Assembly (NCBI RefSeq): GCF_036346105.1
Contig: NZ_CP107811.1
Location: 558,001 to 622,000 of the forward strand
Length of the DNA: 64,000 nucleotides
Reading direction: 5' to 3'
Source: Streptomyces sp. NBC_00539
GTDB lineage: Bacteria; Actinomycetota; Actinomycetes; Streptomycetales; Streptomycetaceae
The stretch's first letter is position 1, and each line of letters starts with the position of its first letter. This document shows, in pieces, positions 1-64,000 of this stretch. The position numbers and the translations under genes were made by a program. Under the pieces are notes generated by a model. That model saw nothing but the letters and a program-made list of their open reading frames with translations. It was not told the origin of the DNA and ran no database searches.

Positions 1-876
1 GGCGAGCAGGTGCGGGGTCTGCGCGGCCAGTGCGACCAGCGACTGCTGGGCCTTGGGCCAGGCGGCCTCCAGCCGGGCCAGGAGTTCCTTGCTCATCGAG
101 GCGGGCGCCGCGAAGGGCTCCGTCTTGCTGAGGACGGCGAGCGGGACGTCCGGCAGCGGGCCCGCCCGGTCGACGGCCGTCACCGCCCCGTCGATGTCGG
201 CCTGCTCGAACGCCGGATCGTCGTCGTAGGGGGTGCCCGGGTGGCGCAACGCGTCCACGTACGGGGACCAGGCCGCGCCGAGGTCCCTCCTGAGCGCCGG
301 GGCGAGCGCGTCGACGAGCACGAGGCCGCGGGTCCGGTCCGGGTGCTGCTTCGCGTACAGCAGGGTGATCAGGCCGCCGTAGGAGTGGCCGACCAGTACG
401 TACGGTCCCGGCACCTTGCCCGCGGTCAGGGTCCGGTCGAGGTCCCGCACGACGGCGGGCAGCTCACGGGTGCCGGTCACCGGGCTGCTGCGGGTGGTGA
501 GGGCCGGCGGATCGGTGTAGCGCAGGGTGCCGGGCCGGTCGTACACGCAGACCCTGGTGAACGCGGCCACGCCCGGGAAGACGGCCGGCGCCTTGGGCAC
601 GGGCGGCTCGGTGTCGGTGAGGGTCCAGCTGTCGGACGACTCGTGCAGGCCTGCCACCAGGACGACGGTCGGCGCGCCGCGGCCCCGGCAGTGCAGGTAC
701 ACCGTGCGCCCGCCGCCGAGGTCCACGTGCTGGACGCTGTCACCGCCGTCGGCGGAAGGCGCGGGAGCCGGAAGGCGGGCGGTGACCGGAAGGCGGGCGA
801 TGGCCGGCGGCCCCGCGCAGAGCGTCAGCACCGCGGTGACCGCCGCCAGCACGGCGGCACGGGGGCGTCGGCGCAT
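1..876 (-). CDS. Secreted alpha/beta hydrolase, C-terminus cut by window edge
   Basis: The 292 codons present encode an alpha/beta hydrolase. It starts with a signal peptide (MRRRPRAAVLAAV, then a hydrophobic run), so it is probably exported. The nucleophile elbow GHSYGG is visible with Ser at residue 165. It is followed by a VLVDAL segment typical of strand 6 of the fold. The ATG at 876 has a strong ribosome binding site (AAGGAGG). The catalytic His lies beyond the window start. The substrate cannot be told: esterase, peptidase-like hydrolase and haloperoxidase-like enzymes share this fold. It is followed on the same strand by a monooxygenase, 31 bp away, but a functional link is only a guess. 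Confidence 0.85.
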   Translation of the reverse strand, partial: MRRRPRAAVLAAVTAVLTLCAGPPAIARLPVTARLPAPAPSADGGDSVQHVDLGGGRTVYLHCRGRGAPTVVLVAGLHESSDSWTLTDTEPPVPKAPAVFPGVAAFTRVCVYDRPGTLRYTDPPALTTRSSPVTGTRELPAVVRDLDRTLTAGKVPGPYVLVGHSYGGLITLLYAKQHPDRTRGLVLVDALAPALRRDLGAAWSPYVDALRHPGTPYDDDPAFEQADIDGAVTAVDRAGPLPDVPLAVLSKTEPFAAPASMSKELLARLEAAWPKAQQSLVALAAQTPHLLA

Positions 877-907
877 GTGCGGGGCCTCCTTCCGGCCGGT
901 CCGGCGG

Positions 908-2587
908 CTACGGGGCGAAGATGCGCGAGAGGTACGAACCGAGGCCCGCTCCGGCCGGTGGGCGCAGCCGGGCGCCCAGGTAGCCGTCGGGGCGCACGAC
1001 GAAGGCGACCGGCCCCTCCCCCACCCCGTACATCCGGGCGAACTCGCCGCCCGCGTCCCGGTACACGGGGACGGGTGCGGCCCTGTCGGCGTCGGTGGTG
1101 GCGAGCACTGCGCAGATGTTCACCTGGCCCGGGGCCAACTCGTCAATGACCTCCGCGAGTTGTTCGAGGTGGGGTACCTCGGGTCCGTTCCCGTAGAGCA
1201 CCAGGGTGTGCTCGCGGCCGCGCAGTACGTCGAACAGCCGCAGCGGGTACGCGGTGACCTCCGCGAGGAGCCCGCCGCAGTCGGGCGCGCGTTCGCCGGG
1301 CTGCGGGCCGGGGCCGGCCCCGGCCTCCGGGGGCTGTGCCTCCGGGGGCTGTGCCTCCGGGGGCTGTGCCTCCGGGGGCTGTACGAGGGGGCTGTCCGGG
1401 TAGCCGACCAGGAGTTGCGCCTCGCGCCGCATCAGGGTCATCGGGTCCGCCGGGTCGGCGTCGATGCCCGCGGTGGCGTGCCGGACGGTCCGTCCGACCA
1501 CCTCCTCGCCGACCGGGCGGCGCTCGGCGTCGTAACTCGCGGGCAGGTCCGGGTCGGCGGTCCCCGCGACGGCCAGCGCGAGCTTCCACGCCAGGTTCCA
1601 GGCGTCCTGGATGCCGGTGTTCATGCCCTGCGCGCCGGTCGGCGGGTGGATGTGCGCGGCGTCCCCGGCCACGAAGACCCGCCCCTGTCCGTACCGGCCC
1701 GCCAGCCGGTGGCTGATCCGGAACACGGAGGACCAGCGCAGCGCGGACGCGGTCGTGGGCTGCGGCGACAGCCGGTCCAGCACCTCCTGCACGTGGGTCA
1801 GGCCGGGCACCCGGCCGCCCTCCAGGCCGTGCACCACCTCGTCGGGGCCGGTGGGCGCCGCGGCGGAGAGCTCGGGCGGCACCAGCATCGACATGCGGTA
1901 CCGGTGCTCGCCGGGAAGCGGGATGCACACCAGCACGTCGTCGAGGGCGCCTTCGGCGTCGCGGTGTTCGCTGCGCACGCCGTACCCGCGGGGCACGTCC
2001 CAGTCGACTTCGACGTCGGCCAGCATGTACTCGTCGGGCAGTGCGCCGCCTTCGAAGGTCAGCCCGAGGCCCTTGCGCACGCTGCTGTGCGCGCCGTCGC
2101 AGCCGACGAGGAAGCGGGACCGTACCTCCTCCTCGCCGTGCGGGGTGCGCAGCACACTGCTCACGCCGGTGGTGTCCTGGGTGAAGGAGAGGAGCTCGCT
2201 CTCGCGTTCGACCACGGTCCCGAACCGGTTCAGGTACTCCTCCAGGATGCGCTCGGTCTCGTACTGCGGCAGGGCGGCGAAGCCGTACGGCACCTCGGGG
2301 GGCAGGGCCAGATCGATGCGGCCCTTCTCGGCGCCGTTGAGGTACGTCAACTGCCCGCGCAGCGGTACGGCGACGTCGAGAGCGGCCTGGACGAGGCCGA
2401 TCCGGTCCCAGAGCTCCAGCGTGCGGGGCTGGATGCCGACGGCCTTCGCGTAGGGGAGCCGGGCCGGGAGCCGGTCGACGATGCGGCAGGATACGGCGCG
2501 CCTGCGCAGTTCGGCCGCGGCCGTCAGACCGACCGGTCCGGCCCCGGCCACCAGGACGTCCGGGTGTGCCGCGTCGTGGTGCGCCAT
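908..2587 (-). CDS. FAD-dependent aromatic-ring monooxygenase (PheA/TfdB/RdmE type)
   Basis: A 559-residue flavoprotein hydroxylase that would use NAD(P)H and O2 to hydroxylate an aromatic or polyketide substrate. Visible motifs: dinucleotide-binding GAGPVG at residues 15-20, the DG motif GCDGAHSS, and the second FAD motif VAGDAAHIHPPTGAQGMN. A thioredoxin-like C-terminal domain, common in this family, ends in SRIFAP. I start at ATG 2587 (MAHHDAAHPD, preceded by GGGAGAG) rather than the in-frame ATG 25 codons upstream, because the FAD motif should lie close to the N-terminus. The linker before the C-terminal domain contains a perfect PPEAQ repeat encoded by 15-nt DNA repeats. The substrate is unknown. 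Confidence 0.88.
   Translation of the reverse strand: MAHHDAAHPDVLVAGAGPVGLTAAAELRRRAVSCRIVDRLPARLPYAKAVGIQPRTLELWDRIGLVQAALDVAVPLRGQLTYLNGAEKGRIDLALPPEVPYGFAALPQYETERILEEYLNRFGTVVERESELLSFTQDTTGVSSVLRTPHGEEEVRSRFLVGCDGAHSSVRKGLGLTFEGGALPDEYMLADVEVDWDVPRGYGVRSEHRDAEGALDDVLVCIPLPGEHRYRMSMLVPPELSAAAPTGPDEVVHGLEGGRVPGLTHVQEVLDRLSPQPTTASALRWSSVFRISHRLAGRYGQGRVFVAGDAAHIHPPTGAQGMNTGIQDAWNLAWKLALAVAGTADPDLPASYDAERRPVGEEVVGRTVRHATAGIDADPADPMTLMRREAQLLVGYPDSPLVQPPEAQPPEAQPPEAQPPEAGAGPGPQPGERAPDCGGLLAEVTAYPLRLFDVLRGREHTLVLYGNGPEVPHLEQLAEVIDELAPGQVNICAVLATTDADRAAPVPVYRDAGGEFARMYGVGEGPVAFVVRPDGYLGARLRPPAGAGLGSYLSRIFAP
1324..1383 (-). repeat. Four tandem 15-nt repeats inside the monooxygenase gene
   Basis: The plus-strand unit CCTCCGGGGGCTGTG occurs four times head to tail, the last copy with one mismatch. 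In the gene it encodes repeated PPEAQ in the linker before the C-terminal domain. Because the unit is a multiple of 3, copy-number change by slippage would lengthen or shorten the linker without a frameshift. Confidence 0.9.
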
Positions 2588-2672
2588 GGCGCTCTCCCCA
2601 TGTGTGGTCCCCCGCACGAAGGATGCACTTCCATGGTGGCCCGGTGGTGCGCGGGCGGCCATCGCACGGCGG

Positions 2673-3266
2673 TCAGGGCCCCGGAACGGGCACGGCGGCG
2701 GCGAGCTGCGGGTAGTCGACTACCAGGCCGTCGGCGTCGAAGGTGACGTCACTGCGGAAATCACCGGACTCGTAGCGGATCCGCGAACCGGACGGGCCCC
2801 GCTCCAGCGGGGTGTACGTCTGCCGGTCCGCGCTCACCGCGAGGTCCGGTACGGAAACCCAGGCCATCAGGAAGGTGCGCGGCGCGGCGTCGGGCCGCTG
2901 GTGGAGGCCGTGCCGTAGCACCGGCATGGTGTTGGTGAGCGGGCACAGGCCCAGGTCGCAGTCGAGGGCGCCGTCGAGGTCGGGCCGGGGCGCGCCGTTG
3001 TGCGTCCACCGCCCCCCGTCGTCGCGGCGCAGCTCCAGGCGGGCCGTCGTGTCCTGGGTCTCGACCGTGACGGACAGGCGCCGGGTCACGTACTGCGGTC
3101 CGGTCTCCATCTCGTACGCCAGCCAGTAGGGCGCCGGGTCTAGCGCCACCGCCCGGCCGCGGGCGCGCAACCGCCCCGCGGCGAGCTCCGCCCAGGCCGT
3201 GGTGTACCCCCTCGAGGGCAGGACGTGCCAGGTTCGCACCAGAGCGTGCGTGTCGAGGGGCGCCAT
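2673..3266 (-). CDS. Putative glycolipid-binding domain protein (DUF1089-like)
   Basis: A 197-residue soluble protein beginning MAPLDTHALVRTWHVL. Its sequence (paired WLAYEMETGPQYVTRRLSV and later DVTFDADGLVVDYP) resembles the putative glycolipid-binding family once called DUF1089, which makes a beta-rich barrel; this is from memory. No signal peptide or membrane segment. There is no obvious ribosome binding site before ATG 3266. Instead, TACACT lies 6 nt upstream of the ATG, which suggests a leaderless transcript. An extension of the frame further upstream overlaps the next gene and is rejected. Biochemical role unknown. Confidence 0.72.
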   Translation of the reverse strand: MAPLDTHALVRTWHVLPSRGYTTAWAELAAGRLRARGRAVALDPAPYWLAYEMETGPQYVTRRLSVTVETQDTTARLELRRDDGGRWTHNGAPRPDLDGALDCDLGLCPLTNTMPVLRHGLHQRPDAAPRTFLMAWVSVPDLAVSADRQTYTPLERGPSGSRIRYESGDFRSDVTFDADGLVVDYPQLAAAVPVPGP

Positions 3267-3304
3267 GGCCGCAGTGTAGGGCGGCGGCCGGGGCCCGCAC
3301 TTCC

Positions 3305-4624
3305 TCACGCTGCCGCGTGGAAGAAGGCCGCCGCCTCTCCGCGGGAGGCGACACCGAGCTTCGTCAGGATCTTGGCGACGTGGAACTTGACCGTCGATTC
3401 GCTGATGTGCAGTTCCTGCGCGATGGCGCGGTTGCGGTGCCCTTGTGCCAGCCGCGTGAGGACTTCGAGTTCCCGCGCGCCCAGGGTGCCCAGGGGGTCG
3501 ATCGCGGTAGTCGCGGGCGCGTCGGGGGTGGTCAGGGGGATGAACGCGGTCACGGTGGTGCCCCAGCCGGGGACGGGGTCGATGTCGAGGCGTCCGCCGA
3601 GGACCTCCAGCCGGTCCGCGATGCGGGTGGGGCCGAGGCCGCAGTAGCTCATGCCGCCCGGCCCGTCGTCCCGTACGGTCACGCGCAGTTCCTGTCCGGT
3701 GATCTGCCAGCCCACGTGGACGCGGGTGACGGGGTCCTGTTCCAGGACGGCGAGCAGCAGCTCGCGGGCGATCGCCCGCGCCGTGTGGGCCACGTCGGCG
3801 GCCACGCTGCGGGTGGAGTCGGGTGCGCCCAGCTCCAGCCGTACGGGGCTGTGGCGCAGCAGCGGGCGCAGCGAGTCCGCGAGCCGGGCGAAGGCCTCGT
3901 CGGCACGTTCCTCGGCCATGGCCTGGTCCCGTTCCGCCTCGGCCCGCAGTTCGGCCAGTGCGGACACGGCGAGTTCGGTGGCGGTCGAACGGGCGGCCGC
4001 GTCGTGGAGGTTGCGGCTGCGCAGGACCCCGAGGAGGGCGGTCAGCGTGGCGGTGTGGCGGGCGCCCAGTTCGGCGATGACACGGGCGCGGGTGTCCGCG
4101 GCGGCGCGGGAACGGGCGAGAGCGCCGGGGGCGGCCTCCGCGGCCAGCCGGTCGAAGTGGCTGACCACGAGGGTCCACAGCGCTTGGACCACGGCCAGCG
4201 CCGCGTCCTCGGCGGGAGCCGCGTCCTCGTCGCGTACGAGGACCAGGAGCGCGCCCCGCCGGGTCGCGTCGGTCATGACCGCGATGACGGGGCGGTCGGC
4301 CCCGGCGATGGCCGCCCTGCCCTGCCAGGGCCGTCCGGCGGTGCCCGCCCGGAACAGCGGCTCCATGTCCGCCGTGCTGATCCTGGTCGCGTACGCCTGG
4401 TCGCCGAAGGACTTGAACGGTGAGTGGGCGCAGTGCGTGGACAGTTCGGCGGCGGCGCGGTGCGGTACGAGGCCGGAGAGGACCGCCGAGAGCCGGGGCA
4501 GGATCTCCCCCAGCGGCTGCCGGATGACGTCGTACCCGGCGGCCAGCGCGGCGAGCGTCGCCTCCCCCGCCGCGAGCGAGGGGGGCGTGGTGGTGAGGGG
4601 CGTGGCGGTCGCTATCAGCTCCAT
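3305..4624 (-). CDS. LuxR-type transcription regulator fused to a kinase-like ATPase module
   Basis: A 439-residue cytoplasmic protein with a mixed layout. Residues 1-160 look like a GAF-like or otherwise unknown sensor region. Residues 160-300 are helical and resemble a dimerisation region. A GHKL-type ATPase G1 box (DDGPGG, 319-324) and a G2-like segment follow at 330-360, and a LuxR/GerE helix-turn-helix (LGARELEVLTRLAQGHRNRAIAQ) sits at 381-435. No receiver domain and no clear phospho-accepting His are seen, so it may be a one-component regulator with an ATP-binding switch. It is divergent from the oxidoreductase gene at 4782, whose promoter region carries a direct repeat that this protein could bind. 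Confidence 0.8.
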   Translation of the reverse strand: MELIATATPLTTTPPSLAAGEATLAALAAGYDVIRQPLGEILPRLSAVLSGLVPHRAAAELSTHCAHSPFKSFGDQAYATRISTADMEPLFRAGTAGRPWQGRAAIAGADRPVIAVMTDATRRGALLVLVRDEDAAPAEDAALAVVQALWTLVVSHFDRLAAEAAPGALARSRAAADTRARVIAELGARHTATLTALLGVLRSRNLHDAAARSTATELAVSALAELRAEAERDQAMAEERADEAFARLADSLRPLLRHSPVRLELGAPDSTRSVAADVAHTARAIARELLLAVLEQDPVTRVHVGWQITGQELRVTVRDDGPGGMSYCGLGPTRIADRLEVLGGRLDIDPVPGWGTTVTAFIPLTTPDAPATTAIDPLGTLGARELEVLTRLAQGHRNRAIAQELHISESTVKFHVAKILTKLGVASRGEAAAFFHAAA

Positions 4625-4737
4625 GGGGTCAGCCTAGCCAGCGCCACCCTGACCTCCACTGGACTTTCGGCCAGGTGGGACTGGCCCGAAGACGGGCCGG
4701 ATTCCCCGCCGTCCGGCCAGAGGCTGGAGGTGTCAAC

Positions 4738-4765
4738 GAACAAGATCCACAGAACAAGATCTACA
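4738..4765 (+). promoter_or_regulatory. Tandem 14-nt direct repeat in divergent promoter region
   Basis: GAACAAGATCCACA (4738-4751) is followed immediately by GAACAAGATCTACA (4752-4765), with one mismatch. It stands out as AT-richer than its surroundings and lies 16 bp before the ATG of the oxidoreductase gene, between two divergent genes. It could be an operator for the LuxR-type regulator, but nothing shows which protein binds. Confidence 0.6.
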
Positions 4766-4781
4766 GCGGGGAGACAGCGAC

Positions 4782-5696
4782 ATGGAAGCGATCGTCTACG
4801 ACGAGTTCGGCGGGCCGGACGTCCTGCGTCACGAGCAGATCGACGAGCCGGAGCCGCGCGCCGGGGAGGTCCGGGTGAAGGTGGTGGCCGTCGGCGTCAA
4901 CCCGCTCGACTACAAGCGGCGTTACGGCTGGGTCGAGGAGTTCTACCCGAGCGTGTTCCCGATGGTCCCGGGGCTGGAGTTCGCCGGTGTCGTGGACGCG
5001 GTCGGCGAGGGCGCCACCCATGTCGCCGTCGGGGACGAGGTCCTGGGCTGGACCCGGACGGGCGCGTACGCCGAGTACGCCATCGCCGACGACATCGTCC
5101 ACAAGCCGGCCGGACTGTCCTTCGAGCGGGCCGCGTCGTTGCCGGTGGCCGGCGAGACCGCGCAGCGGGTGCTGGACCTGCTGCGGGTGAAGGCGGGCGA
5201 GACGCTGCTGGTGCACGGGGCGGCCGGGGTGGTCGGCTCGGTGGCGGTGCAGCTCGCGGTGGCCGCGGGGGTCACCGTCATCGGCACGGCTTCCCAGCCC
5301 AACCACGACTACCTGCGCGACCTGGGTGCCGTGGCGGTCGCGTACGGGGACGGTCTCGCCGAGCGGGTGCGCGCGGTGGCGCCGCAGGGCGTGGACGCGG
5401 TGTTCGACGCGGCGGGCCAGGGGGTGCTGCCGCTGTCGATCGAGCTGGCGGGCGGCTCCGCCGAGCGGGTCGTCACCATCGCCGATCCGGATGCCGCCGA
5501 GCACGGGGTGCTGTTCAGCGGCGGCGGTACGGACCCGGCGGCGATCCGCGCCGGTCTGGCCGAGCACGCCCGCCTGGCCGCGGAGGGCAGCTTGCAGGTG
5601 CGGCTCGGGGAGGTGTTCGCCCTTGCGGACGCCGCGAAGGCGCAGCAGTTGAGCGAGTCGGGCCACGCCCGCGGCAAGCTGCTCATCCGGCCCTGA
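4782..5696 (+). CDS. Zinc-independent NADP-dependent oxidoreductase (quinone reductase type)
   Basis: A 304-residue medium-chain dehydrogenase/reductase of the quinone-oxidoreductase (zeta-crystallin) branch. It has the N-terminal GroES-like domain (MEAIVYDEFGGPDVL, then VGVNPLDYKRRYGW) and a cofactor motif HGAAGVVGSVAVQLA near residue 146. The zinc-ligand cysteines of true alcohol dehydrogenases are absent. It probably reduces quinones or alpha,beta-unsaturated carbonyls with NADPH. It starts at ATG 4782 with GGGGAGA upstream and is transcribed away from the LuxR-type regulator. Confidence 0.9.
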   Translation: MEAIVYDEFGGPDVLRHEQIDEPEPRAGEVRVKVVAVGVNPLDYKRRYGWVEEFYPSVFPMVPGLEFAGVVDAVGEGATHVAVGDEVLGWTRTGAYAEYAIADDIVHKPAGLSFERAASLPVAGETAQRVLDLLRVKAGETLLVHGAAGVVGSVAVQLAVAAGVTVIGTASQPNHDYLRDLGAVAVAYGDGLAERVRAVAPQGVDAVFDAAGQGVLPLSIELAGGSAERVVTIADPDAAEHGVLFSGGGTDPAAIRAGLAEHARLAAEGSLQVRLGEVFALADAAKAQQLSESGHARGKLLIRP

Positions 5697-5729
5697 GTCC
5701 TCGGGGCGGCCGCCGCGCACCCGGGCCCG

Positions 5730-5747
5730 GGTGCCGGGCCCGGCACC
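5730..5747. terminator. GC-rich palindrome, possible terminator
   Basis: GGTGCCGGGCCCGGCACC is a perfect 18-nt palindrome 34 bp after the oxidoreductase stop codon and 39 bp before the response regulator start. It lacks a U-tract, as many Streptomyces terminators do. An operator role cannot be excluded. Confidence 0.4.
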
Positions 5748-5785
5748 GGGCGTGAGAGGGTCGGGCCCGACAGGAGGAGGGCAGG

Positions 5786-6495
<710 letters not shown>

Positions 6496-6499
<4 letters not shown>

Positions 6500-7941
6500 A
6501 GCTCGCCACCCGCATCGCGCTTTCGGTGACCGTGGTGGTGCCCCTGCTGGTGCTCGCGGCGGGGCTGCTGCTGCTCGGGCTGGTCACCCGCGATCTGCAC
6601 CAGCAGCAGGACTCCCGGCTGCGGGACCGGGCGTCCGCCGTCCTGCCCGACGTCAGGGCGCTGCTCGCGGCCGACCTGAAGGGCCGCCCGAAGGTGGAGC
6701 AGAACCAGCACCGCAAGGTCCTCGGGGACGCCCTCGACGCAGGGATCAGAGTGCGGGGCGCGGACGGGCACGTCGTACTGGAGGGCGGCCCACAGCCCGC
6801 GGATCCGGCCCGGCTGCCCGAGCAGACGCCGGACGGGCCCGTCACGGTCCGCTCCAAGGGACACGCCTGGCGGGTGCTGGCCGTCCCGGTGGCCGGGGCG
6901 GCGCCGGGCACCCTGTGGCTGGTCACCCCCGCCTCCGCCGCGGACCCGCAGCTCGTCGCCGTGCGCGGCCGGGTCCTGCTGGTCGCGCTGCTGTCGGCCC
7001 CCGTAGCGGGCCTGATCGCCTACGGCCTGGCGGGACGCGCCACCGCCTCCGTACGGCGGTTGAGCAGCCGGGCCGCCGCGCTCGACCCGCGGGCGGGCGC
7101 CGCGGCCTTCGCGACCGCGCCGGCGAACATCGCCGAGGTGGACGAGCTGAGTGCCGCCATCGGCCAGTTGCTGGCCCGCTACGACGAGCAGGCGCTGCGG
7201 ACGGCGCAGGCGCTGGAGACCGCCCGTTCCTTCTCCTCCGCCGCTTCGCACGAGCTGCGCACACCGCTGATGAGCATGCGGACGGACCTGGACGTGCTCG
7301 CGGCCCACCCGGACCTCTCCCCCGGCGAACGGGCCGAGGTGGTACGTGACCTCCAGAGCGACCACGCCCGGCTGCTGGAGCTGCTGACGGCGCTGGCGAT
7401 GCTGGCCCGTGGCGACCTGGTGGAGGCGTCCGCGTTCGGCCCGCTGGACCTGGCGGAACTGGTGGACGCGGCGGTGGGCGACACCGGCCGGCGCCGGCCC
7501 GGGGCCCGGCTGAGCGCGGAACTCCCCGCCGAGCTGCGGGTCCGGGGCTGGGAAGCCGGGCTGCGGATCCTGCTCGACAACCTGCTGGGCAATGCCGTGA
7601 CCCACGGGCACCGGCCGGGCGAGCCGCCCGTGGTGGCGGTGCGGCTGCGGGCGGAGGGCGGCTACGCGGTGCTGACCGTGGACGATGGGGGGCCCGGCGT
7701 CCCGGCCGGTGAGCGCGAGGCCGTCTTCCGGCGCTTCCACCACCGCCCGGGCAGCCCCGGCTCCGGGCTCGGGCTGACGCTGGTCGCCCAGCAGGTGGCG
7801 CTGCACGGGGGTACGGTCACCATCGGCTCGGTGCCGGGTACGGGGGGCGCCCGCTTCGAGGTGCGCCTGCCGTTGCCGGCTGCGGACACTCCGGCTCCGC
7901 CGCTCCCCTCCCGCCGGGACTGGATCTCGCGCGGTGACTGA
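6496..7941 (+). CDS. Membrane sensor histidine kinase, partner of the OmpR-type regulator
   Basis: A 481-residue kinase. Membrane segments are near residues 7-30 and 158-178, flanking an extracytoplasmic sensor of about 125 residues. A HAMP-like linker follows, then the H-box SHELRTPL with phospho-accepting His 252, N-box DNLLGNAVTHG, G1 DDGGPGVP and G2 GSGLGLTL. The GTG start at 6496 overlaps the regulator stop codon. The frame is open further upstream, but that part is antisense-like noise over the regulator gene and is rejected. The signal it senses cannot be inferred. Confidence 0.95.
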
Positions 7942-8025
7942 GGGCGGGGCCGGGCCCCCGGCCCGGGCGGCCCGACCAGGACTCCGCGGACCGGGTCCAC
8001 CCGATCGCCACACCCCGGCCGGGGC

Positions 8026-8047
8026 CCACAAGAAATCCACAAAGACT
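8026..8047 (+). promoter_or_regulatory. OmpR-type direct repeat at a putative promoter
   Basis: CCACAAGAAAT (8026-8036) is followed directly by CCACAAAGACT (8037-8047), giving an 11-nt period typical of tandem half-sites bound by OmpR/PhoB-family regulators. A -10-like TACCGT follows at 8053-8058, so the repeat covers the -35 position. This is the layout of a promoter activated by such a regulator. The OmpR-type regulator at 5786-6499 is the obvious candidate. Confidence 0.55.
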
Positions 8048-8115
8048 CCCCCTACCGTCCTGCACGGCTGGACCGCTCAAGGAGAGCCAGCCAGTCGTAC
8101 GAAGGGGATACCACC

Positions 8116-8523
8116 ATGCTCCACCACCGTAGGACCGCCGCCGCGATCGGCGCCGTCGCACTGACCGGCGCCCTGTTCGCCGCCGCCCCCGCGCAGGCCG
8201 ACGCCGGCGCCCCGGGCGCGAGCGCCTCGCCGAAGTCCGCGCCGAAGGGCGACGGCGCCAAGGCGATCTGCAAGCGCCTGCCGAAGACCGAGGACCGCGT
8301 CAACGCCGCGGTGACCCGGCTGAACGGCGACGCCACCGTCTCCGGATCGATCGCCCGGCTGGAGCAGCGCGTCAACAACGCCAAGGCCGAGGGGCACACG
8401 GAGATCTACACGTACCTCAACGACCGTCTGACGGCCCGCAAGAACCTGCTGCCCACGCTGCAGAAGCGGCAGACGGACCTCAAGGCGGTCAGCACCTGGT
8501 GCTCCGCCCAGAAGGCCAAGTGA
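8116..8523 (+). CDS. Small secreted protein of unknown function
   Basis: 135 residues: a clear signal peptide (MLHHRRTAAAIG, hydrophobic core, cleavage near AQA/DAG), then a helical, charged domain. The domain has two cysteines, one near its start (AICKRLP) and one near its end (TWCSAQ), which could form a disulphide after export. No enzymatic motif seen. It lies 174 bp after the kinase gene, behind a promoter-like region with an OmpR-type direct repeat, so it is a likely target of that system. Its stop overlaps the start of the next gene. Confidence 0.85.
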   Translation: MLHHRRTAAAIGAVALTGALFAAAPAQADAGAPGASASPKSAPKGDGAKAICKRLPKTEDRVNAAVTRLNGDATVSGSIARLEQRVNNAKAEGHTEIYTYLNDRLTARKNLLPTLQKRQTDLKAVSTWCSAQKAK

Positions 8524-8726
8524 CCGGGCGCGCCGCCGCGGGGCTCGTCGCGCTCGCCGCCGGGGCGGCCCTGCTGCTCACCGGCTGCGGACCGGGCGCG
8601 AGCGCCCAGCACAAGGCGCCCCAGTCGGTGTCGGACGACGCCAAGGTCAAGGAAATGCAGGACACACTGGACGCCGCGGACGACGCGGCCGCCCAGGCTG
8701 ATGCGGACGCCACCCAGAACAACTGA
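8520..8726 (+). CDS. Small putative lipoprotein
   Basis: A 68-residue protein starting at GTG 8520, which overlaps the previous stop codon by 4 nt (GTGA). A hydrophobic signal segment ends in the lipobox LLTGC, so the mature protein would be a short lipid-anchored acidic helix (KVKEMQDTLDAADDAAAQADAD). It probably forms a unit with the secreted protein before it. Function unknown. An upstream ATG at 8499 is possible but would put residues before the signal peptide for no reason. Confidence 0.75.
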   Translation: MTGRAAAGLVALAAGAALLLTGCGPGASAQHKAPQSVSDDAKVKEMQDTLDAADDAAAQADADATQNN

Positions 8727-8831
8727 GCGTGTGGGCCATTCGGCTGCGGCGGCGCGCGCGGGCGGCGGGCCCGGGTGAGGCTTGCGATCAGGTCTTCTTC
8801 CGGTCTCATGCCTAGGGAAAGGTCTGATCCC

Positions 8832-9371
8832 ATGCCGTTCAGCCATCGCAAGGACCTGGGACTGCTGGCGCTGCGCCTCGGTACGGGCGGCGTGCTCCTC
8901 GCGCACGGCGCCCAGAAGCTCTTCGGCTGGTTCGGTGGTGGAGGCCTCGACGGCACCACCAAGGCCATGGAGCACATGGGGTTCGCCCCGGCGCGCCCCA
9001 GCGCCATCGCCGCCGGGCTCGGTGAGGCCGGCGGCGGTGCGCTGCTCGTGCTGGGACTGGCCACCCCCGCGGCGGGCGCGGCCGCGGCCGGCGCGATGGC
9101 GGGGGCCGTCTCCGTGCACGCGCCCGCCGGGTTCTTCGCCCAGGGCGGCGGTTTCGAGTACCCGGCGTTCCTCGGCTTCGTCGCGGCCGGGCTCGGCCTC
9201 GCGGGGCCGGGGCGGTTCTCCCTCGACCACTTCACGCGTCACCGGCTGGACCGGCCGGCCGTGCTGCTGGCGGCGTTCACCGCCAGTGCGGCAGCGGCGA
9301 CCGTCGTCGTCACCCGTCGCAACGCGGCCGTGGCCGCCGCGGCCGACGAGGGCCTGGACGACGGCGCGTAA
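8832..9371 (+). CDS. DoxX-family membrane protein
   Basis: 179 residues with four hydrophobic segments and the family signature LGLLALRLGTGGVLLAHGAQKLFGWFGG near the N-terminus. DoxX proteins are small integral membrane proteins, linked in other bacteria to redox or thiol stress; the role here is inferred only from family. I start at ATG 8832, after GGGAAAGG, rather than at an upstream in-frame GTG. The TAA stop shares one base with the next ATG (TAATG), so the transporter gene is coupled to it. Confidence 0.88.
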   Translation: MPFSHRKDLGLLALRLGTGGVLLAHGAQKLFGWFGGGGLDGTTKAMEHMGFAPARPSAIAAGLGEAGGGALLVLGLATPAAGAAAAGAMAGAVSVHAPAGFFAQGGGFEYPAFLGFVAAGLGLAGPGRFSLDHFTRHRLDRPAVLLAAFTASAAAATVVVTRRNAAVAAAADEGLDDGA

Positions 9372-10516
9372 TGCCCAGGCGATCCGCAGCGCGTCCGGCG
9401 CGCCGGGATACGCAGACGGGCGCCCGCATCCGTACGGCTGCCCGCCGGGCCCGCGGCCGGCACCCCGTCCCGGGCCCGCCCACGGTGGCCCCGCTGCTCG
9501 TCACGCTGGCCGGGTACGCCTGGCGGATCCTGGTCCTGGCCGCCTTCGCCTACGCCATCTTCGCCGTCCTGGGGCGGTTCCACGAGGTCGCCGTGGCGGT
9601 GTTCCTCGGCCTGGTGGTGACGGCGATGCTCCGGCCGCTCGCCGATCTGCTGGCCCGGTGGATGCCGCGGCCGCTGGCCGTCGCCTGCGCCCTGATCGGC
9701 AGCATCGTCGTGGTCCTCGGCATCCTGGCGTTCGTCGGGGAGACCGTCGCCAGTGAATGGGACTCGCTGGTGACCGAGTTCAGGGACGGGCTGGCCAGGA
9801 TCCAGCCGTGGCTGGAGCGCCCGCCGCTGCGGCTGAACGCGGACGCCCTCAGCGACGCGCAGGCCCGTATCGGCGCGTACCTCTCCAGCCACCGTTCGGA
9901 CATCGTGAACACCGCGGTCACCGGGGCGGGCCGGCTCGTGGAGGTGCTCACCGTCGCGGCGCTTGCCCTGTTCTGCTCGGTCTTCTTCATCCACTCCGGC
10001 GACCGGCACTGGCAGTGGTTCTGCAACCAGCTCCCGGTCGGCGCGCGCCACCGGGTCGCCGTGGTCGGCCGTGCCTCGTGGAGCACCTTCACCGGCTACA
10101 CCCGCGGCATCGTGCTGGTCGCCGGGACCAACGCCATCCTCGTAGGCGTCACCCTGCTGGTGCTGCGCGTGCCGCTCGCCGTGCCGCTCGCGCTGCTGGA
10201 GTTCGTCGCGGCGTTCATCCCGCTCATCGGCTCGCCCGTGGCCCTGGCCGTCGCCGCCATCATCGCGCTGGCCACCCGGGGACCCTTGGTCGCGGGGCTG
10301 GTGATCGTACTGATCGTGGTGATCGGGCAGATCGAGGGCCATCTGCTGCACCCCCTCGTCATGAGCTGGGCCGTGCGCCTGCACCCGGTGATCGTGGCGC
10401 TGTCGGTGATCGCGGGCGCCATCGCCGCCGGGGTGGTGGGGGCGGTGGTCGCGGTTCCGCTGGTCTCGGTCCTGTGGTCGGCCGGCCAGGCGCTGCGCTC
10501 CACCGCCCCTACCTGA
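9371..10516 (+). CDS. AI-2E (TqsA/PerM) family transporter
   Basis: A 381-residue polytopic membrane protein. A basic N-terminus is followed by about seven or eight hydrophobic segments, with a large loop (roughly residues 125-185) after the third. The late segments include EFVAAFIPLIGSPVALAVA and VIGQIEGHLLHPLVM, the family hallmark. Members export small solutes or autoinducers or act as Na+/H+ antiporters; the substrate here is unknown. It overlaps the DoxX gene by one base and ends 2 bp from the convergent SHOCT gene. Confidence 0.9.
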   Translation: MPRRSAARPARRDTQTGARIRTAARRARGRHPVPGPPTVAPLLVTLAGYAWRILVLAAFAYAIFAVLGRFHEVAVAVFLGLVVTAMLRPLADLLARWMPRPLAVACALIGSIVVVLGILAFVGETVASEWDSLVTEFRDGLARIQPWLERPPLRLNADALSDAQARIGAYLSSHRSDIVNTAVTGAGRLVEVLTVAALALFCSVFFIHSGDRHWQWFCNQLPVGARHRVAVVGRASWSTFTGYTRGIVLVAGTNAILVGVTLLVLRVPLAVPLALLEFVAAFIPLIGSPVALAVAAIIALATRGPLVAGLVIVLIVVIGQIEGHLLHPLVMSWAVRLHPVIVALSVIAGAIAAGVVGAVVAVPLVSVLWSAGQALRSTAPT

Positions 10517-10518
10517 CC

Positions 10519-10821
10519 TCAGCGGCGGCGGCCTCTGGCCTCCTCGGCGGCGGGACCGAACTGTTCGTCCAGTACCGACAGCCGTCGCCAGTACTCGTCC
10601 TCGTCGATCTCCCCGGAGGCGAAACGCCGTCCGAGGACGGCGATCGGCCCCGCCTCACCCGGGGATCCGTGGCCGCCGGAGGAGGGACGGCCCGCGGCCC
10701 ACGGCCGGCTCCGCCCCACCGTGCGGCGCAGGACCGAGACGACCGTGACGACGACCGCCGCCCAAATCAGCGGGAAGAAGAGGATCCACGGGCCGGGCCC
10801 GTCGAATGCCAGCGTGTCCAT
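10519..10821 (-). CDS. Small membrane protein with SHOCT domain
   Basis: 100 residues: one N-terminal transmembrane segment (ILFFPLIWAAVVVTVVSVL), a flexible linker, and a C-terminal SHOCT motif (LGRRFASGEIDEDEYWRRLSVL). SHOCT modules are short helical motifs at protein ends thought to mediate oligomerisation. ATG 10821 has GAGGAG upstream. It is convergent with the AI-2E gene. Confidence 0.85.
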   Translation of the reverse strand: MDTLAFDGPGPWILFFPLIWAAVVVTVVSVLRRTVGRSRPWAAGRPSSGGHGSPGEAGPIAVLGRRFASGEIDEDEYWRRLSVLDEQFGPAAEEARGRRR

Positions 10822-10934
10822 CTCGTTCAGCTCCTCGGAAGTGGTCCGTGCTTCGCTTCCGAGACTGCCGGGGCCGCCGGCCCGCGTCGTCCTACGGACG
10901 GCGGCCGTACGGGTACCCCCGGCGGAGTAGGCCC

Positions 10935-11609
10935 TCAGCCGAGCCAGCCGGGCCTGACCAGACCGGATTCGTAGGCGAGCACCACCAGCTGTGCCCGGTC
11001 GCGCGCGCCCAGCTTGACCATGGTCCGGCTGACGTGGGTCTTCGCGGTGAGCGGGCTGACCACCAGGCGTCGGGCGATCTCCTCGTTGGACAGGCCCATC
11101 CCCACCAGCGTCATCACCTCGCGCTCCCGCTCGGTCAGCCGGTCCAGCCCCGCGGCGCCCGGGGCCGGCGCGGGCGCCTTGGACCGCGCCGCGAACTCCG
11201 CGATCAGACGGCGCGTCACCCCGGGCGACAGCAGCGCGTCACCGGCCACGACCGCCCGGACGGCCCGCAGGAGCTCCTCCGGTTCGGTGTCCTTGACGAG
11301 GAAGCCGGACGCGCCGGAGCGGATCGCCTCGAAGACGTACTCGTCCAGGTCGAAGGTGGTCAGCATGACCACCTTCACCGAGGCCAGGGCCGGGTCCGCG
11401 GTAATCGTACGGGTGGCGGCCAGGCCGTCGAGCACGGGCATCCGGATGTCCATCAGGGCGATGTCGGGCGTGAGCGCGCGCACCAGGCGCACGGCCTCGG
11501 CCCCGTCGGCGGCCTCGCCCGTGACCTCGATGTCCGGCTGCGCCTCGAGCAGGGCCCGGAACCCGGCCCGGACCAGCTGCTGGTCGTCGGCGAGCAGGAC
11601 GCGGATCAT
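10935..11609 (-). CDS. NarL/LuxR-family response regulator
   Basis: A 224-residue regulator. Its receiver has DD at 8-9, phospho-acceptor Asp 54 in ALMDIRMP and Lys in FLVKDTEPEELL. A LuxR helix-turn-helix follows (LTEREREVMTLVGMGLSNEEIARRLVVSPLTAKTH in two adjoining pieces). It starts at ATG 11609, inside the stop of the kinase gene (ATGA overlap). The pair is a typical streptomycete DesK-like system; target genes are not evident nearby. Confidence 0.95.
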   Translation of the reverse strand: MIRVLLADDQQLVRAGFRALLEAQPDIEVTGEAADGAEAVRLVRALTPDIALMDIRMPVLDGLAATRTITADPALASVKVVMLTTFDLDEYVFEAIRSGASGFLVKDTEPEELLRAVRAVVAGDALLSPGVTRRLIAEFAARSKAPAPAPGAAGLDRLTEREREVMTLVGMGLSNEEIARRLVVSPLTAKTHVSRTMVKLGARDRAQLVVLAYESGLVRPGWLG

Positions 11610-12811
11610 CCGGCCTCCCCCGATACGGGGCCGGAGGCCAGCGGGAGCCGGGCCCGAACCCGGAACCCGCCGTCGGGGCGCGGCCCGGCCTCCAGGGTGC
11701 CGCCCTGGGCGGAGGCCCGCTCGCGCATACCGGTCAGTCCGGTGCCGCTGCCGCCCGCCTCGTCGCCGGTGGCGGGGCCGTCGTCGTCCACGCCGATCTC
11801 CAGCCGCCCGGGTCCGCGGCCGATGCGGACCCGGGCGGTGCGGGAGGCGGAGTGGCGGACCACGTTGGTCAGGGCCTCCTGGACGATGCGGAAGGCAGCG
11901 AGGTCGGTGGCCGGGGGCAGGGCGCCGGGTTCCCCTTCGACGGTGACGGTGAGCCCGGCCGAGGCCGCCTGTGCGACGAGTTCGGGAAGCCGGCCGAGGC
12001 CGGGGGCGGGGGCGCGGGGTGCCTCGCCCGGTGCACGCAGGGTGTCCAGGACCTGCCGGACCTCACCCAGTGCCTCCTTGCTCGCCGCCTTGATGGTGGT
12101 CAGCGCGGTACGGGCCTGTTCGCGGTCGGAGTCGAGCAGGGCCAGGCCCACGCCCGCCTGGACGTGGATGACGGAGAGGCTGTGGGCCAGGACGTCGTGG
12201 AGTTCACGGGCGATGCGCAACCGCTCCTCGCCGGCCCGGCGGCGTTCGGCGGCCGCCCGCTCGGCGCGGTCGCGGGCCCACTGCTCACGGCGTACGCGGA
12301 TCAGCTCGCAGGCGGCGAGCAGGGCCGTCACCCAGGCGGTGACGCCGGCCTCGGTCCCCCAGCCGGCGGGGCCGTCGCCCGGCGGCGGGAGCCAGCGGTA
12401 GAGCCAGTGCCCGATGAGCAGGTGCCCCGTCCACAGCAGGGCGGCGGCGGTCCAGGCCGCGTACCGGTGGCCGGCCAGGACGGCGGCGAGGCAGGCCAGG
12501 GCCAGGCTGAGGAACACCGGGCCGTAGGGGTACCCGCCGGCCAGGTAGGCGAGGGTGACGGCGCAGACGCCCCACAGGACGGGCACGGGGTGGCGGTGGC
12601 GCAGGACCAGAAGGGCGGGACCGGCCAGCAGCAGGATCCGGCCCGTCACGCCGAGCGGCTCGCTGCCGGGCTGGAGGCGTGCGGCCCATCCGCTGCCGGT
12701 CACGGAGATCACGGCCACCAGGAGCGAGGACCGCCACGGCAGCCCGCCGGGGCCGGTCCGTTCCGCCCGGTCCGCCCACCGCACCGCCCCACGCCGCCGC
12801 CACTGCGCCAT
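11606..12811 (-). CDS. DesK/NarX-type sensor histidine kinase
   Basis: 401 residues with an N-terminal block of about five or six hydrophobic segments (residues 28-170) and almost no extracytoplasmic loop, so it probably senses within the membrane. A HisKA_3 motif RIARELHDVLAHSLSVIHVQ has phospho-accepting His 205. The ATPase domain ends with DDDGPATG and GTGLTGMRERA. It is upstream of and overlaps its response regulator. A 13-bp-arm palindrome at 12865-12892 lies 54 bp upstream of its start and could be an autoregulatory site or the terminator of the preceding gene. Confidence 0.93.
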   Translation of the reverse strand: MAQWRRRGAVRWADRAERTGPGGLPWRSSLLVAVISVTGSGWAARLQPGSEPLGVTGRILLLAGPALLVLRHRHPVPVLWGVCAVTLAYLAGGYPYGPVFLSLALACLAAVLAGHRYAAWTAAALLWTGHLLIGHWLYRWLPPPGDGPAGWGTEAGVTAWVTALLAACELIRVRREQWARDRAERAAAERRRAGEERLRIARELHDVLAHSLSVIHVQAGVGLALLDSDREQARTALTTIKAASKEALGEVRQVLDTLRAPGEAPRAPAPGLGRLPELVAQAASAGLTVTVEGEPGALPPATDLAAFRIVQEALTNVVRHSASRTARVRIGRGPGRLEIGVDDDGPATGDEAGGSGTGLTGMRERASAQGGTLEAGPRPDGGFRVRARLPLASGPVSGEAG

Positions 12812-12864
12812 GCGGCCACGCTAGACGGCCGGGCCCCTGCCCGTCGTCCGCCGGACGGGGTGAG

Positions 12865-12892
12865 CGGGCGTACTCCCGGGGGAGTACGCCCG
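12865..12892. promoter_or_regulatory. Palindrome GTACTCCC...GGGAGTAC between serine hydrolase and kinase genes
   Basis: Arms CGGGCGTACTCCC and GGGAGTACGCCCG (13 bp) are separated by 2 nt (GG). The site is 54 bp before the kinase ATG and 16 bp after the serine hydrolase stop, on the same strand. It may be a terminator, or an operator for the NarL-type regulator controlling its own operon. The sequence alone does not decide. Confidence 0.5.
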
Positions 12893-12907
12893 GACCGGGC
12901 GGCGCGT

Positions 12908-14113
12908 TCAGTGGGTGGTCAGCGGGTGGTCGGGGGCGAGGACCTGGGCGATGCGGGCGGCCACCGTCTGGCCGGGGTTCTGTTCCGTGGCCTTGGGGCC
13001 TTGGGTGGTCGTGACGGCGATGGACAGCTTCTGCGCCGGCAAGTAGGCCTGCACGGCCGCGTAGCCGCTGAACGACGGGTTCTGGATGATCCAGTCGTGG
13101 ACGACGAGGACGCCGAAGCCGAAGTGCTGCGCGGCGGTGTTCTTGAGGCAGACGTCGGCGGGGCAGGTGCCGGTCTTGCCGCCGAGGCCGACCGTGCCGG
13201 GGTCGAGCAGCGTCTTGAGGCCCTGCGGGGAGAGGAGTTCACCGCTGCCGATGGCGCGGGCCGAGCGGGCCAGGTCGCAGATGTTGCTGGTGAGCACCGC
13301 GCCGGCCGCGGTCGTCCAGGAGGGGTTCCAGTAGGTGGACTCCTCGTAGACGCCGCGTTCGGACGTGAAGGCGTGCAGCGCGGGGGCCGGGATCTCGGGG
13401 GTGAACGCGTTGTGCGTGCCGTTCAGTGCCAGCGGGGTCGTGATCCGCTCGGCCAGCAGCCGGTCCAGGCGGGTGCCGGTGATCTTCTCCAGGGCGACGC
13501 CGAGTATCTGGAAGTTGGCGTGCGAGTAGCTCCAGTTGGTGCCCGGCTCGTACCAGAGCGGCGGGGCCGTGGCGATGTCGACGACGTCGGAGAAGGTCCA
13601 GTGGCGGAAGGGGGCGGCTTCGAGTGCGGCGAGGAACTTCTTGTCGGTGACGTAGTCGTGGAGTCCGGAGGTGGAACTGCCGAGCATGCGCAGGGTGATC
13701 TCGGAGGCGTGGGGCAGTGTGGGCAGCCAGCGCGAGACCGGGTCGTCCAGACCCACCTTGCCTTCGTCCACGAGTTGGAGCAGGACGGTGGCCATGTACT
13801 CGATGGCGACGGAACCGGAGCGGAAGTGCATGGCGGGGTCGGCGGGGACGCCCGTCATTGACTCCCCCGTGGCGCCGGTGACGACGTCCCGGTCGCCCGA
13901 GAGCACTTTGAAGACCACCGAGTTCAGGTGCAGGTCCTGGGACGCCTGCCGGACGACGTCCCTGACCCGGGCGGCCTGACCGCCCCCGGTCTTCGGCGAG
14001 GAGACGCAGGCCTGCGGCGCGCTCGCGGCGGCCGCCGGGGAGGGGATGCCGGTGGGGAGGATCGCGGCGACGATTCCGGCAACGCTGAGCAACGCCGTTC
14101 GGGTACGCCTCAC
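12908..14113 (-). CDS. Secreted beta-lactamase-fold serine hydrolase with degenerate catalytic motif
   Basis: About 401 residues with a signal peptide (RRTRTALLSVAGIVAAILPTG) and the beta-lactamase/DD-peptidase fold. The usual SxxK nucleophile motif reads S-V-A-I in MHFRSGSVAIEY (codons at 13802-13813), so the catalytic Lys is missing. The Tyr motif reads YSHANF, while a KTG-like GGKTGTC remains. It may be an inactive or altered homologue, perhaps a binding protein. The start is uncertain: GTG 14113 leaves a normal signal peptide and has GATACT 7 nt upstream (possibly leaderless), while GTG 14155 would add 14 residues. Confidence 0.82.
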   Translation of the reverse strand: MRRTRTALLSVAGIVAAILPTGIPSPAAAASAPQACVSSPKTGGGQAARVRDVVRQASQDLHLNSVVFKVLSGDRDVVTGATGESMTGVPADPAMHFRSGSVAIEYMATVLLQLVDEGKVGLDDPVSRWLPTLPHASEITLRMLGSSTSGLHDYVTDKKFLAALEAAPFRHWTFSDVVDIATAPPLWYEPGTNWSYSHANFQILGVALEKITGTRLDRLLAERITTPLALNGTHNAFTPEIPAPALHAFTSERGVYEESTYWNPSWTTAAGAVLTSNICDLARSARAIGSGELLSPQGLKTLLDPGTVGLGGKTGTCPADVCLKNTAAQHFGFGVLVVHDWIIQNPSFSGYAAVQAYLPAQKLSIAVTTTQGPKATEQNPGQTVAARIAQVLAPDHPLTTH

Positions 14114-14201
14114 GCTCCTCAGTATCAGCGGAAGGTCAGGCCCGCGCCCGTCCACGCCGTCGGGCCCGCGCTTCCACCCCGTCGGGGCCCGCCCGCCCCG
14201 C

Positions 14202-14255
14202 CGTTACGAGGCGGGGCGCCGTTACGAGGCGGGCCGCCCTTACGAGGCGGGCCGC
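14202..14255 (-). repeat. Three 18-nt repeats at the permease 3' end, each with an in-frame stop
   Basis: Units at 14202-14219, 14220-14237 and 14238-14255 differ at only a few bases (plus-strand core TTACGAGGCGGG). Read on the minus strand, each encodes Pro-Ala-Ser-stop in the permease frame. The gene therefore ends at the first TAA and meets two further in-frame stops, each after another PAS. This looks like local tandem duplication of the gene end. Confidence 0.85.
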
Positions 14256-15610
14256 CGCGCCGGGGCGAACCGGTGCAGGAGCGCGTGGAGCAGCACCGCG
14301 GCGAGGGTGCCCGCCACGACCCCGCTGCCGAGGACCGTCCGGGCCCAGCCGGGGAACCCCTGGTAGAGGTCGGGTGCGACCACCGGCAGCAGACCGGCCG
14401 TCAGGGCCAGTGCCGCGACGGTCGGGTACGCGCTCTCCCCCGGCGCCCCGGCGGCCGCGCCCGGCAGCGCCCGCCCCAGCATGGTGACGCCCATGACCGC
14501 GATGATCCCGTAGATCACGAGGGCGGATCCGCCGACGATCGCCGCGGGGATCGCCGCGAGCAGCCGGGAGAGGGGGGCGAGCAGGCCCACCAGGACCAGC
14601 AGCACGCCCGCCCCCGCCGTCACGAACCGGCTGCGCACAGCCGTCAGGCGGCCGATGCCGATGTTCTCCGCGCTGGTGACCAGCAGGGACGTGCCGAACA
14701 GGGCGCCGAACACGGAGATCAGCGCGTCCGCCCTGGCGACGCGCGGCACGTCGCGGCCGGGGTCGCTGTCCCGGCCCACCGTCTCGCTGTTGAGGACGGT
14801 CTGTCCGGTGACCTCCGCCAGGGTGGTGAGGCCGAACACGAGCAGCGGCAGCGCGGCGAGCACGTCGAAGTGCGGCGCCCCGTACGGCAGCAGGTGCGGC
14901 AGCGCCAAAGCGCCCGGGCTCCCGTCGCCGGCCGGGGCGAACGCACCCAGCCCGGTGGTGAACGCGATCAGGGTGCCCGCGCCCATGCCGAGCAAGACCG
15001 CCGTCTGCCGCCAGACCCCGCGCAGGACCACGAGCAGCAGCACGGTGCAGCCGATGGTGGCTGCGGCCAGGAGCACCGCCGAGGGGGCGGCGTACCCGGG
15101 GGTGCCGCGCGGGCCGGTGATCAGCTGGGCGGCCACCCGGATCATCGCGATGCCGATCAGGAGCACCGTGGTGCCCATGACCAGCGGCGGGAAGAGCCTC
15201 ACGACCCTCGCGTAGAACGGGAGCACGGCGAACAGCAGCGCCGCGGCGAGGAGTACGGACCCGGTGGCCGTCGCGGGACCGTGGTCCCCGGCGATCTGGA
15301 GGAAGAGGGCGGTCGCCGCCCCGCCGGGCAGCATGACGAACGGCAGCCGGGCCCCGATCCGCCAGAGCCCGAGGGACTGGAGCAGCGCGCCCGCTCCGCA
15401 CAGCAGGAGGGTGGCGCTGAGCAGGGACGCGGTGCGGGCGGCGTCGAGTCCGAGGGCCTGACCCGTCAGGAAGGTGGTCGAAACGGGGGCTGCGATCATC
15501 GCCAGCACGTGCTGCGCGGACAGCGGTACCAGCCGGCGCAGCGGCACCCGCTCGTCCACGGGCCGCACCGGCTCCGGCGGGCGGGGCGCCGGAGGGGCCG
15601 GGGCGCTCAC
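14240..15610 (-). CDS. NCS2-family nucleobase (uracil/xanthine) permease
   Basis: A 456-residue membrane protein with about 12-14 hydrophobic segments, related to uracil and xanthine/urate permeases (NCS2). Family-like pieces are PLSAQHVLAMIAAPV near the N-terminus, TVLNSETVGRDSDP in the middle and the segment LVTSAENIGIGRLTAVRSRFV, where the E-N-I-G signature lies. It starts at GTG 15610, overlapping the stop of the arylsulfotransferase-like gene by 4 nt. A second NCS2 gene lies at 17781. Nucleobase import by proton symport is known for the family; the exact substrate is not predictable here. Confidence 0.88.
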   Translation of the reverse strand: MSAPAPPAPRPPEPVRPVDERVPLRRLVPLSAQHVLAMIAAPVSTTFLTGQALGLDAARTASLLSATLLLCGAGALLQSLGLWRIGARLPFVMLPGGAATALFLQIAGDHGPATATGSVLLAAALLFAVLPFYARVVRLFPPLVMGTTVLLIGIAMIRVAAQLITGPRGTPGYAAPSAVLLAAATIGCTVLLLVVLRGVWRQTAVLLGMGAGTLIAFTTGLGAFAPAGDGSPGALALPHLLPYGAPHFDVLAALPLLVFGLTTLAEVTGQTVLNSETVGRDSDPGRDVPRVARADALISVFGALFGTSLLVTSAENIGIGRLTAVRSRFVTAGAGVLLVLVGLLAPLSRLLAAIPAAIVGGSALVIYGIIAVMGVTMLGRALPGAAAGAPGESAYPTVAALALTAGLLPVVAPDLYQGFPGWARTVLGSGVVAGTLAAVLLHALLHRFAPARRPAS

Positions 15611-16734
15611 GCCGTGCCCTGCGCGTTCAGCCACGGCAGTTCCTCCGCGGAGTAACGGTAGGCGCGGAAGACGGCGTTGGGCTCGGAGGGGAAGAGCCCG
15701 CGTACCTCGGACTCGCGGTAGCCCCCGAAGTACGGGACCACGTACTCCCAGCACAGGTAGCCGTCCGGGGTCACCTCGAAGATCCTGCCGGAGGGCGAGT
15801 CCGTGACGAGCGTGTTGCCGCCCGCGAGGCGCTGTGCGCTGCCCATGAAGGGCGCGAAGAACGCCTCGCGCGACGGGTCGTGGTACTCCCAGACGACCTT
15901 GCCCGACGACCGCTCGATCTCGATGACGCGTGAGTACGGCACGTCCGAGTGGGGCCGGAAGACGCCGTTGTCGAAGACGAGCAGGTTCCCGCCCGGGAGT
16001 TCGGTCGGCGCGTGCTGCTGGGAGACGACGCCGGGCTCGGTGCGCCACACGACCTCACCGGTCTCCCGGCTGATGACGACGACGGCGGAAACGCTGCGCA
16101 GGCTGGCCAGGACGTTGCCGTCGGCGAGCGGCAGGACGCTGTTGATGAGGGGCCAGTGCTCGCGCGAGTAGGCGGGGTGGAGCGCGTACTCCTCGCGGTC
16201 GAGGTGTTCGGCGGCGCTCCACGTCCAGGTCACGGTCCCGTCCGCGTCGACCTCGCGGATGGTGTCGGCCCATACCGTGGCGTCCGTCTCGGAACCGGGC
16301 ACGCCGCCGCGCACCCCGTCGGCTTCGGCGCCGCGCAGCGGTTCGAGCGCGGTGTACAGGAGGCGGCCGTCGCCGAAGTGGTGCGCGTCGTGGTGCTGGA
16401 GGGGGTCCCGGTATTCGCGCAGGACCGTGCCGTCCGGGGCGGCTTCGAGCATGACGCCGCCCCGGTACTTGTGCCACATGGGGAAGAGGGCCGGCTCGCC
16501 CGGGAGTACGCCGCTGTAGGCGAGGTTCCCGTTGCCGAGGACGCGGGCGTGGCGGCCGGGGCGGTACGGGAGCTTCCACTGGTGGACGACCGTGCCGTGC
16601 GGGTCGATCAGGTACACCTCGCCGTCGCCGGTGAGGGGGGCGAAGAGGGTGTACCCGCCTTCGCTGACGTCGGGGTCGAGGGCGATCAGGCCGGTGCCCC
16701 GACGGCGGCGGGCGTTCTGGTCTACTGCGGACAT
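15607..16734 (-). CDS. Arylsulfotransferase (ASST)-like beta-propeller protein
   Basis: 375 residues of repeated propeller-like units (GNGNLAYSG, GDGRLLYTALEP, ADGNVLASLRS, PGGNLLVFDNG and AGGNTLVTDSPSG mark successive blades), resembling the arylsulfotransferase family. Histidines such as HHDAHHFGDG and SQQHAPTELPGG lie where ASST catalytic residues are expected. No signal peptide is seen, unlike periplasmic ASST, so it would act in the cytoplasm. ATG 16734 has AGGAGG upstream. It overlaps the downstream permease gene, suggesting a joint role in uptake and processing of a small aromatic or heterocyclic compound (inference). Confidence 0.75.
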   Translation of the reverse strand: MSAVDQNARRRRGTGLIALDPDVSEGGYTLFAPLTGDGEVYLIDPHGTVVHQWKLPYRPGRHARVLGNGNLAYSGVLPGEPALFPMWHKYRGGVMLEAAPDGTVLREYRDPLQHHDAHHFGDGRLLYTALEPLRGAEADGVRGGVPGSETDATVWADTIREVDADGTVTWTWSAAEHLDREEYALHPAYSREHWPLINSVLPLADGNVLASLRSVSAVVVISRETGEVVWRTEPGVVSQQHAPTELPGGNLLVFDNGVFRPHSDVPYSRVIEIERSSGKVVWEYHDPSREAFFAPFMGSAQRLAGGNTLVTDSPSGRIFEVTPDGYLCWEYVVPYFGGYRESEVRGLFPSEPNAVFRAYRYSAEELPWLNAQGTA

Positions 16735-16880
16735 GCCGGTCCTCCTGTGAAACTTTCTTTGATTACACCAACTGGGTTAGAAGGTAGCGGCGGAGTGTTG
16801 CGGCACTGTGACGGCCGTGCGAAGCCCCCTCGGGCTTGCGAGAGGATGATCCGCAGAGCGGACCGGAACCGAGGAGTCAC

Positions 16881-17456
16881 GTGAGAGACGAAGCGCCCGC
16901 AGCGGCCGCACCACGGATCGGCGCGGGCATCCGCCGCCGACGCAGGAGCCTCGACCTCACCCTGGCGGAGGTGGCCGCCGCGACCGGGCTCTCCTCCCCG
17001 TTCCTCAGCCAGGTCGAGAACGACCGGGCCCGCCCCAGCATGCGCTCGCTCCAGCTCATCGCGGACGCCCTGCAGACGACCGCCGTCCAGCTGATGGCCG
17101 CCGCCGGAGCCCCGCGCCGGGTGGACGTCGTGCGCGCCGACGCCGACCCCGGACTGGACCCGGCGGCCCGGGTGCGTCCGCTGGTACGCGGCCACCACCA
17201 GATGCACGCACTGGAGTTCACCGGGGACCACGACGCGGACCGGGCGTTCGAGCACCGCAACGACGAGCTGATGTACGTCGCCGACGGCTCCGTGGAGGTC
17301 GAGGCGGACGGCCGCACACACCACCTGGGCCGGGGCGACACCCTTTACCTCTCGGGCGGCGTCCGCCACCGCTGGCGCGCCCTCGAACAGGGCACGCGCG
17401 TGCTGCTCGTCGCCGTGGCCGACCACATCGAGGCCGCCCCGGACCCCCGCGCCTGA
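16881..17456 (+). CDS. XRE-family regulator with C-terminal cupin sensor
   Basis: 191 residues: an N-terminal helix-turn-helix (GAGIRRRRRSLDLTLAEVA and TGLSSPFLSQVENDRARPS, residues about 10-65) and a C-terminal cupin barrel (ALEFTGDHDADRAFEHRNDELMYV, then HHLGRGDTLYLSGGVRHRWRA). Such regulators usually bind a small ligand in the cupin and control adjacent transport and catabolic genes. GTG 16881 with GAGGAG upstream is preferred over an upstream ATG. It sits between, and divergent from, the ASST-permease pair, and upstream of the second permease, so both are likely targets. Confidence 0.88.
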   Translation: MRDEAPAAAAPRIGAGIRRRRRSLDLTLAEVAAATGLSSPFLSQVENDRARPSMRSLQLIADALQTTAVQLMAAAGAPRRVDVVRADADPGLDPAARVRPLVRGHHQMHALEFTGDHDADRAFEHRNDELMYVADGSVEVEADGRTHHLGRGDTLYLSGGVRHRWRALEQGTRVLLVAVADHIEAAPDPRA

Positions 17457-17780
17457 CCCGGCCCGACCCGCCGGGGCCCGGCCCGCCCGCACCGCCCCCG
17501 CACGCGCCACTCCGGTTACTCGCGAGGAAAGCCCAGATGTGGCTATGGTGAGCGCCCTCGGTCCAAAACTCCTTCGGATCGCAAGGAGAAGCGCGTCTTC
17601 GCGCGCTGATCGAAGGGCAACCTGCCAATCCAGGGCCCATGTTCCAGTGCGGAGCGACGTGGTGTCGGCAACACCGCCCGGCGTCGGCCCGGTACGAGCC
17701 GGCTTGCCCTCGCCCCGACATCCACGGGGCTGGAGGGCGGCGGTCTTCTCATTCACCTACCTCGCGAAGGCAAGGCAGAG
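17457..17780 (+). other. 324-nt gene-free leader before the second NCS2 permease, hairpin-rich
   Basis: No convincing gene. Three clear hairpins on the plus strand: CTCCTT/AAGGAG (17569-17574 with 17583-17588), GCGCG-TCTT-CGCGC (17591-17604) and GGTGT/ACACC (17661-17665 with 17671-17675). Their position in front of a nucleobase transporter gene makes a regulatory RNA or attenuator plausible, but I do not recognise the core of any known riboswitch class. Confidence 0.45.
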
Positions 17781-19202
17781 ATGGCACGAGCCACCCGACA
17801 GTCCTCCCGGCACCAGCAGACGCATCCCGTCGACGAGTTGCTGCCGTTCCCCCGACTCGCCCTGTACGGCTTCCAGCACGTCCTCGCCTTCTACGCGGCG
17901 GCCGTCATCGTTCCCGTCCTCCTCGGCGGCGCCCTCGGGCTCACCCGCCCAGAACTCGTCCACCTCATCAACGCGGACCTTCTGACCTGCGGGATCGCCA
18001 CGATCATCCAGGCGCTCGGGATCTGGAAGATAGGCGCCCGGCTGCCGCTGGTCCAGGGCGTCACCTTCACCGCCGTCTCCCCCATGATCGCCATCGGCCT
18101 CGGGGCGGGCGGCGGCACCGCCGGACTGCTCGTCGTGTACGGCGCGGTGATCACCGCGGGCATCGCCACCTTCCTGTTCGCGCCCGTGTTCAGCAAGCTG
18201 GTCCCGTACTTCCCTCCCGTCGTCATCGGTACGATCCTCACGATCATCGGCATCACCCTCATCCCGGTGGCCCTCCAGGACGCGGCCGGCGGGGCGCGCC
18301 TGATCGGCACCCCCGCCTACGGCGAGCCGAGGAACCTCGCGTACGCCCTGGGCACCCTGCTCTTCATCCTGGCCGTGGCCCGGGTCGGCAAGCCGTTCCT
18401 GAGCAGCGTCGCCGTGCTGCTCGGCCTGGTCGGCGGTACCGCCGTCGCCTGGGTGCTGGGGGACGCCGACTTCTCGGCGGTGGGCGACACCGACTGGTTC
18501 GGGGTCACCACCCCGTTCCACTACGGCATGCCGCGCTTCGAACCGCTGCCGATGATCGCCATGCTCGTCGTCATGCTGATCACGATGGTGGAGACCACCG
18601 GCGACGTGTACGCCATCGGCGAGATCACCCGCAAGCGGGTCGACACCGACACGGTCGCCAGGGCGCTGCGGGCCGACGGCGCCGCGACGCTGCTCGGCGG
18701 GATCCTCAACTCGTTCCCGTACGTGGCGTTCGCCGAGAACATCGGCCTGGTGCGCATGTCCAAGGTGATGAGCCGGTACGTGGTCGTCGCGGCCGGGGTG
18801 TTCATGGTCGCGCTGGGGCTGCTTCCCAAGGCGGGCAGCCTGGTCGCCTCGATCCCGAATCCGGTTCTGGGCGGGGCCGCGCTCTCCATGTTCGGCATGG
18901 TGGCGGCGGTCGGCATCCAGATCCTGGGAAAGGTCGACCTGCGCGAGGAGCGCAACGCCCTGATCCTGGCGGTCAGTCTGGGCGCCGCGCTGCTGCCGAC
19001 CACCGTGGCGCCGTTCTTCGCGCGGATGCCGGACGACGTCAGGGCCGTGCTCGACAGCGGCATCACGCTGGGCGCGTTGACGGCGATTTCCCTGAACCTG
19101 CTCTTCAACGTCTTCACCAGCCGCTCCACGATGGAGATCGCCTGGGACGAAGCGGAGGACGAGGTGCCGCTCCAGCCGCGTTACGCGCCGGGCGCCGGCT
19201 GA
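17781..19202 (+). CDS. NCS2-family uracil/xanthine permease
   Basis: 473 residues with about 14 hydrophobic segments. Family marks: LALYGFQHVLAFYAAAVIVPVLLG near the N-terminus, the QGVTFTAVSP segment, METTGDVYAIGEI, and the signature FAENIGLVRMSKVMSRYVV. The Q and E residues in these segments are substrate-contacting in studied xanthine/uracil permeases. ATG 17781 follows GGCAGAG. A 300-nt leader with hairpins precedes it. With the first permease and the XRE-cupin regulator it makes a nucleobase transport locus. Confidence 0.92.
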   Translation: MARATRQSSRHQQTHPVDELLPFPRLALYGFQHVLAFYAAAVIVPVLLGGALGLTRPELVHLINADLLTCGIATIIQALGIWKIGARLPLVQGVTFTAVSPMIAIGLGAGGGTAGLLVVYGAVITAGIATFLFAPVFSKLVPYFPPVVIGTILTIIGITLIPVALQDAAGGARLIGTPAYGEPRNLAYALGTLLFILAVARVGKPFLSSVAVLLGLVGGTAVAWVLGDADFSAVGDTDWFGVTTPFHYGMPRFEPLPMIAMLVVMLITMVETTGDVYAIGEITRKRVDTDTVARALRADGAATLLGGILNSFPYVAFAENIGLVRMSKVMSRYVVVAAGVFMVALGLLPKAGSLVASIPNPVLGGAALSMFGMVAAVGIQILGKVDLREERNALILAVSLGAALLPTTVAPFFARMPDDVRAVLDSGITLGALTAISLNLLFNVFTSRSTMEIAWDEAEDEVPLQPRYAPGAG

Positions 19203-19239
19203 CCCCCTGTCCGGGCGATCCTCGGGCCCCGCGGCCGAA

Positions 19240-19273
19240 GGGCCGGGAGGGACCCGTGGGTCCGTCCCGGCCC
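19240..19273. terminator. Bidirectional hairpin terminator
   Basis: A 16-bp stem with one mismatch (GGGCCGGGAGGGACCC against its near complement) and a tiny loop, between the convergent permease gene and HTH gene. No U-tract. Confidence 0.65.
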
Positions 19274-19283
19274 GCTCGGCGGC

Positions 19284-20096
19284 TCAGCGGCCGCCGAGCG
19301 GGAACGGCGGCGCCTCGCCCGCCTCGCCGAGCAACTCCCAGAAGTGGTCGACGAGCCGGCGCAGGTACGCGGACCGCTCGGCGGCGATCTCCTTGAGCCG
19401 GGCGTCGTCGTTGCGGGCCACGAGGTGGCCCATGTACCGCTCGGCGAAGTCCGAGAACTCGGCGTGCATCGTGCGGAGCGCGTCCCCCACGCTCGTCGCG
19501 TCGACCACGACGATTTCCGCCACCGGCCCCACGTAGGCCTTCCATCGGCCCTCGACGGCCGTGCGGAGCAGACCGGCCAGTTCGCCTTCCCGGCCCATGA
19601 GCCCGGTCAGCGCGCGCAGTGACAGGCCCAGCGCTTCCACCAGCGCTCGGGTCTGCCAGGTGTCCCCGTGCCAGGTCCGTCCGGCCTCCGCCGCGCGGTA
19701 CTCGTCCGGGTCCATGCCTATGCGGTGGCCCAGCCGTTCGACCGTCAGCTGGCGGGCGAGGCGGAACTCGGCGAGGGTGCGCGGCGTGACGCCCATCAGC
19801 GTCGTGGTGTCGCACCACAGGGCGTTGGCGAGAGCGAAGAGCTGCTGGTCGGTCGGCGCGTAGGAGCCGACTTCCCAAGCGGCGACCAGTTCGGGGTGGA
19901 CGGGGGTGCCGCAGGCCGCCATCGACCGGGCGACCTGCGCGGGCGTCAGGCCCACGCGTTCGCGTGCGGAGCGGGCCTCGGCGGGGGAGAACGGAGTGCT
20001 GTACACGTACAAGACACCTCGCAACGCCTCGAAGCGCGGAGCGTCCGAGGGGAGACGGATCGGTGGATGAACATCCAGGAGCGGGCACACTAACAT
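19284..20096 (-). CDS. Helix-turn-helix DNA-binding protein, streptomycete type
   Basis: About 270 residues. Two helix-turn-helix-like segments are visible: RERVGLTPAQVARSMAACGTPV followed by LVAAWEVGSYAPTDQQLFALANAL, and a second copy RLARQLTVERLGHRIGMDPDEY followed by AAEAGRTWHGDTWQTRALVEAL. The protein therefore looks like a duplicated XRE-type reader. The C-terminal 120 residues are helical and without known motif. The start is uncertain: ATG 20096 gives a 37-residue tail before the first conserved segment, and a GTG near 19996 is an alternative. Target unknown. Confidence 0.7.
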   Translation of the reverse strand: MLVCPLLDVHPPIRLPSDAPRFEALRGVLYVYSTPFSPAEARSARERVGLTPAQVARSMAACGTPVHPELVAAWEVGSYAPTDQQLFALANALWCDTTTLMGVTPRTLAEFRLARQLTVERLGHRIGMDPDEYRAAEAGRTWHGDTWQTRALVEALGLSLRALTGLMGREGELAGLLRTAVEGRWKAYVGPVAEIVVVDATSVGDALRTMHAEFSDFAERYMGHLVARNDDARLKEIAAERSAYLRRLVDHFWELLGEAGEAPPFPLGGR

Positions 20097-20162
20097 GCGT
20101 TTCCGCTGGTATTACCGGCCGTACCCCTTGGAAATGAAGGTGTGATCCGTGCTCCGGTCGGT

Positions 20163-20426
20163 TCAGGTGCCGATGGTGTCCCGTACGCCGTCCAGTGCCT
20201 CTTCGAGGGTCGGTGCGATCAGCTCGTGGCCGGTGAACCCGTCGTCCGTACCGGGATCCACGGTCCAACCCCACCCGGAGGAGTCGTCGCCGTCGATGGT
20301 GGCGGTGTGCTCGCCGCTGGTCACCGTGATGGTCAGGTTCCCGGCCGGAAGGGTGGTCACAGCGGCGTGCGCCTCCTCGCCCAGGATCCGGCGGACGGCG
20401 TCACGGGCGGTCTCTGCGGTGGTCAT
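20163..20426 (-). CDS. Small acidic hypothetical protein
   Basis: 87 residues, starting at ATG 20426 behind an excellent ribosome binding site (GAGGAGG). A short helical start (MTTAETARDAVRRILGEE) is followed by a beta-rich part (GNLTITVTSGEHTATIDGDDS, GWGWTVDPGTDDGFTG) and a final helix. No signal peptide. I do not recognise the family. It lies alone between the HTH gene and the VWA-pair terminator. Confidence 0.75.
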   Translation of the reverse strand: MTTAETARDAVRRILGEEAHAAVTTLPAGNLTITVTSGEHTATIDGDDSSGWGWTVDPGTDDGFTGHELIAPTLEEALDGVRDTIGT

Positions 20427-20508
20427 GTGCGGGCCTCCTCGCAGGCGGCGGGTACCGGTACCCCTCCAGTACACCCCGCGCCGACCGGCGCCGCGTGCGG
20501 GCGCGGGA

Positions 20509-20541
20509 GGGGCGGCCACGGCATGGTGCCGCGGCCGCCCC
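20509..20541 (-). terminator. Hairpin terminator of the VWA operon
   Basis: A 15-bp stem with one mismatch (GGGGCGGCCACGGCA against TGCCGCGGCCGCCCC) and a 3-nt loop, starting 6 bp beyond the stop codon at 20547. Confidence 0.65.
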
Positions 20542-20546
20542 GGCCG

Positions 20547-21326
20547 TCAGCCGCGGGGCGCGGGCCGGCCCGAGCCGCGGGTGAGGCGGTACCCGGCGAT
20601 GCCGGCGAGGCCGCCGAGCAGTCCCCCGGCCGCGGTCCAGATCCACCGGTCGGACCACCAGCCCCCGGCCCAGCCGTCCTCCGGCTGCGTGCCGGCCGCG
20701 GTCGGCCGCGCCGCGGTGATGCCGGGGACCAGCGGCGCGGCCAGGGCGCCGTCCACGGCGTATGCGCCGCCCAGGTCCTTCGCGTCGGCCTTCACCTGCG
20801 CCCGTACGGGCTGGCCGAGGTCCTCCTGCGCCAGGTCGGTGACCGTCAGGCGCAGGTAGTACGTGCCGGGCAGCGGGTCGTCGGACCACGTGTCGGCTCC
20901 GGTACGGACCGGGCGCAGCGTGCAGGACAGTTCCAGCGTGGCGCTCTCCTTGGGTGCCGGGGCCGCCTGGACCCCGTACATGCAGGGCTGGCGGCGGCGC
21001 AGCCCGTCGTAGACGTCGATCCGCCACGTGGAGGTGGCGTGCCGGGAGGCGGACGGCGGCAGCGCCACCTTGGCCCGGACCGTGCTCCGCTGCCCCGCGT
21101 CGAGCGGGAAGGACCAGTAGAGGTAGTCACCCGTGGAGGCGTCGGCGGTGGCCTCCTGGCCGAGCTTGACCGGTGTGGCGGTACGGAAGGCGGTACCCGC
21201 CTCGGTCGGTCCGCCGGCGGAACCGCTGGGCTTGGGCGAGGGGCTGTCGGCCAGGGCGGTGCCCGCCGGACCGAGCAGGGCGGCGCCGGTCAGCAGGGCG
21301 GCGGCCAGTACGCGTACGGCAGGCAT
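20547..21326 (-). CDS. Secreted, C-terminally membrane-anchored partner of the VWA protein
   Basis: 259 residues: a signal peptide (MPAVRVLAAALLTGAALLG), a Ser/Pro-rich linker, a beta-sandwich-like domain with paired cysteines (RRRQPCMYG and LELSCTLRP), and one C-terminal transmembrane segment (WTAAGGLLGGLAGIAGY) with a short basic tail. Exposed on the cell surface. ATG 21326 shares a base with the stop of the VWA gene (TGATG), and GGAGGA lies upstream, so both are made together. Function unknown; pairing with a VWA domain suggests adhesion or a surface complex. Confidence 0.8.
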   Translation of the reverse strand: MPAVRVLAAALLTGAALLGPAGTALADSPSPKPSGSAGGPTEAGTAFRTATPVKLGQEATADASTGDYLYWSFPLDAGQRSTVRAKVALPPSASRHATSTWRIDVYDGLRRRQPCMYGVQAAPAPKESATLELSCTLRPVRTGADTWSDDPLPGTYYLRLTVTDLAQEDLGQPVRAQVKADAKDLGGAYAVDGALAAPLVPGITAARPTAAGTQPEDGWAGGWWSDRWIWTAAGGLLGGLAGIAGYRLTRGSGRPAPRG

Positions 21327-22600
21327 CAGTTGGTCCTCCAGACCGAGATACGCCAGCGGGAGATCCAGCCCCAGACCAGACCGGCGACGAGGCCGGCGAG
21401 GACCAGCACGCCGAGCAGCCACCAGCCCCGGCCGAGACCGAAGGCAGCCGCGTCGGACGCGTGGCCCGGGCCGTCGACCAGGTCGATCGTCAGCTCCAGC
21501 GGCATGCCCGGGGTGGTCTTCACCGACGCGGGAGCCGAGAAGGAGTTGCTGACCTGGAGGCAGACGGTCTCGGACGCCGTTTCGGCGTTGCCGTCCGCGT
21601 CGTCGAGGACGGCCTTCGGGTAGCGCAGGCCCGTGGAGATCAGGTCGGTGCGTCCGTCGCCCGCCTCGGAGCCGCGGACGATCTCCCGCCCGTGCACGGT
21701 CGACGCGCGCAGCATCACGCCGTAGTCGTTGTTGACGGCGCGGTCCGCGGCGAGGCTGACCGAGGCGCGCAGTTCCTGGCCGGGCTTGACGTCGACCTTG
21801 TACCAGCGGTGCTCGCCGAAGGTCTCGCGGTCACTGTAGAGGCCCGCGCCCAGCTTCGGCGCGTTCCGGCACTCCTTGGCGCCTTGGGCGGCGACCGGGG
21901 TGACGACCGGAGCGGCCGCGCGGTCCACGAGTTGCCGTACGCGACCGGAGAGTTCGTCCTTGTGCTGTACGGAGGTGTAGGTGCCGCCGGTGGCCTCGGC
22001 GATGCAGACGAGCTGGTCGCGCGTCTTGGCGTCCGGGACGAGGCCGAGGGTGTCGATGGTCAGGTGGATGCCCTGGGCGGCGATGTCCCGGGCCACTTCG
22101 CACGGGTCGAGCGGGGCGCAGGTGTCCTCGCCGTCGGTGATGAGCACGATCCGCCGGGTGGCGTCACCGCCCTTGAGGTCGTCGGCTGCTCCCAGCAGGG
22201 CCGGGCCGATCGGCGTCCAGCCGGTGGGGGCAAGGGTGGCCACCGCCGTCTTCGCCTCGGTCCGGTTGAGGGGGCCGACGGGGTAGAGCGCCTTGGTGTC
22301 CTTGCAGCCGACGTTGCGGTCGTCGCCCGGGTAGGTGGCGCCCAGGGTCCTTATGCCGAGCCGTACTTCGTCGGGCACGGCGTCGAGCACCTCGTTGAAC
22401 GCCTGCTTCGCCGCGGACATCCGGGACTGGCCGTCGATGTCGGTGGCCCGCATGGAACCGCTGACGTCCAGGACCAGTTCGACCTTGGGGGGTTCCTTGG
22501 ATACGGGTTCGCCGGCGGAGGCGGTCGCCGGGAGGAGCCCGACGACCAGTGTGGCCAGCAGGCCACAGGCCCCGGCCGCCACCCATTTTCTTGTGATCAT
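21326..22600 (-). CDS. Secreted von Willebrand factor A domain protein with C-terminal anchor
   Basis: 424 residues: a signal peptide (residues 1-29), a VWA domain with a complete metal-ion-dependent adhesion motif (DVSGS with D45, S47, S49; later ITDGEDTC), then a beta-rich domain of about 170 residues, and a C-terminal transmembrane segment (GWWLLGVLVLAGLVAGLVWGW). It would present the VWA face outside the cell. No ribosome binding site is evident; TACGAT lies 6 nt before ATG 22600, suggesting a leaderless mRNA. The downstream gene encodes another anchored surface protein. Confidence 0.88.
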   Translation of the reverse strand: MITRKWVAAGACGLLATLVVGLLPATASAGEPVSKEPPKVELVLDVSGSMRATDIDGQSRMSAAKQAFNEVLDAVPDEVRLGIRTLGATYPGDDRNVGCKDTKALYPVGPLNRTEAKTAVATLAPTGWTPIGPALLGAADDLKGGDATRRIVLITDGEDTCAPLDPCEVARDIAAQGIHLTIDTLGLVPDAKTRDQLVCIAEATGGTYTSVQHKDELSGRVRQLVDRAAAPVVTPVAAQGAKECRNAPKLGAGLYSDRETFGEHRWYKVDVKPGQELRASVSLAADRAVNNDYGVMLRASTVHGREIVRGSEAGDGRTDLISTGLRYPKAVLDDADGNAETASETVCLQVSNSFSAPASVKTTPGMPLELTIDLVDGPGHASDAAAFGLGRGWWLLGVLVLAGLVAGLVWGWISRWRISVWRTN

Positions 22601-22653
22601 CGCCGGATCGTATTGAGGATGGTCCGCCAAACCAAAACGCCCGGGCAGGAGTC

Positions 22654-23046
22654 CTACGGGGTGTTCGCCGGGAAGGCCTCGGCGAGGACGCTGTCGAACA
22701 GGGCGATCACGTCGGGCGCGCCGAGGCCCTCTTCGCGCGCTTCCCGCATCCAGGCGGTGAGGCCGCCGCGCAGCCGTGACTCCTGCTGCGCCGCGGCCGG
22801 TCGGGGGGCGTGCGTGACGAACGTACCGGCGCCCTGGCGGACTTCGACCAGGCCGGCGCGTTCCAGTTCGCGGTAGGCCTTGAGGGTGGTGTTGGGGTTG
22901 ACCTTGGTGGCCGCGGCGACCTGCGCGGCGGTGGGCAGCTTGTCGCCCTCGGTCAATGCGCCCATCCGCAGGGCCAGTTCCACCTGCCGGACGATCTGCA
23001 GGTAGGCGGGCAGCCCGCCGCGCCGTTCGATGTGGAATACGACCAT
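22654..23046 (-). CDS. GntR-family repressor (YtrA type), regulator of the ABC operon
   Basis: 130 residues with the short GntR layout lacking a large effector domain: a winged helix near residues 10-75 (LPAYLQIVRQVELALRMGAL, TKVNPNTTLKAYRELERAGL, RQGAGTFVT) and a short helical dimerisation tail. It is the third gene of an operon behind an ABC ATPase and permease, as in ytr-like loci where the regulator represses its own operon. ATG 23046 has AAGGAGG upstream. The 22-bp-arm palindrome at 25027-25074 at the operon head is the likely operator. Confidence 0.88.
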   Translation of the reverse strand: MVVFHIERRGGLPAYLQIVRQVELALRMGALTEGDKLPTAAQVAAATKVNPNTTLKAYRELERAGLVEVRQGAGTFVTHAPRPAAAQQESRLRGGLTAWMREAREEGLGAPDVIALFDSVLAEAFPANTP

Positions 23047-23084
23047 GGTGCCCGCCTCCTTCTTGCCGTGTGGTGGTTCGTAGC

Positions 23085-24077
23085 CTATGGCGTGAGCGGG
23101 GCGCGGCGCAGACGCCAGAGGAACAGGGCGATGAGGACCGCGCTCGCCGCCACCAGCACCGCGGCGGCCGTCCACTCCAGGCCCATCCGCTGGTCGTCGC
23201 CGAAGTACTCCCAGACCGAGTTGACGATGCCCAGGCGCGCCCGGCAGGCGTCGGGGGAGGCGTCGTGGACGCAGGTGCCCCATCCGTAGAGCTTCCCGGA
23301 AGCGGTGCCCACCCACTGGTCGACCTGCACCACGTGGTCGAGCGCGGCCGGCACGTCGGTGCCGAACGGGAAGGAGATCCTGCGGGGCGTCGCCAGGTCG
23401 TCCTTGAACACGTCACCCGCGACCATGGCCGCCCACGAGGCCAGGAGGGTCAGGACGATCGCGCTCACCGCGCGGCGGGTCAGCGCCCCGATGAGGAGGC
23501 CGAGGGAGGAGGTGAAGAGCGCGGTCGCCACCAGGACCGGGGCCGAAGCATCGAAAGCGGCGTCGTGCAGCCAGTCGGTACCCGCGAAGGGGCCGATGGA
23601 GTCGCGCCACCAGCCGAAGAGCAGGCCCAGCGGCAGGGTCGTGACGGTGACGAGGGTCAGCGCGAAGCCGGCTTTCGCCAGGAGCCACCTGTCCCGGGGC
23701 ACGGACTGGGTGGTGACCAGACGCGCGGTGCCGTGCTCCAGGTCGGGGGCGATGAGCGCGGCCCCCAGGCACGCCCCCAGCAGGGCGGGCAGCGAGGCAA
23801 GGGTGCTCGCCGCGGAGTCGAAGCGGTTGGTGACCCGGTTCAGGAGATCACCGTCGAGGGAGTCGGCGGATCCGGCGGGCCAGCCGGCACCGTGCAGGGT
23901 GTCGAGCATCGCGCCTCGCTGGTACAGGATCCAGGCGGCGCCGAGGACGGTCACGGCCAGGCAGGCGAGCAGGGCGGTCCGGTGCTGGCGCACCATCAGC
24001 CAGAGCAGCCCGCGGGGCCCGCGGCGCCGGACGTCCCGGCTGTCCCGGACGGCCTCGGTGTGGGTGGGCGTGGTCAT
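23085..24077 (-). CDS. ABC-2 type transporter permease
   Basis: 330 residues with six hydrophobic segments (for example TALLACLAVTVLGAAWIL, AGFALTLVTVTTLPLGLLFGW, AVLVAASAVLIALFLW) and one large loop containing two cysteines (GWGTCVHDASPDACRA) that may be disulphide-linked outside. It starts at ATG 24077, overlapping the ATPase stop by 4 nt. Probably exports an antibiotic, peptide or lipid, as YtrA-regulated transporters often respond to envelope stress (inference from family). Confidence 0.85.
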   Translation of the reverse strand: MTTPTHTEAVRDSRDVRRRGPRGLLWLMVRQHRTALLACLAVTVLGAAWILYQRGAMLDTLHGAGWPAGSADSLDGDLLNRVTNRFDSAASTLASLPALLGACLGAALIAPDLEHGTARLVTTQSVPRDRWLLAKAGFALTLVTVTTLPLGLLFGWWRDSIGPFAGTDWLHDAAFDASAPVLVATALFTSSLGLLIGALTRRAVSAIVLTLLASWAAMVAGDVFKDDLATPRRISFPFGTDVPAALDHVVQVDQWVGTASGKLYGWGTCVHDASPDACRARLGIVNSVWEYFGDDQRMGLEWTAAAVLVAASAVLIALFLWRLRRAPLTP

Positions 24078-25012
24078 GCCGCGTGGTCCTCTCGGTGTGC
24101 GGGCGCCGCCGTCGGGGCGATCAGCGCGGGGGCGCGGGGCGAGCGGAGGTAGCCGAGGAGCACCTCCTCCATACCGGGCTCGGTGAGCTGCCATTCCTCG
24201 TCCAGCGGCCCTTGGCGCAGCACGAGGGCGGTGAACTGCCGGCCGGCGGTGCGGGTCTCGATGACGGTGTGGGCGCCGAGCGCGTCGGGAAGGGCGCCCT
24301 CCGGGGTGATCAGGCCGGTGACCAGCGTGTGCATGGGCACGAGTTCGTCGGTTTCACCGGCCATGCGGACGCGTCCGGCATCGAGGACGAGCAGGAAGTC
24401 GCACATCTGCTCCAGCTCGCCGAGGAGGTGCGAGGACATCAGGACGGTCGTGCCGTGTTCGGCGGCCTCGGACATCAGCAGTGCGCCCATCTCGTCCCGG
24501 GCGACGGGGTCCAGGTCGGCCATCGGCTCGTCGAGCAGGAGCAGTTCGGGCCGCTTGCCGAAAGCGAGCGCGAAGGCGACGCGGGTTCGCTGGCCCCCCG
24601 ACAGCTCGCCGACGCGGGCGTCCGGCGGGACCTGCCCCGCCCGCACGATCCGTTCGGCGACGGCCCGGTCCCAGCCGGGGTTGAGCTCCTCACCCATGCG
24701 CAGCGTCTGGGCGACCGTGAAGCGTTTGAACAGCGGCTTGTCCTGGGCCAGGTAGGCCCAGCGGGGCATCGCGGCGGGCTCGCCGGCCGGCGCCCCGAAG
24801 ATCCGCAGTTCCCCGGCCGAAGGCTGGGTGAGACGGGTCGCCAGGCTCAGCAGCGTGCTCTTGCCCGCCCCGTTGGGTCCCACGAGGGCGCAGATGCGAC
24901 CGGCGGGGATCCGGAACGAGCAGTCGCGCAGCGCCCACCCCCGGCGGTACTTCTTCCCCAGCCCGTGCGCTTCGAGCGCCCACCGGGCGCCGGCGGAACC
25001 GGGAACGGTCAT
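24074..25012 (-). CDS. ABC transporter ATP-binding protein
   Basis: About 312 residues. Walker A GPNGAGKST, Q-loop YLAQDKPLF, signature ELSGGQRTRVAFALAF, Walker B LLLLDEPMADLDP and the switch His in MSSHLLGE are all present, so the ATPase should be active. A C-terminal accessory region of about 90 residues follows. The start is not certain: ATG 25012 is chosen. GTG 25021 and ATG 25045 are also in frame, and the last one lies inside the operator palindrome. Forms an operon with the permease and GntR genes. Confidence 0.9.
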   Translation of the reverse strand: MTVPGSAGARWALEAHGLGKKYRRGWALRDCSFRIPAGRICALVGPNGAGKSTLLSLATRLTQPSAGELRIFGAPAGEPAAMPRWAYLAQDKPLFKRFTVAQTLRMGEELNPGWDRAVAERIVRAGQVPPDARVGELSGGQRTRVAFALAFGKRPELLLLDEPMADLDPVARDEMGALLMSEAAEHGTTVLMSSHLLGELEQMCDFLLVLDAGRVRMAGETDELVPMHTLVTGLITPEGALPDALGAHTVIETRTAGRQFTALVLRQGPLDEEWQLTEPGMEEVLLGYLRSPRAPALIAPTAAPAHREDHAA

Positions 25013-25026
25013 CTCCCCCACGCCTC

Positions 25027-25074
25027 TCCCCCTCCATGATTCCATTAAATGATTAATGGAATCATGGAGGGGGA
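25027..25074. promoter_or_regulatory. Perfect palindrome with 22-bp arms, likely GntR operator
   Basis: Arms 25027-25048 and 25053-25074 are perfectly complementary and separated by 4 nt (ATGA). The AT-rich core (CATTAAATGATTAATG) contrasts with the surrounding 70% GC. On the minus strand it overlaps a -10-like TTTAAT and the translation start region of the ABC ATPase gene. Size and position suit the operator of the GntR repressor encoded by the third gene of the operon. Confidence 0.75.
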
Positions 25075-25103
25075 CGCCGGGCCTGTCAAACGACCACCGT
25101 CAA

Positions 25104-25149
25104 ACGGGCCCGTCCCCCCGCCGCCGGAGCGGCGGGGGGACGGGCCCGT
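25104..25149 (-). terminator. Strong hairpin terminator after the chaplin gene
   Basis: A perfect 21-bp stem (arms 25104-25124 and 25129-25149) with a 4-nt loop (CGGA), 20 bp past the chaplin stop codon. It separates the chaplin gene from the ABC operon promoter on the same strand. Confidence 0.9.
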
Positions 25150-25169
25150 GGGTCAGGGCGTGCCGAGGG

Positions 25170-25409
25170 TCAGTCGTTGACGCAGACGGTGCCGCCCGCC
25201 GGGTTCAGCGCACCGATGATGTTGATCGAGTTGCCGCAGACGTTGATCGGGATGTGGATCGGGATCTGGACCACGTTGCCGGAGAGCACTCCCGGCGAAC
25301 CGACGGCGATACCCTCCGCATTGGCGTCGGCAGAGGCCACCGAGGCTCCGCCCACCACCAGGGCACCGGCGGCAAGAGCCATCGCGACACTCTTCAGAAC
25401 ACGCGACAC
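25170..25409 (-). CDS. Short chaplin, hydrophobic aerial-hyphae surface protein
   Basis: 79 residues: a signal peptide (to about ASA at residue 27) and a single chaplin domain of about 50 residues (GNVVQIPIHIPINVCGNSIN, then GALNPAGGTVCVND) with the two family cysteines C58 and C76, which form a disulphide in studied short chaplins. Chaplins self-assemble into an amyloid-like hydrophobic sheath on aerial hyphae and spores. The GTG start at 25409 has AAGGAGA upstream. This gene is the clearest marker that the organism is a Streptomyces or close relative. No C-terminal sorting signal, so it belongs to the short class. Confidence 0.95.
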   Translation of the reverse strand: MSRVLKSVAMALAAGALVVGGASVASADANAEGIAVGSPGVLSGNVVQIPIHIPINVCGNSINIIGALNPAGGTVCVND

Positions 25410-25678
25410 GAGGTGTCTCCTTCAGATGCATCCAGCGACCCGCGAGGTGCGCGTCGCACGGCCCGGTTCAGGTCCGCACTCCTTCATTCGTCTGCTGCCG
25501 GGTCCCGGCTTTACTCATGGAGCCGCTTTCCCGCGAAGGGATGAGCCCGACCGGCGCAGCCTCAAACACGCGTCCGGATCCTTCCGCCACGGATGGCGGT
25601 GTGCGCCACAGCGGCCCCGGTGGCTGTGTGGCCGTACGCCATGGGCGCCGCCCGGCGCCGCGCCTACTGTGTGCAGCC
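25410..25678. other. Divergent intergenic region, chaplin and dehydrogenase
   Basis: 269 bp between two divergent genes. The chaplin Shine-Dalgarno lies at its left edge. A -10-like TACTGT at 25665-25670, 8 nt before the dehydrogenase ATG, is the only other feature I can point to. Confidence 0.4.
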
Positions 25679-26452
25679 ATGACGAGCACACATCCCGCCC
25701 CCTCCGCCGCCGGTCTGCGCGGGCGGGTGGCCCTGGTGACCGGCGGCGGCAGCGGCATCGGGCGGGCCTGCGCCCTCGCCCTGGCCGCGGCCGGCGCGAC
25801 CGTACACGTGGTGGACATCGCCGAGGAGGCCGCGAAGACCGTGGCGGCGTCGATCGGCGGCCGGGCGCACGCCGTGGACCTCGCGGACGCCGCGGCGATC
25901 GGCGCCCTGCCCCGCGCGGTGGACGTCCTGGTCAACAGTGCGGGGCTCCAGCACGTCGCCCCGATCACGGAGTTCGCCCCGGAGCGCTTCGCCCTCATCC
26001 AGCAGGTCATGGTGACGGCGCCGTTCCTGCTGCTGCGCCACGTACTGCCGCACATGTACGCGGGCGGCTGGGGCCGGGTCGTCAACATCTCCAGCGTGCA
26101 CGGGCTGCGCGCCAGCGCCTACAAATCGGCCTACGTGGCCGCGAAGCACGCTCTGGAGGGGCTGAGCAAGGTCGCCGCGCTGGAGGGCGCCGCGTACGGC
26201 GTCACCAGCAACTGCGTGAGCCCGGGCTATGTCCGCACTCCCCTGGTGGAAGGACAGATCCAGGACCAGGCACTGGCCCACGGGGTCAGCGCCGAGGACG
26301 TGCTGAGCGAGGTGCTGCTCGCCCGGTCCCCCGTCAAACGGCTCATCGAGCCGGAAGAGGTGGCCTCGGCGGCACTCATGCTGTGCGGGCCGCACTCCGG
26401 CTCCATCACGGGCACCTCCTTGGTCATCGACGGCGGCTGGACCGCCCGCTGA
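25679..26452 (+). CDS. bdhA: 3-hydroxybutyrate dehydrogenase (SDR family)
   Basis: A 257-residue short-chain dehydrogenase. Cofactor motif TGGGSGIG at the N-terminus, NSAGLQHVAPI, catalytic Ser in NISSVHG and Y-x-x-x-K in SAYVAAKHAL. The stretches LQHVAPITEFAPERF and GLRASAYKSAYVAAKHALEG match the 3-hydroxybutyrate dehydrogenase subgroup, which interconverts 3-hydroxybutyrate and acetoacetate with NAD. ATG 25679 has TACTGT 8 nt upstream and no ribosome binding site, so the mRNA may be leaderless. Assignment to the subgroup is by sequence resemblance only. Confidence 0.82.
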   Translation: MTSTHPAPSAAGLRGRVALVTGGGSGIGRACALALAAAGATVHVVDIAEEAAKTVAASIGGRAHAVDLADAAAIGALPRAVDVLVNSAGLQHVAPITEFAPERFALIQQVMVTAPFLLLRHVLPHMYAGGWGRVVNISSVHGLRASAYKSAYVAAKHALEGLSKVAALEGAAYGVTSNCVSPGYVRTPLVEGQIQDQALAHGVSAEDVLSEVLLARSPVKRLIEPEEVASAALMLCGPHSGSITGTSLVIDGGWTAR

Positions 26453-26517
26453 CGACCTGTCGAGGCGTCCTCCGCGACGCGGGGACCGACCTCACCACTT
26501 GCAGCTGATCAGCCCGA

Positions 26518-26547
26518 CGGGCGGCCCCGGTTCCCCGGGGCCGCCCG
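26518..26547. terminator. Bidirectional terminator between dehydrogenase and hydrogenase operon
   Basis: A perfect 13-bp stem (core GGGCGGCCCCGG) with a TTCC loop, 16 bp past the hypE stop codon and 66 bp past the dehydrogenase stop. It marks the 3' end of the hydrogenase cluster. Confidence 0.8.
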
Positions 26548-26562
26548 GACGGCCGTTCCGGC

Positions 26563-27663
26563 TCAGCAGATGCGCGGCAGCTGTTCGCCGATCGGCAGGT
26601 CCACCACACGGGTGCCGCCCAGGCCCGTGCGGGCGACGACGAGGCCCTGGTGGCTCTCCACCGCCTCGCCGATCACCGCCGCGCGGCGGCCCAGGGGATG
26701 CGCGCGCATCGCCTCCAGCACGGCGTCGGCGTGCTCGCGGGGCACGAACGCGACCAGCTTGCCCTCGTTGGCCACGTACAGGGGGTCGAGGCCGAGGATC
26801 GCGCAGGCGTTGGCGACCGCGTCCGGGACCGGGACGGCGCCCTCCCGGATGACGACGCCCGTGCCCGAGGCGGCGGCGATCTCGTTCAGGGCGGCCGCCA
26901 TACCGCCGCGGGTGGGGTCCCGCAGGACGTGCAGGTCCGGGGTGACCGCGAGCATGGCGTCCACGAGGCCGCCGAGCGGAGCGCAGTCGCTCTCGACGTC
27001 CACGCCGAACTCCAGGCCCTCGCGCACGCTCATGATGGCCACGCCGTGCAGTCCGATCTCACCGCTGACGATCACCACGTCGCCGGGGACCACCCGCTGC
27101 GGGCGCAGGTCGACGCCGTCCGGGATCAGCCCGATCCCGGCCGTGTTGACGTAGATGCCGTCTCCGTGGCCGGCCTCGACCACCTTCGTGTCGCCGGTCG
27201 CCACCTCCACCCCGGCCGCGCGCGCCGCGTCGCCGAGGGCCCGGGCCACCGCGGCCACCACCGACATCTCGACGCCTTCTTCGAGGATGAAGCCGCACGA
27301 CAGGTAGGCGGCGCGGGCTCCGCTCATCGCCAGGTCGTTGACCGTGCCGTTGACGGCGAGGTCGCCGATGCTGCCGCCGGGGAAGAACAGCGGCCGCACG
27401 ACGTAGGAGTCGGTGGAGAAGGCGAGTCGGACCCCGCCGAGCGAGAGCGCGGCCGAGTCGCCGAGCTGGGCCAGCGCCTCGCCCCCGTAGGCTGGCGCGA
27501 AGAGGTGCTGGACCAGTTCGGCGGAGAGCGCCCCGCCACCGCCGTGCCCCATCACCACACGGGGGCGGTCCCGCAGCGGGGCCGGGCAGGTCCAGCCGGT
27601 GACGTCCGGGGCCGTTGCCGACTGCGCGGGCAGCGCGCTCTCGGGCAGTGTGGTGTCAGGCAA
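26563..27663 (-). CDS. hypE: Hydrogenase maturation factor HypE
   Basis: 366 residues. HypE dehydrates a carbamoyl group, transferred by HypF to its C-terminal cysteine, into the thiocyanate that becomes the Fe-bound CN ligand of [NiFe] hydrogenases. The C-terminal ending PRIC (Cys 366) is intact, and the PurM-like ATP-binding fold is clear ([54 protein letters not shown]). The likely start is TTG 27663: it lies 9 nt after GGAGG and overlaps the hypD stop by 8 nt. No ATG or GTG gives the usual N-terminus. Last gene of the cluster. Confidence 0.93.
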
Positions 27664-28825
27664 CGGGGCTCGCCTCCAGCGGTGCGGTGCTCGCGTGCGG
27701 GCCCGCCGGCGCGGGTGGCGCCGTCCGGGCCGGGGTGAGTTCCAGGCGCCGGTAGAGGTAGTACGCGGCGCAGGCGCCCTCGCTGGAGACCATGGTGGCT
27801 CCGAGCGGGGTGCGCGGCGTGCAGGTGGTGCCGAAGGCCTCGCACTCGTGCGGCTTGAGGAGGCCCTGGAGGACCTCGCCGCTACGGCACTCGGCCGGCT
27901 CCCGGGTGGTGATGCCGGTGACCGCGAAGCGGTGCTCGGCGTCGAACTCCCGGTAGCGCGCGGACAGCCGCCAGCCGCTGTCGGGGATGACGCCGATCCC
28001 GCGCCAGGCCCGGTCGGTGACCTCGAAGACGTCCTCCAGCATGGCGAGCGCGGCCGGGTTGCCCTCCGGGCGCACGGCACGCGCGTAGGCGTTGTCCACG
28101 GTGTGCTCGCCGCGTTCCAGCTGCCGGACGGCGCGGCGTACGCCTTCCAGGATGTCGAGCGGTTCGAAGCCCGTGACCACGATCGGCACCCGGTGGCGGG
28201 CGGCCAGTTCGGGGTACTCCCCCGTGCCCATCACGCTGCACACGTGCCCGGCGGCGAGGAAGCCCTGGACCCGGCAGCTCGGCGAGCGCATGATCGCCTC
28301 GATCGCCGGGGGCACCCGGACGTGGGAGACCAGCAGGCTAAAGTTGGGGATGCCGAGCCTCTTCGCCTGGTACACCGTCATCGCGTTCGGCGGAGCGGTG
28401 GTCTCGAAGCCGATGCCGAAGAAGACGACCTCGCGCCCCGGGTTCTGCCGCGCGACCTTCAAGGCGTCGAGCGGGGAGTAGACGACCCGTACGTCACCGC
28501 CCTCGCTGCGGACCTGGAACAGGTCCCGGCCCGTCCCCGGGACGCGGAGCATGTCGCCGAAGGAGCAGAAGATCACATCGGGGCGGGAGGCGATCTCCAG
28601 CGCCTTGTCGATGACCTCCAGGGGCGTCACGCACACCGGACAGCCCGGGCCGTGGATCAACTCCACTTGTTCCGGCAGTAGTTGATCGATGCCGTGCCGG
28701 ATGATGGTGTGGGTCTGGCCGCCGCAGACCTCCATCAGCGCCCATGGCCGGGTGACCGTGGCGTGGATGTCGTCCAGGAGCCTGCGGGCGAGGTCGGGGT
28801 CCTGGAACTCTTCGATGTACTTCAC
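27656..28825 (-). CDS. hypD: Hydrogenase maturation factor HypD
   Basis: 389 residues. HypD is the iron-sulphur scaffold on which, together with HypC, the Fe(CN)2CO unit is built. The conserved active-site cysteines are present: [10 protein letters not shown] (C34), [10 protein letters not shown] (C62, C65), and the C-terminal [4Fe-4S] group [14 protein letters not shown] and EGACAAYY. The GTG start at 28825 overlaps the hypC stop (GTGA) and has AGGAGG upstream. Length is normal for the family. Confidence 0.95.
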
Positions 28826-29202
28826 TGCCGCGCCTCCTGCGCTACGTGCCCTGTGGCCGGGCCCTCGGACCGGCCCCCGTCCCCGGCCCCTTCGTCGGTC
28901 AGGGCGGCTTCCTCGAAGGGCCAGCGGGCTCCGCCCGCCTGCGCCGCCTGCTCCCAGGGGTCGCCGAACTCCTCCTGGAGCATTCCGAGCTCGTTGAACA
29001 GCTCCAGCGTCTGGCGGGCGGATTCCTCGTCCAGGCGCTGGAGGGCGAAGCCGACGTGGACGATCGCGTACTCGCCCACCTGGAGGTCCGGCAGGTACTC
29101 CAGGCACACCTCCTTGACCACGCCGCCGAAGTCGACGGTGGCCATGCGGGTGCCGTTCTCCTCCGCGATCTCAAGCACTCTGCCGGGTACCGCCAGGCAC
29201 AT
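28822..29202 (-). CDS. hypC: Hydrogenase maturation chaperone HypC, with C-terminal extension
   Basis: 126 residues. HypC carries the iron centre between HypD and the large subunit. The N-terminal MCLAVPGRV motif with the essential Cys 2 and the OB-fold core ([28 protein letters not shown] in two adjoining pieces) are intact. The usual protein ends near residue 80-90; here about 40 extra residues follow, acidic and Gly-rich ([12 protein letters not shown]). ATG 29202 has GAGGAG upstream. The gene overlaps the end of hypF by 32 nt and the start of hypD by 4 nt. Confidence 0.95.
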
Positions 29203-31558
29203 GGGCTTCTCCTCGCTGTGGGTGTTCCGTGGTGTGGTGCCGGGCCGCGGCCACCATGAGCTGGCCGAGTGCGAGCCCCCCGTCGCCCGGCGGGACCAGG
29301 CGGTGGCGCAGTACGGTGAAGCCCTCCTCGCGCAGCCTTGCGGCGCAGGCCGAGGCCAGCAGGGTGTTGCCGAAGACCCCTCCGGTGAGGGCGACGGTGT
29401 CCAGGCCGTGACGTTCGCGTGCTGCCGCACAGACCGTGGTGACGAGGGAGGCGACCGCGGTGTGGAAGCGGGCCGCGATCACCCGCGGTTCGGTACCCGC
29501 CCTCAGGTCGGCGACGACGGCCCTCAGCACGGGGGCCGGGTCGGCGAGGAGCGGGGCGTCCTCGGCGGGCCGCGCCGGCCCCAGGGTGAAGGCGTAGCCG
29601 GGCTCCGCCCCGGGGGCGGTCAGCGCCGCGGCCTCCAGCTTGATCGCGGCCTGGGCCTCGTAGCCCGCGTGGTGGCAGATGCCCGCCAGCGAGGACACGG
29701 CGTCGAAGAGCCGGCCCATGCTGGAGGTGGGGGCGCAGTTGAGGTCGCGGCTCAACTGGACCCGCAGCAAGCGTAGTTCGTCCGCCGGGCAGGCTTCGAC
29801 GCACGGCAGGTCGCGGGTCCAGTCGATGCCGGCCGCGCGCAGGTGGGAGAGCGCCATGCGGTACGGGCGCCGTACGGCGGCGTCACCGCCGGGCAGGGGC
29901 ACGTAGGCCAGGTGCGCGAAGCGCGTGTAGCCGGCGTAGTCGGCGAGGAGGAACTCGCCGCCCCACACGGCGCCGTCGTCGCCGTAGCCGGTGCCGTCGA
30001 ACGCCACGCCGATGACCCGCCTGCTTCCGGTCAGGCCGTGTTCGGCCATCGCGGAGGCGACGTGCGCGTGGTGGTGCTGGACGCGGAGCAGCGGCCGGGA
30101 GCCCGCGTTGCGGGCGGCCCATCGTCCGGAGCGGTAGCCGGGGTGCCGGTCGGCGGCGAGCAGGGCGGGGGTGACCCCGGTGAGGGCCCCCAGTTGTCCG
30201 GCCGCGCGCTCGAAGGCGTACTGCGTGGCGAGGTCGTCCATGTCCCCGATGTGGGCGGACGGCCAGGCCCGGCGCCCTTCACCGAGGCAGAAGGTGTTCT
30301 TGAGGTCCCCTCCTACGGCCAGCGTCGCCGGTACCGGCACGGGGAGCCCGAGGGGCAGCGGTGCATAGCCGCGCGAGCGCCGCAGGATCAGCGGTTCACC
30401 GTCACAGACGCGCACCACGGAGTCGTCGCAGGGCACGTGGATCGGGCGGTCGTGCGTGAGCCAGGCGTCGGCCAGCGCACCCAGCCGCTCCAGGGCTTCG
30501 GCGTCGTCGGTGACGATGGGTTCGCCCGAGAGGTTGCCGCTGGTCATGACGAGCAGGCAGGGGCCGGGAGGATCGCCGGGCAGGCCGAGCAGCAGGTGGT
30601 GCACGGGCGTGTACGGGAGCATCACGCCGAGGTCGGGGCTGCCCGGGGCGACGCCTTCGGCGACCACCGGGTCGCCTGCGGCCGCGGGCCGGCGGCGCAA
30701 CAGCACGATGGGGCGCAGCGCCCCGGTGAGCAGGGCGCGCTCCTCGGGGCCGGTGGCGACGAGGTCCCCGAGGTCGGCGAGGACGCGGACCATGAGGGCG
30801 AACGGCTTGTTGCCGCGGGCCTTGCGGCTGCGCAGGGTGGCCACGGCCGTCTCGTTGGCGGCGTCGCAGGCGAGGTGGTAGCCGCCGAGGCCCTTGACCG
30901 CGAGGACCGCGCCGTCGGCCAGGAGCCGGCGGGCCGCCTGCACCGGGTCCGTGTCCGGCACCTCGCGCGGCGGTGTCCCGGCCAGCAGTCGCAGCCGGGG
31001 TCCGCAGGCGGGGCAGGCCACGGGCTGGGCGTGGAAGCGGCGGTCGACGGGGTCGCCGTACTCGCGCGCGCAGTCCGGGCACATCGGGAAGGACGCCATG
31101 GTGGTGTGGGCCCGGTCGTACGGCAGCCCGGTGACGATGGTGAAGCGGGGACCGCAGTGGGTGCAGGTGATGAACGGGTGGCGGTGGCGCCGGTCGGCGG
31201 GGTCGGCCAGCTCGGCGAGGCAGTCGTCGCATGTGGCGACGTCCGGGGAGACCAGCGTACGGGCGGGCCCGCCGCTCCTCGAGGCGATGATGGTGAAACC
31301 CGCGCCGCCCGCCAGGGGGACCTCGCAGTGGTCGACGGCGTCGATGAGCGCGAGGGGCGGGGCGTCGCTCGCGAGGCGGTCGCAGAACTCGGTGACCGCC
31401 GCCCGGGCGCCTTCGACCTCCGCGACCACGCCGTCGGGGGTGTTGGTGACGTGTCCGGTCAGGCCGAGCGCGGTGGCGCGGCCGTAGACGTACGGGCGGA
31501 AGCCGACGCCCTGGACCACGCCCCGCACCGTGACCCGGCGGCGCTCGACGGCCTCCAT
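29171..31558 (-). CDS. hypF: Carbamoyltransferase HypF
   Basis: 795 residues, the full multi-domain form. In order: acylphosphatase (RRVTVRGVVQGVGFRPYVYG, residues 6-90), two zinc-finger-like motifs (CDDCLAELADPADRRHRHPF with CTHCGP; CPDCAREYGD with CPACGP), a YrdC-like ATP-binding domain, and a Kae1-like carbamoyltransferase domain (LLRVQHHHAHVASAMAEHGL, GVAFDGTGYGDDGAVWGGEF, LTGGVFGNTLLA). It makes carbamoyl-AMP and transfers the carbamoyl to HypE. ATG 31558 shares one base with the hypB stop (TGATG). Confidence 0.96.
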   Translation of the reverse strand: MEAVERRRVTVRGVVQGVGFRPYVYGRATALGLTGHVTNTPDGVVAEVEGARAAVTEFCDRLASDAPPLALIDAVDHCEVPLAGGAGFTIIASRSGGPARTLVSPDVATCDDCLAELADPADRRHRHPFITCTHCGPRFTIVTGLPYDRAHTTMASFPMCPDCAREYGDPVDRRFHAQPVACPACGPRLRLLAGTPPREVPDTDPVQAARRLLADGAVLAVKGLGGYHLACDAANETAVATLRSRKARGNKPFALMVRVLADLGDLVATGPEERALLTGALRPIVLLRRRPAAAGDPVVAEGVAPGSPDLGVMLPYTPVHHLLLGLPGDPPGPCLLVMTSGNLSGEPIVTDDAEALERLGALADAWLTHDRPIHVPCDDSVVRVCDGEPLILRRSRGYAPLPLGLPVPVPATLAVGGDLKNTFCLGEGRRAWPSAHIGDMDDLATQYAFERAAGQLGALTGVTPALLAADRHPGYRSGRWAARNAGSRPLLRVQHHHAHVASAMAEHGLTGSRRVIGVAFDGTGYGDDGAVWGGEFLLADYAGYTRFAHLAYVPLPGGDAAVRRPYRMALSHLRAAGIDWTRDLPCVEACPADELRLLRVQLSRDLNCAPTSSMGRLFDAVSSLAGICHHAGYEAQAAIKLEAAALTAPGAEPGYAFTLGPARPAEDAPLLADPAPVLRAVVADLRAGTEPRVIAARFHTAVASLVTTVCAAARERHGLDTVALTGGVFGNTLLASACAARLREEGFTVLRHRLVPPGDGGLALGQLMVAAARHHTTEHPQRGEAHVPGGTRQSA

Positions 31559-32373
31559 CAGCGGGCCCGCACCACGGGAGGGTGCGCGCGGGCGTGGCCG
31601 GCGTCGTGGTCGTGGTCGTGATCGTGGCCGGGGCCGTGATCGTGATCATGGCTGTGGCTGTGGCCGTGGCCGGGGTGTCCCTGGTCCCGTGCGGCCATCA
31701 CCGGCGTGTGCACCGGGTCGCCGTCGGCGACGGCGAGCGCCCGCCCCAGCAGGGTGCCGAGGCCCTCACCCGTGCGGGCGGAGGTGAGCACCACCTCCAC
31801 ACCGGGGTTGACCTGCTGGACGTTGGCCCGGAAGGCGGCCTCGTCGAATCCGACGGCCTCGGCGATGTCGGTCTTGGTGACCACCACCAGGTGGGCGAGC
31901 CCGAAGGCGGTCGGGTACTTGAGCGGCTTGTCCTCGCCCTCGGTGACGGAGGCCAGGGCGACCCTCAGGGACTCCCCGAGGTCGTAGGAGGCCGGGCACA
32001 CCAGGTTGCCGACGTTCTCCACGAAGAGCAGCCGGGTGTCCTCGGGCAGCCACCCGTCCAGGTGCCGGCCCAGCATCGCGGCCTCCAGGTGGCACAGCCC
32101 GTCGGTGAGGACCTGCTTCACGGGGACGCCGGAACGGCCCAGGCGCAGTGCGTCGTTCTCGGTGGCGAGGTCGGCGGTGAGGGCGGCGACGCTCACGCCG
32201 CGCTCGCGGGCGAGGCCGAGCTCGCGCTCGAGCAGGGCCGTCTTCCCGCTGCCGGGGCTGGAGAGCAGGTTGACGACGGTCGTGCCGCGCGCGGTGAGTG
32301 CGAGGCGCAGGGTCTGCGCGGCCGCCTCGTTCTTGGCCAGTACCGCCTGTTGCAGGTCGACCACTCGGCACAT
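31558..32373 (-). CDS. hypB: Nickel-insertion GTPase HypB with C-terminal His-rich tail
   Basis: 271 residues. HypB is a SIMIBI-class GTPase that, with HypA, delivers Ni to the large subunit. P-loop SSPGSGKT (38-45), LTADLATENDA, ENVGNLVCPASYDLGE and TKTDIAE are all present. The N-terminus has only MCRVVDL, lacking the CxxCGC nickel site of many HypB proteins. Residues 232-264 carry 13 histidines (GHPGHGHSHSHDHDHGPGHD and onward). In other HypB proteins such a His cluster lies near the N-terminus; here it is at the C-terminus. Probably Ni storage. hypA ends 3 bp upstream. Confidence 0.96.
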   Translation of the reverse strand: MCRVVDLQQAVLAKNEAAAQTLRLALTARGTTVVNLLSSPGSGKTALLERELGLARERGVSVAALTADLATENDALRLGRSGVPVKQVLTDGLCHLEAAMLGRHLDGWLPEDTRLLFVENVGNLVCPASYDLGESLRVALASVTEGEDKPLKYPTAFGLAHLVVVTKTDIAEAVGFDEAAFRANVQQVNPGVEVVLTSARTGEGLGTLLGRALAVADGDPVHTPVMAARDQGHPGHGHSHSHDHDHGPGHDHDHDHDAGHARAHPPVVRAR

Positions 32374-32376
32374 GGT

Positions 32377-32790
32377 TCAGCGCTCCTCGGGGATCGGTTG
32401 GCGGGTGTGCGCGGGGGCGTGGCCCGGGGCGTCCCGCGGTTCGTCGTCCCAGGTGACGTCGAGGATCCGCAGCTCGCGCCCCGAGACCAGTTCGGTGCCG
32501 GTGGCGCCGCCGCAGGCGGGACAGCACAGGTCGGGTGGCATGCCGACGGCCCAGTCACCCCTACAGGAGGTGCAGCGGGCGCGGGCCGGGACCGCTTCGG
32601 CCGTGAGGGCGGCGCCTTCCAGAACCGTCCCGGCGCAGGCCAGTTCGAAGCAGAAGGCGAGGGCGTCGGGGACCACTCCGGCCAGTTCCCCCACCTGGAG
32701 CCGCACGGCGCTCACCGTGTGCGCGCCGGCGGCTGCGGCCGCTTCCTCCACCTGGCTCACCACGGCCATGGCGATCGACATCTCGTGCAT
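32377..32790 (-). CDS. hypA: Nickel-insertion protein HypA
   Basis: 137 residues. The N-terminal MHEMSIA supplies the nickel-binding site (Met 1, His 2), and two CxxC pairs (C73/C76 in CTSC, C90/C93 in CPAC) bind structural zinc. The C-terminal 30 residues (DDEPRDAPGHAPAHTRQPIP) extend past the usual 115-residue core and contain two His, perhaps a further Ni site. It is separated by 140 bp from the microprotein gene before it, the only long gap inside the downstream half of the cluster. Confidence 0.95.
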   Translation of the reverse strand: MHEMSIAMAVVSQVEEAAAAAGAHTVSAVRLQVGELAGVVPDALAFCFELACAGTVLEGAALTAEAVPARARCTSCRGDWAVGMPPDLCCPACGGATGTELVSGRELRILDVTWDDEPRDAPGHAPAHTRQPIPEER

Positions 32791-32930
32791 CGGGCTCCGT
32801 TCTGCCGGGCCCCATTAGAGCGGCAGGGCGGCGGCGGAGCGGTCGGGCACGCCGTCGCCCGTCCGCCCCGTACGCCATTCGGGCGCCGGGGCGGAGGGGT
32901 GGGGCGCCACGTGCCGCGGACGTGCGGCTC

Positions 32931-33035
32931 TCACATGCTGCGGATGCGCAGGTAGCGTTTGAGGTCGGGGGCGATCTGCACCGCCACCGCCAGCAGGGCG
33001 GCGAGGGTCACGCCGCACAGGACGGCCTTCTTCAT
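32931..33035 (-). CDS. 34-residue microprotein of the hydrogenase cluster (DUF6893-like)
   Basis: A tiny protein, MKKAVLCGVTLAALLAVAVQ at the start and PDLKRYLRIRSM at the end: one hydrophobic helix (about residues 5-25) followed by a basic tail. It could be a single-pass membrane peptide. Evidence that it is real: an excellent ribosome binding site (GGAGGAGA) and a 4-nt overlap with the protease stop, in line with the five overlaps upstream. It resembles a small actinobacterial family that I recall as DUF6893. A possible role is tethering the soluble hydrogenase to the membrane (inference). Confidence 0.78.
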   Translation of the reverse strand: MKKAVLCGVTLAALLAVAVQIAPDLKRYLRIRSM

Positions 33036-33550
33036 CGCGTTGTCTCCTCCGTCAGGGCCGGCTCCGCGGCCGGATCGTGTTGCACGAGTTCCAGGAGCAT
33101 CCGTACGGCCTCCGGCACCGCCGCGGCCACCGGATCGCTCAGGCCGATGCCCTCCTCGACGGTCTGCGGTTCGCAGCCGACGACCAGCGTGCGGCGGGGC
33201 GGGGTGCCGCCCGTGCCGGCGCACAGGGTGTCGAGCAGGGCCAGCACGGCGTCCGGGGACATGTGGTGGCCGTCCAGGACGGCGCCGCCCGTGATCGCAC
33301 CCGGTCCTTCGACCTCGATCAGGTAGAGCGTGCCGGGTGCGCCGCCGCGCGCGGTGGCGTCGACCAGGACGAGGGTGTCGTAGCCGTCGAGGAGCTGGTA
33401 GGCGAGGTGGACGCCGCGGACGCCGAAGTCCACCGCCTCGACGTGCCCGGGCAGCGGCTGCGCGGCCAGTCGGCGTACCGTCTCGACGCCGAACCCGTCG
33501 TCGCCGAGGAACACGTTGCCGATCCCGGCGATCAGCGTCCCGCCGCTCAC
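33032..33550 (-). CDS. [NiFe] hydrogenase maturation endopeptidase
   Basis: 172 residues of the HyaD/HybD/HycI family, which removes the C-terminal peptide of the large subunit once Ni is inserted. The three metal-contacting positions are recognisable: D17/D18 in FLGDDGFG (Glu16 in E. coli HybD), D64 in VLVDATARGG (Asp62), and H95/H96 in DGHHMSPD (His93). The first is Asp rather than Glu, as in several group 1 proteases. It overlaps both neighbours by 4 nt. Its substrate would be the C-terminus of the large subunit at 36891. Confidence 0.92.
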   Translation of the reverse strand: MSGGTLIAGIGNVFLGDDGFGVETVRRLAAQPLPGHVEAVDFGVRGVHLAYQLLDGYDTLVLVDATARGGAPGTLYLIEVEGPGAITGGAVLDGHHMSPDAVLALLDTLCAGTGGTPPRRTLVVGCEPQTVEEGIGLSDPVAAAVPEAVRMLLELVQHDPAAEPALTEETTR

Positions 33551-34986
33551 CGCTCCTCCAGGGGTGCGGCGGCGTCCAGGGGTGCGACCTCGTCGGGCTG
33601 GAAGTAGAGGAACCGGCCCTGCTCGCGCCGGATGTCGGCGCCGGGGTCACCCTCGACGGTGACCGCGAGGTGCACGCCGCCGTCGACGTCGTGCAGGACG
33701 GCTTCCACGTGGGCGGCGCGACCCTGGACGAACAGGTCCTGGGCGTCGGTGCGCCGCAGTCCGGGCCGCAGCAGGACGCGGCTGCCCACGCCCACCGGGA
33801 CCCCGTCGACGAGGACGTGGTCGGGGGCCGGCCCGGCGGTTTCCCCGTGCGCCGGGTCCCACCACGGGGTGCCGGGCTTGAACACCGCCCGCCCGTCGAG
33901 GTCTTCCAGGCCGGTGGGAGCGTCCGGCGGCACACCGGGGTCGGTGATCTCCCGCAGGGCCCGCACCGCGCCGTGCAGGCGTTCGAGTACTTCCGGCGGC
34001 ATGGATTCGGCGAGGTCGATCACGGCGGCGGCGCGGGGGTCCGTACCGCGCGCCTCCCGCTTCTCCTGCTCGGTCAGGGCCGCGGTGCGCAGGGCGAGGA
34101 TCTCGTCGATCTCGGTGGCGTCGTACATCGCGCCGATGCTCTCGGGGGCGATCCCGGGGTGGTCCTCCAGGATGATCGGGGAGGACAGGACCACGTCGGC
34201 GCGGCCGGGTTCCGCGACGAGGACGGGCCAGGTGTGGCGGTTGACACAGCCGGCGGTGGCGCCCTTGGCCCACTCGGGCGGGTCGGTCATCGACAAGAAC
34301 CGGCCCGAGTCGAGGCCGAGCAGGAGGTGGGCGGCGACCAGGGAGCGGGACAGGGCCGCGTCGCGGCCGGTGCCCGCGTCCCCCGGCTGCCAGCCGCTGG
34401 TGTTCTCCACGACAGCGGTGAGCTTGAAGGCCCGGTAGGCGCAGTCGAGTTCACTCGCGCGCAGACGCAGGACGCCGCTGATCGCCTCGGTCCGCCGCAC
34501 CAGGCGTCCGACGGCCTTGCCGTCGGCGTCGAGGACGGGTTCGCTCTCCTCGCCGGCGGGGCGGGTGAAGGGCAGGCTCACGCCGTCGCCCTCCAGTTCC
34601 GCAACACCGACGGTGAGCTCGACGCGCTCCTCGGTGCCCTCGTCCCAGGGGACGAGGACGCGGTCGGCCAGGTGCAGTTCCTCCACGTCCGTGAACGTGC
34701 CGTCGGACGCCGCCTGTTGGACGGTACGCCGCTGCGCGTGCAGGAAACGGAGTTCGACGGCGAGGGTGGCGTCCCCCTTGGGTTCCATCAGCAGCTCGGT
34801 CTGCTGGAGGCAGTGCTCGCCCTGCTCGGGCGCCCAGGCCGGGGGCACGAGCACGCCGAACTGCCAGCGCAGCCGGTTCTTGGCGGCCGAGGCCCGGTAG
34901 GGGTAGAGCACGTACCCCTCGAAGAGGACCGCGTCGGCCACTTGGCGGGCGGTCTCGAAGCGCGCGTCGAGCGCGGCGGTCGTCAT
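33547..34986 (-). CDS. Conserved hydrogenase-cluster protein, unknown fold, 479 residues
   Basis: I recognise no domain. The protein is soluble (no signal peptide, no membrane segment), begins MTTAALDARFETARQVADAV, followed by EGYVLYPYRASAAKNRLRWQ, and looks alpha/beta with many Trp and charged residues. Pieces such as AGCVNRHTWPVLV and SSPIILEDHPGIAPES look conserved in style but are not linked to a known activity. It overlaps DUF6084-like and protease genes by 4 nt on both sides, inside the chain of coupled genes, so it is probably needed for hydrogenase assembly, electron transfer or activity. One of the best targets for experimental work in the window. Confidence 0.85.
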   Translation of the reverse strand: MTTAALDARFETARQVADAVLFEGYVLYPYRASAAKNRLRWQFGVLVPPAWAPEQGEHCLQQTELLMEPKGDATLAVELRFLHAQRRTVQQAASDGTFTDVEELHLADRVLVPWDEGTEERVELTVGVAELEGDGVSLPFTRPAGEESEPVLDADGKAVGRLVRRTEAISGVLRLRASELDCAYRAFKLTAVVENTSGWQPGDAGTGRDAALSRSLVAAHLLLGLDSGRFLSMTDPPEWAKGATAGCVNRHTWPVLVAEPGRADVVLSSPIILEDHPGIAPESIGAMYDATEIDEILALRTAALTEQEKREARGTDPRAAAVIDLAESMPPEVLERLHGAVRALREITDPGVPPDAPTGLEDLDGRAVFKPGTPWWDPAHGETAGPAPDHVLVDGVPVGVGSRVLLRPGLRRTDAQDLFVQGRAAHVEAVLHDVDGGVHLAVTVEGDPGADIRREQGRFLYFQPDEVAPLDAAAPLEER

Positions 34987-35711
34987 GGCGCCGTCCTCTC
35001 TCCGGCTCGGGGCAGCAGTCCCGCGCGCAGCCGCTCGGGCGGGGAGGGCGGGGACGGGCGGGAGGCTGTGGCAGCTGTGGCGGCGGCCCCGGCCTCGGCG
35101 AGCAGGGCGCGTACGGTCGCCTCCCAGGAGGCCAGCGCGTGCCGGGAGCGGTAGGCGAGCAGTTCGTCCATGGCGTCACGGGGCAGCCGCAGCCAGCCGC
35201 AGCCGGGGAAGTGCTGCTCGATCATCTCCTGCCACACCCGCACCGGCATCCGGTACGCCGCTTCGCGGTCCCACGGGACGGGTTCGACGTGGAAGCCGCC
35301 GGCGCCGGTGAAGGCGGTGCCGGAGAACAGCATGAGCAGGGGTGCCTCGCCATCGTCCAGGGCGGTGAAGTAGCGGGTCGCGGCGATGTCCATGTCATAG
35401 GTGCAGGGCACGGCCATGTCGATTTCCGTGGAGCCCGTGAAGCTCGGCACCATCAGCGTCACCTGGGCGAACTGCACGGGCTGGAGGGTGTTGCCCCAGC
35501 GGGAGCGCTCGCCGAACAGGTCGGCCAGGCCGTCCGCCTCCGCCTGCCCGTAGCCGCGGCGGGCCGGTTCGATCCGGATCTGGCAGCGCAGGGCCAGTGC
35601 GTGCACCCGGGTGTCCCCGGAGGCGGTGATGGCCAGCCGGAAGACGAGGGTGGGACCGGCGGCGTACGGATCCGCGCGCACGCCGGTGCAGGTGAAGCCG
35701 AACTCCGTCAT
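34983..35711 (-). CDS. Hydrogenase-cluster protein, DUF6084-like
   Basis: 242 residues. The first part (MTEFGFTCTGVRADPYAAG, then TLVFRLAITASGD and RCQIRIEPARRGYG) is beta-rich and resembles an immunoglobulin-like sandwich; later segments are WGNTLQPVQFAQVTLMVPSF and TYDMDIAATRYFTAL. The C-terminus is Pro/Arg-rich and probably disordered. I recall this as DUF6084, found beside group 1h hydrogenases, not verified. Overlaps both neighbours by 4 nt. No cofactor motif is visible. Confidence 0.8.
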   Translation of the reverse strand: MTEFGFTCTGVRADPYAAGPTLVFRLAITASGDTRVHALALRCQIRIEPARRGYGQAEADGLADLFGERSRWGNTLQPVQFAQVTLMVPSFTGSTEIDMAVPCTYDMDIAATRYFTALDDGEAPLLMLFSGTAFTGAGGFHVEPVPWDREAAYRMPVRVWQEMIEQHFPGCGWLRLPRDAMDELLAYRSRHALASWEATVRALLAEAGAAATAATASRPSPPSPPERLRAGLLPRAGERTAP

Positions 35712-36376
35712 GGCGCGGCCTCCGCCGCCGGGACCTTGGCACGGCGTTCGACGCCGTCGAAGAACGAGTCGAGCGCGGCGCGGGCCTCGGCGCCGCCGTC
35801 GAAGCCCTGCCACAGCAGGCGCATCCGTCCCACCAGTTCGTAGCAGATGTCGATCGGGACGAGGTAGCAGTCGGTGCGTCCCTCGCCGCGGCGCAGCAGC
35901 AGAGCCTCGACGTCCGGTTGCAGCAGTGCGGCCAGGGCGCTGTCGCCGAGCGCCGCCTGCCAGGTGGCGGGGTCGAGTTCGCTCTCGGTGGCTCCGGCCG
36001 GACTCGGGTAGAGCGCGACGAGCCGGTCCAGCGCCGCGTTGCGGAAGAAGAACGCGACGCCGACGGGGATCTGGAGGAGTTCCCAGGCGCCGTCGTCGAG
36101 TCGGTGGCCGGGGTCGCGGAGGTAGCGGGCGGGGACGGCGCGGTAGCGGCCGGTGGCGGCGCCCGGCCGGTCGAACAGCAGGGCGCAGGCCGTGCAGGCG
36201 CACACCAGCGCCCGCTTCTCGGTCTCGACCAGGTGGCGGTGGCCGTCCTCGGCGACGGTCACCCCGCACAGTTCGCAGGTCTGCGGCCGGGGTCCCCGGG
36301 GTACGGCGAACCGGCGCAGGCCGGACGGGCCCGCCGTCCGCGCGGACGGCGGGGCCCAGGCGCGTGGCGCGCTCAC
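35708..36376 (-). CDS. Cys-rich hydrogenase-cluster protein, DUF5947-like
   Basis: 222 residues with a cysteine cluster in the first third: C34-x-x-C37, then H46/H48, then C59-x-C61-x-x-C64 (in PQTCELCGVT and VCACTACALLF). This could bind zinc or an iron-sulphur cluster, so an electron-carrying or scaffold role is possible. The rest (RAVPARYLRD, ELLQIPVGVAFFFRN, DCYLVPIDICYELVGRMRLL) is alpha/beta and unknown. I recall the family as DUF5947. It starts at GTG 36376, overlapping the NifU-like gene stop (GTGA). Confidence 0.8.
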   Translation of the reverse strand: MSAPRAWAPPSARTAGPSGLRRFAVPRGPRPQTCELCGVTVAEDGHRHLVETEKRALVCACTACALLFDRPGAATGRYRAVPARYLRDPGHRLDDGAWELLQIPVGVAFFFRNAALDRLVALYPSPAGATESELDPATWQAALGDSALAALLQPDVEALLLRRGEGRTDCYLVPIDICYELVGRMRLLWQGFDGGAEARAALDSFFDGVERRAKVPAAEAAP

Positions 36377-36894
36377 GGCACCCGGACCGGGGCCTGCGGG
36401 CGGGTGCCGATCTGGAGCAGCGGCTGTGGCGGCGCCCCGGCCGGCTCCAGTTCGACGGTGGTCACCTCGGGGGCGAAGGAGGCCACTGCGGCCTCGGCGG
36501 CCTGCCGGACGGCGTCCCCGGTGCTGCCGCAGCCGCAGCCGCCGCCGGAAGTGGCCCGCAGGCGCAGTGTGCCGGAGGCCTCGTCGAACCCGAGGAGTTC
36601 CACCGGCTCGCCCAGGGCGTCCAGGGCGCGGGCGATCCTGGTGTGCACGTCCTCGGGGTGCAGGTCGTGCAGGGCCAGCAGGCTGGAGACGAGTTCGTCG
36701 TCCAGCAGCGGGGCGAGGGCATCGGCGTCCAGCCGTGAGGTGATCCGGGCGAGCCCGCAGCCGTAGAAGTCCATCAGGACGCGCACCAGTTCCTCGGCGG
36801 CGGCGCAGACTTCCCGGTCACCGGTGTCCGCCAGCCGGCCGAGGACCTCCTCGACCCGGCGGCCCGTCCGGAGGGAGTCGGCGGGGGCGCTCAT
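36373..36894 (-). CDS. NifU-like putative Fe-S protein following the large subunit
   Basis: 173 residues. A helical N-terminal half (residues 10-100) ends in DLHPEDVHTRIARALDALGE. The C-terminal half resembles the NifU C-terminal domain but carries C120-x-C122 (SGGGCGCGSTGDAV) instead of the usual CxxC. C30 and C46 are extra candidates as ligands. In mycobacterial group 1h loci an iron-sulphur protein gene (hhyE) follows the large subunit and is needed for H2 oxidation; this gene holds the same position, so it may pass electrons from the hydrogenase. Overlaps the large subunit gene by 4 nt. Confidence 0.8.
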   Translation of the reverse strand: MSAPADSLRTGRRVEEVLGRLADTGDREVCAAAEELVRVLMDFYGCGLARITSRLDADALAPLLDDELVSSLLALHDLHPEDVHTRIARALDALGEPVELLGFDEASGTLRLRATSGGGCGCGSTGDAVRQAAEAAVASFAPEVTTVELEPAGAPPQPLLQIGTRPQAPVRVP

Positions 36895-38669
36895 CCGCCC
36901 AGTCCGCTCAGGCCGGTGGGGACGTGCATCTGCTTGACGGTCTGGCCGTTGCCGACGTACATGTGGACGCCGCAGGGCAGGCAGGGGTCGAAGCTGCGCA
37001 CGGCGCGCATGATGTCGATGCCCTTGAAGTTCTCCGGGGAGTTCTCCTCGAAGATCGGCGTGTTCTGGACGGCGTCCTCGTAGGGGCCGGGTGTGCCGAA
37101 GGTGTCGCGGGTGCTGGCGTTCCACGGGGTCGGCGGGTAGGGGTGGTAGTTGGCGATCTTGCCGTCGCGGATCACCATGTGGTGGGAGAGGACGCCCCGT
37201 ACGGCCTCGGTGAAACCGACTCCGATGGACTCGTCGGGGACTTCGAACTTCTCCCAGGTCTGGGTGCGTCCGGCGCGGACCTCCTCCAGGCCCATCTCGG
37301 CGCAGTGCAGGGCGATGGCGGCGGCGTAGGCCTGGAAGTACGTGCGGGCGCGGTTGCGCTCCAGCGCGTTGCTCCACTTGGGGATCTTCCACTCGAAGGT
37401 GGTCTCCGGCTTCGTCATCGTCCGGGGCAGGTTGATGATGACGCTGTGACCGGTCGCCTTGACGTAGCCGACGTCGACGAGCCCGGACAGGGCCGTGGAC
37501 CACAGGCGGGCGATGGGGCCGCCGCCGGTGTCGAGGGCCAGGTGGTCCTTGCCGTCGAACCAGCGCGGTGACATCACCCAGCTGTACTTGCCGTCGAAGT
37601 CGCGCCTCTGCGGGGCGGGGATGGTGTGCTGGTTCCAGGGGTGGCGGGGGTCGACCGGGTTGCCGAGCGGGTCGCGGGTGACGAACTGCTCCTGGCCGGC
37701 CCAGTCGTCGTAGTACGAGCTGCCCAGCAGGATGCGGATGCCCAGGTTGATCTCGGTGAGGTCGTTGGTGACGAGTTTGCCGTCGACGATCACGCCTGGG
37801 GTGACGAACATCTTCCGGCCCCAGTCGGACATGTTGGCGTAGGTGAAGTCGCAGTACTCGGGGTCGTTGAGGGCGCCCCAGCAGCCGAGCAGCACGCGGC
37901 GCCGGCCGACCTCCTCGTAGCCGGGCAGGGCCTCGTAGAAGAAGTCGAAGAGGTCGTCGTGGAGCGGGACGACGCGCTTCATGAACTCGACGTACTTCAT
38001 GAGGCGGCTCATGTAGTCCGTGAAGAGCTGGACCGAGGCGATGGTGCCGACGCCGCCCGGGTACAGGGTGGAGGGGTGTACGTGGCGGCCCTCCATCAGG
38101 CAGAACATCTCGCGCGTGTAGCGGCTGACCTGGAGGGCCTCGCGGTAGAACTCGCCCTCGATGGGGTTGAGGGAGCGCATGATGTCGGCGATGGTGCGGT
38201 AACCGTGGTCGCCGGCGTGCGGTGCCTCGGTGCGCTCGGCCAGTTCCAGGACGCCGGGGTTGGTCTCGCGGACCATCTTCTCGCAGTAGTCGACCCCGAC
38301 CAGGTTCTCCTGGAAGATGTTGTGGTCGAACATGTACTCCGCCGACTCCCCGAGGTTGATGATCCACTCGGCGAGGTGGGGCGGCTTCACCCCGTAGGCC
38401 ATGTTCTGCGTGTAGACGGAACAGGTGGCGTGGTTGTCGCCGCAGATCCCGCAGATGCGGCTGGTGATGAAGTGGGCGTCGCGGGGGTCCTTGCCGCGCA
38501 TGAAGACGCTGTAGCCGCGGAAGACCGACGAGGTGCTGTAGCACTCCGCCACGCGCTTCTGCTTGAAGTCGATCTTCGTGTGGATCCCGAGACTGCCCAC
38601 GATCCGGGTGATCGGATCCCAGGCCATCTCCACCAAGCCGTCGCCGGACGCCTTCGTCTTCGGTGCCAT
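36891..38669 (-). CDS. hhyL: [NiFe] hydrogenase large subunit, group 1h type
   Basis: 592 residues holding the Ni-Fe(CN)2CO site that splits H2. Ni ligands: C73 and C76 in RICGICGDNH (L1, 71-80), C563 and C566 in DPCLPCGVH (L2, 561-569). Cleavage after H569 would remove 23 residues (from MYVGNG to the end), matching the protease gene in the cluster. The long insert-bearing sequence with HPSTLYPGGVG and the L1/L2 forms fit group 1h, the high-affinity enzymes that consume atmospheric H2 in streptomycetes. The Shine-Dalgarno is weak, and the small subunit gene ends 73 bp upstream. Confidence 0.96.
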   Translation of the reverse strand: MAPKTKASGDGLVEMAWDPITRIVGSLGIHTKIDFKQKRVAECYSTSSVFRGYSVFMRGKDPRDAHFITSRICGICGDNHATCSVYTQNMAYGVKPPHLAEWIINLGESAEYMFDHNIFQENLVGVDYCEKMVRETNPGVLELAERTEAPHAGDHGYRTIADIMRSLNPIEGEFYREALQVSRYTREMFCLMEGRHVHPSTLYPGGVGTIASVQLFTDYMSRLMKYVEFMKRVVPLHDDLFDFFYEALPGYEEVGRRRVLLGCWGALNDPEYCDFTYANMSDWGRKMFVTPGVIVDGKLVTNDLTEINLGIRILLGSSYYDDWAGQEQFVTRDPLGNPVDPRHPWNQHTIPAPQRRDFDGKYSWVMSPRWFDGKDHLALDTGGGPIARLWSTALSGLVDVGYVKATGHSVIINLPRTMTKPETTFEWKIPKWSNALERNRARTYFQAYAAAIALHCAEMGLEEVRAGRTQTWEKFEVPDESIGVGFTEAVRGVLSHHMVIRDGKIANYHPYPPTPWNASTRDTFGTPGPYEDAVQNTPIFEENSPENFKGIDIMRAVRSFDPCLPCGVHMYVGNGQTVKQMHVPTGLSGLGG

Positions 38670-38742
38670 CGTGTCTGCCGTGACCCTTCTTCGGAGCGGG
38701 CTCTGCGGGGTTGCGCGGTACGGGGGGCGTGGGGCCCGCCGG

Positions 38743-39798
38743 TCACCAGGGCGGCCGGTAGCCGGTGGTCAGCGTCTCGCCGGTGTGCCGCCACTTGGGT
38801 TCGCGGTCCACGGTGTGCGCCGTCATCTGGCGGAGCTTGCGGACGACGGCGCCGTACGCGCCGCTGGCCTTGCTGGACACCTTGGCGCCGGGCGGCTCGT
38901 CCATGAACGGCATGAACTTGTCCGGGAAGCCGGGCATGGTGCAGGCGATGCAGATGCCGCCGACGTTCGGGCAGCCGCCGATGCCGTTCATCCAGCCGCG
39001 CTTGGGCACGTTGCACTTGACGACGGGGCCCCAGCAGCCCAGCTTGACCAGGCACTGCGGCGAGTCGTAGGTGTGCGCGAACTGGCCCTGCTCGTAGTAG
39101 CCGGCCCGGTCGCAGCCCTCGTGGACGGTGGCGCCGAACAGCCAGGTCGGGCGCAGTTTGTCGTCGAGCGGGATCATCGGCGCGGAGCCGGCCGCCTGGT
39201 AGAGCAGGTAGGTGAGCGTCTCGGAGAAGTTGTCCGGCTGGATGGGGCAGCCCGGCACGCACACGATCGGGATGCCGGCCTTGGACTTCCAGTCCCAGCC
39301 CAGGTAGTCCGGGACGCCCATGGCGCCGGTGGGGTTGCCCTCCATCGCGTGGATGCCGCCGTACGTGGCGCAGGTGCCGATGGCGACGACCGCGAGGGCC
39401 TTGGGCGCCAGCCGGTCGATCCACTCGCTGGTCGTGATGGGCTGGCCCGTCTCGGGGTTGTCCCCGAAGCCGCACCAGTAGCCGTCGGCCTTGATCTTCT
39501 CGTTGGGGATGGATCCCTCGATCACGAGGACGAAGGGGTCGATCTCACCGCGCTCGCCCTTGAAGAACCACTCGATGAACGTGTCCGCGCCGCCGACGGG
39601 ACCGCACTCGAAGTCGATCAGGGGCCAGTGCACCGCGATCTTGGGCAGACCCGGCAGTACGCCCATCACGATCTCTTCGATGCTCGGCTGCATCGCCGCC
39701 GTCAGGGACACCGAGTCGCCGTCGCAGCTCAGCCCCGCGTTGATCCAGAGGATGTGGATGGGGGGGTCCTCTACCGTGCTCGGCGTTTGTGCATCCAT
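38743..39798 (-). CDS. hhyS: [NiFe] hydrogenase small subunit, group 1h type
   Basis: 351 residues carrying three iron-sulphur clusters for electron exit. The proximal-cluster motif reads LSC25-D-G-D28-S, so the second cysteine of the usual CxxC is an aspartate. This 3Cys-1Asp coordination is known from the oxygen-insensitive group 1h enzyme of Ralstonia eutropha. Distal and medial ligands are visible in VHEGCDRAG, SPQCLVKLGCWGPVVKC, GGCPNVGGICIACTMPGFPD. There is no Tat signal peptide and no C-terminal membrane helix, so the enzyme should be cytoplasmic. ATG 39798 has AAGGAGG upstream. Confidence 0.96.
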   Translation of the reverse strand: MDAQTPSTVEDPPIHILWINAGLSCDGDSVSLTAAMQPSIEEIVMGVLPGLPKIAVHWPLIDFECGPVGGADTFIEWFFKGERGEIDPFVLVIEGSIPNEKIKADGYWCGFGDNPETGQPITTSEWIDRLAPKALAVVAIGTCATYGGIHAMEGNPTGAMGVPDYLGWDWKSKAGIPIVCVPGCPIQPDNFSETLTYLLYQAAGSAPMIPLDDKLRPTWLFGATVHEGCDRAGYYEQGQFAHTYDSPQCLVKLGCWGPVVKCNVPKRGWMNGIGGCPNVGGICIACTMPGFPDKFMPFMDEPPGAKVSSKASGAYGAVVRKLRQMTAHTVDREPKWRHTGETLTTGYRPPW

Positions 39799-39870
39799 GG
39801 GGATGCCTCCTTGGGCAGGAAGAAATCGGGGAAGTGGGCTGAGGGGGAGCCGGGGGCGGGCACTCCGCTC

Positions 39871-41640
39871 TCACCCTTCTTCGTAACAGGGGCCGGCGGG
39901 CGGTGCGCTGTCTTGTACGGCCAGTCCGGTGACCCGGTCCGGCGAACGGCCGTGGCCGGCCGGGACCGCACGGACCAGGTGCGGCGGGGTGGCGGCGGCC
40001 GGCTCCTTGCGGACGAAGGCACGGCGCAGGGCGTGGTACGGGGCCTGCGGGTCGAAGAAGGTGGCCCGCATCCGGGCCAGCTCCGCCTCGCGGTAGGCGG
40101 CCAGCGGGGTTTCGGCCTCGTCCCGCTCCCGCCGCGCCTTCTTCGCGGCGATCCGGGACGGGGCGGTGGGGGACGCGGCCAGCAGGGCGGCCAGCCGGGC
40201 CGTTTCGCCGGCGAACTCCCCGGGCGCGCAGGGCACCGTACGGTCGACCAGGCCCAGCGCGGCCGCGGCGGCGGCGCTCAGCGGCAGGGCGTCGGTGGTG
40301 AGCCGCTCGGCGACGGCTGCCCCGACGCGGCGGGGCAGCGTGTAGGTCCAGTACTCGGAGCCGTAGAGGCCCATCAGCCGGTAGTGCGGGTTGAGGACGA
40401 CGCCCGAGCGGCACCAGACCTCGTCGGCCGCCAGTGCCAGCATCGCGCCTCCGGCGGCGGCGTTGCCGCCGAGGGCCGCGACGACGAGACGGTCCGTAGT
40501 GGTCAGGACGGCCTCGACGAGGTCGTCCATCGCCGTGATGTTCGCCCAGGACTCGGCGGCCGGGTCGGCGGCCGCCTCGATGACGCCGAGGTGGATGCCG
40601 TTGGAGAAGAAATCGCGGCCACCGCCGAGGACCAGGACGGAGGTGGGGCGCTCACAAGCGGCCCGGTAGGCGTCCAGCAGGCGCCGGCACCGGTCGGTGC
40701 TCATCGCGCCGCCGGGGAAGGAGAACGACAGGAAACCGGCCGCTCCCTCCTCCCGGTAGGTGATGTCGGACCAGGTACGGCGCGGGGGGCCGTCGTGCGG
40801 CGGCGCGGGGTCCTGCGGCAGCGGGGGCAGCCGGTCGCCGAGCGCCACGGTGGCGGGCAGCTTCACCGGGACGGGCTCCCCCGGCGCCCGGCAGGCCCGC
40901 AGCTCCGGGATCCACACGGCGCCGTCGGTGGTCGCCCGGCAGACCGCGCCCGCGCGGGTGGCCAGCAGTTCGCCCGGGCGGCCGCGCAGCCGGTCCTCCC
41001 GGTGGCCTCCGTGCAGGAACCAGACCCCGCCGAGCAGTTCGTCCCGTACTCCGGGCTGGGAGTCGGCGGCCCGCAGGACGCGCAGGACGCGGTCGGTGGA
41101 GTCCGCCGCCCAGTCGATGCGGCGCTCGTCCTGACGCAAGTAGGGCCGGGTGTGGTGGGTGGTCTGCGGGGTGGGGACGTACGTCCCCGAGGCGAAGCGT
41201 TCGACGGCGAGCAGGACGGCCCGCAGAGCCGCGTCGGCGATCTCCCCGCGGTAGAGGTCGCTCTTGGCCAGCTCGGGTACGGGGCATTCGGCGAAGGCCC
41301 AGACGTCGCCGGCGTCCATCTCGGCGTCCGCCTGCAGCACGGTCACGCCCCAGTGCGTGGCGCCCTCCTGGACGGCCCGGTCGAGCGAGGAGGGGCCGCG
41401 GTCCCCGACCGGCCCCGGGTGGACGATCAGACAGGTGTGGGTGGACCACACCTCGCGGGGCACGGCCGTCTTGAGCATCGGCGCGATGATCAGGTCGGGC
41501 CGGTGGCGATGCGTGACGTCGGTCAGGGAGCCGCCGGGCAGGGCGAGTTCGACGGCCACGCGGTGACCGTGGTCGCGCAGCTCGGCGTGGACGCGCTGCG
41601 TCAGGCTGTTGAACGCGCTCGCGACGAGCAGGATGCGCAC
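39871..41640 (-). CDS. hypX: HypX, oxic CO-ligand synthesis protein
   Basis: 589 residues, first gene of the cluster. The N-terminal domain resembles formyl-transferases (VRILLVASAFNSLTQRVHAE; LIVHPGPVGDRGPSSLDRAV; ADAEMDAGDVWAF). The C-terminal domain is an enoyl-CoA hydratase/isomerase fold (VLVLGGGRDFFSNGIHLGVI; ALGGNAAAGGAMLALAADE). HypX converts the formyl group of formyl-tetrahydrofolate to CO through formyl-CoA, supplying the Fe-bound CO under air, and is typical of oxygen-tolerant hydrogenases. GTG 41640 (preceded by GGGAG) is preferred; the open frame continues 242 codons upstream but overlaps the divergent NmrA gene. hhyS starts 72 bp downstream. Confidence 0.93.
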   Translation of the reverse strand: MRILLVASAFNSLTQRVHAELRDHGHRVAVELALPGGSLTDVTHRHRPDLIIAPMLKTAVPREVWSTHTCLIVHPGPVGDRGPSSLDRAVQEGATHWGVTVLQADAEMDAGDVWAFAECPVPELAKSDLYRGEIADAALRAVLLAVERFASGTYVPTPQTTHHTRPYLRQDERRIDWAADSTDRVLRVLRAADSQPGVRDELLGGVWFLHGGHREDRLRGRPGELLATRAGAVCRATTDGAVWIPELRACRAPGEPVPVKLPATVALGDRLPPLPQDPAPPHDGPPRRTWSDITYREEGAAGFLSFSFPGGAMSTDRCRRLLDAYRAACERPTSVLVLGGGRDFFSNGIHLGVIEAAADPAAESWANITAMDDLVEAVLTTTDRLVVAALGGNAAAGGAMLALAADEVWCRSGVVLNPHYRLMGLYGSEYWTYTLPRRVGAAVAERLTTDALPLSAAAAAALGLVDRTVPCAPGEFAGETARLAALLAASPTAPSRIAAKKARRERDEAETPLAAYREAELARMRATFFDPQAPYHALRRAFVRKEPAAATPPHLVRAVPAGHGRSPDRVTGLAVQDSAPPAGPCYEEG

Positions 41641-41932
41641 TCGGTCTCCCGACGGCCAGGCGCCTTCGCGCACGGTGGGCCGGGGGTTGTCCGGCCGCCT
41701 GCGATGTTCGGCCACCGCCGGGCGCGGCGGCGCGAGGCCGAGCGCTGTCGTCACTCGAAAGCGGGCAGGGCGCGCTGCCACTCGGCGGTGCGGCGGCGCC
41801 CGGCGCACCCGTGCGATGGAGTGGAGTCCCGTGCGTCGGGCGCGCCCGTTCCCCGGCCGGCCCGGCCGCGCGCATACAGTCCGTGACCATCCGTCCGATC
41901 GGACGCGGATCGTTACGAGAGGGAGGTCGGCG
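41641..41932. promoter_or_regulatory. Divergent region holding the hydrogenase operon promoter
   Basis: 292 bp between hypX and the NmrA gene. The hydrogenase operon promoter must lie here unless hypX is internal to a longer transcript. I find no clear -10 for the minus strand. On the plus strand a -10-like TACAGT (41875-41880) precedes the palindrome at 41892-41905. Confidence 0.5.
41892..41905 (+). promoter_or_regulatory. 14-bp palindrome before the NmrA gene
   Basis: CGTCCGATCGGACG is a perfect palindrome 27 bp before the ATG, just downstream of TACAGT. It may be an operator for a TetR- or HxlR-like regulator encoded elsewhere. Confidence 0.5.
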
Positions 41933-42880
41933 ATGGCCGGTTCACGCGTCATCACGGTGTTCGGCGCGACGGGCGCGCAAGGCGGCAGTCTGGTACGGGC
42001 CATCCTCGACGACCCCGACCACGAGTTCTCGGCGCGCGCGGTGACCCGCCGTCCGGAATCGGACCGGGCCCGGGAACTGGCGCGGCTCGGCGCGGAGGTG
42101 GTCCGGGCCGACATGGACGACGAGGCCGGCCTCGGACCCGTCCTGGAAGGCTCGTACGGGGCGTACCTGGTGACCGACTTCTGGGAGCACATGTCGGCGG
42201 AGCAGGAGAAACGGCAGGCCGCCTCCCTCGCCCGGGCGACCGGACACGCGGGGGTGCAGCACGCCGTCTGGTCGACCCTGGAGGACACCCGCGAGTGCAT
42301 CCCGCTCGACGACGGGCGCATGCCCACCCTCCAGGGCACGTACAAGGTGCCGCACTTCGACGCCAAGGCGGAGGCCGACCACTACTTCCCCGAGGCCGGC
42401 GCGCCGACCACCTTCCTGCGCACGACGTTCTACTGGGAGAACCTGCTGACGACGTTCGCCCCGCAGCGCGGCGAGGACGGCGCCTTGCGGCTGGTCCTCC
42501 CGATGGGCGGCAGCCGGCTGTCGGGCATCGCCGTCGCCGACATCGGCAAGACGGCGCTGGCCGTGTTCAAGCGGGGCACCGACCTCATCGGCGCTACGGT
42601 CAGCATCGCCGGCGAGCACCTGCCGATCGCGGACATGGCGGCGGCGATGACCGATGTCATCGGCGAGCCGGTGCGCTACGCGCCGATGGACCCGGATGAG
42701 TACCGCGCGCTCGGGTTCCCCGGGGCGGACGAGTCCGGGAACATGTTCCAGTACTACGCCGAGTGCGAGGACCGGTTCACCCATGCGAGGGATCTGGAGG
42801 CCATCCGGGCGCTCAACCCCGAGCTGCAGGACTTCGCCACCTGGCTCGCCGCGCACCGCGGGGCGCTGCGGTCCCTGTGA
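41933..42880 (+). CDS. NmrA-like NAD(P)-binding protein
   Basis: 315 residues with the atypical SDR/NmrA fold: cofactor motif TVFGATGAQGGSLVRAIL at the N-terminus, GAEVVRADMDDEAGL, and a long C-terminal domain. The catalytic YxxxK of classical SDRs is not in a recognisable place, as in NmrA regulators that sense NAD(P) redox state. ATG 41933 has GAGGGAGG upstream. Divergent from the hydrogenase cluster; a redox-sensing link to it would be speculative. Confidence 0.88.
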   Translation: MAGSRVITVFGATGAQGGSLVRAILDDPDHEFSARAVTRRPESDRARELARLGAEVVRADMDDEAGLGPVLEGSYGAYLVTDFWEHMSAEQEKRQAASLARATGHAGVQHAVWSTLEDTRECIPLDDGRMPTLQGTYKVPHFDAKAEADHYFPEAGAPTTFLRTTFYWENLLTTFAPQRGEDGALRLVLPMGGSRLSGIAVADIGKTALAVFKRGTDLIGATVSIAGEHLPIADMAAAMTDVIGEPVRYAPMDPDEYRALGFPGADESGNMFQYYAECEDRFTHARDLEAIRALNPELQDFATWLAAHRGALRSL

Positions 42881-43056
42881 GGGCCGACGGCGCCGGGAAG
42901 CGGCCCGGGGAACCCGTCCGCCGGACGTAGGCCGGACGGGTGGGGTCGCGTGTGGCGTCGTTTTGTGTTCGGAACCGGTGCGCTCGCGTTGTACCTTCCC
43001 GTCGTTCGGGCGTTCCGCATGGTGTGGAAGGCCGACCGTCGAGGAGAGGGACCTGT

Positions 43057-43260
43057 GTGGCTACCGGAACGGTGAAGTGGTTCAGCGCGGAGAAGGGCTT
43101 CGGCTTCATCGCGCAGGACGGGGGCGGCCCCGATGTCTTCGCCCACTACTCAGCGATCAACGCTACCGGTTTTCGGGAACTGTGGGAGGGGCAAGCGGTG
43201 ACCTTCGACGTCACCCAGGGCCAGAAGGGGCCGCAGGCCGAGAACATCGTGCCGGCCTGA
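43057..43260 (+). CDS. Cold-shock domain protein
   Basis: A 67-residue single OB-fold cold-shock protein. RNA-binding motifs RNP1 (KGFGFI) and RNP2-like (VFAHY), and the start [20 protein letters not shown], are intact. It binds single-stranded RNA or DNA and melts mRNA structure. GTG 43057 is preceded by GAGGAGAGG. The 176-bp upstream region is partly AT-richer (TTTTGTGTT), as is common in cold-shock leaders. A terminator follows 29 bp after the stop. Confidence 0.96.
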
Positions 43261-43288
43261 TCCCCCTCCGCCCCCGGTCGCGCACCGG

Positions 43289-43325
43289 ACCGGTCCCCCG
43301 CACCGGCCGGAGGCCGGGGGCCGGT
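43289..43325 (+). terminator. Hairpin terminator after the cold-shock gene
   Basis: Outer stem ACCGGTCCCCCG / CGGGGGCCGGT (11 bp with a one-base bulge) encloses a second stem CCGGCC/GGCCGG. Confidence 0.6.
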
Positions 43326-43541
43326 TCGCCCCAGGAGCGGACCCTCGGGTCTCGGGGTCCGGGGGCCCGCTCTGCGTCATCATGTGCCATTCGCCCGTAC
43401 CCGGCCGGTACCGCCGGGCGACCGGCGGCGATTCTCACCCCTTCGGCCACTCCCCCGCGCGCCCTCCCGGGTCCCGCCTCCCGCGGGCCGTGCCCGGCAT
43501 GCCAGCGGGTCGCCGCGTCCGTTTCCCCCTACTCTCGCCGG

Positions 43542-43856
43542 ATGACCGAGAACGAGATCAAGCTGAAGGCCATCGCGGTGCTCACCGGGGTGCGCGGCGA
43601 CGTCGGTACGGACTACGTCTCCGCCCTGCTCAGCGAGGTGACGCCGGCGGAGTTCCTGGTCCCCGCGGAAGCCGATCCGGCGGAGATCGGACTCGCCGTG
43701 CTGGACCAGCTTTCGGGGCCGTGGAGCGCTTTGGTCACCGGTTTCGTGCTGGCCTTCGAAGCGGTCGCGGACGCTTACGACGAGGCGGACCCGGAGATGT
43801 CCGCCCAGGAGATCCTCCAGGCGCTCGCCCTCGAACTCGCCGCCGGGGACGACTGA
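43542..43856 (+). CDS. Small acidic hypothetical protein
   Basis: 104 residues, all-helical in appearance (MTENEIKLKAIAVLTGVRGD ... EILQALALELAAGDD), with net negative charge and no signal peptide. I do not recognise the family. There is no ribosome binding site; TACTCT lies 6 nt before the ATG, which suggests a leaderless transcript. The 281 bp upstream, after the cold-shock gene, hold only the terminator. Confidence 0.78.
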   Translation: MTENEIKLKAIAVLTGVRGDVGTDYVSALLSEVTPAEFLVPAEADPAEIGLAVLDQLSGPWSALVTGFVLAFEAVADAYDEADPEMSAQEILQALALELAAGDD

Positions 43857-44054
43857 GACCGGTCAGGGCGCGGGAGCACGTCCTCCCGGCGGAGCGCCGT
43901 GCCCTGCGGGGCCGACGCCGTGGCAGCACGCCGTGACCTCCTCCCCGGCACCCCCGCCGGCTTCGTGTCAGGGCGCGCGCTCCGGGTAACCGCCTGACGA
44001 GAGTTCACCCGTCAGAGCCGGCCCCCGTGGCCGGCCCGAGTCGAGAAGGGCGCC

Positions 44055-44297
44055 ATGGCCACCCCTCCGAACGATCCCGTACCTCCCAACCCGACGCCCG
44101 CACCCGGTCCGGGCCCCGGACCGCAGCCTGGACCCCTGCCGGGGCCGGTCCCGGGGCCGGGCGGCCCCGACCCGGTGCCGCCGGCGCCGCCGCAGCCCCA
44201 GCCGGACCCGCGGCCCGAGCCCGCGCCGGGTCCGGATCCGCTTCCGGCGCCCGGGCCGCTGCCCGGCCCGGTGCCGGCTCCGGACCCCGTGACCTGA
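44055..44297 (+). CDS. Short Pro/Gly-rich repetitive protein
   Basis: 80 residues, about half proline, in repeated PGP, PxP and PAP steps (MATPPNDPVPPNPTPAPGPG and similar). No signal peptide, so it would be an unstructured cytoplasmic or cell-wall-associated peptide. It is plausible as a gene because ATG 44055 has GAGAAGGG upstream and a hairpin follows the stop directly. Low-complexity GC-rich DNA can produce such frames by chance. Confidence 0.5.
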   Translation: MATPPNDPVPPNPTPAPGPGPGPQPGPLPGPVPGPGGPDPVPPAPPQPQPDPRPEPAPGPDPLPAPGPLPGPVPAPDPVT

Positions 44298-44319
44298 GGC
44301 CGCCCGCGCGGAGGCGGCC
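44298..44319. terminator. Hairpin between convergent genes
   Basis: GGCCGCC / GGCGGCC stem with an 8-nt loop, starting one base after the TGA at 44297. Confidence 0.6.
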
Positions 44320-44325
44320 ACGCCG

Positions 44326-44619
44326 TCATACGGCGTGCCCGGCCCATTCGGCCGGCACGCCGGCACCGCCTCCGCCGCGGAGCGCCTCGACCACCGCTTG
44401 GTGCAGGTCCCGGCTGTCCTGCTCCGAATCGCATTCGACGGGGCTGCCCGACAGGGTGAACCAGTCGGACGAGCCGCTGTACTGGACGGCGACCTGGGCC
44501 GCCGCTCCCGTCCAGGTGGTGTGCAGCGTCAGGTTGCCGGAGATCACTCCCACTTCCTCCGTGCGGACCCCGCCGGCCCCTGGGTAGATGCCCGTCGTCG
44601 TCCACGAAGCCCAGGCCAT
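44326..44619 (-). CDS. Small hypothetical protein
   Basis: 97 residues, beginning MAWASWTTTGIYPGAGGVRTEE and looking beta-rich (TGAAAQVAVQYSGSSDWFTLSG), ending in a helix (RDLHQAVVEALRGGGG). No signal peptide. A very good ribosome binding site (GGGAGGAG) precedes ATG 44619. I recognise no family; it looks like a small beta-sandwich protein of the kind common in streptomycetes. Confidence 0.75.
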   Translation of the reverse strand: MAWASWTTTGIYPGAGGVRTEEVGVISGNLTLHTTWTGAAAQVAVQYSGSSDWFTLSGSPVECDSEQDSRDLHQAVVEALRGGGGAGVPAEWAGHAV

Positions 44620-44788
44620 AGGCCACGCTCCTCCCGTGCCATGTCGTCGGCGGAGCCGACGTCCGTCAAACCTCCCCCGCCTCGTTTTCCTCCTCCTGGT
44701 CTACCCCCATTGGCCCCCTCGCGCACGGGGCGCTCTCATGGACATCAGGCCGTTCCCTCTGCCGCGTCGAGCATGAAAGAGGTACGCC

Positions 44789-44998
44789 ATGTACGAGATG
44801 CGCGCCGAGTCCAGCGCCGAGCGGGGCCACCTGCTGTGGCACGTGATAGCGAAGGACACCACCCTCAGCACGCTGTGCGGATCCCTCCTCAACCCCGGCC
44901 ACGTGCCGCCGCCGGCGATCGAGCCCTCCGCCGACCACTACTGCGCCGCCTGCATGCACGCGGTCCGCGCACAGACCGAAGCCGTCGCCGAGCCGTAG
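44789..44998 (+). CDS. Small Cys/His-containing hypothetical protein
   Basis: 69 residues. The spacing STLCGSLL ... DHYCAACMHAV, with three Cys and a His in the second half, could make a small zinc site. No export signal. ATG 44789 is preceded by GAAAGAGG. Unknown family. Confidence 0.72.
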   Translation: MYEMRAESSAERGHLLWHVIAKDTTLSTLCGSLLNPGHVPPPAIEPSADHYCAACMHAVRAQTEAVAEP

Positions 44999-45010
44999 CC
45001 GCCGACCCTC

Positions 45011-45039
45011 CCGACGGGTTTCACGGCGGGGCCGTCGGG
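45011..45039 (+). terminator. Hairpin terminator after the small Cys/His gene
   Basis: Not exactly edged: CCCGACGG begins at 45010 and pairs with CCGTCGGG ending at 45039 (8 bp), 12 bp past the stop codon. Confidence 0.5.
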
Positions 45040-45052
45040 CAGAAGCCGCATG

Positions 45053-45080
45053 CCGCCCTGTGGTGACGAACACAGGGCGG
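45053..45080. promoter_or_regulatory. 10-bp inverted repeat upstream of udgX
   Basis: CCGCCCTGTG and CACAGGGCGG, perfect, separated by 8 nt (GTGACGAA), ending 62 bp before the udgX start. It may be an operator or an RNA hairpin in the leader. Confidence 0.45.
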
Positions 45081-45142
45081 ACCAAGCGCGACGGGAGCAC
45101 GAGACCCCGCTGGAAGGGCGGCGCGGCAGGGAGGTGGGATCC

Positions 45143-45835
45143 ATGGCCGACGGCACGAGCGCCAACCCCGGCACCCTGCCCTCCGTCGGACGGCAGTACG
45201 ACGCCAGTCCCTACGTGCCCGGCCACGGCGGCCTCGGCGCCCTGCGCCGGGCCGCCGCCGGCTGCCAGGGCTGCCCCCTGTTCGAGCACGCCACGCAGAC
45301 GGTCTTCGGCGCCGGATCGGCGCACGCCCGGCTGCTGCTGGTCGGTGAGCAGCCCGGGGACCAGGAGGACCTCCAGGGAGAGCCGTTCGTCGGCCCCGCG
45401 GGGCGGCTGCTGCACCGGGCGCTGGAGGAGGCGGGCCTCGGCGACGAGGACACGTACGTGACCAACGCCGTCAAACACTTCAAGTTCACCACCGCCGCGC
45501 GCGGCAAGCGCCGCATCCACAAAGCCCCGAGCCTGCGGGAGATGACGGCGTGCAGGCCGTGGCTGACGGCGGAGCTGCGCCTGGTGGAGCCCGAGGTAGT
45601 GGTCGTGCTCGGCGCCACCGCGGGCCGCGCCCTGCTCGGGAGTTCCTTCAAGGTGGGCGAGCAGCGCGGTGTCCTGCGGCCGATGCCCGCCCTGGGGGAC
45701 GACCCGCAGGAGCCGTTTCCGGGGCAGCTGCTGGCGACCGTACACCCCTCCTCGGTGCTGCGCTCCGACGACCGGGAGGCGGCGTTCCGCGGGCTGGTCG
45801 GCGACCTTTCGGTGGCCGCGTCCGCACTGGGCTAG
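45143..45835 (+). CDS. udgX: UdgX-type uracil-DNA glycosylase family protein
   Basis: 230 residues of the uracil-DNA glycosylase superfamily, family 4-like with an iron-sulphur cluster (C41-x-x-C44, and C137). Motif A GEQPGDQED is at 68-76. The insertion KRRIH (122-126) is the hallmark of UdgX, in which the His attacks and stays covalently linked to the uracil-bearing sugar; H126 is the equivalent of His109 in the mycobacterial enzyme. The final motif HPSSVLRSDDREAAF is also intact. ATG 45143 follows GGGAGG. It repairs or traps uracil in DNA. Confidence 0.93.
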   Translation: MADGTSANPGTLPSVGRQYDASPYVPGHGGLGALRRAAAGCQGCPLFEHATQTVFGAGSAHARLLLVGEQPGDQEDLQGEPFVGPAGRLLHRALEEAGLGDEDTYVTNAVKHFKFTTAARGKRRIHKAPSLREMTACRPWLTAELRLVEPEVVVVLGATAGRALLGSSFKVGEQRGVLRPMPALGDDPQEPFPGQLLATVHPSSVLRSDDREAAFRGLVGDLSVAASALG

Positions 45836-45896
45836 GCCGCGGGACCGGGCCGGGACCCCGGGGCCGGGTCGGGACCCCGGGGCCCACTCCCACGGC

Positions 45897-46247
45897 TCAC
45901 TCCGAGGGGGGAACGGACCGGGCGCGGGCCTCGGCGAGGGTCGGGGCGATCTCCAGCTCGGATTCGGCGGCGAAGAGCCGCAGCATCTGCGCGAACTGCT
46001 CCGGCACGGGGCCGGCCAGGACCAGATGCTGCTCGCGGTCGCCCGCAAGAAGGGCGTTCAGCAGCGAGGAGTCGGCGAAGGTGACCCGGGCGATGTCCAC
46101 CACCCGGCGCACGCCCTCCTCGGCAGCGTCAGCCAGCACCTGCGCCAGCGGCCCGACGCTGTCGACGTCGAACTCACCCGACAGCACGACCACCCGGACC
46201 CCGTCCTCGTCGAGGAGGACCTGGATTCTCGGGTGGTCGTAGGTCAT
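45897..46247 (-). CDS. STAS-domain anti-sigma factor antagonist
   Basis: 116 residues: a compact STAS domain (VRVVVLSGEFDVDSVGPLAQ; RVTFADSSLLNALLAGDREQ). The Ser of ADSSLLN is the position phosphorylated by RsbW-like kinases in Bacillus SpoIIAA/RsbV. Such proteins release a sigma factor by binding its anti-sigma factor. The C-terminal EARARSVPPSE is family-like. A candidate partner in the window is the ATP-binding protein at 56830, though they are 10 kb apart. Confidence 0.88.
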   Translation of the reverse strand: MTYDHPRIQVLLDEDGVRVVVLSGEFDVDSVGPLAQVLADAAEEGVRRVVDIARVTFADSSLLNALLAGDREQHLVLAGPVPEQFAQMLRLFAAESELEIAPTLAEARARSVPPSE

Positions 46248-46283
46248 GACGTAGCCGGTCCGGCTCTCCGTCCGGCTGTCCGT

Positions 46284-46682
46284 TCAGCCGCCACGGCGTC
46301 CGCCGGGCGGGTCCTGGGGGTCGACTCCCGTGTACGCGGAGGCGTCCTTGGTTCCACTGGGGCGCCGGGAGGCTCCCTTCTCGCCCATGTCGTGGTGGCC
46401 CTTGTCGCCGGAGCCGGATCCCTTGCTCTTGTGCTCCCCGCGCCGGCCGCCGGTCTTGACGGGGGTGCCCTCGTCGGCCTTGGTCGGCGACGCCTTGGTC
46501 CCGGAGCGCCGGTCGGGGCCTTCGCCCCCGTACTCGTCGGTGTGGAAGGAGCGCTCCGCGCTCGGGTTGTCCTGCTGACGGGTGGCGTCCACGTCGGGCG
46601 ACCATCCGTGCTGCTCGGTCCCTTCGTGCCGACTGGGACCCTCACCGTGTGACGGGTGTCCCGACTTCCTGTTCTTGGCCAT
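46284..46682 (-). CDS. Disordered hydrophilic protein
   Basis: 132 residues, rich in Gly, Ser, Lys, His and Asp with no hydrophobic core (KNRKSGHPSHGEGPSRHEGT; GSGSGDKGHHDMGEKGASRR). It resembles stress-induced hydrophilic proteins, but I cannot assign a family. ATG 46682 has AGGAGGTG upstream. It lies in the stress-gene region. Confidence 0.72.
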   Translation of the reverse strand: MAKNRKSGHPSHGEGPSRHEGTEQHGWSPDVDATRQQDNPSAERSFHTDEYGGEGPDRRSGTKASPTKADEGTPVKTGGRRGEHKSKGSGSGDKGHHDMGEKGASRRPSGTKDASAYTGVDPQDPPGGRRGG

Positions 46683-46725
46683 GCACTACACCTCCTGAGC
46701 GCTTGCTGCGGCCGGGGCCCCGGTT

Positions 46726-47646
46726 TCAGGGGGACGACGACCGTGGGGTGTGGAAGGGGCGCAGCCGGGCCTCGACGTGACCGTCGACGACGCGCGTCTC
46801 GAACGACGGCTGCGGGGCGGTGGCCGGGCCCTTGACGTTCCAGCCGTCGGAGAGCCTGAACACACTGCCGTGCCAGGGGCAGCGTACGCATCCGTCGGTG
46901 ATCTCGCCTTCGGAGAGCGGCCCGCCCATGTGCGAGCAGCGGTCCGCGAGGACGTGTACGGCGCCGCCCGTGGCGCGGACCACGAGTACGTCCACCCCGT
47001 CCACGCGCGCACGGACGGGCCGGTCGACGGCGAAGTCCGCGACGGGTCCGACACGGTGCCAGCCCTCCCCCACCAGGTGCGTCACCGCTTCGGCGTGATT
47101 GGCTCCCGCGGCCTGCCGGTAGGCCAGGTGGCCGCCCAGTGCGCCGCCCGCCGAGACTGCCGCGAGGCCCGCCGCGGACAGCAGCCTGCCCCGCCAGGTC
47201 CGGCCCCGGGCGCGGGCCGCGAAGGAGCCGGCGTAGAGGCAGAGGCCGACGCTGTTGGTGAGGGCGTGGACGAGCCCTACGCGGGCCTGCTCGGGGGGCA
47301 GCTCTGCCCAGTCCGTCCAGCCCGCCAGGGCGGCGGGGACGGCGGTGACCACGCCCACCCCGATCAGGGCGTGCGCCGCCCGGCGCTGGCCGGGCAGCAG
47401 GTCCAGGACTGCGGAGGAGAACCAGGCGCCGAGCGGCACCTGGACGAGCGGCGGGTGTGCCGGGTGGCCGATGGGGCGGCCGTGCAGGACGTCCCGGGCC
47501 GCTCCCAGCGGGAGGGCGCGTACGGCGCGGCGGAGGGCTTCGATGGCCCCGTCCGCCACCGGCGTCTGCTCCAGCCGCTCCATCGCGGTCAGGACGGGTC
47601 CGGGGCCTTTGCCTGCGGTGCCGAGTGCGGTGCTTCGTAGGTCCAT
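46726..47646 (-). CDS. Rieske [2Fe-2S] protein fused to a DUF2231 membrane domain
   Basis: 306 residues. The first part has a helical membrane region with about four hydrophobic segments (residues 65-175; LIGVGVVTAVPAALAGWTDW, LLSAAGLAAVSAGGALGGH), matching DUF2231. The C-terminal part is a Rieske domain with complete ligands C237-x-H239 and C256-x-x-H259 (DRCSHMGG; CVRCPWHGS). It would pass electrons at the membrane. It might serve as an acceptor for the cytoplasmic hydrogenase, but nothing links them except proximity (8 kb). The GGGTAG sequence 9 nt before ATG 47646 may be a sigma-B-like -10. Confidence 0.9.
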   Translation of the reverse strand: MDLRSTALGTAGKGPGPVLTAMERLEQTPVADGAIEALRRAVRALPLGAARDVLHGRPIGHPAHPPLVQVPLGAWFSSAVLDLLPGQRRAAHALIGVGVVTAVPAALAGWTDWAELPPEQARVGLVHALTNSVGLCLYAGSFAARARGRTWRGRLLSAAGLAAVSAGGALGGHLAYRQAAGANHAEAVTHLVGEGWHRVGPVADFAVDRPVRARVDGVDVLVVRATGGAVHVLADRCSHMGGPLSEGEITDGCVRCPWHGSVFRLSDGWNVKGPATAPQPSFETRVVDGHVEARLRPFHTPRSSSP

Positions 47647-47674
47647 GGCGGGCGCCTACCCCGAGTGGGGCCCG

Positions 47675-48166
47675 CTATGGCGTTCCGCCGCCGGAGGGTC
47701 CGGACTCTTCCGGCTCGCGGGCGTCCTCGCCGTACTCGGGGGCGGTGTTGCGGCCCACCACGTGCATGGCGGCCTCCTCCGCGGACTGCGCTCCCCCGTC
47801 GGTGCCGACGTCGTGGGCCAGTACGTCGAAGGCCCGCCGGGGGTGGTTGTCCTCCACGGGGGCGAGCCGGCCGACGGTGTCGCCCGGGAGGGGTTCGGGA
47901 TGCGGACCGGTGTCCTGGCCGTTCTGCCCGACGTCGGGGGTCTCCTGTGCGAGGCGCTGGTCCAGGGTTTCGCCCTGGCGCTGCTCGGCCGCCGTGGTGC
48001 CGTGGCGGGAGACTGCGCGGGGCCGGTCGGGGGTGTCGTAACCCTCGTCGAGGCGCTGGTCGGCGTCCGGCTCGTCGAGCGCGTTCTCCATGTCGGGCTG
48101 GTACTCGGCGCGCTGGTCACCGTTCTGCGGCTGGTACACCTCGTCGCCCTGCGTGTCGCTGGCCAT
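47675..48166 (-). CDS. Acidic disordered protein (DUF5709-like)
   Basis: 163 residues, strongly acidic and Gln/Asp/Pro-rich (MASDTQGDEVYQPQNGDQRA; QRQGETLDQRLAQETPDVGQ; DNHPRRAFDVLAHDVGTDGG). The phrase LDQRLAQETPDV and the C-terminal helix resemble a streptomycete stress-protein family I recall as DUF5709. No signal peptide. Preceded by a sigma-B-like promoter at 48214-48238. Confidence 0.78.
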   Translation of the reverse strand: MASDTQGDEVYQPQNGDQRAEYQPDMENALDEPDADQRLDEGYDTPDRPRAVSRHGTTAAEQRQGETLDQRLAQETPDVGQNGQDTGPHPEPLPGDTVGRLAPVEDNHPRRAFDVLAHDVGTDGGAQSAEEAAMHVVGRNTAPEYGEDAREPEESGPSGGGTP

Positions 48167-48213
48167 GATCGTTGCCTTTCCCCGGGTCTGGTGTGACGGC
48201 CCTCGGCGGGCGC

Positions 48214-48238
48214 CTACCCCGTCCGGCGGGGCTCACAC
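48214..48238 (-). promoter_or_regulatory. Sigma-B-like promoter for the DUF5709-like gene
   Basis: On the minus strand GTGT (48238-48235), a 15-nt spacer and GGGTAG (48219-48214), about 47 bp before ATG 48166. It fits the streptomycete sigma-B consensus GNNT-N14-16-GGGTAC/T except for the last base. The sequence CGGGCGCCTACCCCG recurs near 47650-47663 at the Rieske gene start. Confidence 0.5.
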
Positions 48239-48255
48239 GGCCGGCGGACGCGGCC

Positions 48256-48281
48256 GCATGGCCGGCCCGGAGGGCGGGTAG
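48256..48281 (+). promoter_or_regulatory. Sigma-B-like promoter for the small basic gene
   Basis: GCAT (48256-48259), a 16-nt spacer and GGGTAG (48276-48281), 35 bp before the ATG at 48317. The last base differs from the consensus. Confidence 0.5.
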
Positions 48282-48316
48282 CCGCCGGGAACCGGAACCT
48301 ACGGAGGGAGAGTGCC

Positions 48317-48565
48317 ATGGACGACCAGGGCGGCGCGGGCGGCGTGCCACTGCACCATGACGAGGACGAGGCGAAGCGCCGCGGGCCCCACGTGGACCAG
48401 CCGGAGAAGGAACGACTCGCACGGAGCGGTGAGCCGCAGGACCGGCGTTCCGGGCAGGGCGGAAAGGACCGCGGCAGCGAGGGAAGCGGCCCGGCGAAGA
48501 ACGCCGGGACAAGCGGCCCGGCGAAGGACCGCGGGGCGAAGAGCCCGGCCAAGGGCCCCGAGTAG
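48317..48565 (+). CDS. Small disordered basic protein
   Basis: 82 residues with no hydrophobic core: an acidic, His-containing start (MDDQGGAGGVPLHHDEDEAK) and a Lys/Gly/Ser-rich end (GPAKNAGTSGPAKDRGAKSP) with repeated G-P-A-K-x steps. ATG 48317 has GGAGGGAG upstream. Function unknown; promoter context suggests stress induction. Confidence 0.72.
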   Translation: MDDQGGAGGVPLHHDEDEAKRRGPHVDQPEKERLARSGEPQDRRSGQGGKDRGSEGSGPAKNAGTSGPAKDRGAKSPAKGPE

Positions 48566-48598
48566 CCGGACGGGCGGTGGGGCCGGGCGCCGGGCGGA

Positions 48599-48973
48599 TC
48601 AGCGTTCGGAGAAGCTGAAATCGCCCATCGTCCAGGCGCTGACGTCCTTGATCGCGATCCGGTACATCCCGCCGGTCTCCGGGATGCCGACGGTGCCCTG
48701 CAGGATCCGGGCCACGTGGAAGTGGAGGTACGCGGGCGGAGCCACCTTCGGGGAGGGGGACATGGTCCCCGAGTCCGCGAAGATGTCCGCGAAGGCGCCG
48801 AGCTGGTCGGAGTCCTTGAGGACCTCGGCCACGCGCTGGCGCCACACGCTCTCGGGGGCGAGGCGGCCCGTGATCACGGCGCCGTGCACCACGACGGTGA
48901 GGGCCATCTGATTGGTGGGCTCCGACTCCACGGCGGCGGCGATGGCGACAAGGAGGTCGTCAGGCTTCGACAT
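48599..48973 (-). CDS. GvpU-like gas-vesicle accessory protein homologue
   Basis: 124 residues. The pattern MSKPDDLLVAIAAAVESEPTN, LTVVVHGAVITGRLAPESVW and YLHFHVARIL resembles the gas-vesicle accessory protein GvpU of Bacillus megaterium, as I recall it. No other gvp gene is visible in the window, so it is either orphaned or a relative with a different job. No ribosome binding site is evident, and TAGACT lies 8 nt before ATG 48973, suggesting leaderless transcription. Confidence 0.6.
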   Translation of the reverse strand: MSKPDDLLVAIAAAVESEPTNQMALTVVVHGAVITGRLAPESVWRQRVAEVLKDSDQLGAFADIFADSGTMSPSPKVAPPAYLHFHVARILQGTVGIPETGGMYRIAIKDVSAWTMGDFSFSER

Positions 48974-49064
48974 GGGTACGGAGTCTACAAGGTCCCGCCC
49001 CGGGGCCCCACCCCACTGCGCCGGAACCGGGCCGCCCGGCCCCGGTGTTGGCGGGGCGCGCCTC

Positions 49065-49442
49065 TCACGGGGAGCGCAACAGCACCTCGACCTCGCGCTC
49101 CTGGTCCCCGGCGACGGTGCCCTTCGCCTCGACGGTGAAGGCTTCCGTCAGCGCGAACAGGACCCGGTCCACCGCGCGGGGGCCGCCCTGCACACCGACC
49201 CGGACCGTGCCGTCGAGGGCGACGGGGCCCGTCGGCGCCGCCGGTCTGCCGGCGTCGATGGTCGTGCTCCAGACGGTGGGCGCTCCCGTGTGGTCCTGGG
49301 CCTGCGTCTCGACGCCCTCCCCTCCGTCGTCGGGGAAGGCCCGCTCCAGGAACCCGATGAGGGTACGGGCACACTCGGGCGAGCAGTCGGTGGCCGTCAC
49401 CAGCACCGCGTCGTCCGCGTGCCGTGCTTCGCTGTTCATCAC
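49065..49442 (-). CDS. Hypothetical protein
   Basis: 125 residues, alpha/beta in appearance. Helix ECARTLIGFLERAFPDDGGE precedes strands VWSTTIDAGRPA and LDGTVRVGVQGGP; the C-terminal half is a helix (AVDRVLFALTEAFTVEAKG) and a strand (EREVEVLLRSP). No export signal, no known family. ATG 49442 follows AAAGGCGACGTG. Confidence 0.72.
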   Translation of the reverse strand: MMNSEARHADDAVLVTATDCSPECARTLIGFLERAFPDDGGEGVETQAQDHTGAPTVWSTTIDAGRPAAPTGPVALDGTVRVGVQGGPRAVDRVLFALTEAFTVEAKGTVAGDQEREVEVLLRSP

Positions 49443-49554
49443 GTCGCCTTTCCTCAGGGTCCTTCGGGGTGATTCGGGCCCCCGCGCGGGCGGTCACGCG
49501 CGGCGCGGCGGACCGGCGGGCCGCCGGTCCGCCGCGGCGGCGGCGCTCCACCGC

Positions 49555-49863
49555 TCAGCGCCCGAGGGCCTTCTTGAGCTGGTCCTTGTTCATCGCGGAA
49601 CGGCCCTCGATGCCCCGCTTCTTCGCCTCTTCGTACAGCGCGTCGCGGGTGGGCCCCGAGGAGCCGCTGCCGGAGCCCATGCTCCGGCCGGAGCCGGACG
49701 AGCTGCGGCTCGACGACTTCGTCTCGCCGGAGCGGGCCCGCTCCTTGTTCACCGTACGGCCCGCCATCTCCTTCGCCCGGCCCTCCGACATGCCGCGCTC
49801 CTGGCCGGACTCCTTGATGTGCTCGTACTGGCGCTCACGCTTACCGCTGGATCCTCGGGGCAT
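49555..49863 (-). CDS. Small basic protein with SAP/Rho-N-like C-terminus
   Basis: 102 residues: a charged N-terminal helix (MPRGSSGKRERQYEHIKESG), a Ser/Gly-rich linker, and a C-terminal motif TRDALYEEAKKRGIEGRSAMN followed by KDQLKKALGR, which has the helix-extended-helix pattern of Rho N-terminal or SAP modules that bind nucleic acid. Similar proteins in actinobacteria are sometimes annotated as plasmid stabilisation protein, which does not fit here. ATG 49863 has GAGGAG upstream. Confidence 0.78.
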   Translation of the reverse strand: MPRGSSGKRERQYEHIKESGQERGMSEGRAKEMAGRTVNKERARSGETKSSSRSSSGSGRSMGSGSGSSGPTRDALYEEAKKRGIEGRSAMNKDQLKKALGR

Positions 49864-50010
49864 CGCAGTTCTCCTCACGCACGGGGTGACGCATAGGGGT
49901 GGACACGGCCATGCTGCGGGCCGGCGCCGGCTCGCGCACCCCGGCGCGGCCACCCGGAGGTACGCCGCCCCGTCGGCCGCCCCCGTCCGGCGCCGTCGGC
50001 AAACCCGGGC

Positions 50011-50038
50011 GTTTTCAACGGGCTTGGCGTACGGGTGA
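50011..50038 (+). promoter_or_regulatory. Sigma-B-like promoter for the CBM48 gene
   Basis: GTTTTC (50011-50016), a 16-nt spacer and GGGTGA (50033-50038), 88 bp before the GTG at 50127. Fits GNNT-N14-16-GGGTAC/T loosely. Confidence 0.4.
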
Positions 50039-50126
50039 AACCTTCCGCCGTTTCACGCGCCCCAGGCCGTCTCCGGTCACCCCGCTGGCACAGTGGCCGC
50101 ACCCACCTCCGGCAAAGGAGTTTCAC

Positions 50127-50402
50127 GTGCTCGAACGCAAGCGGCGCAAGAACGGGACCGAGGTCACCTTCGTCCTTCCGGCCGACAATCCGCCCGGGCC
50201 GGTCAGCGTGGTGGGCGACTTCAACGACTGGCAGCCGGGCACCCACGTGCTGGCTCCCCGCGAGGACGGCCTGCGCGCCGTGACCGTCGAACTCAGCGGG
50301 AAGAAGACGCACACGTTCCGGTACCTCGCCGCGGGCGACTACTGGTTCGACGAGGAGCAGGCCGACGGCCACGACGGCACCAACAGCCACCTGCGCACCT
50401 GA
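50127..50402 (+). CDS. Stand-alone CBM48/isoamylase N-terminal domain protein
   Basis: A 91-residue protein that is essentially one carbohydrate-binding module: TEVTFVLPADNPPGPVSVVG, GDFNDWQPGTHVL, FRYLAAGDYWFDEEQAD. This module precedes the catalytic domain in glycogen branching and debranching enzymes and forms the glycogen-binding part of AMPK. Here no catalytic domain is attached. GTG 50127 is preceded by AAAGGAG. It may target a partner to glycogen or sense glucans. Confidence 0.85.
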   Translation: MLERKRRKNGTEVTFVLPADNPPGPVSVVGDFNDWQPGTHVLAPREDGLRAVTVELSGKKTHTFRYLAAGDYWFDEEQADGHDGTNSHLRT

Positions 50403-50451
50403 GACCGCGGCACCCGGCCCCGCACCGGAGGTCCGGCGGGTGCCCGCCGGT

Positions 50452-51465
50452 TCAGCCGAGCAGTTCCAGTACGGCCGCCTCCACCTCCCCGTGGGTGGCC
50501 GGGTGCCCGTAGACGACGTCCGCGCCGAGCCGGTCCAGCGCGGGCTTGATCGTGACACCGCTCTCGTAGAGCTCGAAGAGCCTCGGGTTGATGTACGAGG
50601 AGCGGCAGACCGCCGGCGTGTTGCCCAGGTAGCCGCTCACCTCGCGCACCGCACGGGCCACCGCCTTCGTACGCCGGGCCCGGGACTCGCCCGCCACGTC
50701 GGCCGAGACGGCCAGGGCGACGGCGGCCAGGACCGTCGCGTGCCAGGTCCGGAAGTCCTTGGCGGTGATGTCCGTACCGGACCTGCTGCGCAGGTAGTCG
50801 TTGACGTCGCCGGCACGCACGTCGTGCCAGACGCGGCCCTGCCGGTACACGAAGAGCTGGGAATGCCCCTCGGACCGGCGCAGCAGTGACCTGACGACGG
50901 CGTACGCGGCGGGGTCGACCAGGGCGCGCATCTGCTCCTGCCCCGATTTTCCGGGGTAGCGGAAACAGACCTCGCCCCGGCTGCAGACGGCGTGTTCCCG
51001 TAGCAGCGTGGTCAGCCCGTAAGCCTGGTGGTCCCGCCGGTACGCGGCTCCGCCCACGCGGAAGAAGCCCAGGTCGAGCAGGCGCGCCGAGCAGGCCAGG
51101 ACCCGCTCCCGGCCCAGGCCCCGCGTCGCGAGGTCCGCTTCGATGCCCTGGCGCAGGCGCGGGAGCCGGGTCGCGACGTCCAGGACGTGTTCGTGCTTGG
51201 CGGCCTCCTGGCGCTCCCGGAACGCCGGGTGGTAGAGGTACTGCCGACGGCCCGCCTCGTCGGTCCCCATGGCCTGGATGTGGCCTCCGGGCCACGGGCA
51301 GATCCACACGTCGGTCCAGGCGGGCGGGATCACCAGTGCGCGCAGCCGCTCGCGTTCCGACGGGTCGGTGACCGGGGTTCCCGACAGGTCCAGGTAGCGA
51401 AAACCCCGGCCGTGGCGTACCCGGACGTATCCGGGCCGGTCGGGGCGACTCGTGCGCAGCCGCAT
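50452..51465 (-). CDS. DNA topoisomerase IB (poxvirus-like)
   Basis: 337 residues. The C-terminal catalytic domain contains RSSYINP with the nucleophile Tyr 291, the preceding KDFRTWHATVLA (Lys and His of the catalytic set), and Arg-containing RYPGKSGQEQM. The N-terminal domain has the usual WTDVWICPWPGGHIQAMGTD and GRRQYLYHPAFRERQ segments. It relaxes supercoils by transient 3'-phosphotyrosyl linkage. Bacterial type IB enzymes are patchily distributed, suggesting horizontal spread in the past. Not linked to neighbouring genes. Confidence 0.92.
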   Translation of the reverse strand: MRLRTSRPDRPGYVRVRHGRGFRYLDLSGTPVTDPSERERLRALVIPPAWTDVWICPWPGGHIQAMGTDEAGRRQYLYHPAFRERQEAAKHEHVLDVATRLPRLRQGIEADLATRGLGRERVLACSARLLDLGFFRVGGAAYRRDHQAYGLTTLLREHAVCSRGEVCFRYPGKSGQEQMRALVDPAAYAVVRSLLRRSEGHSQLFVYRQGRVWHDVRAGDVNDYLRSRSGTDITAKDFRTWHATVLAAVALAVSADVAGESRARRTKAVARAVREVSGYLGNTPAVCRSSYINPRLFELYESGVTIKPALDRLGADVVYGHPATHGEVEAAVLELLG

Positions 51466-51633
51466 GCTCCTCCTCCGCAGACGCCCGGCTTCTGCCCGGT
51501 TCCCGCACGGATACTCCCCGGTAAGCGCGGCTGTGCCCCCGTGGCCCGGGGGACGTCCAGGCCGTCTCTTTCGGATCTTGTCGGGCGGCGCGGGTCAGGC
51601 AGGATACGGAAGAGACGGCCTAGATTCGTCCGC

Positions 51634-52020
51634 ATGGTGCACGTACTGGGCAGCAGGATGCTGCTGACCCCCACGGACCCCGACCGTTCGCGCGCGTTCT
51701 ACGGCGGGGCACTGGGCCTCGCGGTGTACCGGGAGTTCGGTACGGGGCCCGAGCGGGGGACGGTCTACTTCCTCGGCGGCGGGTTCCTGGAAGTCTCGGG
51801 CCGCTCGGAGAGCCCGCCCGCCCCCGGGCTGCGGTTGTGGCTCCAGGTCGCCGACGCGCAGGCGGCGTACCGGGAGCTGCTGGGGCGGGGGGTCGCGGTG
51901 CTGCGGCCGCCCCGGCAAGAGCCGTGGGGGCTGATCGAGATGTGGATCGAGGACCCGGACGGCGTGCGGATCGCCGTCGTGGAGGTGCCGGCGGACCACC
52001 CGCTGCGGCTGCGCGTGTGA
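51634..52020 (+). CDS. VOC-family (glyoxalase/bleomycin-resistance fold) protein
   Basis: 128 residues with the paired beta-alpha-beta-beta-beta motif: SRMLLTPTDPDRSRAFYGGA, GTVYFLGGGFLEVSG, LWLQVADAQAAYRELLGRGV, EPWGLIEMWIEDPDGVRI. Metal ligands cannot be placed surely. Substrate unknown (glyoxalase-like, dioxygenase-like or resistance protein). TAGATT sits 7 nt before ATG 51634, with no ribosome binding site, so it may be leaderless. Confidence 0.85.
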   Translation: MVHVLGSRMLLTPTDPDRSRAFYGGALGLAVYREFGTGPERGTVYFLGGGFLEVSGRSESPPAPGLRLWLQVADAQAAYRELLGRGVAVLRPPRQEPWGLIEMWIEDPDGVRIAVVEVPADHPLRLRV

Positions 52021-52098
52021 ACGCCGGGCACGGGGCTGCCGTGTCGTACGCCACGATCCGCGCCGGGCCATTCCCATGCGGCCGATGCGGCCGTTATC

Positions 52099-52674
52099 GT
52101 GACGATCCCTCCTTTTTCCTATCCGCCCGGATGGTCACCAGTGCCCGCAGACACCTCCCTGTCCCCGCTCATAGCGGCGACGACGCACTGGCTGACCCGC
52201 GCCTACCCCGCCGGCAGCGGCGCGCTCCAGCGGGGCCTGGCCGAGGCGCAGGCCCGGCAGGCCGTCACGGTCGCCGCGTGGCTGCGGTACCCGACGGACC
52301 TCGACGCGCAGCTGGTCGCGCTGACCGGGCCGGGCGGCTCGGGCCGCCTGGACTGGATCACCGGGGCGGACGCACCCTGCGAGGACGAGGAGCGCGAGGA
52401 CGTCTGGCGCAGCTGGGTCGACGAGGTCGTGGCCAGCTGGGCGGCGTGCCTGCTGACCGCGCCTTCGCTGGCCTCGGCGGCGGTGGGCGCGCTGGCCGGG
52501 ACCGATCACGCCGATGCCGTCCCGGTGGCCTTCCGGCGCCTGACCGATCCCGAGGCGAACGACCGCGACGCGGCGGCGCTGCTGCGCCACCCGGACCTGC
52601 TGGCGCCGATAGCGGACCTGCACCGCCCGGGGCTGGTGGACTGCCTGGGGGCGGACACCGCGCTGGCGGGCTGA
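52099..52674 (+). CDS. Hypothetical protein, streptomycete type
   Basis: 191 residues, helical: LIAATTHWLTRAYPAGSGALQ, EAQARQAVTVAAWLRYPTDL, WVDEVVASWAACLLTAPSL. Two cysteines (DAPCEDEE, DCLGAD). No export signal and no known motif. GTG 52099 is the apparent start, but GTG 52141 (VPADTSLSP) is also possible. Confidence 0.72.
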   Translation: MTIPPFSYPPGWSPVPADTSLSPLIAATTHWLTRAYPAGSGALQRGLAEAQARQAVTVAAWLRYPTDLDAQLVALTGPGGSGRLDWITGADAPCEDEEREDVWRSWVDEVVASWAACLLTAPSLASAAVGALAGTDHADAVPVAFRRLTDPEANDRDAAALLRHPDLLAPIADLHRPGLVDCLGADTALAG

Positions 52675-52863
52675 GCGGGGCGCGCCCGGCTCGTTTTCCG
52701 GGAACCGCGCGGGGTAGGGGCCGCCGTGCGGGGTGCGGTCTTGGCCTCCCGGCCGCGACGGAGGCCGCATTCCGCCCTGAGCACCGCTGACGCAGCGCCC
52801 GGGCGTCCACCCGTACGCGCGACCGGGGGCGCCGCGGGGGGCGACACGACCGAGGATGGGAGC

Positions 52864-53082
52864 ATGTCCGCCCGACTGGTCATCTACCCTCCGGACGAGA
52901 ACGGCTGGCGCCGGGTGCGTTACGACGGCGTCGCCATCGGCGTGGCCCACAAGCCCTCCGACATCCTCGTCTTCCTGAGCGCGGCCGGGATGGAGGATCC
53001 CGGGGAACTGGACCTCACCGATCCCGAGCTCGTCGAGTGGCGCGGCCCCGGACCCGAGTCGTGGGCGGAGTCGCCCCCCTGA
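52864..53082 (+). CDS. Small hypothetical protein
   Basis: 72 residues: MSARLVIYPPDENGWRRVRY, then GVAIGVAHKPSDILVFLSAA. Beta-rich with a Trp/Arg-rich core, a style common among streptomycete proteins of unknown function that I cannot name. GAGG lies 8 nt before ATG 52864. The 189 bp before it hold no gene that I can support. Confidence 0.72.
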   Translation: MSARLVIYPPDENGWRRVRYDGVAIGVAHKPSDILVFLSAAGMEDPGELDLTDPELVEWRGPGPESWAESPP

Positions 53083-53176
53083 CGGCGCCGGGAGACGGCC
53101 GCTGACTCCCCACCGAAAACGCCCGCTGACTTCCCGGCCGACGGGCCGGCCCACGTAAGAGCAGGAGGCCCGCGAG

Positions 53177-53341
53177 GTGGAACACCCGAACGCGAACGTG
53201 CCGCCCCAGCCGGCCCGCGAAAAGGCGGCCCAGGTCGCCCTCTCCCTCCAGGACAGCCGCCGGACGGTCATGACGGCTGCGGCCGGCGCCGTCGCCGTGG
53301 CCGCGGCCCTCCTGGCACACCGGCGCCGCTGCCGCTCGTAG
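53177..53341 (+). CDS. 54-residue single-pass membrane microprotein
   Basis: A short gene from GTG 53177 to TAG 53341, behind GGAGG at 8-nt spacing. It encodes an amphipathic N-terminal half (VEHPNANVPPQPAREKAAQV) and a C-terminal hydrophobic helix (VMTAAAGAVAVAAALLAHRR) with a basic tail ending RRCRS. Likely a small membrane peptide. Function unknown. Confidence 0.6.
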   Translation: MEHPNANVPPQPAREKAAQVALSLQDSRRTVMTAAAGAVAVAAALLAHRRRCRS

Positions 53342-53439
53342 GACCGCGCCCAGGACCGGTGCGTGCGGTCCGGCCGGTTCCGTGCGGAGCGACGGGGCAC
53401 GCGTGACAGGGACACGCTCGTCCGACGCTAAGGATCCCC

Positions 53440-53649
53440 ATGCTCGCCGTCGCGCTGCTCACTCCCCCCGTCATGCTGGCCGCGATGGTGGCCCTCGGGC
53501 GGTACGAAGAACGTCTCCTGGGCGCACCGCCCGCCGGCCCGGCCCGGCGGCCCCCCGCTGCCCCCTCCCGCGCGGGCCCACCGGCCGCCCGGCGCGCACG
53601 CCCGACCCGTGGCCACCGGCAGGGTCACCCGCTTCCCTGCACGACATGA
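53440..53649 (+). CDS. Small membrane protein with basic Pro-rich tail
   Basis: 69 residues: a membrane segment (MLAVALLTPPVMLAAMVALG) followed by RYEERLL and a Pro/Arg-rich low-complexity tail. ATG 53440 has AAGGAT upstream. The first 30 residues resemble small streptomycete membrane proteins; the tail may be chance coding in GC-rich DNA. Confidence 0.5.
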   Translation: MLAVALLTPPVMLAAMVALGRYEERLLGAPPAGPARRPPAAPSRAGPPAARRARPTRGHRQGHPLPCTT

Positions 53650-53740
53650 GCTGGTTTGAGATGGCTCGTCACCGGCAAGGGGCGATAGACGACGGACGAT
53701 TTACGAACCTCATCCCTCTTCGCACAGGAAGGACCGACCC

Positions 53741-54274
53741 ATGCGCGTGGCGTTTTTGACGGCTACGGAGGGCGTCGAGCAGATCGAGCTCACCCAGCCG
53801 TGGCAAGCAGTGATCGATGCCGGCGGCAACCCCCAGCTCGTCTCGACGGAGCCGGGCCGCGTCCAGGCGTTCAACCACCTCGACAAGGCGGACACCTTCC
53901 CCGTCGACCTCGTCGTCTCGCAGGCCTCGGCGGAGGACTTCGACGGACTGGTCCTTCCGGGTGGTGTCGCCAACCCGGACGCACTGCGGACGAACGCCGA
54001 AGCGGTGGCCTTCGTACAGAGCTTCTTCGACGGCGGCAAGCCGGTCGCGGCGATCTGCCACGCCCCCTGGACGCTGGTGGAAGCCGGCCGGGTCCGAGGC
54101 CGCACGCTGACCTCGTGGCCGAGCCTGCGCACGGACGTCGAGAACGCGGGCGGGACCTGGGTCGACGAGGCCGTGCAGGTGTGCACGGCAGGCCCCAACA
54201 CGCTCGTCACCAGCCGTAAGCCTGATGACCTGCCGGTGTTCTGCAAGACCTTCCTGACCGAGTTCAACCGCTGA
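53741..54274 (+). CDS. DJ-1/PfpI-family protein
   Basis: A 177-residue class I glutamine amidotransferase-like protein. The nucleophile elbow AICHAPW carries Cys 106 and His 107; VLPGGVANPD and LTSWPSLRTDVENAGG are family hallmarks. Relatives act as proteases, glyoxalase III-type hydrolases or deglycases in carbonyl and oxidative stress. ATG 53741 is preceded by AAGGA. GlsB follows 17 bp downstream, so they may be co-transcribed. Confidence 0.93.
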   Translation: MRVAFLTATEGVEQIELTQPWQAVIDAGGNPQLVSTEPGRVQAFNHLDKADTFPVDLVVSQASAEDFDGLVLPGGVANPDALRTNAEAVAFVQSFFDGGKPVAAICHAPWTLVEAGRVRGRTLTSWPSLRTDVENAGGTWVDEAVQVCTAGPNTLVTSRKPDDLPVFCKTFLTEFNR

Positions 54275-54290
54275 GGGGACACTGCTGCGC

Positions 54291-54557
54291 ATGGGCATCA
54301 TCGCCTGGATCCTGATCGGCCTGCTGGCCGGGCTCATCGCCAAAGCCATCACCCCGGGGCGGGACCCCGGCGGATGCCTGATCACGATGCTGATCGGCAT
54401 CGTGGGCGGCCTGCTGGGCGGGTGGCTCGGCAAGGTGATCTTCGGGGTGGACTCGATCAACGGCTTCTTCCACCTGTCGACGTGGATCGCGGCCATCGTT
54501 GGTTCCGTCATCGTGCTGCTGGTCTACCGGCTGGTCGCCGGGCGCCGGCACACCTGA
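54291..54557 (+). CDS. GlsB/YeaQ/YmgE-family stress membrane protein
   Basis: 88 residues with three membrane segments and the family pattern MGIIAWILIGLLAGLIAKAI, PGRDPGGCLITMLIGIVGGL, GFFHLSTWIAAIVGSVIVLL. Such proteins are transglycosylase-associated stress-response proteins of unknown mechanism. It follows the PfpI gene after 16 bp and ends at a strong terminator. Confidence 0.93.
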   Translation: MGIIAWILIGLLAGLIAKAITPGRDPGGCLITMLIGIVGGLLGGWLGKVIFGVDSINGFFHLSTWIAAIVGSVIVLLVYRLVAGRRHT

Positions 54558-54573
54558 GGGCCGCCCCGTTCCG

Positions 54574-54609
54574 AAGCCGGCCCCCCGCCGAGTGGCGGGG
54601 GGCCGGCTT
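54574..54609. terminator. Strong bidirectional terminator
   Basis: A perfect 16-bp stem (AAGCCGGCCCCCCGCC) with a GAGT loop, flanked by T residues on one side and A residues on the other, between the convergent GlsB and FUSC genes. Confidence 0.9.
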
Positions 54610-54659
54610 TCGCCCGTCCGGGCCCTGTCGCACCGGGAGCGCGACTCCTTCGGTCCGCC

Positions 54660-55892
54660 TCACCACCGGCGCGATCGGCCGCCCTGGTCGTCCGCGGGGC
54701 GCAGCCGCAGCTGGTCTGCGAGGCGGTGCAGGCGGGGGAAGCGTTCGCGCCGCAGCTGCGAGTGCCGGTCGAGCTCCTCGATGAGCCGCTCGGAACGTTT
54801 CTCCACGCCGAGTTCGTCCAGCACCCGGTCCGCCTCGGCGAGCAGGGCGCCCGAGAGCTGCCACTGGCCGGGGTCGGTGCGGACCTGTTCCAGGAGCAGT
54901 CCGGCCAGCTTGTCCCGGCTCAGGCGGGCGGTGTTGAGCTCCTCGGTCAGCCTGCTCTCGGCTTCCTCGGCGTTCGCGCTGACCTGGGCGGTGATCAGCT
55001 GGGCGAAGCTCTCGACGGCGATGGCCGTGTGCGCGTAGAGCTCCCGCAGCGCCTGCGCGATGTGCGCCGGGAACAGCGGTTGCTCGGGCCGCGTCTGCGC
55101 CAGGTCGGTCAGCGTGCGGCAGGAGACGCGCAGCACCACCGCGCAGATCTCCAGGGTGTCCAGTCCGGTGCGCAGGACCAGGCGGAACAGGAGCCCTTCG
55201 CGCACGCGCGGGTTCAGCCGCAGGCTGTCCTCGGCCTGCCGCAGCGCGGCGTCGACCTGGGCGATGTCGTTGTCGAGCCGGCGTGCCTCGTGCAGCCGGG
55301 CGGCGGCCTTCTCCACCGGGGTGTGCTCGTCGAGTTCGTCGGTGATGTGCACCATCAGGGCGCGCATCCGCCGGGCGAGGTCGGTGATCGCCTCGCTCGC
55401 CGGTCCGACCCATACGGGCGGCACGAACAGGATGTTGAACAGCAGGCCGACGGCGGCGCCGATCAAGGTCTCCAGCACCCGGTCCCAGGCGGTGTCGGCC
55501 ACCCGGGTGACGCCGAGGACCAGCATGGCGCTGATCGCGACTTCGGGGACGAACTCGCCCGCCTTCACCAGCGGTCCGATGGTGAGCGACACCAGGATGA
55601 TCAGGCCGAGGCTCCACCAGGTCAGGCCGACCAGCGCGCTGAATCCGATCGCGAGCAGCACCCCGGCCACCACGGAGTTGACCCGGCGGATGCCGGTGGT
55701 GAGGGTCGAGTAGAGGGTGACCTGCACGACGAGCAGCGCGGTGAGCGGAGCGGTCAGCGGGGCGGGTTCACCGCTGAGCTGCAGGGCGACGACGTACGAG
55801 ATCACGGCGGCCGCGGTGGAACGGACGGTCTGGACGACGGCGGGCTCCCGGTGCCGCCGCACCAGCTGACGCAGTGGAGCAGAGAGTGACAT
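54660..55892 (-). CDS. FUSC-family aromatic acid exporter-like membrane protein
   Basis: 410 residues. The first 160 contain about six hydrophobic segments (AAVISYVVALQLSG, FSALVGLTWWSLGLIILVSLT, LIGAAVGLLFNILFV), matching the fusaric acid resistance/AaeB family. The C-terminal half is a long helical cytoplasmic region. Such proteins export aromatic acids or other small anions. ATG 55892 has GAAGGGGAAAGG upstream. Divergent from the hemerythrin gene across a 166-bp region. Confidence 0.88.
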   Translation of the reverse strand: MSLSAPLRQLVRRHREPAVVQTVRSTAAAVISYVVALQLSGEPAPLTAPLTALLVVQVTLYSTLTTGIRRVNSVVAGVLLAIGFSALVGLTWWSLGLIILVSLTIGPLVKAGEFVPEVAISAMLVLGVTRVADTAWDRVLETLIGAAVGLLFNILFVPPVWVGPASEAITDLARRMRALMVHITDELDEHTPVEKAAARLHEARRLDNDIAQVDAALRQAEDSLRLNPRVREGLLFRLVLRTGLDTLEICAVVLRVSCRTLTDLAQTRPEQPLFPAHIAQALRELYAHTAIAVESFAQLITAQVSANAEEAESRLTEELNTARLSRDKLAGLLLEQVRTDPGQWQLSGALLAEADRVLDELGVEKRSERLIEELDRHSQLRRERFPRLHRLADQLRLRPADDQGGRSRRW

Positions 55893-56058
55893 GACCCGCC
55901 CTTTCCCCTTCGCGTGAAGATCAACGCGATCCGGCGCACGCAGTACACACCGGATATGTCACGACACGCTACGTGAGGACCAATGCCCCGACGGCTCGCT
56001 GCGCGGCGGTTCACTGGGTGGCCTGGATCAGACCATCGGCACGAGAGAGGAGAGCGGC

Positions 56059-56619
56059 ATGGGACACGGCGGCGACGTCATCGCGGAACTCACCACGGAC
56101 CACGAGGAGGTGGAGGAGCTCTTCACCAACATCCAGGAACTGCCGTCGGGCGACGCGCGCAGGAAGCACTACGCGGACCAGGCGATCATGGAGCTGGTCC
56201 GGCACTCCGTGGCCGAGGAGTCGTACCTGTACCCGGCCGTCCGCGAGCACCTTCCCGAGGGGGACAGCATCGCGGACAAGGAGCTGGAGGACCACGCGAT
56301 GGCCGAGCGCACCATGAAGGACCTGGAGGGCTGTGCCGCGGACGACCCGCGTTTCGACGCCCTGATGACCAAGCTCATGGCCGAGATCCGGGCCCACGTG
56401 GCCGACGAGGAGAACAACCTCTTCCCCCAGCTGCGCGCCGCCTGCACCCCGGACATGCTCGACAAGCTCGGCGACAAGGTCCGCCAGGCCAAGAAGATGG
56501 CCCCGACCCGGCCGCACCCGTCGGCGCCCGACAAGCCGCCGGCCAACAAGCTGCTCGCCCCCGGGGTGGGCCTGGTCGACCGGCTGCGCGACGCCATGAG
56601 CGGACGGGGCAAGGACTGA
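56059..56619 (+). CDS. Hemerythrin-domain protein
   Basis: A 186-residue four-helix bundle. The diiron ligands are recognisable in order: DHEEVEELF (His), MELVRHSVAEESYLYP (His, Glu), DHAMAERTM (His), HVADEENNLFP (His, Glu). It binds O2, nitric oxide or iron. The C-terminal tail is basic and Pro-rich. ATG 56059 is preceded by GAGGAGAG. Possibly an O2 or NO stress sensor. Confidence 0.92.
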   Translation: MGHGGDVIAELTTDHEEVEELFTNIQELPSGDARRKHYADQAIMELVRHSVAEESYLYPAVREHLPEGDSIADKELEDHAMAERTMKDLEGCAADDPRFDALMTKLMAEIRAHVADEENNLFPQLRAACTPDMLDKLGDKVRQAKKMAPTRPHPSAPDKPPANKLLAPGVGLVDRLRDAMSGRGKD

Positions 56620-56829
56620 CGCTCCCCTTGAACGGCGGCTCCGGGGACCGGTGGCGTCCGGCCTCCGGAGCGCCGTGCGTTGACGGGGTGCGGTGCCGCC
56701 GTGCGTCGCGCCGTGCGGCGCTGTACGGAGGAAGCAGCGGGAAAAGCGACGCGCTCGCGACACATGCCGGGTCGGGCCACGGGCAGGCGCAAAGACGTCA
56801 CCGTCAAGGCGCGCAGGGAGACAGCGTCC

Positions 56830-57234
56830 ATGGACACCTCACTCGTCCAGCACCGCATCACGCTCACCCCGCGGCCGGGGGCCAACGCGGTCGCCCGCGA
56901 TACCGCCCACCGGTTCCTGGCCGACGCGAGGGAGCACGGCCGTGCCGTACCGGACCCGGCCCCCGACACCCTGCTCCTCCTGGTCACCGAGCTGGTGACG
57001 AACGCGCTGCGCCATACCGGCGGCCCCTGCACCCTCAGCCTGACGCTGCACGCGAACGCCATCGACGTCGACGTGACGGACACGAGCCCGCACCCGCCGA
57101 CGCCCCGGGTGCCCGACCACACGGGGCACGGGGGCTGGGGCTGGAACCTCGTGCACCACCTGACCGAATCCGTCGAGATCCGGCCGACCGCGGACGGCGG
57201 GAAGACCATCCACGCACGTGTGGCCCTGGAGTGA
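56830..57234 (+). CDS. GHKL ATP-binding protein, anti-sigma factor (RsbW-like)
   Basis: 134 residues with the RsbW/SpoIIAB fold. The N-box reads ELVTNALRH, G1 reads DVTDTSPHPP, and G2 is degenerate (GHGGWGWNLV instead of GGxGLxLV). Such proteins act as serine kinases of STAS antagonists and bind sigma factors. ATG 56830 has GGGAG upstream; an extension to ATG 56680 is open but adds no conserved sequence. The STAS protein at 45897 could be a partner. Confidence 0.87.
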   Translation: MDTSLVQHRITLTPRPGANAVARDTAHRFLADAREHGRAVPDPAPDTLLLLVTELVTNALRHTGGPCTLSLTLHANAIDVDVTDTSPHPPTPRVPDHTGHGGWGWNLVHHLTESVEIRPTADGGKTIHARVALE

Positions 57235-57350
57235 CCGCCGGGCCCCGGCGGGAACGCGCCTCTGACCGCGATTTGACCGCATACCGGGATACGGGATGCC
57301 TGATACCGGGCACGCTCAGGCCCGAAGCGGCAGGAGAAGCGGAGGCGACG

Positions 57351-57896
57351 ATGACCGAGACACCGATACCCCAGCGCCGCCGCACACCCGCGGCCGCCGA
57401 CCCTGCCGTCGCCGCCGCGGCAGCGGCGCGTGCCCGCACCGAGCTGGCGACGGGGATCCTCATGGCACTGGTTCCGTGCAGCGCGGAAACCGCGCGCCGA
57501 CTGCTCACGGCGGCCGCCGAGGAAACGGGCACGACGGCGCAGGAGAGCGCCGGAGCGGCCGTCGCACTGCTCGGCGGCCAGGACGAGCCCACCCCGGTCC
57601 AGGAAGCGCTGCGCACGGCGATGCGCCGGGCCAGGTCCGGGCCGCAGCAGGGAGCCGGGGCGCGGCTGCTGCCCAGGCCGGACGTCCTGCGCGAGCACGT
57701 GGCGCGCTTCCGGGCACTGCGCCGGGAGGTGCTGGGATCCCCGGGCGACCTCGCCCTGCAGCGCGAGCTGGACGACGCCGTGTACACGTTGTGCGTGATG
57801 ATGGGCCGCCGGACCCCGCACGATGCGCTCAAGGCCGCCGAGACACTCGTCGACGCGCAGCCGCAGCAGCCCGCGCGGGGCGACCAGGGCGCCTGA
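57351..57896 (+). CDS. ANTAR-like plus DUF5133-like regulatory protein
   Basis: 181 residues. The N-terminal half (ATGILMALVPCSAETARRLL, then TTAQESAGAAVALL) resembles an ANTAR domain, which binds RNA hairpins and prevents transcription termination. The C-terminal half (LLPRPDVLREHVARFRALRR, LDDAVYTLCVMMGRRTPHDA) is what I recall as DUF5133. ATG 57351 is behind GGAGG. No receiver domain is attached. Possibly a post-transcriptional regulator. Confidence 0.8.
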   Translation: MTETPIPQRRRTPAAADPAVAAAAAARARTELATGILMALVPCSAETARRLLTAAAEETGTTAQESAGAAVALLGGQDEPTPVQEALRTAMRRARSGPQQGAGARLLPRPDVLREHVARFRALRREVLGSPGDLALQRELDDAVYTLCVMMGRRTPHDALKAAETLVDAQPQQPARGDQGA

Positions 57897-57934
57897 CGAA
57901 ACGGCCTGACGAAAGGGACGGTCGCGCCCGAACG

Positions 57935-57970
57935 GACGGCTCCGCCCGGTGGGTACCGGGCGGAGCCGTC
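57935..57970. terminator. Bidirectional terminator
   Basis: A perfect 16-bp stem (GACGGCTCCGCCCGGT and its complement) with a GGGT loop, between the convergent ANTAR-like and CsbD genes. Confidence 0.85.
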
Positions 57971-57980
57971 TGCTGTCGTG

Positions 57981-58007
57981 GATGGGGTCGATGGGGTCGA
58001 TGGGGTG
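57981..58007 (+). repeat. Three tandem 9-nt repeats
   Basis: GATGGGGTC three times, the last ending G. Lies between the terminator and the CsbD gene, in the read-through part of that gene's frame. Confidence 0.8.
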
Positions 58008-58023
58008 ACAGTGCCGGAGGGTG

Positions 58024-58208
58024 TCAGAGCGAACCCTTGTTTCCTCTGGCGCCTTGGCCCGGCCCTTGGTTTCTTCCAGCGCGCTCTTCGCCTCGCCCTT
58101 GGCCTGGTCCATCTTGCCCTCGGCTGCCATCTTGTCGCTGCCGGTGGCCTTGCCCGCGACTTCCTTGACCTTGCCCTTTGCCTTGTCCATGCCGCCCTTG
58201 CCGGCCAT
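58024..58208 (-). pseudogene. CsbD-family stress protein, probably frameshifted near the C-terminus
   Basis: The start is a typical CsbD protein: MAGKGGMDKAKGKVKEVAGK, TGSDKMAAEGKMDQAKGEAK, ALEETKGRAK, about 53 residues. After that the frame has no stop and runs through the terminator into antisense DNA for more than 600 codons. Another frame gives a normal short end (GARGNKGSL and TGA at 58024-58026). A frameshift near 58048-58055 or a base error would explain this. The coordinates given end at that expected stop and are not a multiple of three. Most likely a broken gene or a sequencing artefact. Confidence 0.6.
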
Positions 58209-58255
58209 GGTGACTCCTCGGCCCGGTGTTCGCGTGTTCTCTGCGTGCCCGCCCG

Positions 58256-58522
58256 TCAGGCGGGCCAGGTGCCCGAGACGCGCCGTACGGCGGTGGCTCC
58301 GCCCCGTTCGACCGCGGCCTTGACCACGGCGAAGATCGCCCCTTGCAGGGCGGCCGCGAGCAGGATCTCGCGCCAGGCCCTGCCCTCGTCCGTGGCGTTC
58401 GGCGCGTCGTCCTCGTGGCCCGCCAGTTTCCAGACCTGCTTGAACGCCACGCCCGCCAGCATGCCGGCGCCGGCGCCGAGCGCCAGTCCCACCGGCTTGT
58501 AGGCGATCTTGGCTTTGTTCAC
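58256..58522 (-). CDS. DUF4235-family membrane protein
   Basis: 88 residues with two hydrophobic segments (GLALGAGAGMLAGVAFKQVW, EILLAAALQGAIFAVVKAAV), followed by a short basic end (RRVSGTWPA). The layout matches DUF4235, small membrane proteins common beside stress genes. GTG 58522 has GGGAG upstream. Probably co-transcribed with the CsbD gene 48 bp downstream. Confidence 0.88.
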   Translation of the reverse strand: MNKAKIAYKPVGLALGAGAGMLAGVAFKQVWKLAGHEDDAPNATDEGRAWREILLAAALQGAIFAVVKAAVERGGATAVRRVSGTWPA

Positions 58523-58634
58523 CGTCCGCGCTCCCTCCGTCGGCCCCGTGCTGGTAGCCGGAGCACCTTCGCAGCGGCGTCTTCCCCGCCGCTGCCGGGA
58601 TAAGCCCGGTGCCCGGTGGTTTTCCGCGTGCGGC

Positions 58635-59519
58635 TCAGCGGGCCGCGGGGGGCTCCTCACGGGGCGGAAGGGCCCCCAGCGCCCATCTGATCGTCCCGGT
58701 CACCGCCCTGCCGGACAGGAGTACGAGGTCCTCCGGAAGGTACGGCGCTGCGCGCAGGCCCAGCGCCTCCCGGGCCCATGGCGGCAGCGTGCGGACCGCG
58801 TTCGCCGCCAGGAGGGCGTAGGGGCCGCGGGCGATCCACGGCAGCGGCGGCTCGCGGAGGATGAAGCGGGCCGCGTCCAGGGCCTCCGGGGTGGCGCGCA
58901 GTTCGGGCCGGTAGCGGGCGAGCCGGGCCGCGAGGGAGGCGCGGTCGTCCGGTGGGTCGGGTACGCCGAGCGCGCGGGCGACCCGGGCGGTGTCGGCGAT
59001 GTACGCGTCGCAGCCGGCGCCGTCCAGGGGGTGGGCACCGTAACGCTGGTGCGCACGCAGGAAGCTGTCGACCTCCGCCACGTGCACCCAGCACAGCAGG
59101 TGCGGGTCCGCGGCGTGGTAGGGCTCACCGGCGGCCGTGGTTCCGCGTATCCGCTCGTGCACCTCGCGTACGTGGTCAACGGCGCGCTGGGCGTCCTCGG
59201 CGGTGCCGTAGGTGGTGACCGCGAGGAAGGTGCTGGTGCGCTGGAGCCGCCCCCAGGGGTCGCCCCGGAAGCCGGAGTGCGCGGCGACGGCGGCCATCGC
59301 ACGCGGGTGCAGGGATTGCAGCAGGAGCGCGCTGAGGCCGCCGACGAACATGGAGGCGTCTCCGTGGACGGTGCGAATGGGCCGCTCGGGGCCGAACCAG
59401 CGCGGGCCGGGGGTGCCGTGGATGCGGGCGCGGTTCTGCCGGCCGCCCGGCCCCGCCACGTGGGCGAAGAGACTGGTGCCGACCCGTTGGCGCAGGCCCT
59501 GGCCCGACCGCTGCGACAT
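58635..59519 (-). CDS. MpaB-like oxygenase (DUF2236 family)
   Basis: 294 residues from ATG 59519 (GTG 59525 is equally possible). Family landmarks: DASMFVGGLSALLLQSLHPRAM, HSGFRGDPWGRLQRTSTFLA, DPHLLCWVHVAEVDSFLRAHQ. MpaB-like proteins bind heme and act as oxygenases; examples are latex-clearing protein and mycophenolic acid MpaB. His residues in LHPRAM, VAAHSGF and LLCWVHV are probable heme or active-site residues. GGGAGGA lies upstream. Substrate unknown. Confidence 0.87.
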   Translation of the reverse strand: MSQRSGQGLRQRVGTSLFAHVAGPGGRQNRARIHGTPGPRWFGPERPIRTVHGDASMFVGGLSALLLQSLHPRAMAAVAAHSGFRGDPWGRLQRTSTFLAVTTYGTAEDAQRAVDHVREVHERIRGTTAAGEPYHAADPHLLCWVHVAEVDSFLRAHQRYGAHPLDGAGCDAYIADTARVARALGVPDPPDDRASLAARLARYRPELRATPEALDAARFILREPPLPWIARGPYALLAANAVRTLPPWAREALGLRAAPYLPEDLVLLSGRAVTGTIRWALGALPPREEPPAAR

Positions 59520-59547
59520 GTCCACGCTCCCATCCTCCCGCGCGGCC

Positions 59548-59575
59548 GGCCGGACCGGCAGTCCCCGGTCCGGCC
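59548..59575 (-). terminator. Hairpin terminator after the pgm gene
   Basis: An 11-bp perfect stem (GGCCGGACCGG and its complement), 6-nt loop, 14 bp beyond the stop codon at 59590. Confidence 0.7.
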
Positions 59576-59589
59576 CGGCCGCGGGCGGC

Positions 59590-61230
<1,641 letters not shown>

Positions 61231-61458
61231 CCGTTCGCTCCTCCGTGCTGCTCGGCACTCCACTGCTGGGGCCTTCCCTCCCCACGGCCTACCCAGCGGG
61301 AGCCACTCCTACCGGCCGGGTTTACAGCGTTCGTCCGGGTTTGGGACAGCGGCGAGCGGTTAGCCGCACCGTACCGGGGCACGCGCGCCAGCGTCCGCGC
61401 GCTTCGGCCTGCCCCCGGAGCGGGGGTGGTGGAGCGCTCACCGAGGAGGTTGTGCCAC

Positions 61459-62346
61459 GTGGAACGCAAGCGCGGGGCCCCTGACCCCACCACCATGTAC
61501 CCCCGGCCGGATTTCCCGGAACAGGACCAGGAGCACCCGGGACGCACCGGCCCGATGGAGCCGGTGCCCGACCACGGCGAGACGTCCTACCGGGGCCACG
61601 GCCTGCTGGAGGACCGCAAGACCGTGATCACGGGCGGGGACTCCGGCATCGGCCGGGCGGTCGCGATCGCCTACGCCCGCGAGGGCGCCGACGTGCTCTT
61701 CACCTACCTTCCCGAGGAGGAGGAAGACGCCCGGCAGACCGAGCGCCTGGTGGAGGAGGCGGGCCGCAAGGCGGTGGCCGTGGTCTGTGACATCCGCGAG
61801 GAGGAGCAGTGCCGGGCGCTGGTGGACCGGGCGGTCACCGAGTTCGGCCGGATCGACGTGCTGGTGAACAACGCCGCCTACCAGATGGCGCAGCCGGAGG
61901 GGATCTCCGCGATCACCACCGAGCAGTTCGACCGGGTCGTGCGCACCAATCTCTACGGGATGTTCTGGCTGTCGAAGATGGCCCTCCCCCACATCCCGTC
62001 CGGCGGGAGCATCATCAACACCACCTCGGTGCAGGCCTACAAGCCGAGCCCGCCGCTGCTGGACTACGCGATGACCAAGGGCGCCATCGTCACCTTCACC
62101 CAGGGGCTGGCGCAGATGACGGCGTCCGACGGGATCCGGGTCAACGCCGTGGCGCCCGGGCCCGTGTGGACCCCGCTGATCCCGGCCACCATGCCCGACA
62201 CCGCCGAGTTCGGCGCGCAGTCACCGCTGGGCCGTCCGGCCCAGCCCGCGGAACTGGCGCCCGCCTACGTCTTCCTCGCCTCGACGCAGGCGAGCTACCT
62301 CACCGCGGAGATCCTCAACGCCACCGGCGGAACGCCGCTCCCCTGA
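61459..62346 (+). CDS. SDR-family oxidoreductase (YghA/glucose dehydrogenase-like)
   Basis: A 295-residue short-chain dehydrogenase of the extended YghA/GDH subgroup. After a Pro-rich N-terminal tail (MYPRPDFPEQDQEHPGRTGP) come the cofactor motif TGGDSGIGRAVAIAYAREGA, NNAAYQ, catalytic Ser in NTTSVQAYK, YAMTK (Y-x-x-x-K) and VAPGPVWTPL. It probably oxidises a small alcohol, aldehyde or sugar with NAD(P)+. GTG 61459 has GGAGG 9 nt upstream. A loose sigma-B-like box (GTTT-N13-GGGTTT) is at 61320-61342. Confidence 0.9.
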   Translation: MERKRGAPDPTTMYPRPDFPEQDQEHPGRTGPMEPVPDHGETSYRGHGLLEDRKTVITGGDSGIGRAVAIAYAREGADVLFTYLPEEEEDARQTERLVEEAGRKAVAVVCDIREEEQCRALVDRAVTEFGRIDVLVNNAAYQMAQPEGISAITTEQFDRVVRTNLYGMFWLSKMALPHIPSGGSIINTTSVQAYKPSPPLLDYAMTKGAIVTFTQGLAQMTASDGIRVNAVAPGPVWTPLIPATMPDTAEFGAQSPLGRPAQPAELAPAYVFLASTQASYLTAEILNATGGTPLP

Positions 62347-62359
62347 CATCGGAGGACAT

Positions 62360-63553
62360 GTGTCACACGACCACGAGGCCCTGTACGACCGGATCGAGGA
62401 GGAGGTGGCCCGGCGCGCCGACCGGCTCTGGGACATCAGCTGCGCCCTGCACCGGGATCCCGAGACCGCCTACGCGGAGCACCGCTCGTCCGCGCTGCTA
62501 AGCGCGGAGTTCGAGCGGGAGGGGTTCACCGTCGAACGGGGCACGGCCGGGCTGCCGACCGCGTTCGTCGCCCGCTCCGGAGGCGGGGAAGGGCCTCGGG
62601 TGGCCCTGCTGATGGAGTACGACGCGCTGCCCGGCCTGGGGCACGCGTGCGGCCACAACCTGATCGCGGCCGCCGGGCTGGGCGCGGCGGCCGCGGTACG
62701 GGCGGCCCTCGGCGACGGCGGGGGCACGGTCCTGGCCGTGGGGACGCCGGCCGAGGAGCGCGGCGGCGGCAAGGTGGAGCTGGTGTCGGCGGGGGTGTTC
62801 GACGGCGTCGACGCCGCGCTGATGTTCCATCCGGGGGTGCACAGCTGGGCGTGGGCGCCGCTGACGGCGCAGCGTCAGCTCCGGGTCGGGTTCCACGGCC
62901 GCGCCGCCCACCCGACCGGCAACCCGACGGAGGGCATCGACGCGCTCGCCGCCCTGGTGCAGCTGTTCAATACCACCGCCGTCCTCAGCCGGCGGCTTCC
63001 CGCCGGGTCGCACGTCCAGGGCATCGTGACGGACGGGGGCGAGTCCACCAACGTCGTACCCGCCTACGCGGAGGGTCTGTTCGGGCTGCGCGGGGCGACG
63101 ACGGGCGCGCTGGAGGAACTGGCGGCGGAACTCGAATCCTGCGCCCAGGGTGTGGCCGGGGCGACGGGCACCAAGGCCGAGGTCACCCCGGTCGGTACGG
63201 GCTACCGGCACTTCCGCAACAACCGGGCGCTGTCCGACCGGTTCACCCACCACATCGGGCGGGCCGGCATCGCGGTCGGGGATCCGGCGCCGGGGGTGTA
63301 CCTGGGCTCGTCGGACATCGGTGACGTCAGCCACCGGGTTCCGGCCATCCACCCGTTCGTGGCCATCATGGACGAGCCGGGCTCCGACCACACCCCGGGC
63401 TTCGCGCTCGCCGCGGCCGCTCCCCGGGGACGACGGGCGATGCTCGCCTCGGCGCGGGCGCTGGCCTGTACGGCGGCGGACGTGCTGCTGGATCCCGCGT
63501 TGAAGGAGACGGCCTGGGCGCAGCTGCGCTCGCAGGCCGCGTCGGGCGGATGA
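62360..63553 (+). CDS. M20-family amidohydrolase/peptidase
   Basis: A 397-residue metalloamidase. It begins SHDHEALYDRIEEEVARRAD, has GHACGHNL and TPAEERGGGK for metal and active-site residues, a dimerisation domain with HGRAAHPTGNPTEG, and a C-terminal conserved segment SSDIGDVSHRVPAIHPF. The family includes carboxypeptidases, N-acyl amino acid hydrolases and p-aminobenzoyl-glutamate hydrolase. GTG 62360 has GGAGGA upstream and follows the SDR gene by 13 bp, so the two are probably co-transcribed. Confidence 0.92.
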   Translation: MSHDHEALYDRIEEEVARRADRLWDISCALHRDPETAYAEHRSSALLSAEFEREGFTVERGTAGLPTAFVARSGGGEGPRVALLMEYDALPGLGHACGHNLIAAAGLGAAAAVRAALGDGGGTVLAVGTPAEERGGGKVELVSAGVFDGVDAALMFHPGVHSWAWAPLTAQRQLRVGFHGRAAHPTGNPTEGIDALAALVQLFNTTAVLSRRLPAGSHVQGIVTDGGESTNVVPAYAEGLFGLRGATTGALEELAAELESCAQGVAGATGTKAEVTPVGTGYRHFRNNRALSDRFTHHIGRAGIAVGDPAPGVYLGSSDIGDVSHRVPAIHPFVAIMDEPGSDHTPGFALAAAAPRGRRAMLASARALACTAADVLLDPALKETAWAQLRSQAASGG

Positions 63554-63568
63554 CCGTACCGTGGCGGC

Positions 63569-64000
63569 ATGCGCCTGTTGCTGATCTCCGACACCCACCT
63601 GCCGGCGCGCGCCAAGGTGCTCCCGTCCGCCCTGGTCGAGGAGTGCGGGCGGGCGGACGTCGTGATCCATGCGGGTGACTGGGTCGACGAGGACGCCTAC
63701 GCGCTGGTCGCCGGCCATGCCCGCGAGCTGATCGGGGTGCACGGCAACAACGACAGCCCGGCGCTGTGCGCGCGGCTGCCCGAGGTGGCGAGAGCCGTAC
63801 TGGAGGGCGTGCGCGTCGGTGTGGTGCACGAGACGGGGGCCGCCGCCGGGCGGGAGGCGCGGTGCGAGCGGCGGTTCCCCGATCTGGACGTCCTGGTGTT
63901 CGGCCACAGCCACATCCCCTGGGACACCACCACGCCCGGGGGTCTGCGGCTGCTGAACCCCGGCTCTCCCACCGACCGGCGCCGCCAGCCCTTCCCCACG
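63569..64000 (+). CDS. YfcE/MJ0936-type metallophosphoesterase, C-terminus cut by window edge
   Basis: The 144 codons present show a calcineurin-fold phosphodiesterase: D-x-H in LLISDTHLPA, GDW in HAGDWVDED, GNND in VHGNNDSPA, GHSH in FGHSHIPWDT, and the product-site NPGSPTD. The histidine motif after GNND reads VVHETG. ATG 63569 has TACCGT 6 nt upstream and no Shine-Dalgarno, so a leaderless transcript is possible. Its last residues lie beyond 64000. Confidence 0.87.
   Translation, partial: MRLLLISDTHLPARAKVLPSALVEECGRADVVIHAGDWVDEDAYALVAGHARELIGVHGNNDSPALCARLPEVARAVLEGVRVGVVHETGAAAGREARCERRFPDLDVLVFGHSHIPWDTTTPGGLRLLNPGSPTDRRRQPFPT

Follow-up and report, generated by a model that had tools for sequence, protein, structure and literature searches.

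The 64,000-nucleotide window analysed here (the whole stretch of DNA, from Streptomyces sp. NBC_00539) contains seven consecutive minus-strand genes in which each stop codon overlaps the next start, and the question is what such a run tells about the proteins that it encodes. The original prediction placed exact 4-nt overlaps at all six junctions, and these were found as described, reading ATGA, GTGA, ATGA, ATGA, GTGA and ATGA from the large subunit gene to a microprotein gene, with seven of seven frames open. The run is the accessory part of an operon for a group 1h [NiFe]-hydrogenase (Hhy), and the genes between hhyL and the protease gene are referred to as g2 (short HhyE), g3 (DUF5947), g4 (DUF6084) and g5.

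The large subunit gene hhyL (36891..38669, minus strand, 592 aa; Pfam NiFeSe_Hases) carries both motifs, L1 (TSRICGICGDNH) and L2 (SFDPCLPCGVH), that are given as group 1h hallmarks in PMC5364354. Among solved structures its best match is HofG from C. necator (PDB 5aa5; E=0, 1088 bits), the next one reaching 163 bits, and, judging from known hydrogenase maturation, the residues beyond CGVH would form the C-terminal extension cut off by the protease. The small subunit gene hhyS (38743..39798, minus strand, 351 aa; Pfam NiFe_hyd_SSU_C and Oxidored_q6) is separated from hhyL by 73 nt and lies outside the overlap chain; its product reads LSCDGDSV at a candidate Asp-for-Cys site, where other small subunits presumably have CxxC. 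Such a replacement of one Cys by Asp at an iron-sulfur cluster is described for the group 1h small subunit in PMC5364354. Downstream of the run the minus strand carries hypA for the nickel metallochaperone (32377..32790; Pfam HypA E=2.2e-32, TIGR00100) and hypB for the nickel incorporation GTPase with a His-rich tail (31558..32373; TIGR00073 E=6.9e-67). These are followed on the same strand by an open frame (29171..31558) in the place where relatives have hypF annotated, and which is probably hypF-like from that position.

A copy of the cluster is in print for C. necator (hofKG, PHG066-069 of unknown function and the protease PHG070; PMC4377017), as is the deletion of HhyE in M. smegmatis (PMC6883350), so that the description of the system as under-described was half right. 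The C. necator cluster has the same order as the window, hhyS-hhyL-NifU-DUF5947-DUF6084-unknown-protease, it includes DUF6893, and its large subunit is 78% identical to the window HhyL, whereas the pHG1 junctions are -1, -4, -8, -4 and -4 as opposed to -4 throughout the window chain, and the arrangement of the hyp genes that come next is different. The full order S-L-g2-g3-g4-g5-protease was present in 54 of the 80 named loci (a count by hand), the rest being rearranged or cut by contig ends. The loci span Pseudomonadota, Verrucomicrobiota, Planctomycetota, Chloroflexota, Acidobacteriota, Eremiobacterota, Dormibacterota, Actinomycetota and one myxobacterium.

The original prediction that the uncharacterised proteins belong to the hydrogenase agrees with their distribution. 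In a sample of 396 genomes of Actinomycetota the occurrence of g5, DUF6084 and DUF5947 follows that of the 1h-type large subunit, these three being found in 35, 33 and 36, respectively, of the 41 genomes that carry it (hand-picked at an identity of at least 65%, fragments included), while g5 occurred without the large subunit in four genomes (G246, G273, G347 and G428), all of them draft assemblies in 120 to 710 contigs. Ten loci of the closest other [NiFe]-hydrogenases sampled (L177-L186; 39-45% identical to HhyL) share both subunits, a maturation protease (8/10) and an HhyE-like gene (7/10) with the 1h loci, but DUF5947, DUF6084, g5 and DUF6893 were missing from all ten. An assignment of these ten loci to group 2a (Huc) was withdrawn after the one locus tested scored 519 bits to the 1h protein HofG of C. 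necator against 121 bits to Huc, and the control is therefore one of the nearest other hydrogenases, which lie closer to 1h than to Huc. Huc itself (HucE, HucM) resembles the window system in being an atmospheric-H2 hydrogenase with an HhyE-related partner (PMC10017518, PMC6883350), but its large subunit is far from the window HhyL (119 bits).

For quantification of how unusual the overlaps are, 20 stretches of 20 kb were sampled from the same genome, giving 319 gene calls with 184 pairs of neighbours on the same strand, of which 24 were strictly -4, 31 permitted a -4 start and 65 were close. Single -4 overlaps are thus ordinary, since -4 is the most frequent single spacing in the sampled genome, and with close pairs being -4 about half the time, six in succession would be met in roughly one operon of such length out of 80. 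The series is uncommon but not extraordinary, and it is the conservation that exceeds chance. The comparison across genomes that the original prediction had called for showed -4 in 14/25 relatives at hhyL-g2, 22/25 at g2-g3, 20/25 at g3-g4, 22/25 at g4-g5 and 20/25 at g5-protease, and in 5/12 at protease-microprotein. In a set of 81 loci (the 80 named loci and S. cattleyicolor, a pair being counted if its two genes were located near each other and on the same strand) the values were 34/68 for hhyL-g2, 44/70 for g2-g3, 28/76 for g3-g4 (where -8 is the other common value and 73/76 lie within 30 nt), 60/78 for g5-protease and 70/77 for g4-g5, the last being held across many phyla and, unlike single overlaps, not ordinary. 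These counts are biased towards -4, because -4 was scored wherever a start codon exists there (the Methylocystis protease in L013, annotated at +62, still scored -4), and many of the loci are mutually related. In the window the start of DUF5947 is ambiguous, a codon-usage caller placing it 110 nt further in than the -4 start, which is the annotated choice in Kitasatospora and S. fungicidicus.

The overlaps had also been read as a sign that the proteins are probably made in step with the large subunit and may be part of the enzyme or its assembly line, but neither co-stoichiometry nor membership of the enzyme is supported by them: hhyS and hhyL, the sure subunits, are 73 nt apart in the window and have -4 in just 3/65 loci, while the protease, by family not a subunit, is in the chain. 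Overlap is therefore not a marker of enzyme subunits. The observed coupling is that of DUF6084, g5 and the protease.

The DUF6084 protein g4 (34983..35711, minus strand, 242 aa; PF19562, E=2.2e-97, 325.2 bits against a curated cut-off of 25) is absent from the S. cattleyicolor-type clade, Minicystis and one planctomycete, and therefore cannot be essential everywhere. The g5 protein (33547..34986, minus strand, 479 aa), which had no match in Pfam or NCBIfam, has a beta-rich N-terminal part with the motif LxEGYxLYPYR..KN and a C-terminal domain that is SH3-like in the predicted model m48f00021dced (mean pLDDT 84.5), where structural comparison set it against the PetP-like SH3 fold. With single C. 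necator sequences as targets, hhalign matched none of g2-g5 to HoxO, HoxQ, HoxR, HoxT/HybE or HoxV above 5% probability, and profile comparison of g5 with these five and with the Hyp proteins found nothing. The neighbourhood of g5 would suggest a role in maturation, as it adjoins, in most loci, the HycI/HybD-type hydrogenase maturation protease (33032..33550, minus strand, 172 aa, GTG start; TIGR00072 E=2.7e-34, Pfam HycI).

The g2 protein (36373..36894, minus strand, 173 aa) was recognised by alignment and by a Pfam NifU match below cut-off (E=0.0043). Full HhyE has a NifU-like CxxC and a C-terminal CxxC pair, whereas the window protein ends after the NifU-like part, without the C-terminal four-Cys domain, and has C-x-C (CGC) in place of CxxC. 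In M. smegmatis the NifU-like HhyE (MSMEG_2718), encoded downstream of hhyL, is needed for activity, and truncated forms are also mentioned in the same paper (PMC6883350). The DUF5947 protein g3 (35708..36376, minus strand, 222 aa, GTG start; PF19372, E=3.6e-73, 245.4 bits against a curated cut-off of 25) has C34, C37, H46, H48, C59, C61 and C64 invariant in 100/100 sequences as seven putative metal ligands. That short HhyE and DUF5947 are the split halves of long HhyE was ruled out by M. intracellulare, in which a long HhyE (301 aa) and DUF5947 occur as two different proteins; likewise, profile comparison of DUF5947 with HoxR and HoxT gave no match that would make it a rubredoxin-HybE (HupI/HupJ) fusion.

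The last gene of the run (32931..33035, minus strand, 34 aa) encodes a DUF6893 microprotein (PF21833, E=4.5e-13, 49.4 bits against a curated cut-off of 24.6) with one hydrophobic helix and the C-terminal tail PDLKRYLRIRSM. The tail consensus is R-Y-x5-M at the end, or more fully D/E-x2-R-Y-x5-M-COOH; among 106 sequences Y at -6 is present in all 106, R at -7 in 104, the terminal M in 105 and membrane-like hydropathy in 98. A profile retrained on its own matches, which inflates E-values and favours the motif, found the microprotein at 66/80 named loci (E<=1e-3). A rule combining motif and hydrophobicity, drafted after the motif had been seen, gave 66/80 named loci, 23/25 relatives and 9/10 loci of a Chloroflexota/Verrucomicrobiota sample against 0/10 other-hydrogenase loci and 0/20 background stretches, and the tail motif alone occurred in 0/26171 shuffled tails. 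Five named loci with ample flank had no convincing copy (L066, L091, L104, L105 and L133), five more scored weakly (L087, L099, L106, L107 and L115; E 0.0056 to 1.5), and no significant match was found in locus L014 of S. cattleyicolor or in the related loci L187-L189. In 57/80 loci the gene begins no more than 250 nt past the protease, and it may also stand between g5 and the protease or before hhyS. Copies are present in methanotrophs and in C. necator (L011:10754-10855), where it is missing from the gene table used for pHG1, itself incomplete; outside Actinomycetota 5/9 tested microproteins exceed the PF21833 cut-off.

A role as a general membrane microprotein was ruled out for the genomes examined, as DUF6893 exceeded the cut-off in 20 of 61 relatives and was tied to 1h: 18 of these belong to the 19 relatives that have DUF6084, and in the remaining two (G045 and G051) there is a 1h cluster like that of S. 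cattleyicolor. Among a further 80 genomes, selected by hydrogenase content, DUF6893 was over cut-off in 22 of the 33 with 1h, in one of the 28 whose hydrogenases are all of other kinds (G326, where it lies at the edge of a contig) and in two of the 19 without a large-subunit match, namely beside a decayed 1h cluster (G207) and, probably by chance, at 26.9 bits inside a 795-aa frame (G271). Among the 11 1h genomes below cut-off are the three with S. cattleyicolor-type clusters, along with others in which the cluster is cut or divergent. The DUF6893 family carries no function, and what this analysis adds is the connection with 1h hydrogenases and the occurrence beyond Actinomycetota; no report of this breadth was found in the literature searched.

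Much of the removal of atmospheric H2 by soils is ascribed to group 1h hydrogenases (PMC7174314, PMC8027828), and Hyd-1h from M. fumariolicum, without transmembrane helix or signal peptide, is nevertheless membrane-associated via an unknown partner, its release lowering the affinity (PMC7174314). Our best reading, to which we assign a probability of about 0.5, is that the coupled accessory genes of the 1h operon serve three jobs: maturation, an electron-exit or cofactor role, and membrane docking. The g5 protein, with DUF6084, and the protease would hold and finish the large subunit, and their coupling would follow from acting on one client. Short HhyE and DUF5947 may make up a variable unit for electron exit or for a cofactor, with its constant metal site on DUF5947, not HhyE. 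The DUF6893 protein would insert one helix into the cytoplasmic membrane and with its fixed tail dock the otherwise soluble enzyme, which has no known anchor, next to the quinone pool. A more specific version, which we put forward tentatively and at less than even odds, makes DUF6893 an overlooked third, membrane-embedded 1h subunit, whose single helix and invariant C-terminus put the enzyme at the quinone pool and thereby set the apparent affinity for trace H2, with g5 and the protease as a group-specific maturation pair and with the general electron-exit metal site on DUF5947 instead of HhyE. A conserved candidate of 34 residues is small enough for deletion and tagging, which makes both the membrane arrival and the electron hand-over of soluble-looking 1h enzymes directly testable. 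C. necator also has the microprotein, although its enzyme is described as cytoplasmic and of low affinity (PMC7174314), which runs counter to docking.

It seems somewhat unlikely that the overlaps reflect genome compaction only and that coupling has no functional meaning; the frequency of -4 in the sampled genome and the rarity of hhyS-hhyL overlaps would suit such an explanation, but not the persistence of the g4-g5 junction in many phyla and in a stretch of 40% G+C from the Methylacidiphilum-like genome G498. We consider it unlikely that the run as a whole encodes an assembly line, in which HhyE, DUF5947, DUF6084, g5 and the microprotein would all act in maturation or as chaperones without any of them belonging to the working enzyme, although the protease sits within the chain, in most loci next to g5, and the solved C. 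necator structure (5aa5) has a core that we take to be of two subunits. Without HhyE, moreover, activity is lost even when an artificial electron acceptor is supplied, and an assembly factor or scaffold has been named as its possible role (PMC6883350). Against this, a membrane protein of one helix whose C-terminus is invariant would be odd as a maturation factor, and G498, which has the 1h subunits, yielded neither HhyE nor DUF5947.

For M. smegmatis HhyE has been proposed as the immediate electron acceptor, as it carries CxxC motifs and its deletion removes activity (PMC6883350). The NifU CxxC is kept in 26/26 long forms, and HhyE-like genes accompany most of the nearest other hydrogenases, but among 74 short forms only 15 have both cysteines at the CxxC columns, 37 have one (24 of these with two cysteines nearby, nearly all as C-x-C like the window protein) and 22 have none, and six short forms from Burkholderiales are free of cysteine altogether, so that HhyE as the acceptor of group 1h in general appears very doubtful. 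The loss of cysteines narrows the hunt for the electron acceptor. Many one-helix microproteins tune larger membrane complexes, and the varying gene position would be compatible with DUF6893 being a small subunit that stabilises or regulates a different membrane partner, such as a quinone reductase or transporter, instead of an anchor; this we regard as quite improbable, as the genes profiled in the clusters included no constant integral membrane partner.

A printed idea that the operon hypotheticals are missing from Methylacidiphilum was not borne out in G498, a connection made by layout, and the paper may mean other proteins. The G498 layout fits the published SolV cluster, with hhyS, hhyL and the protease followed after 4.6 kb by hypB and a nickel transporter. 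Here g4, g5 and the protease retain their -4 overlaps, and the microprotein gene lies directly before hhyS.

Examination of the window confirmed that seven open frames on the minus strand, from the large-subunit gene hhyL (36891-38669) to the gene for a DUF6893 microprotein (32931-33035), are joined by six consecutive junctions, each overlapping by exactly 4 nt (ATGA or GTGA). One start is less secure. The third gene, encoding DUF5947, begins with GTG, and a codon-usage caller puts its start 110 nt further in; in Kitasatospora and S. fungicidicus this start is annotated at the 4-nt overlap. In a 400 kb background sample from the same genome (319 called genes, 184 same-strand pairs) the 4-nt overlap was the most frequent single spacing, found in 24 of 65 close pairs when counted strictly and in 31 with tolerance. 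Six in a row are therefore uncommon, not startling.

Comparison across genomes was more informative. Junctions were counted in 80 loci gathered with a profile of g5, the unnamed fifth gene (the best 80 of 521 relatives), plus S. cattleyicolor; the counting favours the 4-nt overlap wherever a start codon exists there, and the loci are mutually non-independent. The overlap was found at 70 of 77 DUF6084-g5 junctions and 60 of 78 g5-protease junctions, at about half or more of those between hhyL and HhyE (34/68) and between HhyE and DUF5947 (44/70), but at only 28 of 76 DUF5947-DUF6084 junctions, where an 8-nt overlap was the other frequent value. This conservation is strong evidence that the overlaps exceed chance. 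The step taken in the original prediction, from overlap to membership of the uncharacterised proteins in the enzyme, is weak.

HhyL contains both group 1h hydrogenase motifs, and its best solved relative is by far HofG of C. necator. The genes following hhyL encode, in order, a short HhyE, DUF5947, DUF6084, g5, a HycI-type protease and DUF6893; hypA and hypB come next. Upstream of the small-subunit gene hhyS, a coding frame on the minus strand (39871-41640) presumably encodes a HypX-like protein, with formyltransferase and enoyl-CoA-hydratase parts. The annotated order in C. necator pHG1, M. intracellulare, Methylocystis parvus, Kitasatospora and S. fungicidicus matches the window up to the protease. 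As the accessible part of one report (PMC4377017) describes the C. necator counterparts, PHG066-069 being four ORFs without assigned function and PHG070 a protease, the cluster itself is already known; the suggestion of an under-described system holds for the functions of its accessory genes and not for the operon. By name, DUF5947, DUF6084 and DUF6893 gave a single paper in the open literature, listed as dealing with aurodox biosynthesis.

The accessory genes follow the 1h enzyme closely. Among 396 Actinomycetota genomes g5 was present in 39, DUF6084 in 37 and DUF5947 in 38; the corresponding numbers among the 41 1h-type genomes (large subunit at ≥65% identity, fragments counted) were 35, 33 and 36. 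Four draft genomes had g5 without the large subunit, and one of these, G273, was alone among 29 Actinomycetota genomes with other hydrogenases only in having any of the three genes. Twelve plasmid records contained g5, the same 12 contained HhyL, and 10 contained DUF6084, the two others being from S. cattleyicolor. DUF5947, DUF6084 and g5 were absent from all ten Actinomycetota control loci of the nearest other hydrogenases (L177-L186; 39-45% identical to HhyL), seven of which had an HhyE-like gene. Some of these loci combine such a gene with two protease-like genes, and none has DUF6893. A group 2a label for them was dropped, since the one locus tested was nearer to 1h than to Huc, the group 2a enzyme.

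Among these loci, for whose collection g5 itself was the bait, g5 and the protease are the most constant pair of accessory genes, because DUF6084, DUF5947 or HhyE is missing in the exceptional loci. The large subunit lay on the locus in 71 of the 80 (best 80 of 521), the other nine being on contigs of at most 13.5 kb. The S. cattleyicolor-type clade lacks DUF6084, and pSCAT has the rearranged order protease-hypA-hypB-g5-hemerythrin-hhyS-hhyL-HhyE-DUF5947 (hypA and hypB named by reading), its hemerythrin-domain gene lying at L014:7273-7818. In one planctomycete hhyL, g5 and the protease were present, and neither DUF5947 nor DUF6084 was found genome-wide. In G498, a Methylacidiphilum-like genome, hhyS, hhyL, the protease and g5 occur together with a divergent DUF6084, and both the DUF6084-g5 and the g5-protease junctions overlap by 4 nt; a search of the whole genome found neither DUF5947 nor HhyE. 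The accessible text on M. fumariolicum SolV states that the operon's hypothetical proteins are not encoded there (PMC7174314). G498, likened to SolV on the cluster layout in the accessible part of PMC5364354, suggests that two of them are encoded after all in such a layout. The constancy of the pair leads us to propose that g5 and the protease would share a role in finishing the large subunit.

In G498 (L158:8103-17957; names by reading) DUF6084, g5 and the protease lie on the opposite strand and the microprotein directly before hhyS, with hypB-like and nickel-transporter-like genes 4.6 kb away. Some Acidobacteriota and Chloroflexota loci (L094, L095, L159-L165, L167) and some Actinomycetota genomes encode the SH3-like C-terminal domain of g5 in a separate frame. 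In Edaphobacter lichenicola (L094:480 and 4151) an additional hhyS-like gene precedes the cluster, and 8 kb separate the protease from the microprotein downstream of it.

The part most worth following is the operon's last and smallest gene, DUF6893, whose spread extends beyond Actinomycetota. Searched with a profile built from the window protein, 66 of the 80 loci (best 80 of 521) contained the microprotein at E≤1e-3, as did C. necator (L011:10754-10855, missing from an incomplete gene table), M. intracellulare, Methylocystis, Chloroflexota and G498; none of 20 background stretches gave a match. In 57 of the 80 loci (best 80 of 521) and 19 of 25 relatives the gene begins no more than 250 nt downstream of the protease; in one and four of them, respectively, M. 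intracellulare included, it lies between g5 and the protease. Five loci scored weakly, and L066, L091, L104, L105, L133, L014 and its kin L187-L189 gave no convincing microprotein. The Pfam DUF6893 model scored six of 10 samples over its cut-off, and all 20 genomes over cut-off among 61 relatives carry a 1h cluster. In 80 further chosen genomes DUF6893 was found in 22 of 33 with 1h versus three of 47 without, and in one of these three it adjoins a decayed 1h cluster. In G207 (L190:8765-9900), hhyS and g5 fragments of a decayed cluster lie beside an intact-looking protease and microprotein.

In 106 microproteins, collected at E≤0.1 and thus model-chosen, tyrosine occupies position -6 in all, arginine -7 in 104, an acidic residue (D/E) -10 in 103 and methionine the last position in 105, and 98 have a helix of membrane-like hydrophobicity. 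A plain rule, written only after the motif was seen, held in 66 of the 80 loci (best 80 of 521), in 23 of the 25 relatives and in nine of 10 loci sampled from Chloroflexota and Verrucomicrobiota. It held in neither the 10 loci of other hydrogenases nor the 20 background stretches, and the motif by itself occurred in none of 26171 shuffled tails. Codon substitutions were fewest at position 2 and most frequent at position 3 (22 streptomycete-type and eight Burkholderiales sequences), a pattern consistent with a translated gene.

According to the accessible text of PMC7174314, the subunits of M. fumariolicum Hyd-1h lack transmembrane helices, but an undescribed partner associates the enzyme with the membrane, and its affinity falls on release from there. 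DUF6893, a one-helix protein whose C-terminus is cationic and strictly conserved, would dock the 1h enzyme to the membrane. Because it has these features and is kept beside the enzyme across phyla, DUF6893 is the natural candidate for its docking partner. Against docking stands C. necator, which has the DUF6893 gene and an enzyme described as cytoplasmic. No paper on such a microprotein was found in the open-access literature.

HhyE has been proposed as electron acceptor, in the accessible part of PMC6883350. Among 100 HhyE sequences the CxxC motif is kept in all 26 long forms; the 74 short forms have both cysteines in 15, one in 37 and none in 22. Of the 37, 24 have two cysteines close by, nearly all as C-x-C, like the window protein. 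Six Burkholderiales copies are wholly cysteine-free. In DUF5947 the putative metal ligands C34, C37, H46, H48, C59, C61 and C64 are kept in 100 of 100 sequences. If the module has a general cluster-bearing electron carrier, DUF5947 is a better candidate than HhyE, although G498 lacks it. Genes annotated as NADH-quinone oxidoreductase subunits A to F (L012:15883-19752) come after the 1h cluster on a M. intracellulare plasmid and represent a possible electron route.
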